Source of the DNA: Tranquillimonas alkanivorans
Lineage (GTDB): Bacteria > Pseudomonadota > Alphaproteobacteria > Rhodobacterales > Rhodobacteraceae
DNA: 40,767 nucleotides
Assembly: GCF_900115595.1 (NCBI RefSeq)
Contig: NZ_FOXA01000021.1
Span: 1-40,767 of the forward strand
Direction: 5' to 3'
The notes below the pieces were generated by a model that saw only the letters and a program-made list of their open reading frames with translations, did no database searches and had not been told where the DNA came from. A program made the position numbers and the translations under genes. Shown in pieces: positions 1-40,767 of the stretch (within the stretch, counting starts at the first letter, position 1; each line of letters opens with the position of its first letter).

Positions 1-252
1 ACCGGCAAGAACACTGGCCCAGCATCCCGCGGCAGGAGCCCCTTTTGCTTCAGCTCGGACCGCCACGCATAGATCTGCTGCCGCTTCAGATCATGAAGCC
101 GCGCAACCTGGCTAACCGTCGCGCCGCCAATGCCGACAGACTGCAAAATCGCCAGCTTCTCCTCGTCGCTCCACCGACGCCGCCGCTCAACGCCAAGAAT
201 TTCGCCTCGCACTAATGCCTCCAAAGCAAGAGACGTCCTTAATGACGTCACT
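1..252 (-). CDS. tnpA: IS66 accessory protein TnpA (HTH, IS3/IS911-type), 3' end cut by window
   Basis: The reverse strand encodes a small basic helix-turn-helix protein. After GEILGVERRRRW it continues with SDEEKLAILQSV and a helix-turn-helix stretch (GGATVSQVARLHDLKRQQIY, then AWRSELKQKG). This is the typical N-terminus of the Transposase_8/TnpA accessory proteins of IS66 elements, which bind the element ends alongside TnpB and TnpC. The reading frame is still open at base 1, so the gene is partial. The start is ambiguous: a GTG at 250-252 gives the longer form and a GTG at 210-212 gives a protein starting VRGEIL. No ATG is available in frame. Confidence 0.75.
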
Positions 253-312
253 ATGGACGTCTCGTAGCTCACAGAGGCGACCCAAAGCAGGTGGTTCAAA
301 CCGGGCGGTTAC
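1..312 (-). mobile_element. IS66-family insertion sequence, partial (one end)
   Basis: The left edge holds the first gene of an IS66-type element, read leftwards. Upstream of that gene the reverse strand begins GTAACCGCCCGGTTTG at position 312. IS66-family ends commonly start with GTAA, so 312 is my candidate for the terminal base; the other end and the target duplication lie outside the window. The element sits just upstream of the exporter gene at 357, so it could influence that gene's expression. The family call rests on the TnpA-like protein; the exact boundary is inference. Confidence 0.55.
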
Positions 313-356
313 TGCTGTTCTCTGGCAAGAGGCCCTGATCCCAGCCGGAGGCACCG

Positions 357-1106
357 ATGTTTTCTCTCCTCGTTCTCACGATTACGGGCCTCCTGGCGGG
401 AGCGTTGAATGCCGTCGCCGGCGGAGGAACATTCCTGAGTTTTCCCGCCCTAATCTGGCTGGGCGTCCCGCCGATCATGGCGAATGCCACCGCCACGCTG
501 ACGGCGATGCCCGGCTATATCGGCAGCGCCTGGGCGTATCGGCACGACGTAGCTGCCGAGGGCACGCTCCGCCTCGGCGCGATCATCCTGGTGTCCGTCG
601 CCGGAGGCCTGGCCGGTGCCGCGCTTCTCCTGATCACTCCGGGCGACGCGTTCGTCGGCATCGTCCCGTGGCTCCTCCTTGCTGCGACCTGCCTCTTCGC
701 CGCAGGTCCGCGGATCCTTTCGGTTGTTCGCGCCCGCGGCCGTGGCGCCGCCGGGCCGCTCCTGTCGGCGACGGCCATCCTTACGGTCTCGATCTACGGC
801 GGCTACTTCAACGGCGGGCTCGGCATCATGCTGCTGGCCGTTTTCGGCCTGATCGGCTTCACGAATCTTCACGGGATGAACGGGCTGAAGAACCTGCTGT
901 CCGCGGTCCTGTCGATCGTGTCGGTCACGACCTACGCAACCGCCGGGCTCATCGCGTGGGAGTCTGCCCTCGTCCTCGCCATCGCCACCACGATCGGCGG
1001 CTACGTGGGCGCCTCGCAGGCGCGCCGCATCCAGCGCACGGAGCTGCTGCGGATCGGCATCGTCGCCGTCGGAGCTGTCATGACCGTGGTCTTCTTCGTC
1101 GTCTGA
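357..1106 (+). CDS. TauE/SafE (TSUP) family membrane exporter
   Basis: A 249-residue polytopic inner-membrane protein of the sulfite/organosulfonate exporter (TSUP) family. The opening helix carries the hallmark GLLAGALNAVAGGGTFLSFP, followed by WLGVPPIMANATATL, the typical first repeat. The second repeat has GGYFNGGLGIMLLAVFGL, with about seven to eight hydrophobic segments overall and a family-typical length. The ATG at 357 follows a GGAGG-like site seven bases upstream. Members export sulfite, sulfoacetate or other organic anions, but the substrate cannot be read from sequence. The gene stands alone, with the IS66 end upstream and a phage scar directly downstream, so its original operon context is lost. 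Confidence 0.9.
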   Translation: MFSLLVLTITGLLAGALNAVAGGGTFLSFPALIWLGVPPIMANATATLTAMPGYIGSAWAYRHDVAAEGTLRLGAIILVSVAGGLAGAALLLITPGDAFVGIVPWLLLAATCLFAAGPRILSVVRARGRGAAGPLLSATAILTVSIYGGYFNGGLGIMLLAVFGLIGFTNLHGMNGLKNLLSAVLSIVSVTTYATAGLIAWESALVLAIATTIGGYVGASQARRIQRTELLRIGIVAVGAVMTVVFFVV

Positions 1107-1112
1107 CCTTTT

Positions 1113-1319
1113 CGGCACCAGGAAGCCGACGATCGCGGCCTGCTGGTCCTCGGTCAGGGCATTCCAGCGCAGGCTGATCACGCGCCGGATGTGGTTCAGG
1201 CCGTTGCGCGACGCTTGGGTGTAGCCGTCGCCGAACTCGGCCTTGCGCAGGCTGATCTCCGGGGTGAAGCCGGTGCCGGGCGAGGGCGCGATCGGTGGGG
1301 TGAAGGTAGCCAGCGGCAT
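1113..1319 (-). pseudogene. Phage minor tail protein (lambda gpM-like), 3'-truncated remnant
   Basis: From an ATG at 1319 the reverse strand reads MPLATFTPPIAPSPGTGFTP and then RKAEFGDGYTQ, RNGLNHIRR and WNALTEDQQAAIVGFL. The AEFGDGYxQ motif and the following W-x-x-L-T-x-x-Q helix are typical of the phage minor tail protein M family, usually about 110 residues. Only about 68 codons survive. Similarity stops at FLV, exactly where the exporter gene ends on the other strand, so a deletion or recombination joined prophage DNA to that gene. The open frame continues antisense through the exporter gene, but that part has no tail-protein character. Confidence 0.6.
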
Positions 1320-1324
1320 CGGGG

Positions 1325-1396
1325 TCAGTTCCTGCGGTTCAGCATGTTGCCAAGGCGCATCTGGCGCTGGATCTCGACACGACGGTCCAAGTCCGG
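1325..1396 (-). pseudogene. C-terminal stub of a phage tail gene (tape-measure position)
   Basis: Immediately upstream of the tail-M remnant on the same strand, a short frame reads LDRRVEIQRQMRLGNMLNRRN and stops with TGA at 1325-1327, five bases before the tail-M start. In siphophage tail operons the tape-measure gene directly precedes gpM, and a charged, amphipathic C-terminus would fit it. The frame is closed by a stop at about 1400-1402, so only some 20 codons remain. The spacing and order support this being the end of the neighbouring phage gene, but identity is inferred mainly from position. Confidence 0.35.
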
Positions 1397-1641
1397 CACT
1401 CACGAGAACAGATACGTTACGGCTCAGAGACATAGCACGTGCGCAGGTACCATTCGTCCCGCATCGGCTGTCATTCGCAGCAAAATCTCGCTCCGATCAA
1501 CTCGGCTCGGTACCCGTTTTTGGAACGAAGGCGGGACGAGATCCGACATTCGCTCCAACAATCACGAACCATGCGGCCTTCGAGTTGGGCGCGAAGAGTG
1601 ACGGCTCCCGAAAAGTGGGACATCTCGGTCCGCTCCGCCGA
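1397..1641. other. Intergenic stretch with no recognisable gene
   Basis: These 245 bases between the phage scar and the GntR gene contain only short overlapping frames in both directions, with no recognisable protein motif, no good ribosome-binding site and no clear terminator. They may be degraded prophage DNA. Confidence 0.5.
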
Positions 1642-2331
1642 TCACTGAAGTGCGGCACCTGCGCACGTCGCCGTGTTCTTAATGTGTAGGCGCATCGCCG
1701 CCTCTGCGCGTTCGCCGTCACCGGATCTCAGCGCCGACATGATATCCCGGTGCTCCTGCATCGACTGCGCCATCCGGTCCCGCGCAGTGTTGGGGATCGG
1801 CTGGCGCTGGCTTTCCGTCAGCAGGTCGTGGACCGAATAATAGAGCCGGCGGAGCATCTTGTTGGGGCTTGCGTCGGCGATCGCCCGGTGAAAGCGCAGG
1901 TCGGCCTCGACATGCGCGACCAGATCGCCCTGGCGCCAGGCCTCTTCGAACTCCGCCGCCGCCTCTTCCAGCCGCGCCATCTCGTCGGCGTCGAGCCGTC
2001 CCGCGGCAAGACGGGCAAGTTCCGCTTCGATCAGCAGGCGCGACTGGAACACGTCGGTGATGCTGTAGGCGTCGTCGTATCGCCACACGTTCTGCGGCCC
2101 CGTCTCGCCGTCGCGGTCCACGACGAAGGTTCCGCGCGCGGGCAGCGTGCGAACAAGCCCCAGCGTTTCGAGCGTCAGCAGCGCCTCGCGCAGTGACGGG
2201 CGCGACACCTTCAGGCGCTCGGACAGGACACGCTGGGACGGGATCTTCTCGCCCTTCTTCAGTTCGCCCGTCCTGATCATTTCCTGCAGACGGCGCGCGA
2301 TCGTCTGTGTCACCGGCGTTTTTTCAAGCAT
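1642..2331 (-). CDS. GntR-family (FCD/FadR subgroup) transcriptional regulator
   Basis: A 229-residue regulator. The N-terminal winged helix covers residues 8-75, with the GntR signature GEKIPSQRVLSERLKVSRPS followed by LREALLTLETLGLVRT. The C-terminal all-helical FCD ligand domain keeps its metal-binding histidines in DLRFHRAIAD, MQEHRDIMSAL and AAMRLHIKN. I chose the ATG at 2331 (MLEKTPVTQ), which has AGGAGGG about 13 bases upstream; a TTG at 2364 would add 11 residues. It is divergent from the ABC/hydantoinase operon starting at 2493 and most likely represses it through the FadR-like palindrome at 2430-2443. Ligands of FCD regulators are usually organic acids; the one here is unknown. Confidence 0.88.
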   Translation of the reverse strand: MLEKTPVTQTIARRLQEMIRTGELKKGEKIPSQRVLSERLKVSRPSLREALLTLETLGLVRTLPARGTFVVDRDGETGPQNVWRYDDAYSITDVFQSRLLIEAELARLAAGRLDADEMARLEEAAAEFEEAWRQGDLVAHVEADLRFHRAIADASPNKMLRRLYYSVHDLLTESQRQPIPNTARDRMAQSMQEHRDIMSALRSGDGERAEAAMRLHIKNTATCAGAALQ

Positions 2332-2429
2332 CTGCGGCGTGTGCCCTCCTGTTGTGCGCGCCAATATACCTTTCGCGCGGAGACCGACACCACCGGCTGT
2401 TGCAATGCGGATTAGGTCGTGCTTGCATA

Positions 2430-2443
2430 CTGGTCAGACCGGC
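2430..2443. promoter_or_regulatory. FadR-type GntR operator candidate
   Basis: The sequence CTGGTCAGACCGG contains TGGTC-A-GACC, which closely matches the TGGTCnGACCA-like core bound by FadR-subfamily GntR proteins. It lies in the divergent region 50-60 bases before the ABC transporter start and about 100 bases from the GntR start, where autoregulation and operon repression would occur. A second half-like CCGGTC follows at 2448-2453. The site is seen in the sequence; its binding is inferred. Confidence 0.45.
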
Positions 2444-2492
2444 TTGTCCGGTCAATCCAGAACCAAAACATAGCAATCAGCAGGGAAAACAC

Positions 2493-3287
2493 ATGATCGC
2501 AAAGCACCTGGCATCCGCCGCTGTCGGACTCGCCCTCCTCGGCAGCACGGCCCTCTCCGCCGCCGCGCAGGAGCAACTGACGGTAGGCGCGAACATCGGC
2601 AACGTCCCGTGGGAGTTCCAGGACGACTCCGGAGACTTCGTCGGGTTTGAGATCGACCTGGTCAACGAGGTCGCCGACCGCCTTGGCGCCGAGGTCGAGA
2701 TCGTCAACATCCCGTTCAACGGCCTGTTCTCCGCCGTGCAGTCGGGCCGCATCGACATCGCCACGTCGTCGATCACGATCACCGACGAGCGGCTCGAGTC
2801 GGTGTCCTTTGCTCAGCCCTACTACGACAGCGACCAGTCGCTGACCGTCGCCTCGGGCGGCCCGGCCTCGCTGGACGAGATGGAAGGAAAGACCGTCGGC
2901 GTCGACACCGGCTCGACCGGCGACATGTGGGCGACCGACCATGCCGAGGAATACGGCTTCGCCGACATCCGCCGCTACGAGGGCCTGTCGCCCGCCATGC
3001 TCGACCTGACGGCCGGCCGCATCGACGGCTACATCTCGGACATCCCCGCCCTGCTCTACTACGTGAAGGACAAACCCAACCTCGAGGTCGTTCAGCGCAT
3101 CGAAACGGGCGAGAAATACTCGATGATGTTCGCCAAGGACGCCGAACTGGCGAGCGAGGTGAACGACATCATCACCGAGCTGAAGGAAGAGGGCATCCTG
3201 GCCGACCTGCACGAGAAGTGGTTCGGCGCCACGCCCGAGGACACGACCTCGACGGTGACCGTCCTTCCGATGCCGACGCTCGACTGA
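2493..3287 (+). CDS. ABC transporter periplasmic amino-acid-type substrate-binding protein
   Basis: A 264-residue family 3 solute-binding protein (SBP_bac_3) that would deliver a polar amino-acid-like ligand to the permease encoded next. Residues 1-25 are a Sec signal peptide (MIAKHLASAAVGLALLG..., cleavage near SAAAQ). The mature start QLTVGANIGNVPWEF and the segment GDFVGFEIDLVNEVADRLG are classic for the family, as are GRIDIATSSITITDER and GKTVGVDTGSTGD. The ATG at 2493 is preceded by CAGGGAAAA; upstream in-frame codons do not encode a signal peptide and are discarded. It is the first gene of an operon of five. Because a hydantoinase closes the operon, the ligand may be a cyclic or N-carbamoyl amino-acid derivative, but that is inference. 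Confidence 0.9.
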   Translation: MIAKHLASAAVGLALLGSTALSAAAQEQLTVGANIGNVPWEFQDDSGDFVGFEIDLVNEVADRLGAEVEIVNIPFNGLFSAVQSGRIDIATSSITITDERLESVSFAQPYYDSDQSLTVASGGPASLDEMEGKTVGVDTGSTGDMWATDHAEEYGFADIRRYEGLSPAMLDLTAGRIDGYISDIPALLYYVKDKPNLEVVQRIETGEKYSMMFAKDAELASEVNDIITELKEEGILADLHEKWFGATPEDTTSTVTVLPMPTLD

Positions 3288-3299
3288 GCCGCGATCACC

Positions 3300-3323
3300 G
3301 GGCCGGAGCGAAAGCTCCGGCCC
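3300..3323 (+). promoter_or_regulatory. Intercistronic stem-loop after the binding-protein gene
   Basis: GGGCCGGAGC-GAAA-GCTCCGGCCC is a perfect 10-bp stem closed by a GAAA tetraloop, starting 13 bases after the binding-protein stop and ending before the permease. There is no following T-run, so it is more likely an mRNA-stabilising or partial-termination element that raises binding-protein output relative to the permease. Confidence 0.7.
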
Positions 3324-3352
3324 CGTCCGGCATCGCCGCCTGAAGGACATCC

Positions 3353-4024
3353 ATGGATATCTTCGAAACCTTCCTGAACGCAGAGGTGCTTCTGCGGACC
3401 TGGCCGCTCTTGCTCGAAGGGCTGTGGGTCACGGTCCAGCTTGGCGCGGCCAGCATTGTCGCGGGCCTGGTGCTGGGCCTGTTCCTCTCGATGGTCCGGC
3501 TTTATGCTGTCACCCCGCTGCGGCTGCTCACCCGCCTCTACATCGACATCTTCCGCTCGATCCCGCTGCTCGTCCTGCTGATCATCGTCTACTACGCCCT
3601 GCCCTTCGTCGGCCTGCGGCTGTCGCCCTTCGCCTCTGCCATGACCGCGCTGACGCTGGTCTCCGGCGCCTACACCGCCGAGATCTTCCGCGCCGGGATT
3701 GAGGCGATCCCGAAGGGGCAGTTCGAAGCCTCCGCCGCGCTCGGCCTGAGCTATCGCCAGACGATGGTCGACGTGATCCTGCCGCAGGCGATCAAGATCG
3801 TGATCCCGCCGCTCACCAACAACTCGATCAACGTGGTCAAGGACACCGCGCTGGCCTCGGTCGTGGCGATGCCCGACCTGTTGAAGCAGGCCACGCAGGC
3901 GCAGGCGCTCGCCGCAAATCCCAGCCCGCTGATCGGCGCCGCCGTCATCTACATCGCCTTCCTGTGGCCGCTCGTCGCAATGGTGTCGCGCATGGAGCGC
4001 CGCTTCGGCGCAAGGAGCCGCTGA
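3353..4024 (+). CDS. ABC transporter permease, polar amino acid (HisM/GlnP) type
   Basis: A 223-residue inner-membrane permease. It opens with LLEGLWVTVQLGAASIVAGL, the usual first transmembrane segment of His/Glu/Gln permeases, followed by LYIDIFRSIPLLVLLIIVYY. The cytoplasmic EAA loop that docks on the ATPase is at EASAALGLSYRQTMVDVILPQA. About five membrane segments are visible. This is the only permease gene, so the channel is probably a homodimer. The stop codon TGA at 4022-4024 directly abuts the ATPase ATG, indicating translational coupling. The start ATG at 3353 follows a GAAGGACATCC stretch. Confidence 0.92.
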   Translation: MDIFETFLNAEVLLRTWPLLLEGLWVTVQLGAASIVAGLVLGLFLSMVRLYAVTPLRLLTRLYIDIFRSIPLLVLLIIVYYALPFVGLRLSPFASAMTALTLVSGAYTAEIFRAGIEAIPKGQFEASAALGLSYRQTMVDVILPQAIKIVIPPLTNNSINVVKDTALASVVAMPDLLKQATQAQALAANPSPLIGAAVIYIAFLWPLVAMVSRMERRFGARSR

Positions 4025-4762
4025 ATGGCCGCATTCGTCAGCATCAGGAATCTTCGCAAGTTCTACGGCAGCTTCGAGGCGCTCAAGGGGATCGACCTGG
4101 AAATCGAGAAGGGCGAGGTCGTCTGCGTCGTCGGCCCCTCCGGTTCGGGCAAGTCCACGCTCATCCGCTGCATCAACCGGCTGGAGCCCTTCTCGGACGA
4201 CAGCGAGATCCGGGTGGACGACATCCCGGTGATGCCCGGCCGCGCGCTTGCCAAGGTGCGGGCCGAGGTCGGGATGGTGTTCCAGTCCTTCAACCTCTTC
4301 CCGCACCTCACCGTGCGCGAGAACGTCATGCTCGCCCCCCGCCGCGTGCGCGGCACCTCTCGCGCCGAAGCGGCCAGGCAGGCCGATCGCCTGCTGGCCC
4401 GCGTGGGCATCGGCGAGCAGGCGGACAAGTACCCCGAGCACCTGTCGGGCGGCCAGCAGCAGCGCGTCGCCATCGCCCGCGCGCTGGCCATGGAGCCGCA
4501 GGTGATGCTGTTCGACGAACCCACCTCGGCGCTCGACCCGGAAATGGTGGGCGAGGTTCTGGACGTGATGCGCGACCTCGCCGGGACCGGCGTCACCATG
4601 GTCGTTGTCACGCACGAGATGGGCTTCGCCAGCCAGGTCGCGGACCGCGTCATCTTCATGGACGGCGGCGAGGTGATCGAGACCGGACCGCCGGACCAGG
4701 TCCTGAGCAACCCGCGCGAACCCCGCACCCAGAACTTCCTCAGCGCCGTGCTGAACCACTGA
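4025..4762 (+). CDS. ABC transporter ATP-binding protein, GlnQ type
   Basis: A 245-residue ATPase that powers the importer. Walker [10 protein letters not shown] is at residues 37-45, the Q-loop glutamine at 87 ([15 protein letters not shown]), signature LSGGQQQR at 140-147, Walker [12 protein letters not shown] at 161-171 and the switch histidine in VVTHEMG near 197. The closing segment ([26 protein letters not shown]) is typical of amino-acid ABC ATPases. All catalytic residues are intact and the length is normal. It starts one base after the permease stop and is followed 14 bases later by the aminotransferase gene. Confidence 0.95.
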
Positions 4763-4776
4763 CAAGGACGAGCGAC

Positions 4777-6030
4777 ATGACCGATATCACAACCCCGCTG
4801 GACATGGAGTTCGTGCACAGCCAGTTCCCCGGGCTGCGCGACGACTGGGTGTTCTTCGACAACGCCGGCGGCTCGCAGACCGTGAAAGGCGCGGTGGACC
4901 GGATTACCGAGTTCCTGTTCGAGCGCAACGTGCAGATCGGCGGCAGCTACGCCATCTCGCAGGCCGCGGCCGAGGCGCTCATGAAAGGGCGCGAGGCCGG
5001 CCGCACTCTGGTCAACGCCGAGCGCCCCGAAGAGATCGTGTTCGGCCCTTCGACGACCGTGCTGCTCCAGACGCTCGCCGCCGCGATGCGCAGCCAGTTC
5101 CACCCGGGCGACGAGATCATCGTCACCATGGCCGATCATGAAAGCAACATCGGCCCCTGGGACCGCCTGCGCGAATTCGGCGTGGTGGTGAAGTTCTGGC
5201 CGCTCGACCGCGAAAGCTATCGCCTGCGGCTCTCGGACCTGGAGCCGCTGATGACCGAGCGCACGAAACTTGTCTGCGTCACCCACGCCTCGAACATCCT
5301 GGGCAAGGTGAACCCGGTGGCGCAGATCGCCGAGTTCGTCCACGCCCGCGGCGCGAAAATTTGCGTGGATGCCGTCGCATATGCCCCGCACCGGCTGATC
5401 GACGTGCGGGCGTGGGACGTGGATTACTACGTCTTCAGCCTCTACAAGGCATACGGTCCCCACGCCGCGATGATGTACGGCAAATACGAGCTGCTGCGCG
5501 AACTCGACGGGCTTTACCACTACTTCTACGGCAAGGACAAAGTGCCCGGGAAGCTCGAGCCGGGGAACCCGTCCTACGAGCTTGCCTACAGCACCGACGG
5601 GATCGTCGAGTACCTCGCCGCGCTCGGCGAATGCCAGGGCGTAACCGGCGATCGGCGCGCCAAGGTCGAAGCGGCCTATGCCGCGATCACCCGCCACGAG
5701 GACCGGCTGACCGAGCGTCTCCTGTCATGGCTCAACGCTCGCAACGACGTCCGCGTGATCGGCGAGACTGTGAACGAGGACAGCACCCGCGTGCCCACCA
5801 TCGCCTTCAAGTTCGACGGCGTGGATTCCGGCGCCGTGGCTCGCGCGATGGACGCCTACGGCATCGCCATCCGCTTCGGCGACTTCCACTCGCGCCGGCT
5901 GGTCGAGGATCTGGGCGAAGACGGCGACAACGGCGTGCTGCGGGTGTCCATGGTGCACTACAACACCGTCGAGCAGGTGGACCGCCTGACCGCCGCCCTG
6001 TCCGAGATCGTTTCGAAGGTCGCGGCATGA
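4777..6030 (+). CDS. Class V aminotransferase, cysteine-desulfurase-like (VC1184 subfamily)
   Basis: A 417-residue PLP enzyme. Fold-type I landmarks are VFFDNAGGSQT (26-36), the ring-stacking His121 in ADHESN, Asp198/His205 in VDAVAYAPH and the Schiff-base Lys224 in SLYKAYGPH. The C-terminus GVLRVSMVHYNTVEQVDRL is typical of the VC1184-type family (TIGR01976). The loop that carries the catalytic cysteine in true desulfurases (R-x-G-x-x-C) reads RFGDFHSRRL (366-375), with serine and no cysteine. Sulfur mobilisation from cysteine is therefore unlikely, and an aminotransferase, lyase or epimerase reaction on an amino acid is more plausible. It overlaps the hydantoinase start by four bases (ATGA), so the two probably act in sequence. 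The start ATG at 4777 follows CAAGGACGAGCG. Confidence 0.88.
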   Translation: MTDITTPLDMEFVHSQFPGLRDDWVFFDNAGGSQTVKGAVDRITEFLFERNVQIGGSYAISQAAAEALMKGREAGRTLVNAERPEEIVFGPSTTVLLQTLAAAMRSQFHPGDEIIVTMADHESNIGPWDRLREFGVVVKFWPLDRESYRLRLSDLEPLMTERTKLVCVTHASNILGKVNPVAQIAEFVHARGAKICVDAVAYAPHRLIDVRAWDVDYYVFSLYKAYGPHAAMMYGKYELLRELDGLYHYFYGKDKVPGKLEPGNPSYELAYSTDGIVEYLAALGECQGVTGDRRAKVEAAYAAITRHEDRLTERLLSWLNARNDVRVIGETVNEDSTRVPTIAFKFDGVDSGAVARAMDAYGIAIRFGDFHSRRLVEDLGEDGDNGVLRVSMVHYNTVEQVDRLTAALSEIVSKVAA

Positions 6031-7445
6031 GCGGGCCCTGCGATCTCGCCATCCGCGGCGGCATCATCGTCACCGCCGCGGACCGTTTCCGCGCCGATAT
6101 CGGCGTGCGCGACGGCCGCATCGTCGAAATCTCGGAGCGGGTTGAGGGCGCGGTCGAGGAAATCGACGCCACCGGCTTGCTGGCCCTGCCCGGCGGCATC
6201 GACGCGCATGTCCACCTCGCCCAGCCGACGGCGGACGGCACGGTGATGGCCGACGACTTCGAAAGCGGCACCCGCTCGGCCGCCGCCGGCGGCAACACCA
6301 CCGTCCTGCCCTTCGCCATGCAGATCAAGGGCACGTCGTTGCGCGAATGCGTCACCGCCTACCACGAGAAGGCTGAGGGCAAGTGCCACACCGACGTGTC
6401 CTTCCACCTGATCGTGTCAGACCCGACGCCGCAGGTTCTGGGTCAGGAACTGCCGGCGCTGGTGCGTGACGGCTATACCTCGTTCAAGGTCTTCATGACC
6501 TACGACGACCTCGTGCTCAGCGATGCCGAACTGCTCGAGGTGTTCGACGTCGCCCGCCGCGAGAAGGCGCTGGTCATGGTCCACGCCGAGGGTCACGACG
6601 CCATCAAGTACATGACCCGCAAGCTCGAGGAAGACGGCAAGACCGCCCCCTACTACCACGCCGAGGCGCACGCCCAGATCGCCGAGCGCGAGGCGACGCA
6701 CCGTGCGATCAGCCACGCGCAACTGACGGACGTGCCGGTCGTCATCGTCCACGTCTCGGGCCGCGACCCGATGGAGCAGATCCAGTGGGCCCGCAAGCGC
6801 GGCCTCAAGGTCCACGCCGAGACCTGCCCGCAATACATCGCCCTGACCAAGGACGACCTGAAGGGGCTGAACATGGACTTCGACGGCGCGAAGTACGTCT
6901 GCTCGCCGCCGCCCCGCGACACCGACAGCCAGGCCGCGATCTGGGAGGGGCTGCGCGACGGCACGTTCGATCTTTTCTCTTCGGATCACTGCCCGTTCTA
7001 CTTCGACGGCCCCAACGAGACCGGCAAGGACAACCCGCGCGCCCGCACGTCGTTCAAGTGGGTGCCGAACGGTATTCCCGGCGTCGAAACGCGGCTGCCG
7101 ATCCTGTTTTCCGAGGGCGTCTCGAAGGGCCGCATCAGCGTCGAGCGTTTCGTCGCGCTGACCTCGACCAATCCCGCGCGGCTCTACGGCCTGTATCCCC
7201 GCAAGGGCGCCATCGCCATCGGCGCGGACGCCGACATCACGCTGTGGGACCCGAATCGGCACGACACCATCCGGCAGGAGCGGCTGAACCACGGCTCGGA
7301 CTACACGCCCTACGAGGGGATGGAGGTCACGGGCTGGCCCGTCCGCACCCTCCTGCGCGGCCGGACAATAGCGCGCGAGGGCCGGGTCGAGGGCGAGACC
7401 TCCGGCCGTTACCAAAGTCGTGCCTTTAGCGAGACCTTGAACTGA
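6027..7445 (+). CDS. hydA: Dihydropyrimidinase / D-hydantoinase family amidohydrolase
   Basis: A 472-residue cyclic amidohydrolase that opens dihydropyrimidine or 5-substituted hydantoin rings to N-carbamoyl amino acids, in the cytoplasm. The binuclear metal site is complete: His61 and His63 in GGIDAHVHL, the carboxylated Lys154 in SFKVFMTYDD, His186 in VMVHAEGHD, His242 in VVIVHVSGRD and Asp320 in LFSSDHCPF. CSPPPRD and the C-terminal GSDYTPYEGMEVTGWP are also family hallmarks. The ATG overlaps the aminotransferase stop (ATGA), so translation is coupled. No N-carbamoylase is present beside it; the product may be processed by the aminotransferase-like enzyme or elsewhere in the genome. It is the last gene of the operon. 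Confidence 0.93.
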   Translation: MSGPCDLAIRGGIIVTAADRFRADIGVRDGRIVEISERVEGAVEEIDATGLLALPGGIDAHVHLAQPTADGTVMADDFESGTRSAAAGGNTTVLPFAMQIKGTSLRECVTAYHEKAEGKCHTDVSFHLIVSDPTPQVLGQELPALVRDGYTSFKVFMTYDDLVLSDAELLEVFDVARREKALVMVHAEGHDAIKYMTRKLEEDGKTAPYYHAEAHAQIAEREATHRAISHAQLTDVPVVIVHVSGRDPMEQIQWARKRGLKVHAETCPQYIALTKDDLKGLNMDFDGAKYVCSPPPRDTDSQAAIWEGLRDGTFDLFSSDHCPFYFDGPNETGKDNPRARTSFKWVPNGIPGVETRLPILFSEGVSKGRISVERFVALTSTNPARLYGLYPRKGAIAIGADADITLWDPNRHDTIRQERLNHGSDYTPYEGMEVTGWPVRTLLRGRTIAREGRVEGETSGRYQSRAFSETLN

Positions 7446-7469
7446 CGCGTCAAAGATGCTGGATTTTCA

Positions 7470-7566
7470 GCCGCGTGAACCGCACCGGTTCTGCCGGAGG
7501 CTGTTGAATATCCGCGCGTCCAAAGTGCCGTGGTGCGCAAGCTCACGCCGCAGGGCGATGCCTTGA
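7470..7566 (+). pseudogene. Fragment of a GntR regulator gene (HTH-linker region), frameshifted
   Basis: Allowing one-base gaps, this stretch reads approximately AEGLLNIRASK-GAVVRKLTPQGDA. The complete GntR gene at 32289-32963 has AEGLVIIRPSKGAVVRKLTPQDV at the end of its winged helix, and the DNA agrees closely as well (for example GTGGTGCGCAAGCTCACGCCGCAG here against GTCGTGCGCAAGCTCACGCCGCAG there). Two single-base deletions disrupt the frame and nothing of the effector domain follows. It lies between the convergent hydantoinase and IclR genes, suggesting that a former regulator gene was eroded there. Confidence 0.5.
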
Positions 7567-7582
7567 GTCGGTCGAGTGCCAG

Positions 7583-8419
7583 TTACTGCGCTGGATCGGA
7601 AGACTGCGCACCATAGCCAAGATCCCGCGACAAGCCCTCCGTGAACCGGAGGAGGGCACTGATGATCGGACCGTCCTGGCGGAGGTCTATGAGGGGTGTG
7701 GGCCCCATGACCGTCACGCCCAACTGCATCGTGCCACTGTAGTCGAAGACCGGCGCAGCGGCTGCGCTGACGCCGGGCACCGGCGCGTCCACGGTGGTCT
7801 CGAAGCCACGGCGACGAACTTCCTCCACCTGGGACCGATACCTGACCATGTCGATGCTCAATCCTGGTGCGCCGGCGCTTTCTCGACACTCTCTCTCGAT
7901 TGCGGCTTCAGTCTTGGCGTTCGGATAGAAGGCGGCAAACAGGCGCCCAGTCGCGGTTGCTGTCATCATGAAGCCGCCACCGACGCGAACATTGGCGTGT
8001 ATCTGCGACGGTCCCTCCTTCACATGCACAATGGTCACCCCGTGAAGCCCCCACACGGACAATGCGACCATCATCCGCGTCTCCTCAGCCAGTTGTCCCA
8101 CTCGGGCAATCGCCTCGTTGTAGGCATCCTGCTCGCGAAGACGGCTTAGGCCCAGTTCGAGCGCGAAAGGTCCGAGGCGGTAGAGCCCGGCCTCGGTCTG
8201 CTCGACGAGGCGGATCGCTCGAAGGCTGACGAGATAGGGATGAAGCTGCGCCGGAGCCACCGACACCGCCTCGGCGAGATCGCGCAGCTTCACCGGTCCA
8301 CGCGCCGCGGCCATCGCTTCGAGAATGGCGCCGCCCGTTTCCAGCGACCTGATACGTCGCTGGTTCTTTGCCGGCATCCCGCTGTCGCCTGTCACGTTCG
8401 CTCTCCGGTTCATTGGCAT
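7583..8419 (-). CDS. IclR-family transcriptional regulator
   Basis: A 278-residue regulator. An N-terminal winged helix (about residues 20-85: RRIRSLETGGAILEAM, then VKLRDLAEAVSVAPAQLHPY and GLYRLGPFALELG) is followed by the IclR effector domain (VALSVWGLHGVTIVHV, MMTATATGRLFAAFYP, GVSAAAAPVFDYSGTMQL). The ATG at 8419 was chosen because GGAGG lies seven bases upstream and it overlaps the end of the transporter gene by ten bases; a second ATG at 8413 is possible. It is the last gene of a four-gene operon. It probably controls its own operon and the divergent TRAP operon from the palindrome at 11847-11865, although that assignment rests on context. Confidence 0.9.
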   Translation of the reverse strand: MPMNRRANVTGDSGMPAKNQRRIRSLETGGAILEAMAAARGPVKLRDLAEAVSVAPAQLHPYLVSLRAIRLVEQTEAGLYRLGPFALELGLSRLREQDAYNEAIARVGQLAEETRMMVALSVWGLHGVTIVHVKEGPSQIHANVRVGGGFMMTATATGRLFAAFYPNAKTEAAIERECRESAGAPGLSIDMVRYRSQVEEVRRRGFETTVDAPVPGVSAAAAPVFDYSGTMQLGVTVMGPTPLIDLRQDGPIISALLRFTEGLSRDLGYGAQSSDPAQ

Positions 8420-9330
8420 GCACCTGCCTCCCCTGCGCCCGATGCCATCGCACGCCGCCTTCGAATGTCGAGCGAAATCGTCAATCCGAGCGTCGCCAGC
8501 CCCACGCCCCACCATTGCAGCACACTCGGAACCTGCGCCGCCAGCGGGATACCGAGAAGGACGGCCACTACAGGAACCAGCGCAGAGAACAATGCCGCGC
8601 GTCCTGCCCCGAGCCTCAATACGGCGGCCGCGAAGACCAGGAAGGCCAGGCAGCCGCCGATCGCGCCCTGATAGACGAATTGCCGGGCCCAGGCCGACCA
8701 AGGCATTGGCGTCACGTCGAAGACCGAGAAGTAGATCGGAAGGAACACCAGTGAGGACAGCGTGGCGACACCGGCCGTCGTGCGAACCGGCGGCATCTGC
8801 CAGCGGCCCATCAGGTAGACGTGGATGCCCCAGAGCGTTCCCGACCCGAGGAAGCAGAGGTCGCCGACGGCGACCGATCCGCCCCAGTGCTTCGCCGTCG
8901 GCTGATCCGCCGCGATCGTCACAAGCCCCAGGATCAGCACGGCCATGCCGAGGCTCCGGTTGCGCGTCAGGGGGGCGCGGTCCCGCACGACGCCGATCAG
9001 GTTGGCGACCAGCATCGAGGTTCCTGGCCCCAGAACCACGGCATGCGAGAGCGGCGCGCGTTGGAACCCCGCGTTGAAGAGAAGCGCGAAGCCCGGCCCG
9101 ATAAGCAGGGCGAGGATGGCGACGCGCGAGAGCGGCGGCATTCGGTGGCGGGCCGCGATCAGCACCGGCAGCATCAGCGCCGCCGCACCGCCGTAGCGCA
9201 GCATCGTCAGATCCGCCGGATGGAAGCCCTGCGCCTGCCCGAGCTCGGCGCCGACGTTGTAGAGCCCCCAGGCGACGGCGGCGAGGAGGCCCAGGCAGAC
9301 CCCCTCGACGGTGCGGCGCGTGTCACTCAT
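8410..9330 (-). CDS. EamA/DMT-superfamily transporter
   Basis: A 306-residue inner-membrane protein with two EamA repeats and about ten membrane segments. The first repeat begins GLLAAVAWGLYNVGAELGQA and includes LTMLRYGGAAALMLPVL and FQRAPLSHAVVLGPG. The second begins AVGDLCFLGSGTLWGIHVYL and ends with FSALVPVVAVLLGIPL and LQWWGVGLATLGLTISL. Members export or import amino acids and other metabolites. The start overlaps the FAD-dehydrogenase stop by eight bases and the end overlaps the IclR start by ten, so the operon is tightly coupled. It may move the substrate or product of the upstream oxidoreductases; the direction is unknown. Confidence 0.88.
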   Translation of the reverse strand: MSDTRRTVEGVCLGLLAAVAWGLYNVGAELGQAQGFHPADLTMLRYGGAAALMLPVLIAARHRMPPLSRVAILALLIGPGFALLFNAGFQRAPLSHAVVLGPGTSMLVANLIGVVRDRAPLTRNRSLGMAVLILGLVTIAADQPTAKHWGGSVAVGDLCFLGSGTLWGIHVYLMGRWQMPPVRTTAGVATLSSLVFLPIYFSVFDVTPMPWSAWARQFVYQGAIGGCLAFLVFAAAVLRLGAGRAALFSALVPVVAVLLGIPLAAQVPSVLQWWGVGLATLGLTISLDIRRRRAMASGAGEAGACQ

Positions 9331-11038
9331 TTGCGCCCGTCATGTGGCGCGCGGCGATGTAGCCGAACGTGATGGCGGGCCCAAGCGTGATGCCGCCGCC
9401 GGGATAGTTCCCGCCCATGATCGAGGCGGCGTCGTTGCCCACCGAATAGAGCCCCCCCAACGGCTGCCCGTTTCCGTTCAATACCTGCGCGTTCTCGTCG
9501 GTGCGAAGCCCGGCGAAGGTGCCCAGGTCGCCCACATACAGCCGCACGGCATAGAACGGCCCCTGCTCGATTGGGGCGAGGCAGGGGTTCGGCCCATGCT
9601 CGGGGTCACCGAGCGACCGGTTGTAACTCGTGCTGCCTTTGCCGAACTCCGGATCCTCGCCGCGGCGGGCCGGGCCGTTGAAGTTTTGCACCGTCTCTGC
9701 CAGCACCTTCGGGTCGGCCCCGATCTGGTTTGCAAGGTCTTCCAGCGTGTCGCCGCGGATCAGGTAGCCGTTCTTGATCAACTTGCCGTATGGTACCGGC
9801 GCGGGTTTGGCGAAGCCGAGCCCATACTTCCGGAAGGCGCGGTGGTCGGTGACGAACCAGGCAGCGATCTCGGCGTCCGGGCCGCCTTCCTCGCGGCAAC
9901 GGCGAACCATCGCCTGGCAGAAGTCATGATAGGAGTTCGACTCGTTCACGAAGCGCCGCCCAGAGCGCGTTACCGCGATGATGCCGGGCTTCGAGCGGTC
10001 AACGAAGTGCGGGAACGTGCCGAGGGTTCCATCCGGACGACGCGGCCGCGAGATCGGCACCCAGGCCGCCGCGTGCGGAAGATCCGTATTCACCGTCGCC
10101 CCAACGGCTTCACCCAGTCGCAGGCCGTCCCCCGTGTTGCCCGGAGGCGCGGGCGTGACGTGCTCGTGCCCGCTCGGCGCATGCGGTATGAGTTCTTTGC
10201 GACGGATGGCGTCCTGCGGGAAGCCACCGGCCGCAAGAACGACGCCTTTGCGCGCGATGACCTCGACCGGGCCGTCCTCCTTGTCGATCCGGGCGCCGAG
10301 CACGCGCCCGTTTTCGTCCTGGATCAGCGAGCGCACCGGCGCGCTGGTCCAGATCGGAACGTCCTTGTCAAACGCCGACTTCGCCAGCCGCGCCACCAGC
10401 GCGTTGCCGTTCATCAATCGCATGGCGCGGCCGTGGAAGGTGACATCGCGCAGGAACTTGAAGAAGAGCTTTGACACGTAGAACGCCGACACGGGCGAAC
10501 GCGTGACGTTGAAGAAGTGCAGCAATTCCTTGCCCGAGCCGATCATCATGCCCAGGAACGTGATCTCGGCCAGCGGCGGCCGCAGGCGCTTGATCTCGCC
10601 GCCGAGCTCCCGGCCGTCGAAGGGACGCGCAACGATGGAGCGTCCGCCGTCCATACCACCCGGCGCGTCGGGATGGTAATCCGCGAAGAACGGACCCAGG
10701 TCGAACTGCAGGGCCGTTTTCTCCTCGAAGAACTTCACCGCCTTCGGCCCGGCGTCGAGGAATGCGTCCACGCGCGGCGCATCGAAATGCTCGCCCGCTT
10801 CGTGCTGTAGATAAATGCGCGCCTTCTCGGCGCTGTCTTCGACTCCCTCGCGCATCGCAGGACCGTTACCCGGGATCCACATCCACCCGCCTGAGCGGGC
10901 GGTGGTTCCACCGAAGACCGGTTCCTTCTCGGCGACGACCACCTTCAGTCCACGGTGGGCGGCCGCGACTGCCGTGCTCAAGCCACCGGCGCCGGAGCCG
11001 ACAACGAGAACGTCCACTTCCATCTTCTTCATGCTCAT
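9323..11038 (-). CDS. FAD-dependent oxidoreductase (fumarate reductase / ketosteroid dehydrogenase superfamily)
   Basis: A 571-residue flavoprotein. The N-terminal dinucleotide fold is VDVLVVGSGAGGLSTAVAAA with the acidic end VVVAEKEP, followed by GGTTARSGGWMWIPGN, a motif shared with 3-ketosteroid delta-1-dehydrogenases and flavocytochrome c fumarate reductases. The C-terminal FAD segment GLYSVGNDAASIMGGNYPGG and then GPAITFGYIAARH closes the active site. No signal peptide or haem motif is present, so it is cytoplasmic. Length (about 560-580) and motif fit the KstD-like branch, which introduces a C=C bond next to a carbonyl, but substrate assignment is uncertain. The start ATG at 11038 has AAGGAAAG directly upstream, 11 bases after the SDR stop. 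Confidence 0.85.
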   Translation of the reverse strand: MSMKKMEVDVLVVGSGAGGLSTAVAAAHRGLKVVVAEKEPVFGGTTARSGGWMWIPGNGPAMREGVEDSAEKARIYLQHEAGEHFDAPRVDAFLDAGPKAVKFFEEKTALQFDLGPFFADYHPDAPGGMDGGRSIVARPFDGRELGGEIKRLRPPLAEITFLGMMIGSGKELLHFFNVTRSPVSAFYVSKLFFKFLRDVTFHGRAMRLMNGNALVARLAKSAFDKDVPIWTSAPVRSLIQDENGRVLGARIDKEDGPVEVIARKGVVLAAGGFPQDAIRRKELIPHAPSGHEHVTPAPPGNTGDGLRLGEAVGATVNTDLPHAAAWVPISRPRRPDGTLGTFPHFVDRSKPGIIAVTRSGRRFVNESNSYHDFCQAMVRRCREEGGPDAEIAAWFVTDHRAFRKYGLGFAKPAPVPYGKLIKNGYLIRGDTLEDLANQIGADPKVLAETVQNFNGPARRGEDPEFGKGSTSYNRSLGDPEHGPNPCLAPIEQGPFYAVRLYVGDLGTFAGLRTDENAQVLNGNGQPLGGLYSVGNDAASIMGGNYPGGGITLGPAITFGYIAARHMTGANE

Positions 11039-11048
11039 CTTTCCTTGT

Positions 11049-11801
11049 TCAGGCGGCGAGATATCCGCCATCGACGGGCAGCAGCGCGCCGGTGACATAG
11101 CTGGCGGCCTCGGAGGCCAGGAACAGGACGGGTCCGACCAGTTCCTCTGGGCGCCCCGGCCGCTGGAGGGGCGTGTGCGCCATGAAACGGCCGATGGCCT
11201 CGGGGTCGGAGCGGGTCACTTCCGTCATGGGGGTTTCGATCACGCCTGGCGCGATGGCGTTCACCCGGATGCCATCCGGGGCGAGATCGTGCGCCAGCGC
11301 CTTGGTGAGCTGCAGCACCGCCCCCTTCGAGGCGGCATAAGCCGCCAGCCCCGGCCCGGCCGATACGGACATGATTGAGCCGAGGTTCACGACGCTGCCT
11401 CGCGTCTGCTTCAACTGGATGACGAACGCCCGGGTGACCTGCATGACACCGGTGGCGTTCACCCTGATCACGCTGTCCCAGTCCTCTTCGAAGGTCTCGC
11501 TGGCGAGCAGCGTGCGCCGGATGATTCCCGCGTTGTTGACCAGGATTGCAGCCGGCCCCAACCGCTCGACCACGACTGCTGCCGCCTTGCGGCAAGAATC
11601 GGGGTCGGCGACGTCGAGCTCCACCGCGATGGCGCGCCCGCCCTGCGCCTCGATTTCGTTCGTGACGGAAGCAAGCGCCCGGGCCTGGATATCGCAACAC
11701 GCCACCTTCGCCCCGGCACGCGCGAGCCCAAGCGCAATGGCCCGGCCGTTACCTTGCGCAGCGCCGGTCACAACCGCCACGCCTTCGATCTGCTCCAACA
11801 T
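11049..11801 (-). CDS. Short-chain dehydrogenase/reductase (classical SDR)
   Basis: A 250-residue NAD(P)-dependent oxidoreductase with all classical features: TGAAQGNG (12-19), acidic Asp37 in CCDIQ suggesting NAD preference, NNAG (89-92), Ser142/Ser145 in GSIMS, Tyr155/Lys159 in YAASK, and the closing VTGALLPVDGGYLAA. It would interconvert a secondary alcohol and a ketone. The start ATG at 11801 has an excellent GGGGAGGAGAG site; a longer frame upstream lacks one. It is the first gene of the operon that continues with the FAD dehydrogenase, so alcohol oxidation followed by desaturation of the resulting ketone is a reasonable joint role (inference). Confidence 0.9.
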   Translation of the reverse strand: MLEQIEGVAVVTGAAQGNGRAIALGLARAGAKVACCDIQARALASVTNEIEAQGGRAIAVELDVADPDSCRKAAAVVVERLGPAAILVNNAGIIRRTLLASETFEEDWDSVIRVNATGVMQVTRAFVIQLKQTRGSVVNLGSIMSVSAGPGLAAYAASKGAVLQLTKALAHDLAPDGIRVNAIAPGVIETPMTEVTRSDPEAIGRFMAHTPLQRPGRPEELVGPVLFLASEAASYVTGALLPVDGGYLAA

Positions 11802-11846
11802 CTCTCCTCCCCTTTCGCCTGCAGCGCAGTTCAGCATATACGCCGT

Positions 11847-11865
11847 TGTTTGCTACTTGCAAACA
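11847..11865. promoter_or_regulatory. Perfect 19-bp palindrome, regulator operator candidate (IclR)
   Basis: TGTTTGC-TACTT-GCAAACA is a perfect 7-5-7 inverted repeat centred in the 162-base divergent region between the SDR/FAD operon and the TRAP operon. A further CGTT/AACG pair flanks it at about 11870-11884. Regulators of both operons would bind here; the only regulator gene in either operon is the IclR gene at 7583-8419. The palindrome is seen directly; the pairing with IclR is inferred. Confidence 0.5.
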
Positions 11866-11963
11866 GGTTCGTTTATGACTAACGATTGATGGGCATCGGA
11901 GGCAAGGTCGACGATGCAGGAGTTCCGGGCACCGACTCGGCGTTCACGAAAGGGAGGAGAAAC

Positions 11964-12995
11964 ATGAGAAAGACGATGATGGCCGCTGCGGCGGCGACCT
12001 TTGCCGCGGCCGGCGTCGCGCAGGCCGACACTTATGATCTGCAAAGCACCTTCGGATTGAACGTGCCGTCGATCGGTCCGAGCCCCCAAATCTGGGCCGA
12101 CCGCGTGGCGCGGATGACGGACGGCGAAGTGCAGATCAACGTACATGGCGCGGGCGACTTCGTGCCCCCGTTCGAGGTGTTCGGCGCCGTGAGCTCGGGC
12201 GCGCTACCCATGGGCTTCGACTGGATCGGCTACTGGGCGCAGCAGATCCCGGTGGCAAACCTGGTCGGTTCCATGCCTTTCGGCCCGACACCAGAGGTCG
12301 CTCTCGGCTGGATGTTCGAAGGCGGCGGGCTCGAGATTATCCAGAAGGCTTATGACCCCTTCAACGTTAAGGTCCTGCCCTGCCACCTCGTACTCCCCGA
12401 GGCCGGAGGCTGGTTCAACAAGGAGATCAACGCCGTCGAGGACCTGCAGGGCCTCAACATGCGAATCGCCGGTCTCGGCGGCCTGGCGATGGCCAAGCTC
12501 GGCGCAAACACACAGCTCGTGCCGGCCGGCGAGATCTTCCTCAGCCTTGAGACGGGCCGCATCGACGCCGCCGAATTCTCGGCCCCGCAACTCGACGTGG
12601 GCTTCGGCTTCCAGCGCGTCACCGACTATTACTACTTTCCGGGATGGCACCAGCCGTCGAGCTGGGACAGCATCATCATCAACATGGATGTCTGGAACAG
12701 CTTCGACGAAGAGACCCAGACCATCATGGAGGACGCCTGCAAGGCGAACATAGCCTATAACCTGCACGACCAGGTGGACGCTCAGGCCGATGCCATCGCC
12801 GAGATCCGCGAGGCCGGCGTCGAGGTGAAGCGCTTCCCCGACGAGGTCCTGGCCGCCCTCCGCGAAGCCAGCGACGAAGTCATGAACGAGCAGGCGCAGA
12901 ACGACCCGATCTTCGCGGAAGCCCTGAGCTCGCTGCGCGAGTACATGGACACCGTCGGTGAGTGGGGCACTCTGCAGGACCTGCCCGCCCGCTGA
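11964..12995 (+). CDS. dctP: TRAP transporter periplasmic substrate-binding protein (DctP family)
   Basis: A 343-residue DctP-type binding protein. Residues 1-21 are a signal peptide ending GVAQA. The mature protein has SIGPSPQIWADRVARMTDGE, SSGALPMGFDWIGYWAQQIP, NLVGSMPFGPTPEV and GGWFNKEINAVEDLQGLNMRI, with the ligand-arginine region MRIAGLGGLAMAKLG and the VDxAEF-like RIDAAEFSAPQLD. The composition (YWAQQIP, PFGPTPEV, a long helix with PQLD) resembles the 2-oxoacid-binding TakP subgroup, so a 2-oxo or hydroxy acid ligand is plausible. The ATG at 11964 follows GGGAGGAGAAAC. First gene of the operon with DctQ, DctM and an MBL-fold protein. Confidence 0.93.
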   Translation: MRKTMMAAAAATFAAAGVAQADTYDLQSTFGLNVPSIGPSPQIWADRVARMTDGEVQINVHGAGDFVPPFEVFGAVSSGALPMGFDWIGYWAQQIPVANLVGSMPFGPTPEVALGWMFEGGGLEIIQKAYDPFNVKVLPCHLVLPEAGGWFNKEINAVEDLQGLNMRIAGLGGLAMAKLGANTQLVPAGEIFLSLETGRIDAAEFSAPQLDVGFGFQRVTDYYYFPGWHQPSSWDSIIINMDVWNSFDEETQTIMEDACKANIAYNLHDQVDAQADAIAEIREAGVEVKRFPDEVLAALREASDEVMNEQAQNDPIFAEALSSLREYMDTVGEWGTLQDLPAR

Positions 12996-13010
12996 ACCTC
13001 CTTAGAACCA

Positions 13011-13044
13011 GACGCGGGCGGCTTCTGTTTTCGCCGTCCGCGTC
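13011..13044 (+). promoter_or_regulatory. Intercistronic stem-loop between dctP and dctQ
   Basis: GACGCGGGCGGC pairs with GCCGTCCGCGTC (11 of 12 positions, one mismatch) around the ten-base loop TTCTGTTTTC, 15 bases after the dctP stop. There is no trailing T-run. It probably protects the dctP transcript end or partly terminates it, giving more binding protein than permease. Confidence 0.65.
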
Positions 13045-13062
13045 CCGGGAAGGACACCCGCA

Positions 13063-13623
13063 ATGCCTCATGTGATCACCAGGCTGCTGGATCTGCTTTG
13101 CCTGCCGGGCAAGTGGCTGAGCTGGCTTATCCTGCCTTTGATCTTGTCCATTCTCGCGGCCATCGTCTGGGCCGCCCGCGGCCAGAACACCTTTCTGGCG
13201 TGGGAGGCGGATCTTCCGGTGCTGGGCCGTGCGCTCACCGTCAACGGCCTCTTCGATCTCCAGTGGTACATTTTCGCGCTGCTGGTCTTGTTCGGCGGGA
13301 TCTGGTCGCTGCGCGAAGAGCGCCACGTCTCCGTGGATTTCCTTTGGCTGATGATGCCGCGCCGCGCACAGCTTTGGATACGCAGTGTCGGTGACCTCGT
13401 CTTTCTCCTGCCCTTCTGCCTGATCATCACGTGGTACGGCTGGTCTTTCGCAGAAGTCGCGTGGACGTCAGGGGAGGGCTCCACGCAGGGCGGCCTGAAC
13501 AGCCGCTGGCTGATCAAGGCAATGCTGCCCCTGGCGTTCGCTCTCCTCGGCCTGATGGCACTTCTACGCGGCATCGGAACCACAATCGAACTGCTACGGC
13601 CCACCTCCAAGGACCAGACATGA
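13063..13623 (+). CDS. dctQ: TRAP transporter small permease (DctQ family)
   Basis: A 186-residue membrane protein with four hydrophobic segments (WLSWLILPLILSILAAIVWA, FALLVLFGGIWSL, LVFLLPFCLIITWYGWSF, LPLALALLGLMALL-like), the family topology. The segment LREERHVSVDFLWLMMPRRAQ contains the conserved His-Val-x-Val-Asp motif after the second helix. The N-terminal half is longer than in many DctQ proteins because of the first loop (AARGQNTFLAWEADLPVLGR). It overlaps the dctM start (ATGA at 13620-13623), so the two permease subunits are translationally coupled. Confidence 0.88.
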   Translation: MPHVITRLLDLLCLPGKWLSWLILPLILSILAAIVWAARGQNTFLAWEADLPVLGRALTVNGLFDLQWYIFALLVLFGGIWSLREERHVSVDFLWLMMPRRAQLWIRSVGDLVFLLPFCLIITWYGWSFAEVAWTSGEGSTQGGLNSRWLIKAMLPLAFALLGLMALLRGIGTTIELLRPTSKDQT

Positions 13624-14954
13624 ACGAATACGCCTGGCCATCGCTGATGCTGCTGGCGCTCGTGGCGGGCGTCTTCTCCGGCTATCCTGTCGCCTTCATC
13701 CTTGCCGGCACCGGCATCATCTTCGCGGTACTCGCGGACGTGCCGATGCTGTTCCTGTCGATGGGCGTTCAGCGCATCTATTCGGGCACGCTGACGAACT
13801 GGCTCCTCGTCGCCATCCCGCTCTTCGTCTTCATGGGCCTGATGCTCGAGCGTTCGGGCATCGCCGAGCGGCTGATGCGCTCTCTCGCCTCACTCTTCCG
13901 CAGCACGCCCGGTGGCTACGCCTTCGCGGTCGCCGTGATCGGCGTCATAATGGCAGCTTCGACCGGCATTATCGGCGCCTCCGTGGTGATGATGGGAATG
14001 ATGGCGCTGCCCGCCATGCGGGAGGCAAAGTACGACATGCGGCTTGCGAGCGGCCTGATCGCCTCGTCCGGAACGCTGGGCATCCTGCTGCCGCCATCGA
14101 TCATGCTGATCATCCTGGGCGACCAGATGCGGCTGTCGGTCGGCGACCTCTTCCTCGGCGCCATCGGGCCGGGGCTGCTTCTGGCCGGGCTCTACTTCGT
14201 CTACCTCGCCGCTGTCGCGAACTTTACACCGCACCGCGTGCCAGCACCGCCCACGCCCGAGCGCCGCAGCTTTCTGCCTACGGTCCTGGCGCTCGCGCGC
14301 GACCTGCTGGCGCCGGCGCTGCTGATCCTGTCGGTCCTTGGGACCATCGTGGCTGGCGTCGCGACACCGACCGAGTCGGCGGCGATCGGCGCAGCGGGCG
14401 CAATGTTGCTCGCCTTCGTCTCGCGCCAGCTCAACCTCGGCGTCCTGCGCGAGGCGATGTACGAGACGACAAAGACCACCGCGATGATCGTGTTCGTGAT
14501 GATCGGCGCCTCGATCTTCTCAGTGGTGTTCCGCCGGCTCGGTGGTGACGCCATGATCGTAGATTTCTTCGACATCCAGGACAGCAATCCCTACTGGGTC
14601 CTGTTCACCATCATGGCGCTGATCTTCATCCTCGGCTTCTTCCTGGACTGGGTCGAGATAACGCTGGTCGTCGTTCCGTTGGTCGCCCCGGTCGTGGCGC
14701 TCCTCGACTTCGGCCTGCGAAGCGACCAGGTCATGATCTGGTTCGCGATCGCTCTGGCGGTGAACCTGCAGACATCGTTCCTGACGCCGCCATTCGGGTA
14801 TGCGCTGTTCTATCTGCGCGGCATCGCGTCGGACCTGCCGATCTCGGTGATCTACCGCGGCGTCATGCCCTTCGTGCTGATCCAGATTACCGCGCTGGTT
14901 CTCGTGATCCTGATCCCGGCGGTCGTGCTGTGGCTGCCCATGGCAGCACGCTGA
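13620..14954 (+). CDS. dctM: TRAP transporter large permease (DctM family)
   Basis: A 444-residue permease with about twelve membrane segments. Family motifs include SGYPVAFILAGTGIIFAVLA, IPLFVFMGLMLERSGIAERL, AASTGIIGASVVMMGMMALP, ASSGTLGILLPPSIMLIILG, GVATPTESAAIGAAGAMLLA and FLDWVEITLVVVPLVAPV, ending with SFLTPPFGYALFYLRGIA. This subunit forms the sodium-driven elevator that accepts ligand from DctP. The real start is ATG 13620, overlapping dctQ; longer upstream reading is out of context. The gene is intact and 28 bases ahead of the MBL-fold gene. Confidence 0.93.
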   Translation: MNEYAWPSLMLLALVAGVFSGYPVAFILAGTGIIFAVLADVPMLFLSMGVQRIYSGTLTNWLLVAIPLFVFMGLMLERSGIAERLMRSLASLFRSTPGGYAFAVAVIGVIMAASTGIIGASVVMMGMMALPAMREAKYDMRLASGLIASSGTLGILLPPSIMLIILGDQMRLSVGDLFLGAIGPGLLLAGLYFVYLAAVANFTPHRVPAPPTPERRSFLPTVLALARDLLAPALLILSVLGTIVAGVATPTESAAIGAAGAMLLAFVSRQLNLGVLREAMYETTKTTAMIVFVMIGASIFSVVFRRLGGDAMIVDFFDIQDSNPYWVLFTIMALIFILGFFLDWVEITLVVVPLVAPVVALLDFGLRSDQVMIWFAIALAVNLQTSFLTPPFGYALFYLRGIASDLPISVIYRGVMPFVLIQITALVLVILIPAVVLWLPMAAR

Positions 14955-14982
14955 TCCAAATCCAGAGACAAAGGAGACGTTC

Positions 14983-15933
14983 ATGGCCAAGGCATTCGCA
15001 TCGCAAGGCGACATGGAAGAGAAGCAGGTCAGCTTCACCCAGGTGGGCGAGGGTTTGTGGGCCTTCACCGCCGAAGGCGACCCCAACACCGGCGTCATCA
15101 TCGGCGACGACAGCGTGATGATCGTCGAGGCGCAGGCGACGCCGCGCCTGGCGCGCAAGGTGATCGAGAAGGTGCGCGAGGTCACCGACAAGCCGATCAG
15201 CCACCTCGCCATGACGCATTACCACGCCGTGCGCGTGCTGGGCGCCTCGGCCTACGGCGCCGACACGGTCATCATGGGCGAGAAGGCCCGCGCCATGGTC
15301 GTCGAGCGCGGGCAGGAGGACTGGGACAGCGAGTTCGCCCGCTTCCCGCGCCTGTTCCAGGGCCACGAGGAGATCCCGGGCCTGACTTGGCCCACCACCA
15401 CCTTCAACGACCGCATGACCGTCTATCTCGGCAACCGCCGGGTGGACCTGATGCACCTGGGCCGCGCCCACACCGCGGGCGACATTGTGGTCCACGTGCC
15501 CGACCAGAACGTGATGTTCACGGGCGACATCGTCGAATACAAGTCCGCCTGCTATTGCGGCGACGGGCATTTCGGCGACTGGCCCAAGACGCTCGAAGCC
15601 ATCCGCGCCTTCGACCTCGACGCCATCGCGCCGGGCCGGGGCGACGCGCTGGTGGGCCGCGAGATGGTGAACGCCGCGCTCGATTCCACCGCCGATTTCG
15701 TCCGCTCGACCTATCGCCCCGCCGCCAAGGTGGCGCTGTCGGGCGGCACGCTGAAGGAAGCCTGGGACGCCGTGCGCGCCGAGTGCGACCCGAAGTTCTC
15801 GGACTACGCCATCTACGAGCACTGCCTGCCCTTCAACGTCGCCCGCGCCTATGACGAGGCGCGCGATATCGACACGCCGCGCGTCTGGACCGCCGAGCGC
15901 GACGCCGAGCTCTGGAACGCCCTGCAGGACTGA
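14983..15933 (+). CDS. Metallo-beta-lactamase-fold protein with an altered metal site
   Basis: A 316-residue MBL-fold protein. The canonical zinc motif H-x-H-x-D-H is replaced by THYHAVRV: His79 and His81 remain, but Asp and His of the second site are Val83 and Arg84. His163 (GRAHTAGD) and the bridging Asp182 (FTGDIVE) are present, whereas the final ligand, usually P-x-H-G, reads APGRG (Arg219). One metal site could therefore persist while the second is lost, which points to a mononuclear enzyme or a non-hydrolytic role. AAAGGAGACGTTC precedes the ATG. It ends the TRAP operon and may process the imported compound. I think other alphaproteobacteria carry the same H-Y-H-A-V-R motif, but I cannot verify that here. 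Confidence 0.8.
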   Translation: MAKAFASQGDMEEKQVSFTQVGEGLWAFTAEGDPNTGVIIGDDSVMIVEAQATPRLARKVIEKVREVTDKPISHLAMTHYHAVRVLGASAYGADTVIMGEKARAMVVERGQEDWDSEFARFPRLFQGHEEIPGLTWPTTTFNDRMTVYLGNRRVDLMHLGRAHTAGDIVVHVPDQNVMFTGDIVEYKSACYCGDGHFGDWPKTLEAIRAFDLDAIAPGRGDALVGREMVNAALDSTADFVRSTYRPAAKVALSGGTLKEAWDAVRAECDPKFSDYAIYEHCLPFNVARAYDEARDIDTPRVWTAERDAELWNALQD

Positions 15934-16131
15934 GGCTGCCGAAGCATCCCGTACAGAGCGACTTTAGCGGCTGAGAATCATGCTGAAATTTCGAGAGTGC
16001 TATTCCTCGTCGCTGTCGCTCAGGTCTTTCTAAGGCGGCGATGTCACATAACGCCCGTACCGGACATGCCCGATAGTGCCACCTACGTGGTGTAGGAAGC
16101 GGCGCGGTCGCTCTATCTACTGGGCAGCAGC

Positions 16132-17357
16132 TTACACCGTGACGAGGGCACAGATCAGAAGCGATACCACGGCTCCGACCGTCATGACGTAGCCACCATT
16201 CCATCGCCAAGCCACGAGCGCGGGGCTCACGTTACCATATGCTGCGATCAGCAAGACTGACGCCGTGAAGGGCGAGGTGACGCCACTGAGGGCCCAATCG
16301 CTGGTGATAGCGGAAACCATGGCAACGGGTGCGATGCCCAGCACCTCCGGTGAAGGCAAAAGCGGACCGATGAGCGATACTGCCAAGATCGGGTTCATCC
16401 CGATCTGGCCTGTAATGGGGACGAGCCAAAAGACTCCGACGAGTAGCAGCGCGGCAGGGATCGAGCTCAGATCGATGCCGGCGGTATCAACCAACGGGCT
16501 TGCAATGGCAGACCCCAATGTGCCGATGAATCCCGCCATTGATAAAAGGACCAGTTCACCGTTCAGTCCGGGGAGCTCGCGGGTCGCGAAATCGGCCACG
16601 CTATCACACACCGCGGCGGCAGGATGATCTCCGACCGCTTGGAGGGCGACCCACCCCATGGCGATCAGCGGCACCAGAGCCATGACGGCTCCGAAGACCT
16701 GAACACCGAAAGTGAAGTGGACCGTACCGGCCGAGGCAAGGACCAGGTTGAGGAGCGTAATCAGGGGGCTCAGATGGTGGAGCCAAGCACGGCCTGACGA
16801 GTCTTGTGCCGGTGGCGGATGACCGGAGGGGGGTGGCTTGGTTGCGAGACTGCCGAGCAGAGATATCGAGCCGTAAAGGAGGATCAGTCCGAAGAGGTGA
16901 CCGCCGATCGTGAGGGCGAGGTAGCGCTTCCCCGGCGCCTGGTTTGCCAGGAAGCGACCGCACTCGATAATGGAGGGAGACTTGGACGCGGCTGACCGTA
17001 TCGCCGTCAGCGCGCAGAAGAGCGCAGAAGAGCGCAGAAGAGCGCAGAAGAGCGCAGAAGAGCGCAGAAGAGCGCAGCAATGGAGCTCGCCCGGGTCAAG
17101 GCATCGAATATGGCCTCGTCCCAATTTGGCAGGGTGCTGACCGCGATTACGGTGAGCAGGGCACCGATCAGCAGAAAAACCCGGCGTGACATGGCCACCT
17201 GCGGGCCGAAGGCGGCCAGTCCGCAAAGAGCGAATGCTCCGGCGATGTAGGAGAGAGCAGGAAATCCGGTAAACTGGTAGGGGATGGTTGTGAGCAGGTT
17301 GGCAACCATGAGGAAGCCGCCGATCTGGTCGCGCCATTTCGGTGACCCGAAATTCAA
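16132..17357 (-). CDS. Polytopic membrane protein (transporter-like), split by a decanucleotide repeat; phase-variable candidate
   Basis: Two halves of one membrane protein lie in different minus-strand frames. The 5' half starts at TTG 17357 (AGGA five bases upstream) and runs MNFGSPKWRDQIGGFL, TTIPYQFTGFPALSY and RRVFLLIGALLTVIAV into the repeat, then stops at 17007 after 116 residues. The 3' half continues from the repeat as ALTAIRSAASKSPSIIECGR and GKRYLALTIGGHLFGLILL to VSLLICALVTV, stopping at 16132. Adding one 10-bp unit or deleting two joins them in frame (411 or 401 residues); both totals divide exactly by three. About ten hydrophobic segments are visible, including ITGQIGMNPILAVSLIGPLL. 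The family is not recognised; the architecture suggests an ion-coupled carrier. Alternatives are a decaying gene or a miscounted repeat. Confidence 0.7.
17012..17077. repeat. Tandem decanucleotide repeat (gcgcagaaga), 6.6 copies
   Basis: Six perfect copies of GCGCAGAAGA plus GCGCAG lie head to tail. The unit length is not a multiple of three, so each gain or loss shifts the reading frame. On the coding (minus) strand three units encode the decapeptide SSALFCALLR. Because 30 bp is the common period, all three frames give the same circular decapeptide and none contains a stop. The single-unit ancestral form would read IAALFCALTAIRS in frame with both halves of the gene, so copy numbers of 1, 4, 7 are in frame and the present 6 is out. 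Confidence 0.95.
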
Positions 17358-17633
17358 TATTCCTGCCTCTTTGGGAAGTGCCTGCGGCGCGCAGTGTCAT
17401 GCGCCATCCCCGGAGTGTCCAGACTGCCTCCCGTCCAGATCGGGTTCGCTGAGCATCGGGTGCAGGCTCCTTCCGCGAGCCAAGCCCAAAAATGCCTGAG
17501 CGACCGATCAGACCAAGCCGGAGCGCTCAGGTCCCTATCGGCTGGCGCGCGCAGCGAAGGTCTTGCAGTATCGCGGAAAGGAGACAGTAGCGCATGTTTA
17601 CCAAGTACGTGACCGTGACCGGGATACCTGCCC
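17358..17633. other. Divergent intergenic region
   Basis: These 276 bases separate the repeat-split membrane protein gene from the SDR gene and must carry both promoters. I see no confident -35/-10 pair, no long palindrome and no small gene with a good ribosome-binding site. Confidence 0.4.
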
Positions 17634-18368
17634 ATGAGTAAGCGGATCGCTCTGACCGGAACCGCTTCGGCGCTCGGTGTCGCCATTGTACGGGAGCTTT
17701 ATGCCAAAGATCTTTCCGTCGTGGGCCTGAGCGAGTCCATCTCTCCCCACCTGGGATGGCATCACGTCGATCTGACCGATGCCGCAGCGGTTGCGAACCT
17801 AAGGACCGGCGTTCTCGACGGGCTCATCAACGCTGCGGAGCGGCTTCCCGAGGACGGAGGAGCGGTAGAGATCCTTGAATTCAACTGGTTCTGCACGCGC
17901 CTCCTTACAGACACCCTGCTACCGCAACTGGCCCCCGGCGCGGCGATCGCCACCTTGGCTTCGAGAGCCGGGCGAGAATGGCGGAAAAACCTGAGCCAGG
18001 TTCGGCGCCTGATGGCATTGCCTCACTCGGATCGCTTGCCCGATTTCGTGCGTAACGAGAAGATCGACCCGGATCGGGCATACGCCTTGTCCAAGGAAGC
18101 GCACATCGTGTGGACCAAGCAAAATGCTGGGGTCCTGAGAGCGCGCGACCTGCGCGCTAACACGATCAGTCCTGCCGCTGATGGCGGCCCTGAGCCGGCA
18201 GACGGCAAGAACCGGCAAAAGGCACATCTCGGCAGCGTCGCGGCCGTCGCCGGTTTCTTGGTGGACAGGGGCAGTAGCTGGATACACGGACAAGATCTTA
18301 TCGTAGACGGCGGGTGCTCTGCCGCGCAGGAGGCCCAGGCCTTGGGGCTGAACTCGCAGACGTATTGA
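17634..18368 (+). CDS. SDR-family oxidoreductase, 3-alpha-hydroxysteroid-dehydrogenase-like
   Basis: A 244-residue SDR. The cofactor motif TGTASALG (8-15) is followed by VVGLSES; the usual NNAG is degenerate (INAA, 65-68). Tyr150 and Lys154 in YALSKEA, Ser110 in TLASRAG, and the C-terminal WIHGQDLIVDGG are retained. The compact N-terminal half with a missing helix and a 25-30 residue insertion before the YxxxK motif (EWRKNLSQVRRLMALPHSDR) is the layout of bacterial 3-alpha-hydroxysteroid/coniferyl-alcohol-type dehydrogenases. It stands alone on the plus strand, divergent from the membrane protein gene. Its ribosome-binding site is weak (GGGATA). The substrate is unknown; the family call is moderate. 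Confidence 0.78.
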   Translation: MSKRIALTGTASALGVAIVRELYAKDLSVVGLSESISPHLGWHHVDLTDAAAVANLRTGVLDGLINAAERLPEDGGAVEILEFNWFCTRLLTDTLLPQLAPGAAIATLASRAGREWRKNLSQVRRLMALPHSDRLPDFVRNEKIDPDRAYALSKEAHIVWTKQNAGVLRARDLRANTISPAADGGPEPADGKNRQKAHLGSVAAVAGFLVDRGSSWIHGQDLIVDGGCSAAQEAQALGLNSQTY

Positions 18369-18481
18369 ACTCGAATGGCTGTTTCGGCGGATTGGGTGCC
18401 GGATCTGACCGCGGGTTCTCGGTCGCGAGGAGCTGCGGATCAGGACAGGCGCCCTGCCCCACGGCATCGAAGAATGAAGGA

Positions 18482-18513
18482 GGAGGCGCGATTAAGCCTG
18501 CATTCACGCCTCC
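18482..18513. terminator. Possible bidirectional terminator hairpin between convergent genes
   Basis: GGAGGCG and CGCCTCC form a 7-bp stem with an 18-base loop in the 156-base gap between the convergent SDR and DHDPS-like genes. There is no T-run, so this is a weak candidate. Confidence 0.3.
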
Positions 18514-18524
18514 CCCTAACTTCC

Positions 18525-19454
18525 TCAAGACGTAGATCCGCAGTCCGGGTCCCGGGCCGCCAGACGCCGCAGAAGCCGCTCTACCTCGTCCCGCGCCTCT
18601 TCGCTCAGGCTTGGCCCCGGCGTGCGGAGAGCGTCGTGAGCGATGGCGCCCCGCTGCTTCAGGATGTACTTTCGTACCGCAAGTCCGACCCCCGCCTGTT
18701 GTTCGTACCGCAGAAGAGGCAGGTGCGCGTCGAAGATGTCGGAGGCGGCCCCGTCGTCATGCTCCGATAGGTCGACCACCCTGCGCAGCATCTCCGGGAA
18801 GGCGTAGCCCGTCATCGCTCCGTCAGCGCCGCGCTGCATCTCGAAGTCGAGGAACATTCCGCCGTTTCCGCACAGAATAGAAATCGGTCGCATCTCTCCT
18901 TGCTGCTGCCAGCGACGGAGAGCGGTAAGCTTCTCGAGTCCCGGCCAGTCCTCGTGCTTGAGCATGACGCAGGAAGGGATCTCCTCGACGATCTGCCGGA
19001 TGACGCGCGGTGCCATGACGACGCCCGTCGCAGTCGGGTGGTCCTGCAGGACGAAGGGGATGTCCTCGCCGATCGCCCGGACCGCGTTGCGGACCCAGCC
19101 GGCGATCTGCTCGTCCGTCCGCATGGCTGCGGGCGGTGTCATCATGACGCCGGCGGCTCCAAACTCCATGGACTTCAGCGCGAGGCTGCGCATCGCCACA
19201 AAGCCCGGCGCCGATACGCCGACAATGACGGATTTGCCTGCGGCCGCCGCGACGATCTCCCGCACGACAGCCTCGCTCTCCTCGGGAAGAAGCTTCTGGG
19301 CTTCTCCGAGGATGCCGAGGATGGTCAGGCCGTCGACCTTCCGTTCCAGGTACCACTCGGTCATGGGGCGGAGGGAGGCCAGGTCCAAGGCGCCATCCGG
19401 CTTGAAGGGGGTGGGCGTGATCGCAAAGACGCCCTTCGTTCGGTGCGAGATCAT
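18525..19454 (-). CDS. Dihydrodipicolinate-synthase/N-acetylneuraminate-lyase family aldolase, atypical
   Basis: A 309-residue (beta/alpha)8 class I aldolase of the DHDPS superfamily. Visible landmarks are ITPTPFKPDGALD (12-24), DGLTILGILGEAQKL (41-55, corresponding to the G-T-T-G-E loop but lacking the threonines), the Schiff-base Lys166 in CVMLKHEDWPG, and ILCGNGGMFLDFEMQRGADG. The catalytic tyrosine loop, usually P-Y-Y, reads MTPPAAMRTDE, so the proton-relay tyrosine is missing. That argues against lysine biosynthesis and for another pyruvate-type retro-aldol or dehydratase reaction. The ATG at 19454 overlaps the RraA stop (ATGA) and has AAGGCAGGG upstream. Last gene of the SDR/RraA/aldolase operon. 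Confidence 0.85.
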   Translation of the reverse strand: MISHRTKGVFAITPTPFKPDGALDLASLRPMTEWYLERKVDGLTILGILGEAQKLLPEESEAVVREIVAAAAGKSVIVGVSAPGFVAMRSLALKSMEFGAAGVMMTPPAAMRTDEQIAGWVRNAVRAIGEDIPFVLQDHPTATGVVMAPRVIRQIVEEIPSCVMLKHEDWPGLEKLTALRRWQQQGEMRPISILCGNGGMFLDFEMQRGADGAMTGYAFPEMLRRVVDLSEHDDGAASDIFDAHLPLLRYEQQAGVGLAVRKYILKQRGAIAHDALRTPGPSLSEEARDEVERLLRRLAARDPDCGSTS

Positions 19455-20170
19455 TGCCCTGCCTTCCACTCGTCATAACGTGCGCGGGTTTCTCCGTTCA
19501 TCGGGTAGAGCCCGGGCAGCGTCTCACCGCGGCCGACCTCATCCACGATCCAGCCCTCCATCCGCTCCTGTTCCGGCGCTTCGTCGAGCACCTCGCCCAG
19601 CAGGGCGGCGGGAATGACGACCGCCCCGTCGCGGTCCGCCACGATGGTGTCGCCGGGAATCACGCAGACGCCCCCGCAGCCTACCGTATCCTCCCACCCG
19701 ACGAAGGTCAGACCGGCGACGGACGGAGGTGCGGCCGCGCCACGGCACCAGACGGAAAGGCCGGTGCCCAGAACGCCCTCGAGATCCCGGACGACCCCGT
19801 CGGTCACCAGGCCGGCGGCGCCCCTTTTGACCATGCGTGCGCAGAGGATGTCGCCGAACACTCCCGCGTCGTCCACGCCATTGGCGTCAATGACCGCGAA
19901 GGCCCCCTCGGGCATCGCCTCGATGGCCGCTCGCGTCGAGATGGGGCTGCCCCAGCTCGCCGGCGTCGCGAGATCCTCGCGCGCCGGGACGAAGCGGAAA
20001 GTGAAGGCTGGGCCCACCACGCGGTCCTGGCCGTTCCTGAGCGGCATCGCGCCGCGCATCCAGACGTTGCGCAGGCCCTTCTTGAGCAGGATCGTCGTGA
20101 GCGTGGCGGTGGTGACGCCCTTCAGGATCTCGATGGCTTCGGCGTCGAGAGGACGGGTTTCGGTCGTCAT
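19451..20170 (-). CDS. RraA-family aldolase/decarboxylase-like protein (HMG/CHA aldolase type)
   Basis: A 239-residue RraA-superfamily protein. The metal and substrate loop GDILCARMVKRGAAGLVTDG continues into VVRDLEGV, containing the conserved G-D-x-x-x-x and D-G-x-x-R-D motifs of class II pyruvate aldolases such as 4-hydroxy-4-methyl-2-oxoglutarate aldolase. AFTFRFVPAREDL and the closing VIPGDTIVADRDGAVVIP are also typical. The length exceeds plain RraA regulators (about 160) because of N- and C-terminal helices, as in the catabolic aldolases. It sits between an SDR (13 bases upstream) and the DHDPS-like gene (overlapping), so it probably cleaves a hydroxylated 2-oxo acid. A second RraA-type gene lies at 23171-23890. 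Confidence 0.87.
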   Translation of the reverse strand: MTTETRPLDAEAIEILKGVTTATLTTILLKKGLRNVWMRGAMPLRNGQDRVVGPAFTFRFVPAREDLATPASWGSPISTRAAIEAMPEGAFAVIDANGVDDAGVFGDILCARMVKRGAAGLVTDGVVRDLEGVLGTGLSVWCRGAAAPPSVAGLTFVGWEDTVGCGGVCVIPGDTIVADRDGAVVIPAALLGEVLDEAPEQERMEGWIVDEVGRGETLPGLYPMNGETRARYDEWKAGQ

Positions 20171-20182
20171 GTCGGGTGTCCT

Positions 20183-20968
20183 TCAGATGCTGGGAATGTA
20201 GCCGCCGTCGATCCGGATCTGCGACCCGGTGACGTAGCCGGCGCGCTCGGAGGCGAGGAAGGCGACCATGTCGGCGTACTCGTGCGGCTCGCCGTACCGC
20301 CCCATGGGGATGGCGGCATGACTCTCGGCGCGGACGTCCTCGACGCTCCGGTTCTCCCGCTCGGCCTTCTTCTCGTCGAGGAAGGTGATGCGCTTGGTGG
20401 CGACGCGGCCGGGCATGACCACGTTGCATGTGACGCCGTCCTTGCCGACTTCGGCCGCGACAGTCTTGGACCACCCGACGAGCGACAGGCGCAGGGCATT
20501 GGAGATGCCGAGGTTCGGGATCGGTGCGGCCACGCCCGACGAAGTCGACGTGATGATACGACCCCAGCCGCGCTCCCGCATGCCTGGCAGGACCCGGTCG
20601 GCTATGCTCATTACCGACACCACCATCGAGTCGAAGAACTTGCGCCAAGTTTCGGGGTTTTGTACGGATGCCGGACCCGGCGGCGGGCCACCGGTCACGG
20701 CGACGAGGATGTCGATGGAGCCCAGCCGCGTTTCCACCTCGCCGACTTTGCCGTCCACGTCGTCAATCAGGCTCAGATCCCATTCCAGGGCGATTGCTTC
20801 GCCGCCGGCCTCCGCAATAGCCTCGACCGTCGCGGTCGCCGCAGCCTTGTCAAGATCCGCGGCCGCGACTTTTGCACCTTCATCCGCAAGCGTCCGCGCG
20901 ATGGCGCCTCCGAGACCGCCACCCGCGCCCAGCACGAGCGCCGTGCGTCCTTTCAAGCCCAGCTCCAT
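20183..20968 (-). CDS. SDR-family protein lacking the catalytic Tyr/Lys (BKR-like)
   Basis: A 261-residue Rossmann protein. The cofactor-binding region LVLGAGGGLGGAIA (11-24) and acidic AAADLD are close to normal, and the C-terminus YVTGSQIRIDGGYI is typical. The active-site helix, however, reads STSSGVAAPIPNLGISNALR: the serine cluster is present while the YxxxK of classical SDRs is replaced by ISNAL. This matches the atypical BKR-like SDR subgroup (cd05344 as I recall it), in which the tetrad is not conserved. NAG is likewise replaced by VTGGPPPG. It may use another residue or act on an unusual substrate. First gene of the operon, divergent from LysR across 93 bases. Confidence 0.85.
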   Translation of the reverse strand: MELGLKGRTALVLGAGGGLGGAIARTLADEGAKVAAADLDKAAATATVEAIAEAGGEAIALEWDLSLIDDVDGKVGEVETRLGSIDILVAVTGGPPPGPASVQNPETWRKFFDSMVVSVMSIADRVLPGMRERGWGRIITSTSSGVAAPIPNLGISNALRLSLVGWSKTVAAEVGKDGVTCNVVMPGRVATKRITFLDEKKAERENRSVEDVRAESHAAIPMGRYGEPHEYADMVAFLASERAGYVTGSQIRIDGGYIPSI

Positions 20969-21008
20969 GGAGCCTCCATTCCTTCATTCATCCATTCAAG
21001 AAGGATTT

Positions 21009-21062
21009 AACCGAAGTTCTGATGCGCGTATTCTTCTTTCACAACGAAAGGATGGTTCGGTT
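21009..21062. promoter_or_regulatory. Inverted repeats in the SDR/LysR divergent region
   Basis: Two symmetric elements lie in this 93-base gap: AACCGAA (21009-21015) with TTCGGTT (21056-21062), and a tighter TTCTTTC-ACAAC-GAAAGGA (21034-21052, six of seven pairs). LysR regulators typically bind T-N11-A type dyads between divergent genes, so the inner dyad is the better operator candidate. The outer arm overlaps the LysR TTG start. Binding is inferred. Confidence 0.38.
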
Positions 21063-21943
21063 TGGAGACCAAGAATCTTGAGACTCTGAGGGCGGTCGCC
21101 CAGCAGGGGTCACTTGCCGGAGCAGCACAGGTGCTGAACGTCACTGCGAACGCTGTGGCGCAGCGAATTCGAGTGCTGGAGACGGAACTCGGCGTCCCCC
21201 TCCTCGCCCGTGCGGGCAGGAAGGTCCGCCCGACGCGGGCCGGTCACGCCGTTCTCGAACGCCTGCCGGGCATCTTGCGGGACGTGCGAGACCTGCACGC
21301 CGCGGCAGCCGGAGGAGAGATCGCCGGAGAATTGAAGATTGGAGCCATCGCCACAGCACTGACGGGTCTACTTCCGGAGGTGCTGGAGCATCTCGCGCGA
21401 GACCACCCCGGCCTACGCCTGCACCTGGAGCCGGGCACCTCCAGCGAACTGTATGAGCGGACGCGCGATGGCGCACTTGACGCGGCTGCCATCGTCGAGC
21501 CGGAATTCGACCTCCCAAAGCTGCTCAGCTTCCGCCTGTGGCGGCGCGAGCCCCTGATTTTGCTTGTTCCAGAAGCCGAGGGCCGGGAGGATCCGCTAAT
21601 GATCCTCCGAACCGAGCCGGTCATTATTTATGATCGAGGTCAGTGGGGCGGTCGTTTGGCCGCGAGATGGCTTGAGCAACAGCGCATGCCCCTTCAAACG
21701 CTCTTCGAGCTCGATGCCCTTGATACGATCGCGGTCCTGGTAGGCCGAGGGCTCGGCGTGTCGGTGGTGCCGGAATGGGCTGGGCCGAGGCCGGAAGGGG
21801 TGCGCCTGCGCAGCTTGCCCCTTCCGGATCCGGCTCCAGAGCGAAGGATCGGAATGATCTATCCACGCAATGGCGCGCGAACTCATCTGGTCGACGTGCT
21901 GCTCAACGCAGCCGAAGCCTCCCTTTCTACCTCCGACCGGTGA
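21062..21943 (+). CDS. LysR-family transcriptional regulator
   Basis: A 293-residue LTTR. The N-terminal helix-turn-helix (residues 3-60) reads LETLRAVAQQGSLAGAAQVL then NVTANAVAQRIRVLETELGV, followed by the PLLARAGRKVRPTRAGHAVL wing. The LysR substrate-binding domain begins GELKIGAIATALTGLLPEVL and contains GVSVVPEW. The start is a TTG: an in-frame stop lies about 45 bases upstream and no ATG or GTG is available, while AAAGGATGG precedes it. It separates two minus-strand operons that each encode an RraA-type protein and probably regulates the divergent SDR/RraA/aldolase operon. Its last 61 bases overlap the end of the convergent FMN dehydrogenase gene. Confidence 0.9.
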   Translation: METKNLETLRAVAQQGSLAGAAQVLNVTANAVAQRIRVLETELGVPLLARAGRKVRPTRAGHAVLERLPGILRDVRDLHAAAAGGEIAGELKIGAIATALTGLLPEVLEHLARDHPGLRLHLEPGTSSELYERTRDGALDAAAIVEPEFDLPKLLSFRLWRREPLILLVPEAEGREDPLMILRTEPVIIYDRGQWGGRLAARWLEQQRMPLQTLFELDALDTIAVLVGRGLGVSVVPEWAGPRPEGVRLRSLPLPDPAPERRIGMIYPRNGARTHLVDVLLNAAEASLSTSDR

Positions 21944-23184
21944 AGGACAAAGCGGGAATTTCCGTTCGCGTCTCGTATCCCCGATAGAGACTGAAGCCCG
22001 ATCATGGCCATGTTCCGATCGATTTCTTCCGACAGGATGTCGATCGCCCGGGTTACGCCGGACCGGCCGGCAAGAGCCGCGGCGTAGAGGAAAGGCCGTC
22101 CGACGAAAGCGAAGTCCGCCCCGAGTGCCAGCGCCTTGAGAACCTCTGTGCCGCGCCTGAGCCCGCTGTCGATAAGAACGGGCACGTCCGGCCCCGCTGC
22201 GGCACGGATGCCGGGCAGTGCGTCGAGGGGCGCGATCATGCTGTCGAGCTGACGGCCACCATGACTCGAGACTATCAGCCCGTCGCACCCCATCTCGAGG
22301 GCGCGGCTCGCGTCATCCGGGCGCAGGACGCCCTTGAGGATCAGGTTTCCCTTCCAATGCTTCCGTGCTGTCTCGAGGTGCTCCCATGCGAAAGCCTCCC
22401 GGCCGCTGAACGAACGCTCGATGTTGCGCGCGACGATCGGTGGACCTTCGCCCACGTCGAGGTTCGCGAAGCGCGGCATGCCATGCCGCATAAGCGTCCT
22501 GAACGCCGTCCCAAATGACCAGGCCGGGCGGGTGGCGCCCTGCAGGAACAGCTTCGGTGTCGGCGCGATTGGAGTTACGAAGCGATTCCGCTTGTCGATT
22601 TCCCGGTTCCCGTTAACCGGAACGTCGGCCGTGACGACGAGCGTCTCGAACCCTGCGGCGGCGACCCGCTCGACCATCGCCCGGACGCGATCATGGTCGC
22701 CGGGGAAGTAGGCTTGGAACCAATGGCTCGGCCCCTCCTTAGCGACACGTTCGAGCGGTGTAAGCGAGGTCGCACTCAGGATCGCGACGGTCTCGCGGTC
22801 ATGTGCGCCATTGGCGAGTGCGACATCACCATCGTAGGCGGCGAGTGCCGACAGACCCATTGGAGCAATGCCGAAGGGACGGGAGTAGCGCCTCCCGAAC
22901 AGGCTCACCGACTGGTCCCTATCCTTGGTGCCGCGGAGCACGTTTGGAGAAAAGAGATACTTCTCGTACGCGCCCCGGCTGCCTGAATATGCTGCGCCGG
23001 ACTCGGCGTGACCCACTACATACCCGAAGATCGGAACCGGCAGATGCCGGCGTGCGCGTGCTTCGAGGTCGTCGAGGGAGACTACGCCGCGCATGCTCCT
23101 CGGAACGTTCTGGCGTACCGGGGCAGCCGTTTCGGGGCCGCGGGACGCAACGGAGGATTTGCTGGAGGACTCAGCGGCTGTCAT
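21883..23184 (-). CDS. FMN-dependent 2-hydroxyacid dehydrogenase/oxidase (LldD/glycolate oxidase family)
   Basis: A 433-residue (beta/alpha)8 flavoprotein that oxidises an L-2-hydroxy acid to its 2-oxo acid. Seen: SLDDLEARARRHLPVPIFGY, FGIAPMGLSALAAYDGD, SATSLTPLERVAKE, the substrate segment HWFQAYFPGD, VTADVPVNGNRE, ILKGVLRPDDA with the FMN lysine, the catalytic His-Gly-Gly-Arg in VSSHGGRQLDS, and VLIDSGLRRGTEVLKALALGA followed by FVGRPFLYA. The start ATG at 23184 lies inside the upstream RraA gene (14-base overlap); a GTG at 23211 is an alternative. The N-terminal 35 residues and C-terminal tail are longer than usual, and the tail overlaps the LysR gene. Third gene of the 2-hydroxyacid operon. 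Confidence 0.9.
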   Translation of the reverse strand: MTAAESSSKSSVASRGPETAAPVRQNVPRSMRGVVSLDDLEARARRHLPVPIFGYVVGHAESGAAYSGSRGAYEKYLFSPNVLRGTKDRDQSVSLFGRRYSRPFGIAPMGLSALAAYDGDVALANGAHDRETVAILSATSLTPLERVAKEGPSHWFQAYFPGDHDRVRAMVERVAAAGFETLVVTADVPVNGNREIDKRNRFVTPIAPTPKLFLQGATRPAWSFGTAFRTLMRHGMPRFANLDVGEGPPIVARNIERSFSGREAFAWEHLETARKHWKGNLILKGVLRPDDASRALEMGCDGLIVSSHGGRQLDSMIAPLDALPGIRAAAGPDVPVLIDSGLRRGTEVLKALALGADFAFVGRPFLYAAALAGRSGVTRAIDILSEEIDRNMAMIGLQSLSGIRDANGNSRFVLHRSEVEREASAALSSTSTR

Positions 23185-23890
23185 CGCGGTACGTTCCTTC
23201 GTAGATGACACAGCCTCGCTCGTTCAGCAGCCGGTCCACCCAGGCCCGATCCACGCCGCCATCCCGTATCGAGGCGAGCTCTTTGGTTTCCGCCTCGAGC
23301 TTCGCCTCGCCGGCAGACAAAATTTGGTCGGCATCCGCAGCGGGGATGGAGAGAACGCCGTCCCCGTCGCCGACGATCAGATCCCCGGGATTGACCACCA
23401 TGCCGCCGATGCGCACCGGGACGTTTACCTCTCCGGGTCCGTCTTTGTAGGGACCTCGATGGGTGATGCCGCGGGCAAACATGGGCATTCCCATCTCGGC
23501 GATCTCGTCCCGATCACGGACGGCCCCATCGACCACGAACCCCTCCACGCCCTTCGTCTTGCCGAGGAGCGCCATGATCTCTCCCATGATCGCCGTGGTC
23601 AGATCGCCACCGGCGTCGACCAGGATCACGTCGCCAGGGCGGGCCATGTCGATCGCCTTGTGAACGACAAGGTTGTCGCCGGGCCTCGTGCGCACTGTCA
23701 GAGCGGTGCCGGCGATCGACTTGCTCCCTTTGGCCCAGTGTATGGGAAATATGCCTGCGCCGCCCGCATCCATGCGGTTCATCATGTCGGAGATGTTCGC
23801 CACCGGCAGACGCCGGGCTCGGTCGATCAGCCTGGAATCAATCTGCGAAGCGCATCCGAAGACGCGAAAGCCGTTGCTCACCTTGTTCAT
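23171..23890 (-). CDS. RraA-family protein (class II aldolase-like)
   Basis: A 239-residue RraA-type protein. It contains LPVANISDMMNRM, the GTALTVRTRPGDNLVVHKAI stretch, GDVILVDAGGDLTTAIMGEI, and the metal/substrate motif VEGFVVDGAVRDRDEIAEM with the conserved D-G-x-x-R-D. NPGDLIVGDGDGVLSIP is the usual closing strand. It shares only family-level motifs with the RraA protein at 19451-20170, so the two are not a recent duplication. Its start overlaps the 2-hydroxyacid dehydrogenase stop (ATGA at 23887-23890) and its end overlaps the FMN dehydrogenase start, so the three genes are tightly coupled. Aldol cleavage or decarboxylation of the 2-oxo acid made by the FMN enzyme is the natural reading. 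Confidence 0.87.
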   Translation of the reverse strand: MNKVSNGFRVFGCASQIDSRLIDRARRLPVANISDMMNRMDAGGAGIFPIHWAKGSKSIAGTALTVRTRPGDNLVVHKAIDMARPGDVILVDAGGDLTTAIMGEIMALLGKTKGVEGFVVDGAVRDRDEIAEMGMPMFARGITHRGPYKDGPGEVNVPVRIGGMVVNPGDLIVGDGDGVLSIPAADADQILSAGEAKLEAETKELASIRDGGVDRAWVDRLLNERGCVIYEGTYRDDSR

Positions 23891-24837
23891 TCTTCCTCCT
23901 TGGGTCTGTTGGCGCGATCGGCATCAGCACCGAGAGCGCGCAGGACCTTCTGCACAACGCTGCGCCCGACCCGTTCGAGGCCGAGGTTGGTCGAGGCCGC
24001 GAGATGCGGCGTCGCGATGAAATTCGGCTGACGAAACAGCATGTGGTCCCGCGGCGGAGGCTCCGTTTCGAAGACGTCCGACGCGGCGCCCGCCATACGT
24101 CCCGAAGCCAGTGCGTCAGCCAGCGCAACCTCGTCGACGATACCGCCACGAGAGCAGTTCACCAGGTAAGCTCCCTGCGGCAGTTTCCGGAATGCGCTCT
24201 CCCCCAGCAGATGGCGTGTGTCCGCGGTCAGCGGCATGTGAACGAACAGCAGGTCGCTGGAGGCCAGGATTTCGTCGAGAGAGGAGGCTCGCCGCACTCC
24301 GGTGGGCCATCGGTCGTGCGGCAGATACGGATCGTACGCAGCCCGGGATGTGTTGAAGATGCTCAGGATGCGGGACACCTCGCGCCCTATGGCGCCCATT
24401 CCGAGAATTCCCGCGGAAAGTTCGTCGATTTCCTTTCCGATGCGATCCTGCCCCGAAAGCGGTGCGCCCTCACGTAGGGCGGTCGTATGTCCCGAGAGGT
24501 TGCGGATAAGCGAAAACGCCATAGCAATTGCGTGTTGCGCCACAGAGGGGGCGTTCTCCCCTGGAGTGGCAACCACGGTGACACCTGCGCGCTCCGCTGC
24601 CGCGCAGTCGATCGTATCGGTCCCAGCGCCGTGCTTACCGATGACGCGCAGGGCGGGCGTCGCGTGGATGTCGGCCTCGGAAACCCGGCGGTTGCGCACG
24701 ATGAGGGCTTCCGTGTCGGCGCTCCACCCGTCTACGCCGTACGTCACCTGCGCATTCCGTTCCAGAATGCTGGCTGCGACGGGGTGAATATGCTCTGTAA
24801 CGTGGATCAACGGACGATCACGCATCCCCGACCTCAT
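23887..24837 (-). CDS. D-isomer-specific 2-hydroxyacid dehydrogenase
   Basis: A 316-residue NAD-dependent enzyme. The cofactor motif is ILGMGAIGREVSRIL, and the catalytic triad is Arg in VNCSRGGIVDEVAL, Glu in FETEPPPRDHML and His in IATPHLAAST. It would reduce a 2-oxo acid such as glyoxylate or hydroxypyruvate, or oxidise the D-hydroxy acid. The ATG at 24837 was chosen because GGGAGG sits eight bases upstream; an in-frame GTG three codons earlier overlaps that site. A 46-codon leader frame ends just inside this gene. First main gene of the operon with RraA and the FMN dehydrogenase. A second, different enzyme of the family is encoded at 28974-29948. Confidence 0.9.
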   Translation of the reverse strand: MRSGMRDRPLIHVTEHIHPVAASILERNAQVTYGVDGWSADTEALIVRNRRVSEADIHATPALRVIGKHGAGTDTIDCAAAERAGVTVVATPGENAPSVAQHAIAMAFSLIRNLSGHTTALREGAPLSGQDRIGKEIDELSAGILGMGAIGREVSRILSIFNTSRAAYDPYLPHDRWPTGVRRASSLDEILASSDLLFVHMPLTADTRHLLGESAFRKLPQGAYLVNCSRGGIVDEVALADALASGRMAGAASDVFETEPPPRDHMLFRQPNFIATPHLAASTNLGLERVGRSVVQKVLRALGADADRANRPKEEE

Positions 24838-24958
24838 CCACCTCACCTCCCGATAGGCACACTGAGACGGCCGCGACCCGGAACCGGCCCTGCCTCAACG
24901 CGTCCGCTTCACGCCCGCTCATAAGCGGGCAAGCGGCGACAGGCACATCGCGCGTCAT
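24818..24958 (-). CDS. Small 46-residue ORF / possible leader peptide before the hydroxyacid operon
   Basis: An ATG at 24958 is preceded by a near-perfect GGAGGAGGTGA ribosome-binding site. The frame encodes MTRDVPVAACPLMSGREADA, then LRQGRFRVAAVSVCLSG and an acidic end, and stops at 24818, overlapping the 2-hydroxyacid dehydrogenase start by 20 bases. Inside it, GCCCGCT-CATA-AGCGGGC (24913-24930) forms a strong hairpin. Coupled translation into the dehydrogenase, or an attenuation-type leader, are both possible. No family is recognised, and it may be a chance frame, but the ribosome-binding site is the best in the neighbourhood. Confidence 0.4.
   Translation of the reverse strand: MTRDVPVAACPLMSGREADALRQGRFRVAAVSVCLSGGEVDEVGDA
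24913..24930. promoter_or_regulatory. Hairpin inside the leader ORF
   Basis: A perfect 7-bp stem GCCCGCT/AGCGGGC with the four-base loop CATA lies about 75 bases upstream of the 2-hydroxyacid dehydrogenase start and within the leader ORF. No T-run follows on either strand. It could modulate transcription or translation of the operon. Confidence 0.4.
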
Positions 24959-25059
24959 CGTCACCTCCTCCAATTTTGGATACAATCCCATCTCAGCCCT
25001 CAGGGCGCAAGGTGATATTTCTTCGGTTTGACCGAAAGAAGAATGCGATGATAGCTTTA

Positions 25060-25087
25060 TTGACAGCGACACGGAAAGGCGTAGGGT
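25060..25087 (+). promoter_or_regulatory. Candidate sigma-70 promoter for the tct operon
   Basis: A perfect -35 hexamer TTGACA (25060-25065) is followed after 16 bases by TAGGGT (25082-25087), a poor -10 that keeps T, A and the final T. It lies about 65 bases before the tctC start and points at it. The local AT-richness upstream (ATAGCTTTAT) also fits. Only the -35 box is strong. Confidence 0.35.
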
Positions 25088-25105
25088 CTCGATTGTGTCC
25101 AATGT

Positions 25106-25120
25106 TGTCGATGCTCGACA
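25106..25120. promoter_or_regulatory. Palindromic operator candidate upstream of tctC
   Basis: TGTCGA-TGC-TCGACA is a perfect 6-3-6 inverted repeat, just downstream of the likely transcription start and 31 bases before the tctC ATG, a position suited to repression. The GntR encoded at the end of the operon (28132-28836) is the natural candidate ligand-responsive binder. Seen directly; binding inferred. Confidence 0.45.
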
Positions 25121-25150
25121 TACAGGACATGTCTCAAGTGGGAGGAAAGC

Positions 25151-26119
25151 ATGAAACTGACGAGTAAGATTCTGTGTGTTGCCCTTGGCTCGACGGTCCT
25201 CGCCGGGCCGGCGATCGCTCAGGAGTATCCGGAGCGTCCGATCGACATGATCGTTGCCTACAGCGCCGGCGGTGGCACGGATGTCGCTGCACGGACGCTG
25301 GTGCCGTATATCGAGGAGCACCTGCCCGGTGACGCCACGATCAACGTCATCAACCGCCCCGGCGCCGGGGGTGAGATCGGTTTCACTGCCTTGGCCAATG
25401 CGGATCCCGATGGCTACACGATCGGGTTCGTGAACCTGCCCAATCTTCTGTCGATCGCGATCCAGCGCGAAACGGACTACGAACTGTCTTCGTTCCAGCC
25501 AGTCGCCGACATCGTCTATGATCCCGGCGGGTTCGGAGCGAGCGCCGATGCCGGCTTCGACGATCTCGAGGGGCTGGTCGAATATGCCGAGAACAAGTCC
25601 GGGCCGGTCACCTACGGCACCACCGGGATCGGATCGGACGATCATCTCGCCGCGCTGACGTTCGCCCGTCAGGCGGGCATCGAGATGCGGCACATCCCAT
25701 TTAGTGGCGCGGCCGATGTCAGGGCGGCTCTTTTGGGCGGCCAGATCGACCTCGCAAGCACCAATGTCAGCGAGTTGATCGACTACGCGGACTCGGGCGA
25801 CGTCGTGATCCTCGGCCAGATGGGGGAAGAGCGGTGGTCGGAAGCCTCCGACATTCCGACATTCCAGGAGCAGGGCTTCGATGTCGTGATGGGCTCCGAC
25901 CGCGGGCTCGCCGCGCCGGCGGGCTTCCCCGAGGACGCTCTGGCCACCCTGCAGACGGCCGTCGAGGCAGCCGTTGCCGACCCCGAATTCCAGGAGCGAG
26001 CGCAGGAGCAACGCCTGCCGCTCTCCTTCATGGATGCCGAAGCGTTCGGCGCGAAACTGGATCGCATGAACGAGAACCTCCAGGGCATCTGGGAAGAGCA
26101 GCCTTGGGTCGAGCAGTAA
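25151..26119 (+). CDS. tctC: Tripartite tricarboxylate transporter substrate-binding protein (TctC/Bug family)
   Basis: A 322-residue periplasmic Bug-type protein. The signal peptide (residues 1-23) ends GPAIA, then QEYPERPIDMIVAYSAGGGT gives the canonical P-x-x-P-I-x-x-I-V-x-x-x-x-G-G-G-x-D loop that binds carboxylates. NVINRPGAGGEIGFTALANA and PVTYGTTGIGSDDHLAALTF are the second ligand loops. Family-typical length. GTGGGAGGAAAGC precedes the ATG. First gene of tctCBA; the ligand is a di- or tricarboxylate or similar acid. The neighbouring hydroxyacid-metabolising genes suggest a hydroxylated acid. Confidence 0.93.
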   Translation: MKLTSKILCVALGSTVLAGPAIAQEYPERPIDMIVAYSAGGGTDVAARTLVPYIEEHLPGDATINVINRPGAGGEIGFTALANADPDGYTIGFVNLPNLLSIAIQRETDYELSSFQPVADIVYDPGGFGASADAGFDDLEGLVEYAENKSGPVTYGTTGIGSDDHLAALTFARQAGIEMRHIPFSGAADVRAALLGGQIDLASTNVSELIDYADSGDVVILGQMGEERWSEASDIPTFQEQGFDVVMGSDRGLAAPAGFPEDALATLQTAVEAAVADPEFQERAQEQRLPLSFMDAEAFGAKLDRMNENLQGIWEEQPWVEQ

Positions 26120-26126
26120 TCGCTCT

Positions 26127-26153
26127 CCGGCGGCCCCCTCTCGGGGCCGCCGG
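26127..26153 (+). promoter_or_regulatory. Intercistronic stem-loop between tctC and tctB
   Basis: CCGGCGGCCCC and GGGGCCGCCGG form a perfect 11-bp stem with loop CTCTC, eight bases after the tctC stop. There is no T-run. As with the other binding-protein genes here, it likely stabilises or partly terminates the tctC message. Confidence 0.7.
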
Positions 26154-26168
26154 GCATGGGGGGAGACC

Positions 26169-26627
26169 ATGAACCGATCAGCCTTCGAATGCGTCACGGC
26201 GCTCGTGGTCCTTGCGGCGTCCGCAGCGGGTCTCGTTGAAAGCTTAGGCTTCCGTAATCAGGGGGCGATTATGCCCGTCACCGTCACCGCGCTCGCCTCT
26301 GCGCTGAGCGCAATCTGGCTTGCAACCTCGGCTGTCGCCGTCGTGCGCGGAACCGGCAAGCGCGTCGAGCTGGATGGTCGGAAGGTCGCGAGGTTCAGCG
26401 TGCTCTGCTTCGCCGCGGTCGCCTACGTCTACCTGATGTCCCGCATCGGCTTTTTCACCACCACCATTCTCGTGGTGCCCGCTCTCGCCTTCATCGGGGG
26501 ATACCGTAATGCGAAGGTGCTCGTAGCAGCGACCATCGGCTTCGTTGTCGTTCTCTACGGCGTCTTTCGGGGCCTTCTCTCGGTCCCGTTGCCCGATGAC
26601 CTTCTCCTCTCGCTGATCGGAGGCTGA
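26169..26627 (+). CDS. tctB: Tripartite tricarboxylate transporter small membrane protein (TctB family)
   Basis: A 152-residue protein with four hydrophobic segments: ALVVLAASAAGLVESLGF, VTVTALASALSAIWLATSAV, FSVLCFAAVAYVYLMSRIGF, and VLVAATIGFVVVLYGVFRGL with a conserved ending SVPLPDDLL. The R-I-G-F-x-x-x-T core after the third helix and the final P-L-P motif are typical of TctB. The ATG at 26169 follows GGGGGGAGACC. Its stop overlaps the tctA start (TGATGATG). Confidence 0.88.
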   Translation: MNRSAFECVTALVVLAASAAGLVESLGFRNQGAIMPVTVTALASALSAIWLATSAVAVVRGTGKRVELDGRKVARFSVLCFAAVAYVYLMSRIGFFTTTILVVPALAFIGGYRNAKVLVAATIGFVVVLYGVFRGLLSVPLPDDLLLSLIGG

Positions 26628-28135
26628 TGATGGAAATTTTCTCGGCGATTGCATCGGCCGCTCCCGGCGTGTTCACGATCCCGGTGATCATCGCCATGTT
26701 CATCGGAACGGTGGTTGGCATCGGTGTGGGTGCGCTGCCAGGTCTGTCGGCGACGATGGGCATCGCGGTCCTCATCCCGCTGACCTTCTCGCTGGAGCCA
26801 CTGGTGGCACTGGGAATGGTCGCCGGCATCTACAATGGTGCGATGTATGGCGGATCGATTCCCGCCATCCTCCTCCGCATTCCGGGCACGCCCGCCGGGA
26901 TTGCGACGGTGTTCGATGGTCATGAAATGGCCAAGAAAGGCAACCCGAAACTGGCGCTTGATATTTCGCTGGTCTCGTCGTCCCTCGGCAGCGCCGTGAG
27001 CGCGATCGCGCTTCTTCTTCTCGCCCCCCCACTCGCGGCGATCGCCTTGAAATTCGGGCAGGCGGATTATTTCTGGCTCGCCGTTTTCGGCCTGACCGCG
27101 ATTTCGGTTCTTCTCGCGGGAAATCCGGTGAAGGGCTTTCTCAGCGCATGCCTGGGTCTGTTTGTCGGCCTCATCGGGATTGACGCTCTGACGGGCAACC
27201 AACGGTTCACCTTTGACACGCCCGATCTCCTCAGCGGGGTCAACATCATCGTGATCCTGACCGGGCTCTACGCCATCCCGCCGGCGATCGACCTGATGAC
27301 AGGTAAAGCCGGTATTGCCGCCGGTCACATCGACGTCTCGGGCTCGCGGGCGAAGTTTCCCTGGCACACGCTGGTACCCGTCTGGATCCGGTCCTCGGTC
27401 ATCGGCTTGGTAATCGGACTTATTCCGGCTCTCGGGGGCAACATCGCTGCGCTCCTCGCGTGGAACGAACAGCGACGCTGGACGAAGAATCCTGGAGCCT
27501 ATGGGACAGGCGAACCAGATGGCATTGCAGCGCCTGAGTGCGCCAACAACGCCGATACCGGTGCCACGCTGATCCCCGCACTGACGCTCGGCATCCCCGG
27601 AAACGCCGTGGCGGCGGTCGTTCTCGGCGCGCTTCTTGTCCACGGACTCCGTCCGGGACCGGAGCTGTTCCGGGCCAACGCCGATGTCGTCTACGGCTTC
27701 ATGCTCACGATGCTGGTGACCGCCGGGTTCATGTGGGTGATCGGGAAATTCGGCTCGCGCCTCTACGTGAACGTACTCCGAATGCCCGGGAAACTCCTCG
27801 GCCCCTTCGTGCTCGGTCTGACGATCGTGGGTGTGTACTCGATCCACAATTCGATGTTCGAGGTCTGGCTGATGCTCGGGTTCGGGGCACTTGGCTTCCT
27901 GATGGAGAGACTGGCCATCCCGACCGCCCCGGCTGTTCTTGCCGTAATCCTCGGGCCGATAGCCGAGGAGTCCCTGCGCCGAGCACTGCTCATCTCCGGC
28001 GGCGACATGAGCGTCTTGCTCGCTGGTCCGATCTCCTGGATGCTGGCTGCTCTTACGATCATCGCCGTTCTCTCTCCCCTCTGGAAGGCGATCCAGTCGC
28101 GGCGGGCGGCGCGCACGGGTGCTGAAGCGTCATGA
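26627..28135 (+). CDS. tctA: Tripartite tricarboxylate transporter large permease (TctA family)
   Basis: A 502-residue permease with about eleven to twelve membrane segments. Family markers: FIGTVVGIGVGALPGLSATM, YNGAMYGGSIPAILLRIPGT with AGIATVFDGHEMAKKG, the second repeat IRSSVIGLVIGLIPALGGNI followed by GAYGTGEPDGIAAPECANNA, GATLIPALTLGIPGNAVAAV, and a closing AIPTAPAVLAVILGPIAEES. The two G-x-x-P-G-x-x-A-type repeats are complete. Start: two ATGs in tandem (26627 and 26630); the first overlaps the tctB stop. The stop overlaps the GntR start (ATGA). Confidence 0.94.
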   Translation: MMEIFSAIASAAPGVFTIPVIIAMFIGTVVGIGVGALPGLSATMGIAVLIPLTFSLEPLVALGMVAGIYNGAMYGGSIPAILLRIPGTPAGIATVFDGHEMAKKGNPKLALDISLVSSSLGSAVSAIALLLLAPPLAAIALKFGQADYFWLAVFGLTAISVLLAGNPVKGFLSACLGLFVGLIGIDALTGNQRFTFDTPDLLSGVNIIVILTGLYAIPPAIDLMTGKAGIAAGHIDVSGSRAKFPWHTLVPVWIRSSVIGLVIGLIPALGGNIAALLAWNEQRRWTKNPGAYGTGEPDGIAAPECANNADTGATLIPALTLGIPGNAVAAVVLGALLVHGLRPGPELFRANADVVYGFMLTMLVTAGFMWVIGKFGSRLYVNVLRMPGKLLGPFVLGLTIVGVYSIHNSMFEVWLMLGFGALGFLMERLAIPTAPAVLAVILGPIAEESLRRALLISGGDMSVLLAGPISWMLAALTIIAVLSPLWKAIQSRRAARTGAEAS

Positions 28136-28836
28136 CGGTTCTCGAAGACATCCTGACGAGGCTGAGGCAGCGTCTTGTCGGGGGGCACTATCCCCCCGGC
28201 TTCAAGCTTCGTGAACAGGCCGTCGCGGGCGAATTCAATATCAGTCGCACACCGGTGCGTGCTGCGATCCAGAGGCTCGTGGCGGAGGGGCTGCTCGAAT
28301 ATGAAGCCAATCGCGGGGCGATCGTTCGCGAATGGACCGATGAGGACCGGGAGGAAATCTTCGAGCTGAGAATGCTCGTGGAGAGCCACGCAACGGGTCG
28401 TACTGCAAAGGCGATATCACCGGCGGCTCTCGACGAAATGGAGGCGCAGAACGAGCGCATTCGCCGGGCGATGGGTGAACACGGTGAAGGCGCCCTGGAC
28501 GTGATGCACGAGGCAAACTTCGCCTTTCATCTGGCTGTCTACGAGAACTGCGGCAGCACCCATCTCGCGCATTACGGCCGCAGTCTGCTCGACTACCCGA
28601 TGGTGATACGGGGGTTCTACATCTACTCGGAGGACGAGATGTACGAGAGCATCCGCCAGCACGAGGAGATCCTTTCCGCTCTCAAAGCCGGAAACGAACG
28701 CTGGGCCCGGGCTGCAATGGAGTGCCACTTGCAGGGGGCAATCATGCGATTCCGCAAGTCGCAGGAAAAGGCGGCCAGAGATCCGGAGAAGAGTGAGGCC
28801 CCGGATCTTGCTCCCGCAACGGCCGTGTCGGACTGA
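28132..28836 (+). CDS. GntR-family (FCD) transcriptional regulator
   Basis: A 234-residue regulator. The winged helix (5-70) contains PPGFKLREQAVAGEFNISRT followed by PVRAAIQRLVAEGLLEYE and NRGAIVREW. The FCD effector domain follows, with its metal-binding residues in HEANFAFHLAVYENCG, IRQHEEILSAL and AAMECHLQGA. The C-terminal 20 residues are an unstructured acidic/alanine tail. It is translationally coupled to tctA (ATGA overlap), so repressor level tracks transporter expression. The likely operator is the palindrome at 25106-25120. The downstream dehydrogenase begins after 137 bases and may have its own promoter. Confidence 0.9.
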   Translation: MTVLEDILTRLRQRLVGGHYPPGFKLREQAVAGEFNISRTPVRAAIQRLVAEGLLEYEANRGAIVREWTDEDREEIFELRMLVESHATGRTAKAISPAALDEMEAQNERIRRAMGEHGEGALDVMHEANFAFHLAVYENCGSTHLAHYGRSLLDYPMVIRGFYIYSEDEMYESIRQHEEILSALKAGNERWARAAMECHLQGAIMRFRKSQEKAARDPEKSEAPDLAPATAVSD

Positions 28837-28973
28837 CGCACCGCTTCGCTCCGCCGAAGATCAACTGGACAACGGCGATCCGGCTGGCAGCGGCGAAACA
28901 CCAAGCCGGGAACGTCCTGCGAGGAAACCTGAATGCGCATTGCCACAACAACAATCATCGCGGAGGCTATCTG

Positions 28974-29948
28974 ATGTCCGCATCCACCCCAGTCACCCGC
29001 ATCGTCTTCCTGGACCGGGCAACGCTGTCGCCGGAGACGACGATCCGGGAGCCTGCCTTCCCTGCGAAACTGATCGAGCACGACCGGACTAAGCCAGGCG
29101 AGGTTGCCGAACGGATCTCCGAAGCTGACATCGTCATCACCAACAAGGTGCCGCTCGACGCCGAAGTTCTTGCCGCCGCGCCACGACTCAAGCTGATCGC
29201 GGTTGCGGCTACGGGGTACGACCGGATTGACCTGGATGCGTGCCGCGACCGGGGCATCACGGTCTGCAACATCCGCGCCTATGCTGGCAACACGGTGCCG
29301 GAGCATACCTTCGCGCTGCTCCTGGCCCTCCAGCGCAGCATCGTGCCGTATCGTCAATCGATAATCGAAGGCCGCTGGGAAGAGGCGGATCAATTCTGCT
29401 ATTTCGACTATCCAATCGCCGATCTTTCCGGAAAAACCATCGGCGTCGTCGGCGACGGTCTTCTTGGGAAGTCGGTCGGCCGCATCGCCGAGGCCTTCGG
29501 GATGCGTGTTCTGTTCTCGAGCTACAAGGGCGTCGAAGGAATGGGCCCGCTCTATACGCCGTTCGAGGAGGTTATGCGGATCAGTGACGTCATTACGCTT
29601 CACTGCCCATTGCTCCCGTCCACGAAAAACCTCATCTCCGACGCCGAGTTCGGCATGATGGAACGCCGGCCGCTGTTGCTAAATACAGCCCGAGGCGGCC
29701 TTGTCGATGAGGTCGCCCTGGAGCGGGCACTCGACGCCGGCCGCATTTCCGGTGCGGGCTTCGATGTCGTCACCACCGAGCCGCCGGGCGAGGATCACGT
29801 CATGCGGCGGATCGCCTCGCGCGACAACGTCATCGTCACGCCCCACGTCGCCTGGGCAAGCCGCGAGGCGATCCAGGCACTCGCCGACCAGCTCATCGAC
29901 AATATCGACGCCTTCATGCAGGGCAGTCCGAAGAACGTCGTCGTTTGA
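28974..29948 (+). CDS. D-2-hydroxyacid dehydrogenase (glycerate dehydrogenase/hydroxypyruvate reductase-like)
   Basis: A 324-residue NAD(P)-dependent enzyme. Substrate-domain segments DIVITNKVPLDAEVLAAAPR and LIAVAATGYDRIDLDACRDR with GITVCNIRAYAGNTVPEH precede the cofactor motif VVGDGLLGKSVGRIAEAFG. Catalytic residues are Arg in NTARGGLVDEVALERAL, Glu in TTEPPGEDHVM and His in VTPHVAWAS. The N-terminal pattern (NK-VPLD and ATGYD-IDL) is that of D-glycerate dehydrogenases/hydroxypyruvate reductases. Next to glycerate 2-kinase (three bases downstream), reduction of hydroxypyruvate to D-glycerate is the best guess. The ATG at 28974 follows GGAGG with a ten-base spacer. Confidence 0.9.
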   Translation: MSASTPVTRIVFLDRATLSPETTIREPAFPAKLIEHDRTKPGEVAERISEADIVITNKVPLDAEVLAAAPRLKLIAVAATGYDRIDLDACRDRGITVCNIRAYAGNTVPEHTFALLLALQRSIVPYRQSIIEGRWEEADQFCYFDYPIADLSGKTIGVVGDGLLGKSVGRIAEAFGMRVLFSSYKGVEGMGPLYTPFEEVMRISDVITLHCPLLPSTKNLISDAEFGMMERRPLLLNTARGGLVDEVALERALDAGRISGAGFDVVTTEPPGEDHVMRRIASRDNVIVTPHVAWASREAIQALADQLIDNIDAFMQGSPKNVVV

Positions 29949-29951
29949 AGA

Positions 29952-31229
29952 ATGGGCATGGATCGCCTTGAGCCGCGCCACTTCTTGCGAGAGCTTTTCG
30001 AGGCGGCCGTCGCGGCGGCTCAGCCCGAGCTGACGCTGCCCGCAGCGCTTCCTTCACCGCCGCCGGGCCGCACGGTCGTCATCGGTGCCGGGAAAGGGGC
30101 CGCTCAGCTTGCCCGGGTATTTGAACGTCACTGGACAGGCCCCTTCGAGGGCTTCGTCGTCACGCGCTATGGGTTCGGGGTTTCCTGCGAGAAGGTTGAG
30201 GTAGCCGAGGCGGGGCATCCCGTCCCCGACGAAGCGGGTCTGTGCGCAGCCGAAAAAATGATGTCCATGGTCGCGGACCTCGGCCCGGACGACCTCGTCA
30301 TCGCGTTGCTGTGCGGCGGAGGATCGGCGCTGCTGCCGTTGCCCCCGGACGGGTTCTCCCTCTCGGACGAGCAGGTGCTGGCGGAGACTCTCCTGCGCAG
30401 CGGCATGCCCATTGGCGGGATGAACACGGTCCGAAAGCACTTCTCACGGATCAAGGGAGGGCGACTGGCGCAGGCCGCGGCCCCTGCGCGCGTGGTTTCC
30501 CTGGTTGTCTCTGACGTCCCGGGGGATGATCCGGCCGAAGTGGCCTCCGGGCCCACAATACCCAGCCACACCACACGGGCCGATGCGCTCGACTGGCTCC
30601 GGCGCTACGATGTTGCGCTTCCCGAAGGTCTGCAACGGGCGCTCGAGGAGGCCGAGGAGGCCCCGCGTCCCGACGATCCCGATTTCCGCAGACATGAGGT
30701 TTCGTTGCTTTCCTCGGCCGGAAAGTCGCTCGAGGCAGCAGCCGGTCTCGCCGAGAAGATCGGCTTACCTGCTGTCATCTTGTCCGACAGCATGGAGGGC
30801 GAAGCCCGGGAACTCGGGAGGACGCATGCCGCGATTGCCCGGGAAGTTGCGCTGAGGGGCCGCCCCTTTCGCAGCCCGGTCGTCCTGTTGTCGGGCGGTG
30901 AAGCAACGGTGACCCTTCGCGGAAAGGGGCGTGGCGGACCGAATGGGGAATTTCTTCTGGCGTTGGCGCTCGAACTGGAGGGGGTCGAGGACGTATCCGC
31001 CTTGGCTGCCGACACCGACGGCATCGACGGCTCGGAGCGGAACGCGGGCGCATTCGCCGATGCACGGACCCTCTCGCGGATCAGGGCCGGGGGCCATGAT
31101 CCGCAAGAATTCCTGTTGAGCAACGACTCGTGGACCGCATTTGCCGCGGCCGGCGAACTCTTCGAGCCCGGCCCCACCGGAACGAACGTCAACGACTTCC
31201 GTGCGATCCTTGTCGCCGCGCGACATTAG
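29952..31229 (+). CDS. gckA: Glycerate 2-kinase (GckA/TtuD, MOFRL family)
   Basis: A 425-residue kinase that phosphorylates D-glycerate to 2-phosphoglycerate. The N-terminal DUF4147/GckA domain holds TVVIGAGKGAAQLARVFERH, AGHPVPDEAG, ALLCGGGSALLPLPPDGFSL, GMNTVRKHFSRIKGGRLAQA and SDVPGDDPAEVASGPT. The C-terminal MOFRL domain has LLSGGEATVTLRGKGRGGPN followed by GEFLLALAL, AADTDGIDGSERNAGAF and GPTGTNVNDF. All conserved loops are present. The start ATG at 29952 (alternative 29958) lies three bases after the dehydrogenase stop, so the pair is an operon. Feeds carbon into lower glycolysis. Confidence 0.95.
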   Translation: MGMDRLEPRHFLRELFEAAVAAAQPELTLPAALPSPPPGRTVVIGAGKGAAQLARVFERHWTGPFEGFVVTRYGFGVSCEKVEVAEAGHPVPDEAGLCAAEKMMSMVADLGPDDLVIALLCGGGSALLPLPPDGFSLSDEQVLAETLLRSGMPIGGMNTVRKHFSRIKGGRLAQAAAPARVVSLVVSDVPGDDPAEVASGPTIPSHTTRADALDWLRRYDVALPEGLQRALEEAEEAPRPDDPDFRRHEVSLLSSAGKSLEAAAGLAEKIGLPAVILSDSMEGEARELGRTHAAIAREVALRGRPFRSPVVLLSGGEATVTLRGKGRGGPNGEFLLALALELEGVEDVSALAADTDGIDGSERNAGAFADARTLSRIRAGGHDPQEFLLSNDSWTAFAAAGELFEPGPTGTNVNDFRAILVAARH

Positions 31230-31243
31230 AATTCACATGGCAG

Positions 31244-31259
31244 GAGCCGATCACGGCTC
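31244..31259 (+). terminator. Weak terminator-like hairpin after glycerate kinase
   Basis: GAGCCG-ATCA-CGGCTC, a perfect 6-bp stem, starts 15 bases past the glycerate kinase stop. No T-run follows, so intrinsic termination is uncertain. Confidence 0.3.
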
Positions 31260-31382
31260 TCAGGCGACTGACGCCCAGCCTTGTTGCAGCTTGCCCCGCC
31301 CAATCGCGAGTAAGGTTGCCCCAGCTTAGGCGCCGTGCGTCGCTGCACCCATGGCTCCAGTAGGTCAATGTCACTTATGTAA

Positions 31383-31399
31383 TTGCTGCATAGCAGCAA
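31383..31399. promoter_or_regulatory. PhaR-like operator upstream of the DUF1127 gene
   Basis: TTGCTGC-ATA-GCAGCAA is a perfect 7-3-7 palindrome containing CTGC-N3-GCAG, the motif reported for the polyhydroxyalkanoate regulator PhaR of Paracoccus denitrificans. It lies about 95 bases before the DUF1127 start in an otherwise unremarkable 260-base gap. Seen directly; binding inferred from the resemblance. Confidence 0.5.
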
Positions 31400-31491
31400 G
31401 ACCTGTTTGTGCGTTGTGGGAGGCGCCAGGGCGCATAGTTATTAGGCCAATCGACAAGAGCTGCAGACTTACAGGAAAATGGTGATCGCCC

Positions 31492-31719
31492 ATGGCTTAC
31501 GTACAGCAAACTTCGAGCTTCGAGAGCGGCTTCACGGATCGCCTCGCGACTTCTGTGAAGGTCTTCTTTGAACGGGTCGGCACCCACATTGAGACCTACC
31601 GTATCTACTGCCAGACGCTGACGGAGCTCGAGGCGATGAGTGATCGCGAACTGGCCGATCTCAACCTCAGCCGGTACGACATCCACCGCGTCGCCTGCGA
31701 GGCGGCTTGCGCTAAATAA
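31492..31719 (+). CDS. DUF1127 (YjiS-like) small protein
   Basis: A 75-residue protein. The last 45 residues, YCQTLTELEAMSDRELADLN followed by LSRYDIHRVACEAACAK, form the DUF1127 domain with its L-x-x-M-S-D-R-E-L-x-D-L-G/N-L-x-R-x-D-I signature. The N-terminal extension (MAYVQQTSSFESGFTDRLAT) is common in rhodobacteral members. Arg-rich DUF1127 proteins of alphaproteobacteria have been linked to small-RNA turnover and to phosphate and carbon physiology; this one is only moderately basic. It is monocistronic, with a PhaR-like site upstream and a hairpin downstream. Expression during carbon storage would fit that operator (inference). Confidence 0.9.
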   Translation: MAYVQQTSSFESGFTDRLATSVKVFFERVGTHIETYRIYCQTLTELEAMSDRELADLNLSRYDIHRVACEAACAK

Positions 31720-31750
31720 CTTGGGATCAGAGAGCACTCCTCTACCCTGA

Positions 31751-31784
31751 GCGCGGCAGCTTCACCCTGCTAATGTCGCCGCGC
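31751..31784 (+). terminator. Candidate terminator of the DUF1127 gene
   Basis: GCGCGGC (31751-31757) pairs with GCCGCGC (31778-31784), with an inner AGC/GCT pair possible in the 20-base loop, followed by CTTTCT. It begins 31 bases after the stop codon. Confidence 0.4.
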
Positions 31785-32288
31785 CTTTCTGGAGTTCGAA
31801 TGCTCCATCGGTTCCGAACAGCCCTTCCCTCCCTGACGCATGTTCGTGAAAGAGCGGCGGCGCCCTCCTCCTCCCTGGCGTCGCCGCATTCCTCCCGGGA
31901 AGTGCCCGCACCCGAGGCTGCCTTCGGCGCTCGCGCGTTGCCATCACCTTCGCAGAGTTCCCTTGGAAGAGGGCGACCGAGTCTGCTGCAACCTCCAGTC
32001 AAAATGACATAACACCCGCACCGAGCCGCCGCCTCGGGCGGATCGAAACGCACCGCGCCCCGTCCGCCCTGATGACCCGCTGTCGGGCCCGTTTGCACGC
32101 GTCGTATCATCCACCGCTTGATGCGCCTCGCGTCCCCTACGGCGCCGGGCGGATGTCAGACTGCGCAGCTCGCTCAACAGCATCTTCAGCATCTTCTCGG
32201 CGCTCGGTGCGATAGAGGCATTTCGGTTATTGGAGTAGACCGCTCCTGCTCGTCGTCAGGCTGTCTTCCCTCGCCCGGTGCGGCCGCC
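31785..32288. other. Gene-poor stretch, possibly degraded DNA
   Basis: About 500 bases between the DUF1127 terminator and the GntR gene. Minus-strand frames of 61-122 codons exist but are strongly biased to Arg, Gly and Ala and match nothing I recognise. The segment 32007-32023 resembles 16046-16062 at 15 of 17 positions. I see no ribosome-binding site worth calling and treat it as non-coding or eroded mobile DNA. Confidence 0.4.
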
Positions 32289-32963
32289 TCAGACGCTGTC
32301 CTTCACGCGCTCCCAGGTGTTCATGAGGTGCCGAGCCATAACCTCGCCCAAGGCATCGCCGTCGCGACGGGAGAGCGCTTGCGCCATCTGCTCGTGCTCG
32401 GCGACGGCGGCAGCCCAATAGTCCGGGCTGCGGTTGCCGATGAAGCGGATGCGCTTGAGTCGGGCCTGGATGTTGCGCTGCATCTCCTGCAGCGTCTCGT
32501 TCCCGGTCAACTCGGCCAAGCGAGAATGGAACGCCTGGTTCAGCTTGTAATAGGCCAGCCGCTCGCGCTTCTCGTATAGGTCCAGCATCTCATTGTGCAG
32601 CGCCATGAGAGCGGTGATGTCGTCGTCGCTGGCGCGCTCGCAGGTCAGTTTCCCGGCGAGCTTCTCCAGATGGGCGAGCACCTCGAGCATCGAGAAGACG
32701 TCCTGCGGCGTGAGCTTGCGCACGACCGCGCCCTTGGACGGGCGGATGATCACCAATCCCTCGGCCGCCAGCGTGCGCAACGCCTCGCGGAACGGCGTGC
32801 GCGAGACCTCGAGTTGTTCGATCAGGCCGGTTTCGTCGATCCGGCTGCCCGGCTCAAGGTAGCCCTCGATGATCAGGTCGCGAATGCGGTTGGCGACCTG
32901 ATCGTGAAGGGTCTGCTTGCGGATCGCCACAGGGCCACCGGCCACGACGCCAGGATTCTCCAT
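32289..32963 (-). CDS. GntR-family (FCD) transcriptional regulator
   Basis: A 224-residue regulator. The winged helix includes LIIEGYLEPGSRIDETGLIE, SRTPFREALRTLAAEGLVII and RPSKGAVVRKLTPQDV. The FCD domain keeps its histidines in NQAFHSRLAELTGN, VAEHEQMAQAL and VMARHLMNTWERV. The ATG at 32963 (MENPGVVAGG) has GGGGAGAAGC immediately upstream; the long frame further upstream is antisense to the next gene. It is divergent from the PdxA/TRAP operon across 96 bases that hold a TGTAT-N5-ATACA dyad. An eroded relative of this gene lies at 7470-7566. Confidence 0.9.
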   Translation of the reverse strand: MENPGVVAGGPVAIRKQTLHDQVANRIRDLIIEGYLEPGSRIDETGLIEQLEVSRTPFREALRTLAAEGLVIIRPSKGAVVRKLTPQDVFSMLEVLAHLEKLAGKLTCERASDDDITALMALHNEMLDLYEKRERLAYYKLNQAFHSRLAELTGNETLQEMQRNIQARLKRIRFIGNRSPDYWAAAVAEHEQMAQALSRRDGDALGEVMARHLMNTWERVKDSV

Positions 32964-33030
32964 GCTTCTCCCCGGGTTCAGGTTTCGCATCACTATAAAG
33001 CCTCTTGCCTCGGCCTGCGACTCTCTGCAA

Positions 33031-33045
33031 TGTATTTCGTATACA
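33031..33045. promoter_or_regulatory. GntR operator candidate (TGTAT-N5-ATACA)
   Basis: TGTAT-TTCGT-ATACA is a perfect 5-5-5 inverted repeat containing GTATAC, a core common to operators of FCD GntR proteins beside TRAP operons. It lies 15 bases before the PdxA-like start, in the GntR/PdxA divergent gap. Binding is inferred. Confidence 0.45.
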
Positions 33046-33059
33046 AAGTGAGGAAATAC

Positions 33060-34136
33060 ATGATTCACCAACAGCGAGTCGCTTTCGCCATCGGCGATGC
33101 CGGGGGGATCAGCACGGAACTCAGCGCCCGCGTTCTCGCGGACCCGGAGGTCAACCGCGGCGACATGATCGTCATCGGCGACGCCCGGGTTCTCGCCATG
33201 GGTGCACGGCACGCGGGGGTGGAGGTCGACCTTCCCACACTCACTCCCGAAGATGCGGCGCAGGGTCTGCCGGAGGGCACGGTGCTGGTGGACATGGGCA
33301 ACTGCGACCCGGATGCGGTCACGCTTGGCCAGTCGAGCAAAGTCGCTGGCGCCGCCGCGCTGGAGAATTTCGCCGCGGCGCTCAGGGTGGCGAACGCGGG
33401 GCTGGCCGACGCGGTGTTCTTCACGCCGTTCAACAAGCACGGAATGCGGCTGGCCAAGGCCGACTACGTGGACGAGATCGGCTTCATCAACGAGACCATC
33501 GACGCCCCCCGCAGCGGGCGCGAGTTCAACGTGCTCGACGAGGTCTGGAACGCGCGGGTCACCTCGCACATCCCGCTGCGCGAGGTGGCCGACGCCTTGA
33601 CCACCGACCGCATCTTCCAGGCGCTCTGCCTGACTGTCGAGACCATGGAAGGTGCGGGCTTCGAGCGCCCGCGCATCGGGGTCGCGGCGCTGAACCCGCA
33701 CGCGGGCGACGGGCGCAACTTCGGGACCGAGGACGAGGACGTGCTGCTGCCGGCGGTGCAACGCGCGCAGGAACGGCAGATGGCCGTCACCGGACCCATC
33801 CCGTCGGACACCGTCTTCGTGCGCGCCGTGAAGGGCGAGTTCGACGCCGTGATGACCATGTACCACGACCAGGGCCAGATCGCGATGAAGCTCATGGGCT
33901 TCGACCGCGGCGTGACGCTGATCGCGGGCTACCCGTTCCCGATTGTCACCCCGGCCCACGGCACCGCCTACGACATCGCGGGCAAGGGCGTGGCCGACAC
34001 CGGGGCGACCTTCAACGCGGTAGCGCTCGGCCGCCGGCTGGCGGGCCGCAACGCTCGAGACGGGGAGCGCGTCGCGCCCGCGGATTTGACCGCGCTCTTC
34101 CGGGGACCGGTGCGGGAGGTTGCGACCGGGACCTGA
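33060..34136 (+). CDS. PdxA-family dehydrogenase (PdxA2-like), diverged substrate site
   Basis: A 358-residue protein of the 4-hydroxythreonine-4-phosphate dehydrogenase family. The three metal-binding histidines are recognisable: His170 in VTSHIPLREV, His214 in ALNPHAGDGRN and His269 in MYHDQGQIAMK. The opening FAIGDAGGISTEL replaces the usual T-x-G-D-P-x-G-I-G-P-E, and the G-H-T-E substrate loop (His136/Thr137 in E. coli PdxA) reads VDEIGFIN (137-144). The chemistry (NAD-dependent oxidation, often with decarboxylation) is probably retained on another substrate. The ATG at 33060 follows GTGAGGAAATAC. No DUF1537 kinase accompanies it, unlike D-threonate/erythronate clusters. First gene of an operon with a TRAP importer. 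Confidence 0.85.
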   Translation: MIHQQRVAFAIGDAGGISTELSARVLADPEVNRGDMIVIGDARVLAMGARHAGVEVDLPTLTPEDAAQGLPEGTVLVDMGNCDPDAVTLGQSSKVAGAAALENFAAALRVANAGLADAVFFTPFNKHGMRLAKADYVDEIGFINETIDAPRSGREFNVLDEVWNARVTSHIPLREVADALTTDRIFQALCLTVETMEGAGFERPRIGVAALNPHAGDGRNFGTEDEDVLLPAVQRAQERQMAVTGPIPSDTVFVRAVKGEFDAVMTMYHDQGQIAMKLMGFDRGVTLIAGYPFPIVTPAHGTAYDIAGKGVADTGATFNAVALGRRLAGRNARDGERVAPADLTALFRGPVREVATGT

Positions 34137-34194
34137 GCGTATCGACGTTTTCGACCGGCGGCCGCGCCGCCACCAACTCAAGGGAGGAAGACCA

Positions 34195-35181
34195 TTGGAA
34201 CTCAAAAGCGCGATCTTCGGCGCCGCGGCGCTCGCCGTCATGGCGGGGACGGCCTCGGCACAGGAAGAAATCATCTTCGGCATCAGCGCCGCCACCGGCT
34301 CGCTTCAGGAGCAGTCGGCGAGCGAGTTCGCCCGCCGCGCCAACGAGAAGCTGGGCGATACCGCCGTCGTGAAAGTCTTCGACAGCTCGCAGCTCGGCAA
34401 AGACAAGGACATGCTCCAGAAGATCAAGCTGGGCACGATGCACCTGACGCTGCCCTCTTCGATCATGCCCGAGATCGCGCCCGAATACGCGATCTTCGAC
34501 CTGCCGTTCCTCGTCGCCGACCGTGACCACCTGGCCCGGATCGACGAGACGTTCTTCAAGGACGTGCTGGTGCCGGCCGCCGAGGCACAAGGCTACCGCC
34601 CGCTGGCGGTCTGGGAGAACGGCTTCCGCCAGATCACCAACAACGAGCGCCCGATCAACACGCCCGCCGACCTCGAGGGGCTGAAGATCCGGACCCCGAA
34701 CTCGTCGTGGCGCGTCGCCATGTTCGACGAGTACGGTGCCAACCCGACGCCGATGGCCTTCTCCGAGGTCTTCGTGGCGCTGCAAACCGGGGTGATCGAC
34801 GGGCAGGAGAACCCGCTGACCAACATCGTCGGCGGCAAGCTCGACGAGGTGCAGGAATACCTGTCGATGTCGGGCCACGTCTACTCGCCCGCCTACCCGA
34901 CCGTGGGCGTGGCGGCCTTCGAGAAGCTCGACCCGGAAATCCAGGATGTGCTGACCGAGACTGCGCAAGAGGTCGCGCTTTGGGCGCGCGAACAGGGCGA
35001 GAGCCAGGACGGTGCGCTGCTCGAGGAGCTGAAGGCTGGCGGCATGAAGGTGAACACCGCCGACCGGGCCGCGTTCGTTGAAGCATCGAAGCCGCTCTAC
35101 GAGAAGTTCGCGACCGAGGTCGAGGGTGGCCAGGAGATGATCGACCAGGTTCTCTCGCTCGCCGATGGCGAAGGCTCCTGA
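34195..35181 (+). CDS. dctP: TRAP transporter periplasmic substrate-binding protein (DctP family)
   Basis: A 328-residue DctP protein. Residues 1-21 are a signal peptide (ELKSAIFGAAALAVMAG...TASA). Mature motifs: QSASEFARRANEKLGDTA, KVFDSSQLGKDKDMLQKIKL, APEYAIFDLPFLVADRDHL, GFRQITNNERPINTPADLEG and LKIRTPNSSWRVAMFDEYGA with the carboxylate-binding arginine, then PTPMAFSEVFVALQTGVIDG and QENPLTNI. The start is TTG at 34195, with AGGGAGGAAG seven bases upstream; no ATG fits a signal peptide. It belongs to a different DctP subgroup from the protein at 11964. Operon gene two, after the PdxA-like gene (58-base gap). Confidence 0.93.
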   Translation: MELKSAIFGAAALAVMAGTASAQEEIIFGISAATGSLQEQSASEFARRANEKLGDTAVVKVFDSSQLGKDKDMLQKIKLGTMHLTLPSSIMPEIAPEYAIFDLPFLVADRDHLARIDETFFKDVLVPAAEAQGYRPLAVWENGFRQITNNERPINTPADLEGLKIRTPNSSWRVAMFDEYGANPTPMAFSEVFVALQTGVIDGQENPLTNIVGGKLDEVQEYLSMSGHVYSPAYPTVGVAAFEKLDPEIQDVLTETAQEVALWAREQGESQDGALLEELKAGGMKVNTADRAAFVEASKPLYEKFATEVEGGQEMIDQVLSLADGEGS

Positions 35182-35190
35182 GCTTCGATC

Positions 35191-35220
35191 GGGGCGCGGC
35201 TGGACGGCTGCGCCCCTTTT
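35191..35220 (+). terminator. Partial terminator / stem-loop between dctP and dctQ
   Basis: GGGGCGC (35191-35197) pairs with GCGCCCC (35210-35216), followed by TTTT, nine bases after the dctP stop. This has the form of an intrinsic terminator; since the permease genes follow in the same direction, it probably attenuates rather than ends the operon. Confidence 0.6.
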
Positions 35221-35248
35221 CACATTATCCCGGGAAAGACACCTCGAC

Positions 35249-35806
35249 ATGACGGCACGCCTCACGCGCCTTCTCGACGTCGCGCTGCAGGCCGCGACGA
35301 TCCTGATGATCGTCACGCTCGCCTGCGTCGTTCTTCTGGGGGTGGCGTTCCGCTACTCCGGCAACTCTCTGATCTGGTACGACGAGGTCGCGGTCCTGCT
35401 GCTGGCGTGGATCACCTTCACCGGCGCCGCGCTCGCCGGGCTGCGCAATGCGCATCTGGGCTTCAGCGGACTGCTCTTCGGGCTGCCCCTGGCGGGGCGA
35501 CTGACGCTGTTCTGGATCTGCGAGGCGATCTTCCTCGCCACGTTCGCCATCACCGCCTGGGCGGGCTGGGCGATCCTTGAGATCTTCGGCAACGAAACCA
35601 TGACAACGCTCCGCTTTGTGCCGCGCAGCCTGGTGCAGTCGATCCTGCCGGTGAGCGCGGCGCTGATGATCGTCGGGCGCCTGCTGACCATGGTCGAGCG
35701 GCTTTCCGATGTGCGCGCCGGTCGCGATCCTGAGTCGGTTGAGATCGAGCACGAGATCGCACGCGCCGAAACCGAACTTTCGCGCCTGAAAGCGGAGCAG
35801 TCCTGA
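35249..35806 (+). CDS. dctQ: TRAP transporter small permease (DctQ family)
   Basis: A 185-residue protein with four membrane segments: TILMIVTLACVVLLGVAFRY, VAVLLLAWITFTGAALAGL, LFWICEAIFLATFAITAWAG and VQSILPVSAALMIVGRLLTM. The R-Y-x-x-N-S-L-I-W-Y-D-E-V motif after helix one and LRNAHLGFSGL after helix two are standard DctQ features. The C-terminal 35 residues are charged (VEIEHEIARAETELSRLKAE), a short helical tail on the cytoplasmic side. The ATG at 35249 was chosen; a frame extending upstream reads through the stem-loop and is unlikely. Its stop overlaps the dctM start by one base. Confidence 0.9.
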   Translation: MTARLTRLLDVALQAATILMIVTLACVVLLGVAFRYSGNSLIWYDEVAVLLLAWITFTGAALAGLRNAHLGFSGLLFGLPLAGRLTLFWICEAIFLATFAITAWAGWAILEIFGNETMTTLRFVPRSLVQSILPVSAALMIVGRLLTMVERLSDVRAGRDPESVEIEHEIARAETELSRLKAEQS

Positions 35807-37092
35807 TGACCGAAGCCTCCATCCTCTTCTCGATGTTCATGATGATCGCCATCGGCCTGCCGATCGCGGTGGCCATCCTGGCGAGCGCGCTGGTCGGGGT
35901 CTGGCTGCTCAACGGTCACCTGGGCTTCCTGAACGCGGCGCTGTCGCTTTATGACGGCGCCACCAGCTTCCCGCTGATCGCGATCCCGCTCTTTATCCTG
36001 GCGGGTGCGTTGATGAACACCGGCGGCATCTCGACACGGCTGATCGCCTTCGTCTCGGCGCTGATCGGCTTCGTGCGCGGCGGGCTCGCCATGGTGAACG
36101 TGGGCGTGTCACTGTTCTTCGCCGAGATCTCGGGCTCGGCGGTGGCCGACGTGGCCGCGACGGGCTCGGTGCTGATCCCCGCGATGAAGAAGAAGGGATA
36201 CGCGCCCCGCTTCGCCGCGGCGCTGACCTCCTCCTCGGCATCGCTGGCCATCATCATCCCGCCGTCGATCCCGATGATCCTCTACGGCGCGCTGTCGGAC
36301 ACCTCGATCGTCAGGCTTTTCGTCGCCGGCATCGTGCCGGGCCTTCTCGGCGGCGGCCTGCTGATGGCGCTCTCGTATTACTTTGCAGTGCGCTACGACC
36401 TGCCACGCGAAGAGGGCTTCAGCCTGTGCCGGCTCTGGAAGGCCACCAAGGACGCCGTTTGGGCCCTGATCCTGCCGGTGATCATCCTGGGCGGCATCTT
36501 CGGCGGCATCGTCACCGCGACAGAGGGTGCGGGCCTCGCCGTCGTCGCCTCGCTCTTCATCGGGCTCTTCATCTACCGCGAACTCGACTTCGGGAAGCTC
36601 TACGGCGCCTTGCTCGACGGGGTGAACCAGACGGCGACGGTGATGCTGCTCGTCGCCGCCTCGGCGGTGCTGGGGCTCTACCTGACCGAGACCGAGCTGC
36701 CGCAGCGGCTGGCGGCGGGAATTACCGACATCACCACCAACAAGATCCTGGTGCTGATGATCATCAACGTCTTCCTGCTGTTCGTGGGCATGGTCCTGCA
36801 CGGCGCGGCGGCAATCATCCTGACGGTGCCGATCTTCATGCCGCTGGTGCACCAGATGGGCATCGACCCGATCCAGTTCGGCATCCTGATCACGCTGAAC
36901 ATCGCGCTCGGCCAGCAGACCCCGCCGGTGGCGAGCGTGCTGATCACCGCCTGCTCGATCGCCAAGACCGACGTCTGGAGCACCACGAAGACCAACCTGC
37001 CGTTCATCGGGGTGCTGGTGCTGGTGCTGCTTCTCGTCACCTACGTTCCCGCGGTGCCGCTGTCGCTGGTGGAGGCCTTCTATGGTCAGTAG
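35806..37092 (+). CDS. dctM: TRAP transporter large permease (DctM family)
   Basis: A 428-residue permease. Markers: FMMIAIGLPIAVAILASALV, LIAIPLFILAGALMNTGGIS, GGLAMVNVGVSLFFAEISGS with AVADVAATGSVLIPAMKKKG, SSASLAIIIPPSIPMILYG, GGIFGGIVTATEGAGLAVVA and a closing NIALGQQTPPVASVLITACS. The G-S-A-x-A-D motif and two PP-S helical hairpins of DctM are intact, with about twelve membrane segments. Its last eleven bases overlap the first dehydrogenase gene. Confidence 0.94.
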   Translation: MTEASILFSMFMMIAIGLPIAVAILASALVGVWLLNGHLGFLNAALSLYDGATSFPLIAIPLFILAGALMNTGGISTRLIAFVSALIGFVRGGLAMVNVGVSLFFAEISGSAVADVAATGSVLIPAMKKKGYAPRFAAALTSSSASLAIIIPPSIPMILYGALSDTSIVRLFVAGIVPGLLGGGLLMALSYYFAVRYDLPREEGFSLCRLWKATKDAVWALILPVIILGGIFGGIVTATEGAGLAVVASLFIGLFIYRELDFGKLYGALLDGVNQTATVMLLVAASAVLGLYLTETELPQRLAAGITDITTNKILVLMIINVFLLFVGMVLHGAAAIILTVPIFMPLVHQMGIDPIQFGILITLNIALGQQTPPVASVLITACSIAKTDVWSTTKTNLPFIGVLVLVLLLVTYVPAVPLSLVEAFYGQ

Positions 37093-37990
37093 CGCAGCCC
37101 TGCCCCGCATCGCGGTACTCGGGATTGGCCTGATGGGCCGGCCCATGGCCGAGCGGCTGATCGCTGCCGGCCACCCAGTAACCGCCTGGAACCGCAGCCG
37201 CGAAAAGGCCGAGGCGCTCACGGGCGCCGACGTCGCGGCCAGTCCGGCCGAGGCCGGGCGCGCGGCGGACATTGTCATCACCATGCTCGAGAACGGGCCG
37301 GTGGTGGAAAAGGTCCTTTTCGGCGAGGACGGCCTTGCGGAGGGGGTGCGCGACGGCGCGCTCGTGATCGACATGAGCTCGATCCGGCCAGACCAGGCAC
37401 GCGACCACGCGCGGCGCCTTGCAGAGAAAGGCGCGCGATATCTCGATGCCCCGGTGTCGGGCGGCACGGTCGGGGCCGAAAGCGGCACGCTCGCTATCCT
37501 GTGCGGCGGTGCAGCAGCGGATCTCGACCGCGCCCGGCCGGTTCTGGCGCATCTGGGACGGCCGGGCCTTCTGGGCCCCGTAGGAAGCGGGCAACTGGCC
37601 AAGCTGGCCAACCAGGCGATCGTCGCCGTCACCATCGGCGCGGTGGCCGAGGCGCTCGCAATGGCCGCCCGCGGCGGCGTCGATCCAGCGAAGCTGCGCG
37701 AGGCGCTGATGGGCGGTTTCGCTGACAGCCGCGTGCTCGACCTGCACGGGGCGCGCATGGCGGAGCGCGACTTCACCACGCGCGGCCGCACCGTCACGCA
37801 TCTCAAGGACCTCGAGAACGCGCGTATCGCGCTGGAGGAGATGGAGTTCCAGGCGCCGCTCCTGGCGACCGCGACCGAGCTGTTCCGCAGTCTTTCGGAG
37901 CACGAAGGAGATCCCGACCACAGCGCGCTGATCCTCGAGATCGAGCGGCTGAACGGGATCGTCGAGGCTCCGGGGGAGGCTTCGGCATGA
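37082..37990 (+). CDS. NAD(P)-dependent beta-hydroxyacid dehydrogenase (HIBADH family), paralogue 1
   Basis: A 302-residue enzyme of the 3-hydroxyisobutyrate/tartronate-semialdehyde reductase family. The cofactor fold is AVLGIGLMGRPMAERL followed by VTAWNRSREK, whose Arg suggests NADP. The substrate loop is YLDAPVSGGTVGAESGTLAI and the catalytic lysine is in GSGQLAKLANQAIVAVT. The FTTRGRTVTHLKDLENA stretch replaces the usual K-D-L motif region but keeps K-D-L. The start ATG at 37082 lies inside the end of dctM and the stop overlaps the next gene (ATGA). It probably oxidises or reduces a product of the imported compound. Confidence 0.9.
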   Translation: MVSSAALPRIAVLGIGLMGRPMAERLIAAGHPVTAWNRSREKAEALTGADVAASPAEAGRAADIVITMLENGPVVEKVLFGEDGLAEGVRDGALVIDMSSIRPDQARDHARRLAEKGARYLDAPVSGGTVGAESGTLAILCGGAAADLDRARPVLAHLGRPGLLGPVGSGQLAKLANQAIVAVTIGAVAEALAMAARGGVDPAKLREALMGGFADSRVLDLHGARMAERDFTTRGRTVTHLKDLENARIALEEMEFQAPLLATATELFRSLSEHEGDPDHSALILEIERLNGIVEAPGEASA

Positions 37991-38856
37991 GCGGCGGAAA
38001 GCCCGCGGTGGGCGTGCTCGGCGCGGGCATGATGGGCGCGGGCATGGCCGCCAGTCTGCTTCGGGCGGGCCACACCGTTCTGGTCACCCCGCACCGCAGC
38101 CGATCCGCCGTCGACCGGCTGATTGCCGCCGGAGCCGAGGAAGCGGCCTCTCCCGCCGATCTCGCCGCCCGGGCCGAGGTCGTGCTCACCTGCGTGCCCG
38201 ACGGCCCAGCGGTCGAGGCGCTCTCCGAGACAATCCTGCCCGTGCTGCGCCCCGGCACCCTCTGGATTGACGCCACCACCTCGGACCCGGACGTGACGCG
38301 GCGTGTCGCCGGACGGGTCGCGGACCACGGCGCGATCTTCGCCGACGCCCCCGTCACCGGCGGTCCGGCGCAGGCCGAGGCGGGTGAACTTGCATCGCTG
38401 GTGGGGTGCCGCGAGACCGATCTGGAGCGCGTCGAGACGGTGGTCAGGACCTACTCAAAGGTCGTGCGCCGCTTCGGCGACATCGGCGCAGGCCACACCG
38501 CGAAGCTTCTCAACAACCTGGTGACGCAGGGCACCATGGCGCTTCTGGCCGAGGCATTTTCCGGCGCGCGGACCCTCGGGGTGGACTGGCAGGCGCTCTA
38601 CGACGTGATGTGCACCGGTGCCGCCCGCTCGGGCACGCTCGAAAAAGCAGTGGGTCCCGCGCTGCGCGGCGACTTCGACGGCAGCCGCTTTGCCATCTGC
38701 AACGCCGAGAAGGATCTGCGCTACGCCGTCGCCGCTCTCGGGCCCCGTGCCGAACTCGCGCGCGCGGCGCACGACGTACTGGCGCGGCACGTGGCCGAGG
38801 GCCGCGGCGACGCCTTCGTCAGCCGGATGCTGAAACCGCATCCCGACGCCTCCTGA
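37987..38856 (+). CDS. NAD(P)-dependent beta-hydroxyacid dehydrogenase (HIBADH family), paralogue 2
   Basis: A 289-residue family member. Cofactor motif VGVLGAGMMGAGMAASLLRA, then VTPHRSRSAVD; substrate loop FADAPVTGGPAQAEAGELAS; catalytic lysine in GAGHTAKLLNNLVTQGT; late motif FAICNAEKDLRYAV with the conserved K-D-L. The aspartate or arginine after the second strand is replaced by TPHRS, pointing to NADP use. Translationally coupled to paralogue 1 by an ATGA overlap. The family-level divergence between the two adjacent copies suggests different substrates or stereochemistry rather than a recent duplication. Confidence 0.9.
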   Translation: MSGGKPAVGVLGAGMMGAGMAASLLRAGHTVLVTPHRSRSAVDRLIAAGAEEAASPADLAARAEVVLTCVPDGPAVEALSETILPVLRPGTLWIDATTSDPDVTRRVAGRVADHGAIFADAPVTGGPAQAEAGELASLVGCRETDLERVETVVRTYSKVVRRFGDIGAGHTAKLLNNLVTQGTMALLAEAFSGARTLGVDWQALYDVMCTGAARSGTLEKAVGPALRGDFDGSRFAICNAEKDLRYAVAALGPRAELARAAHDVLARHVAEGRGDAFVSRMLKPHPDAS

Positions 38857-38864
38857 GTGCCCTG

Positions 38865-39281
38865 ATGGGCTCTGTCATCAAGGTTCCGAAGGAGCGAGCC
38901 GAGCAACTACGCATGCTGTCACGCAGACGCCAGATGCCGATCGCCGATCTCATCGGTGAATACCTCAATGCGCAGATCGCGGCCGGTCACCTCCCGGCCG
39001 AGCTTCCGGGTTTTGTCATCGAGAGGACCGGAGACACCATCATTTCCGCGGCCGGAACGTTTTCGGCGAATCTGTCCGTGCAGGACGCGGCCCGGCTGGG
39101 AGCCGCGTTGCGTGATTGTGCCGACGGATCGTTCGATGAAGTTCGCCTTCGCCACGGGCTGCGGGTGCTTCGGAACGGTAGAGGATTATCGCTAAAGCAT
39201 GGAGGCGCGGCGGAGGAGCGCTCCATGTGCCGCGGAATCGCCCGCGACCTCGGCGATTGGCTGCTGCGTGTGGCGGGCTGA
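38865..39281 (+). CDS. Hypothetical protein with a ribbon-helix-helix-like N-terminus
   Basis: A 138-residue protein eight bases after paralogue 2. The N-terminus MGSVIKVPKERAEQLRMLSR followed by RRQMPIADLIGEYLNAQI has the strand-helix-helix spacing of CopG/Arc-type DNA-binding proteins (a short strand with basic residues, then two amphipathic helices). The middle and C-terminal part (FVIERTGDTIISAAGTFSAN, then VQDAARLGAALRDCADG) resembles no domain I recognise. Start ATG at 38865 is by proximity; no strong ribosome-binding site is visible. It could autoregulate the operon. No toxin-like partner follows: the next gene is convergent. Confidence 0.6.
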   Translation: MGSVIKVPKERAEQLRMLSRRRQMPIADLIGEYLNAQIAAGHLPAELPGFVIERTGDTIISAAGTFSANLSVQDAARLGAALRDCADGSFDEVRLRHGLRVLRNGRGLSLKHGGAAEERSMCRGIARDLGDWLLRVAG

Positions 39282-39383
39282 GAGTCTGAATCTGGCATGC
39301 TGAGGCTCGTTCTCCGCGCCCAGCAGCGGATGGGCGAGGGCGCGACTGCCCCGTTCGCGCAACGATCGCCATCTTGCGGCCGC

Positions 39384-40268
39384 TCAGCCTTTCTCGTAGA
39401 GGCGCGCGACTGACGCTCCATCCTCCATGCCGTTTCCCGCTTCGGCCCAGTCCCGGTACTGGTGAACGCCGGTTTGCATCACCGGCAGGTCGAGTCCGAG
39501 ACCTTCGACGAACTTCGCAACCGACTTCAGGTCCTTGCTGAGCTGCCTCGCATAGCTACGCGGCGGATCGAAGTCCTCGGCCGCCATCTGCGTATAGATG
39601 CGCTGCAGGATCGTGCTGTCGGCCATCCCGCCCTTGAGCGCGCCGGGCAACAGGCTGGGGTCCATCCCCGCCGCCCGCATCACCGCCAGGATCTCGGCCA
39701 TCAACACGTAGTTCGCGCCGACGATCGCCTGATTGACGATCTTGGTCTTCTGGCCGGCACCGAGGTCGCCCATCCGCGTAATGTTGGGCGAGAGCAGCTC
39801 GAGGAGCGGCATTACACGCTGGCACGCCTCCTCCTCACCGCCGATCATAAGCGTAAGATTGCCCTCCTCGCCAGCCTGCGGCCCGCCTGACATCGGTGCA
39901 TCGATCCACGCTGCCCCGGTCGCCTCGGCGAGGCCGGCTCCGACTTTCTCCGTTGCCTCGGGCGAGGTCGTCGAGAGATCCACCAGCAGCGACGCCCCCT
40001 CGGCTCGCGCGAAGCCCAGGTCGCCGAGACAGACGCTCTCGATCGCGTCATCGCCGAGGACGCAGGTAAAGACGACTTCCGACGCGCGCCAGACCTCGGC
40101 GGGCGAGTCGGCCCAGACTGCACCCGACGCCTCGACCTCCGCAAACCGCTCCGGCTCAAGGTTCCAGACCGTCAGAGGCACGCCCTTCTGACGTAGCCGG
40201 CGCGCGATCGGCGCGCCCATGATTCCAAGGCCGACGAGCCCTGCGCGGGTGGACGTGCCGAATGCCAT
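39384..40268 (-). CDS. NAD(P)-dependent beta-hydroxyacid dehydrogenase (HIBADH family), paralogue 3
   Basis: A 294-residue enzyme closer to tartronate-semialdehyde reductase/2-hydroxy-3-oxopropionate reductases than the two plus-strand paralogues. Seen: AGLVGLGIMGAPIARRLRQK, VWNLEPERF with Asn/Glu suggesting NAD, LLVDLSTTSPEATEKV, AWIDAPMSGGPQAGEEGNLT followed by LMIGG, catalytic lysine in GAGQKTKIVNQAIVGANYVL, and the K-D-L motif in RQLSKDLKSVAKF. The ATG at 40268 overlaps the amidohydrolase stop by one base (TGATG), so the pair formed an operon before the IS insertion cut the upstream gene; its expression may now depend on the IS. Confidence 0.92.
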   Translation of the reverse strand: MAFGTSTRAGLVGLGIMGAPIARRLRQKGVPLTVWNLEPERFAEVEASGAVWADSPAEVWRASEVVFTCVLGDDAIESVCLGDLGFARAEGASLLVDLSTTSPEATEKVGAGLAEATGAAWIDAPMSGGPQAGEEGNLTLMIGGEEEACQRVMPLLELLSPNITRMGDLGAGQKTKIVNQAIVGANYVLMAEILAVMRAAGMDPSLLPGALKGGMADSTILQRIYTQMAAEDFDPPRSYARQLSKDLKSVAKFVEGLGLDLPVMQTGVHQYRDWAEAGNGMEDGASVARLYEKG

Positions 40269-40425
40269 CAGGTTCCTCCTGGTTTCAGGTTCTCGATGCG
40301 GTAGATGTCGATAGCGTTGGCGGCGAACAGCGCCCGCCGCTCCGCTTCGGGGAAATCTGCGGTAATCGCCGCAAAGCCGTCGAAGATCGTGCGAAACTCG
40401 CCGACCAGGCTATCGACGGGAAAGT
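40268..40425 (-). pseudogene. Amidohydrolase (TIM-barrel metal-dependent hydrolase), C-terminal remnant cut by an IS
   Basis: The last 52 codons of a gene read FPVDSLVGEFRTIFDGFAAI, then TADFPEAERRALFAANAIDI and YRIENLKPGGT, and stop by overlapping paralogue 3. F-P-V-D followed by a helical segment and A-L-F-x-x-N-A-x-x-I-Y-R is the signature C-terminus of amidohydrolase_2/2-pyrone-4,6-dicarboxylate-hydrolase-like proteins. Similarity starts exactly at the inferred end of the IS3-family element (40426), so the 5' part lies beyond the IS outside this window or has been lost. The remnant is not expected to be functional. Confidence 0.75.
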
Positions 40426-40767
40426 TGAACTGCCCCATTCGAGTGGTCCAGGTTGATTGTTAATGCATTGCCCTCCTTCGGTCGACGGTGACGATGGCTT
40501 CCGGGGCAGGCGGTCTGTAGCCCAGGGCGCTATGGGGGCGGATGGTATTGTAGTGGCGCCGCCATTGTTCGATGAGGATCTGGGCCTCGCGGAGCGAGTA
40601 GAAGATCTCCCCGTCGAGCAGCTCGTTGCGGAAGCGGGCGTTGAAGCTCTCACAATAGCCGTTCTCCCACGGTGATCCGGGCTCTATGAAGGCAGTTTTC
40701 GCGCCCACGGCTTCGATCCATTCACGGACCTTTCGGGCGGCGAACTCGGGCCCGTTATCGGATCTGA
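40426..40767 (-). mobile_element. IS3-family insertion sequence, partial (right end of its transposase gene)
   Basis: The element end is placed at 40426, where TGAACTGCCCCATTCGAGTG begins. It starts with TG as IS3-family ends do, and flanking amidohydrolase coding resumes at the previous base. The transposase gene reads leftwards toward this end, stopping 34 bases short of it. The other end is outside the window. Confidence 0.7.
40460..40767 (-). CDS. IS3-family transposase OrfB, C-terminal part (DDE integrase core)
   Basis: The visible 102 codons are RSDNGPEFAARKVREWIEAV followed by GAKTAFIEPGSPWENGYCES, then FNARFRNELLDGEIFYSLRE and HYNTIRPHSALGYRPPAPEA, ending RRRAMH. The second Asp (SDNGPEF) and the Glu (ENGYCESFN) of the DDE catalytic triad are present; the first Asp lies outside the window. 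The frame is intact up to the window edge, so the element may be active. The H-Y-N-x-x-R-P-H-S-A-L-G-Y ending is standard for IS3 OrfB. Confidence 0.93.
   Translation of the reverse strand, partial: RSDNGPEFAARKVREWIEAVGAKTAFIEPGSPWENGYCESFNARFRNELLDGEIFYSLREAQILIEQWRRHYNTIRPHSALGYRPPAPEAIVTVDRRRAMH

Follow-up and report, generated by a model that had tools for sequence, protein, structure and literature searches.

The gene at 16132-17357 on the minus strand of the window (the whole stretch of 40,767 nucleotides of Tranquillimonas alkanivorans DNA that was analysed) is, with high probability, a freshly inactivated gene of a predicted transporter with an ArsB/INDY/TRAP-M-like fold, carrying an array that stems from slippage expansion of a 10-mer. 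These coordinates conceal an in-frame loss of 231 bp (77 codons) at 16840/16841. By DNA alignment this stretch is retained by the nearest relatives identified, Roseivivax marinus (L031) and Citreimonas salinaria (L032), which belong to genera different from that of the window species, and it is present in 34/34 aligned relatives. A frameshifting repeat is easily mistaken for a genetic switch, and the two can be told apart by asking if the remainder of the gene is undamaged. The features are the following:

17012..17077, minus strand: tandem array of a 10-bp unit in 6.6 copies, reading GCGCAGAAGA on the plus strand and TCTTCTGCGC on the minus strand
17007..17357, minus strand: truncated frame as sequenced, 116 aa, from the open reading frames
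17076..17357, minus strand: N-terminal gene part, 94 codons, with 61-65% identity to R. marinus and C. salinaria and with TTG 17357 at the same aligned position in both
16132..16998, minus strand: C-terminal gene part, 288 codons and stop, in a different frame from the N-terminal part
16840..16841, minus strand: junction of the 231-bp (77-codon) in-frame deletion relative to 34/34 aligned relatives
17358..17422, minus strand: leader partly conserved in R. marinus and C. salinaria, with the 11-base block CTGGACACTCC identical in all three

The array at 17012-17077 is the outstanding tandem array of the window, with a period of 10, 6.6 copies, 100% match, and a TRF score of 132 against 67 for the runner-up, in agreement with the six perfect 10-bp units plus a partial one counted in the first-pass annotation. 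Its match run comprises 56 bases; when the window was simulated 30 times with a first-order Markov model, the runs at periods 4-30 were 9-20 bases long. In its own assembly (a draft of 92 contigs, 4.54 Mb) the two-unit pattern with up to 2 mismatches is confined to this array. A scan of 55 sequences with some overlap (267,662 bases including the window; 7 of the 62 sequences were skipped as own-genome copies of the window) showed no other array with period 4-20 and at least 4 exact copies. At periods 4-30 none was found in 21 sequences from the own genome, which together comprise 222,506 bases including the window; 14,864 of them are N, which leaves 207,642 readable bases, less than 5% of the 4.54-Mb genome. 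Because the array is perfect, it is either young or kept homogeneous.

When the minus-strand gene is read from TTG 17357, its frame closes after 116 aa at 17007, so that the truncated product of 116 residues proposed earlier is confirmed. All three minus-strand frames are open across the array, and for this reason a 422-aa ORF from ATG 17400 also reaches the C half; it was rejected as a real gene, as it reads the conserved N half in the wrong frame and starts at an ATG that R. marinus and C. salinaria do not share. The number of units does set the frame: computed from TTG 17357, a change of -2 units gives 401 aa, +1 gives 411 aa, and -5 gives 391 aa. The suggestion that -2 or +1 units exactly restores the protein was therefore right as to the return of the frame, with 401 or 411 aa, but not as to the product, which still lacks 77 residues found in 34/34 aligned relatives.

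Both closest relatives encode 468 aa each if translation is taken to begin at the codon that aligns with TTG 17357, a start chosen by the analyst. Their junction is IAALFCALTAIR with a single 10-mer unit, exactly the form that had been guessed to be ancestral, while the window array carries five extra units (exactly 50 bp), which accounts for the frameshift. No comparable array was seen at the scanned loci of relatives, which cover one genome per species, R. marinus and C. salinaria having one unit each. The assignment of the two half-frames to one protein was likewise borne out by the relatives, in which the halves are encoded uninterrupted and not as separate proteins; the length found in these two species is 468 aa, not the 401 or 411 of the frame-restored forms. 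The C half was matched in 31 of the 147 searched genomes including its own (30/146 besides it) and at 10 loci of named genomes and MAGs, and its family is present in six family-level groups of the class; the N half was matched in 15 of 394 family genomes including its own, with open frames of 377-537 aa in the other 14. Altogether 39 relative loci (L002-L040) entered the comparison, and 34 rows remained in the final alignment after exclusion of L030 (no frame), L002 (same protein as C. salinaria), L024 (cut by a contig end), and L026 and L028 (645-aa frames).

In the alignment of the 34 relatives, 53 columns are conserved in at least 85% of the rows; 14 of these best-conserved columns fall into the missing stretch, and four of the 14 are invariant (A, R, W, and P). 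All 34 relatives are gap-free at the 53 columns, despite up to 19 substitutions at these positions in the distant ones; columns 155 and 158 read as missing in the window rows only because the repeat junction was omitted. In the AlphaFold model of an intact relative (pLDDT 84.5) the lost stretch covers three helices of the ArsB/INDY/TRAP-like transporter fold. According to the alignment, no unit number gives back the family's full protein, the 77 conserved codons being absent at every number. The first-pass annotation had named further inactivating mutations in both halves as evidence against its reading; such a second lesion was indeed found, although in the C half only. In addition, the GWALSG motif is altered by a change of G to D (G in 31/34 relatives), and another conserved residue by a conservative change of R to K (R in 29/34 relatives; C. 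salinaria also has K). At the flanks of the deletion no notable repeat was seen by eye in the alignment with R. marinus and C. salinaria. The missing segment was not found elsewhere in the own assembly (best match E 0.225, contig 69), and neither was a second gene copy, and relocation of the segment or duplication of the gene was rejected.

The assignment of the gene product is based on its fold. The ion transporter (ArsB/INDY/TRAP-M) fold is matched across most of the protein, where "ion transporter" is the superfamily name for the fold of ArsB, INDY (DASS), and TRAP DctM. The family differs from these proteins in sequence, with 7-17% identity in structural alignment; no Pfam or NCBIfam model was matched at cut-off by the members scanned, for which weak sub-threshold matches with E 0.14 and 0.21 were the only ones, and no PDB sequence match was obtained at E 1. 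The fold predicts a membrane transporter and not a surface structure. The R. marinus locus (L031:3692-5098) is itself a member of this transporter family without a Pfam or NCBIfam match among the members scanned, and the analysis points in this way to a family, spread over six family-level groups of the class, that lies outside the models of both collections as far as its scanned members are concerned.

Selection on the remaining codons was estimated over 382 shared codons by pairwise Nei-Gojobori comparison with dS near saturation, and the branch dN/dS was 0.125 for the window, 0.174 for R. marinus, and 0.085 for C. salinaria. The N half gave 0.193 for the window against 0.330 and 0.160 for the relatives, and the rest of the gene gave 0.094 against 0.204 and 0.069. 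Only the 53 codons between the lesions, a short piece with unreliable dS, show a window value (0.247) that exceeds those of both relatives (0.018 and 0.032). Neither stop codons in either half nor further indels were found relative to R. marinus and C. salinaria. As in a pseudogene, the frame and the conserved core are disrupted in comparison with intact relatives by the frameshift and the 77-codon loss, while relaxed selection on the leftover codons was not detected (0.125 versus 0.174 and 0.085), as would be expected if the inactivation is recent. The ordinary dN/dS is the main result that argues against a long-dead pseudogene, and the simplest reading of these codons is that the gene was functional until recently. 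The window value lying between those of the relatives, the absence of stops and further indels, and the in-frame character of the deletion were counted against inactivation; since the leftover codons are overall under ordinary constraint, the damage is probably recent.

A possible course of events can be proposed for the inactivation. In the codons for LFCAL (CTC-TTC-TGC-GCN-CTG) the 10-mer is imperfectly doubled, and this may have served as a seed for replication slippage and expansion; in the R. marinus junction DNA the two copies are alike, by eye, in 8 of 10 bases. The 231-bp loss would be an illegitimate deletion. Both lesions are probably recent because ordinary purifying selection is seen in the leftover codons. 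Once the transporter had become dispensable, the copy number of the array would be free to drift with no selected switch being involved, and an array born by slippage may still be unstable. Together, the window and its relatives would show clearly, before and after, how a tandem array arose from an imperfectly doubled 10-mer inside ordinary codons.

Slippage of this kind is not strange in alphaproteobacteria, since frameshifts by repeat slippage are reported for Rhodobacter copA, at a 10-C tract in R. capsulatus and at five CG units in R. sphaeroides; these changes, which inactivate copA, appeared as suppressors (PMC5829832). In both copA and the window gene a repeat causes the frameshift, and both are membrane transporter genes of alphaproteobacteria; the window gene differs in its second, large deletion, in its 10-bp unit, and in having no known selection.

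The first-pass annotation took the gene for a contingency locus, in which slippage of the 10-bp array toggles a membrane protein ON and OFF. In the simple-sequence contingency loci of host-adapted pathogens, a membrane protein gene carries, around its 5' third, a coding array whose unit length is not a multiple of three. The window gene resembles them in these features of the array, its frame comes back at -2 or +1 units, and little decay is visible elsewhere in the gene; but it has no complete ON form, because every frame-restored form is without the 77 residues, including the four invariant columns, which 34/34 relatives have. Moreover, R. marinus and C. salinaria lack the array, and the modelled fold predicts a membrane transporter in place of a surface structure. 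Other loci of the kind in a genome are usual for contingency loci, if not obligatory; within the readable part of the own genome (less than 5%) no second such array turned up. According to these facts the switch was not supported, and it is considered improbable. Still less credence is given to the special case in which an alphaproteobacterium that is not known as host-adapted would carry a decanucleotide phase switch whose ON form is a short transporter working, or acting differently, without the 77 residues; no publication on a coding decanucleotide phase switch in Rhodobacteraceae was found by title in a search with most subscription journals outside its scope.

The in-frame nature of the deletion, purifying selection on the branch, and the lack of stops would also suit a gene that remained functional without the 77 codons, the frameshift being a recent slippage accident of this isolate. 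Against this stands the content of the lost stretch, which comprises three helices in the model as well as 14 of the 53 conserved columns; moreover, only the window lineage among the aligned ones would have to tolerate the loss. Such a variant is regarded as quite improbable. An assembly error in the deletion or in the repeat number is conceivable for a draft of 92 contigs, but both sites are interior to the contig, the array of only 66 bp is below common read length, and a search of the assembly did not turn up the missing segment at any other place; this explanation is regarded as extremely unlikely. Recent inactivation of the transporter gene is therefore preferred.

Besides its identical 11-base block, the leader at 17358-17422 shares CGCA.GA.ACTG blocks with R. 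marinus and C. salinaria and is possibly a cis-regulatory RNA or a protein site. A riboswitch was set aside, as Rfam gave nothing significant for window positions 17340-17640 (two chance-level hits, the best with E 6.2 to an unrelated lncRNA family) and no hits for 251 bases of the R. marinus leader. The consensus fold of the leader, derived from three sequences only, contains 16 pairs, of which 3 show two-sided change and 7 are broken, or fall on a gap, in one sequence. A 15-nt inverted repeat (87%) surrounds the gene, with arms at 16015-16029 and 17490-17504 and 1460 nt between them; it may be due to chance.

Within 11886-23211 the broken gene lies between TRAP transporter genes for DctP and DctM; one flank also carries a metallo-beta-lactamase-fold gene, the opposite flank SDR, DHDPS-like, RraA-like, and FMN-dehydrogenase genes, and the region is likely to be catabolic. 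When 13 window ORFs were compared with the flanks of L031, L032, L033, and L035 (mostly about 4 kb, shorter on one side in L035), the sole match was the DctM gene in R. marinus, with 30%; by blastn of the window against the R. marinus and C. salinaria sequences only 74 bases at 36237-36310 were matched outside the gene. Judging from these comparisons, the gene seems to be located elsewhere in the relatives. In the SDR-like protein encoded at 17634-18368 the best Pfam adh_short_C2 stretch covers residues 147-228 only, and its N-terminal part may be divergent.
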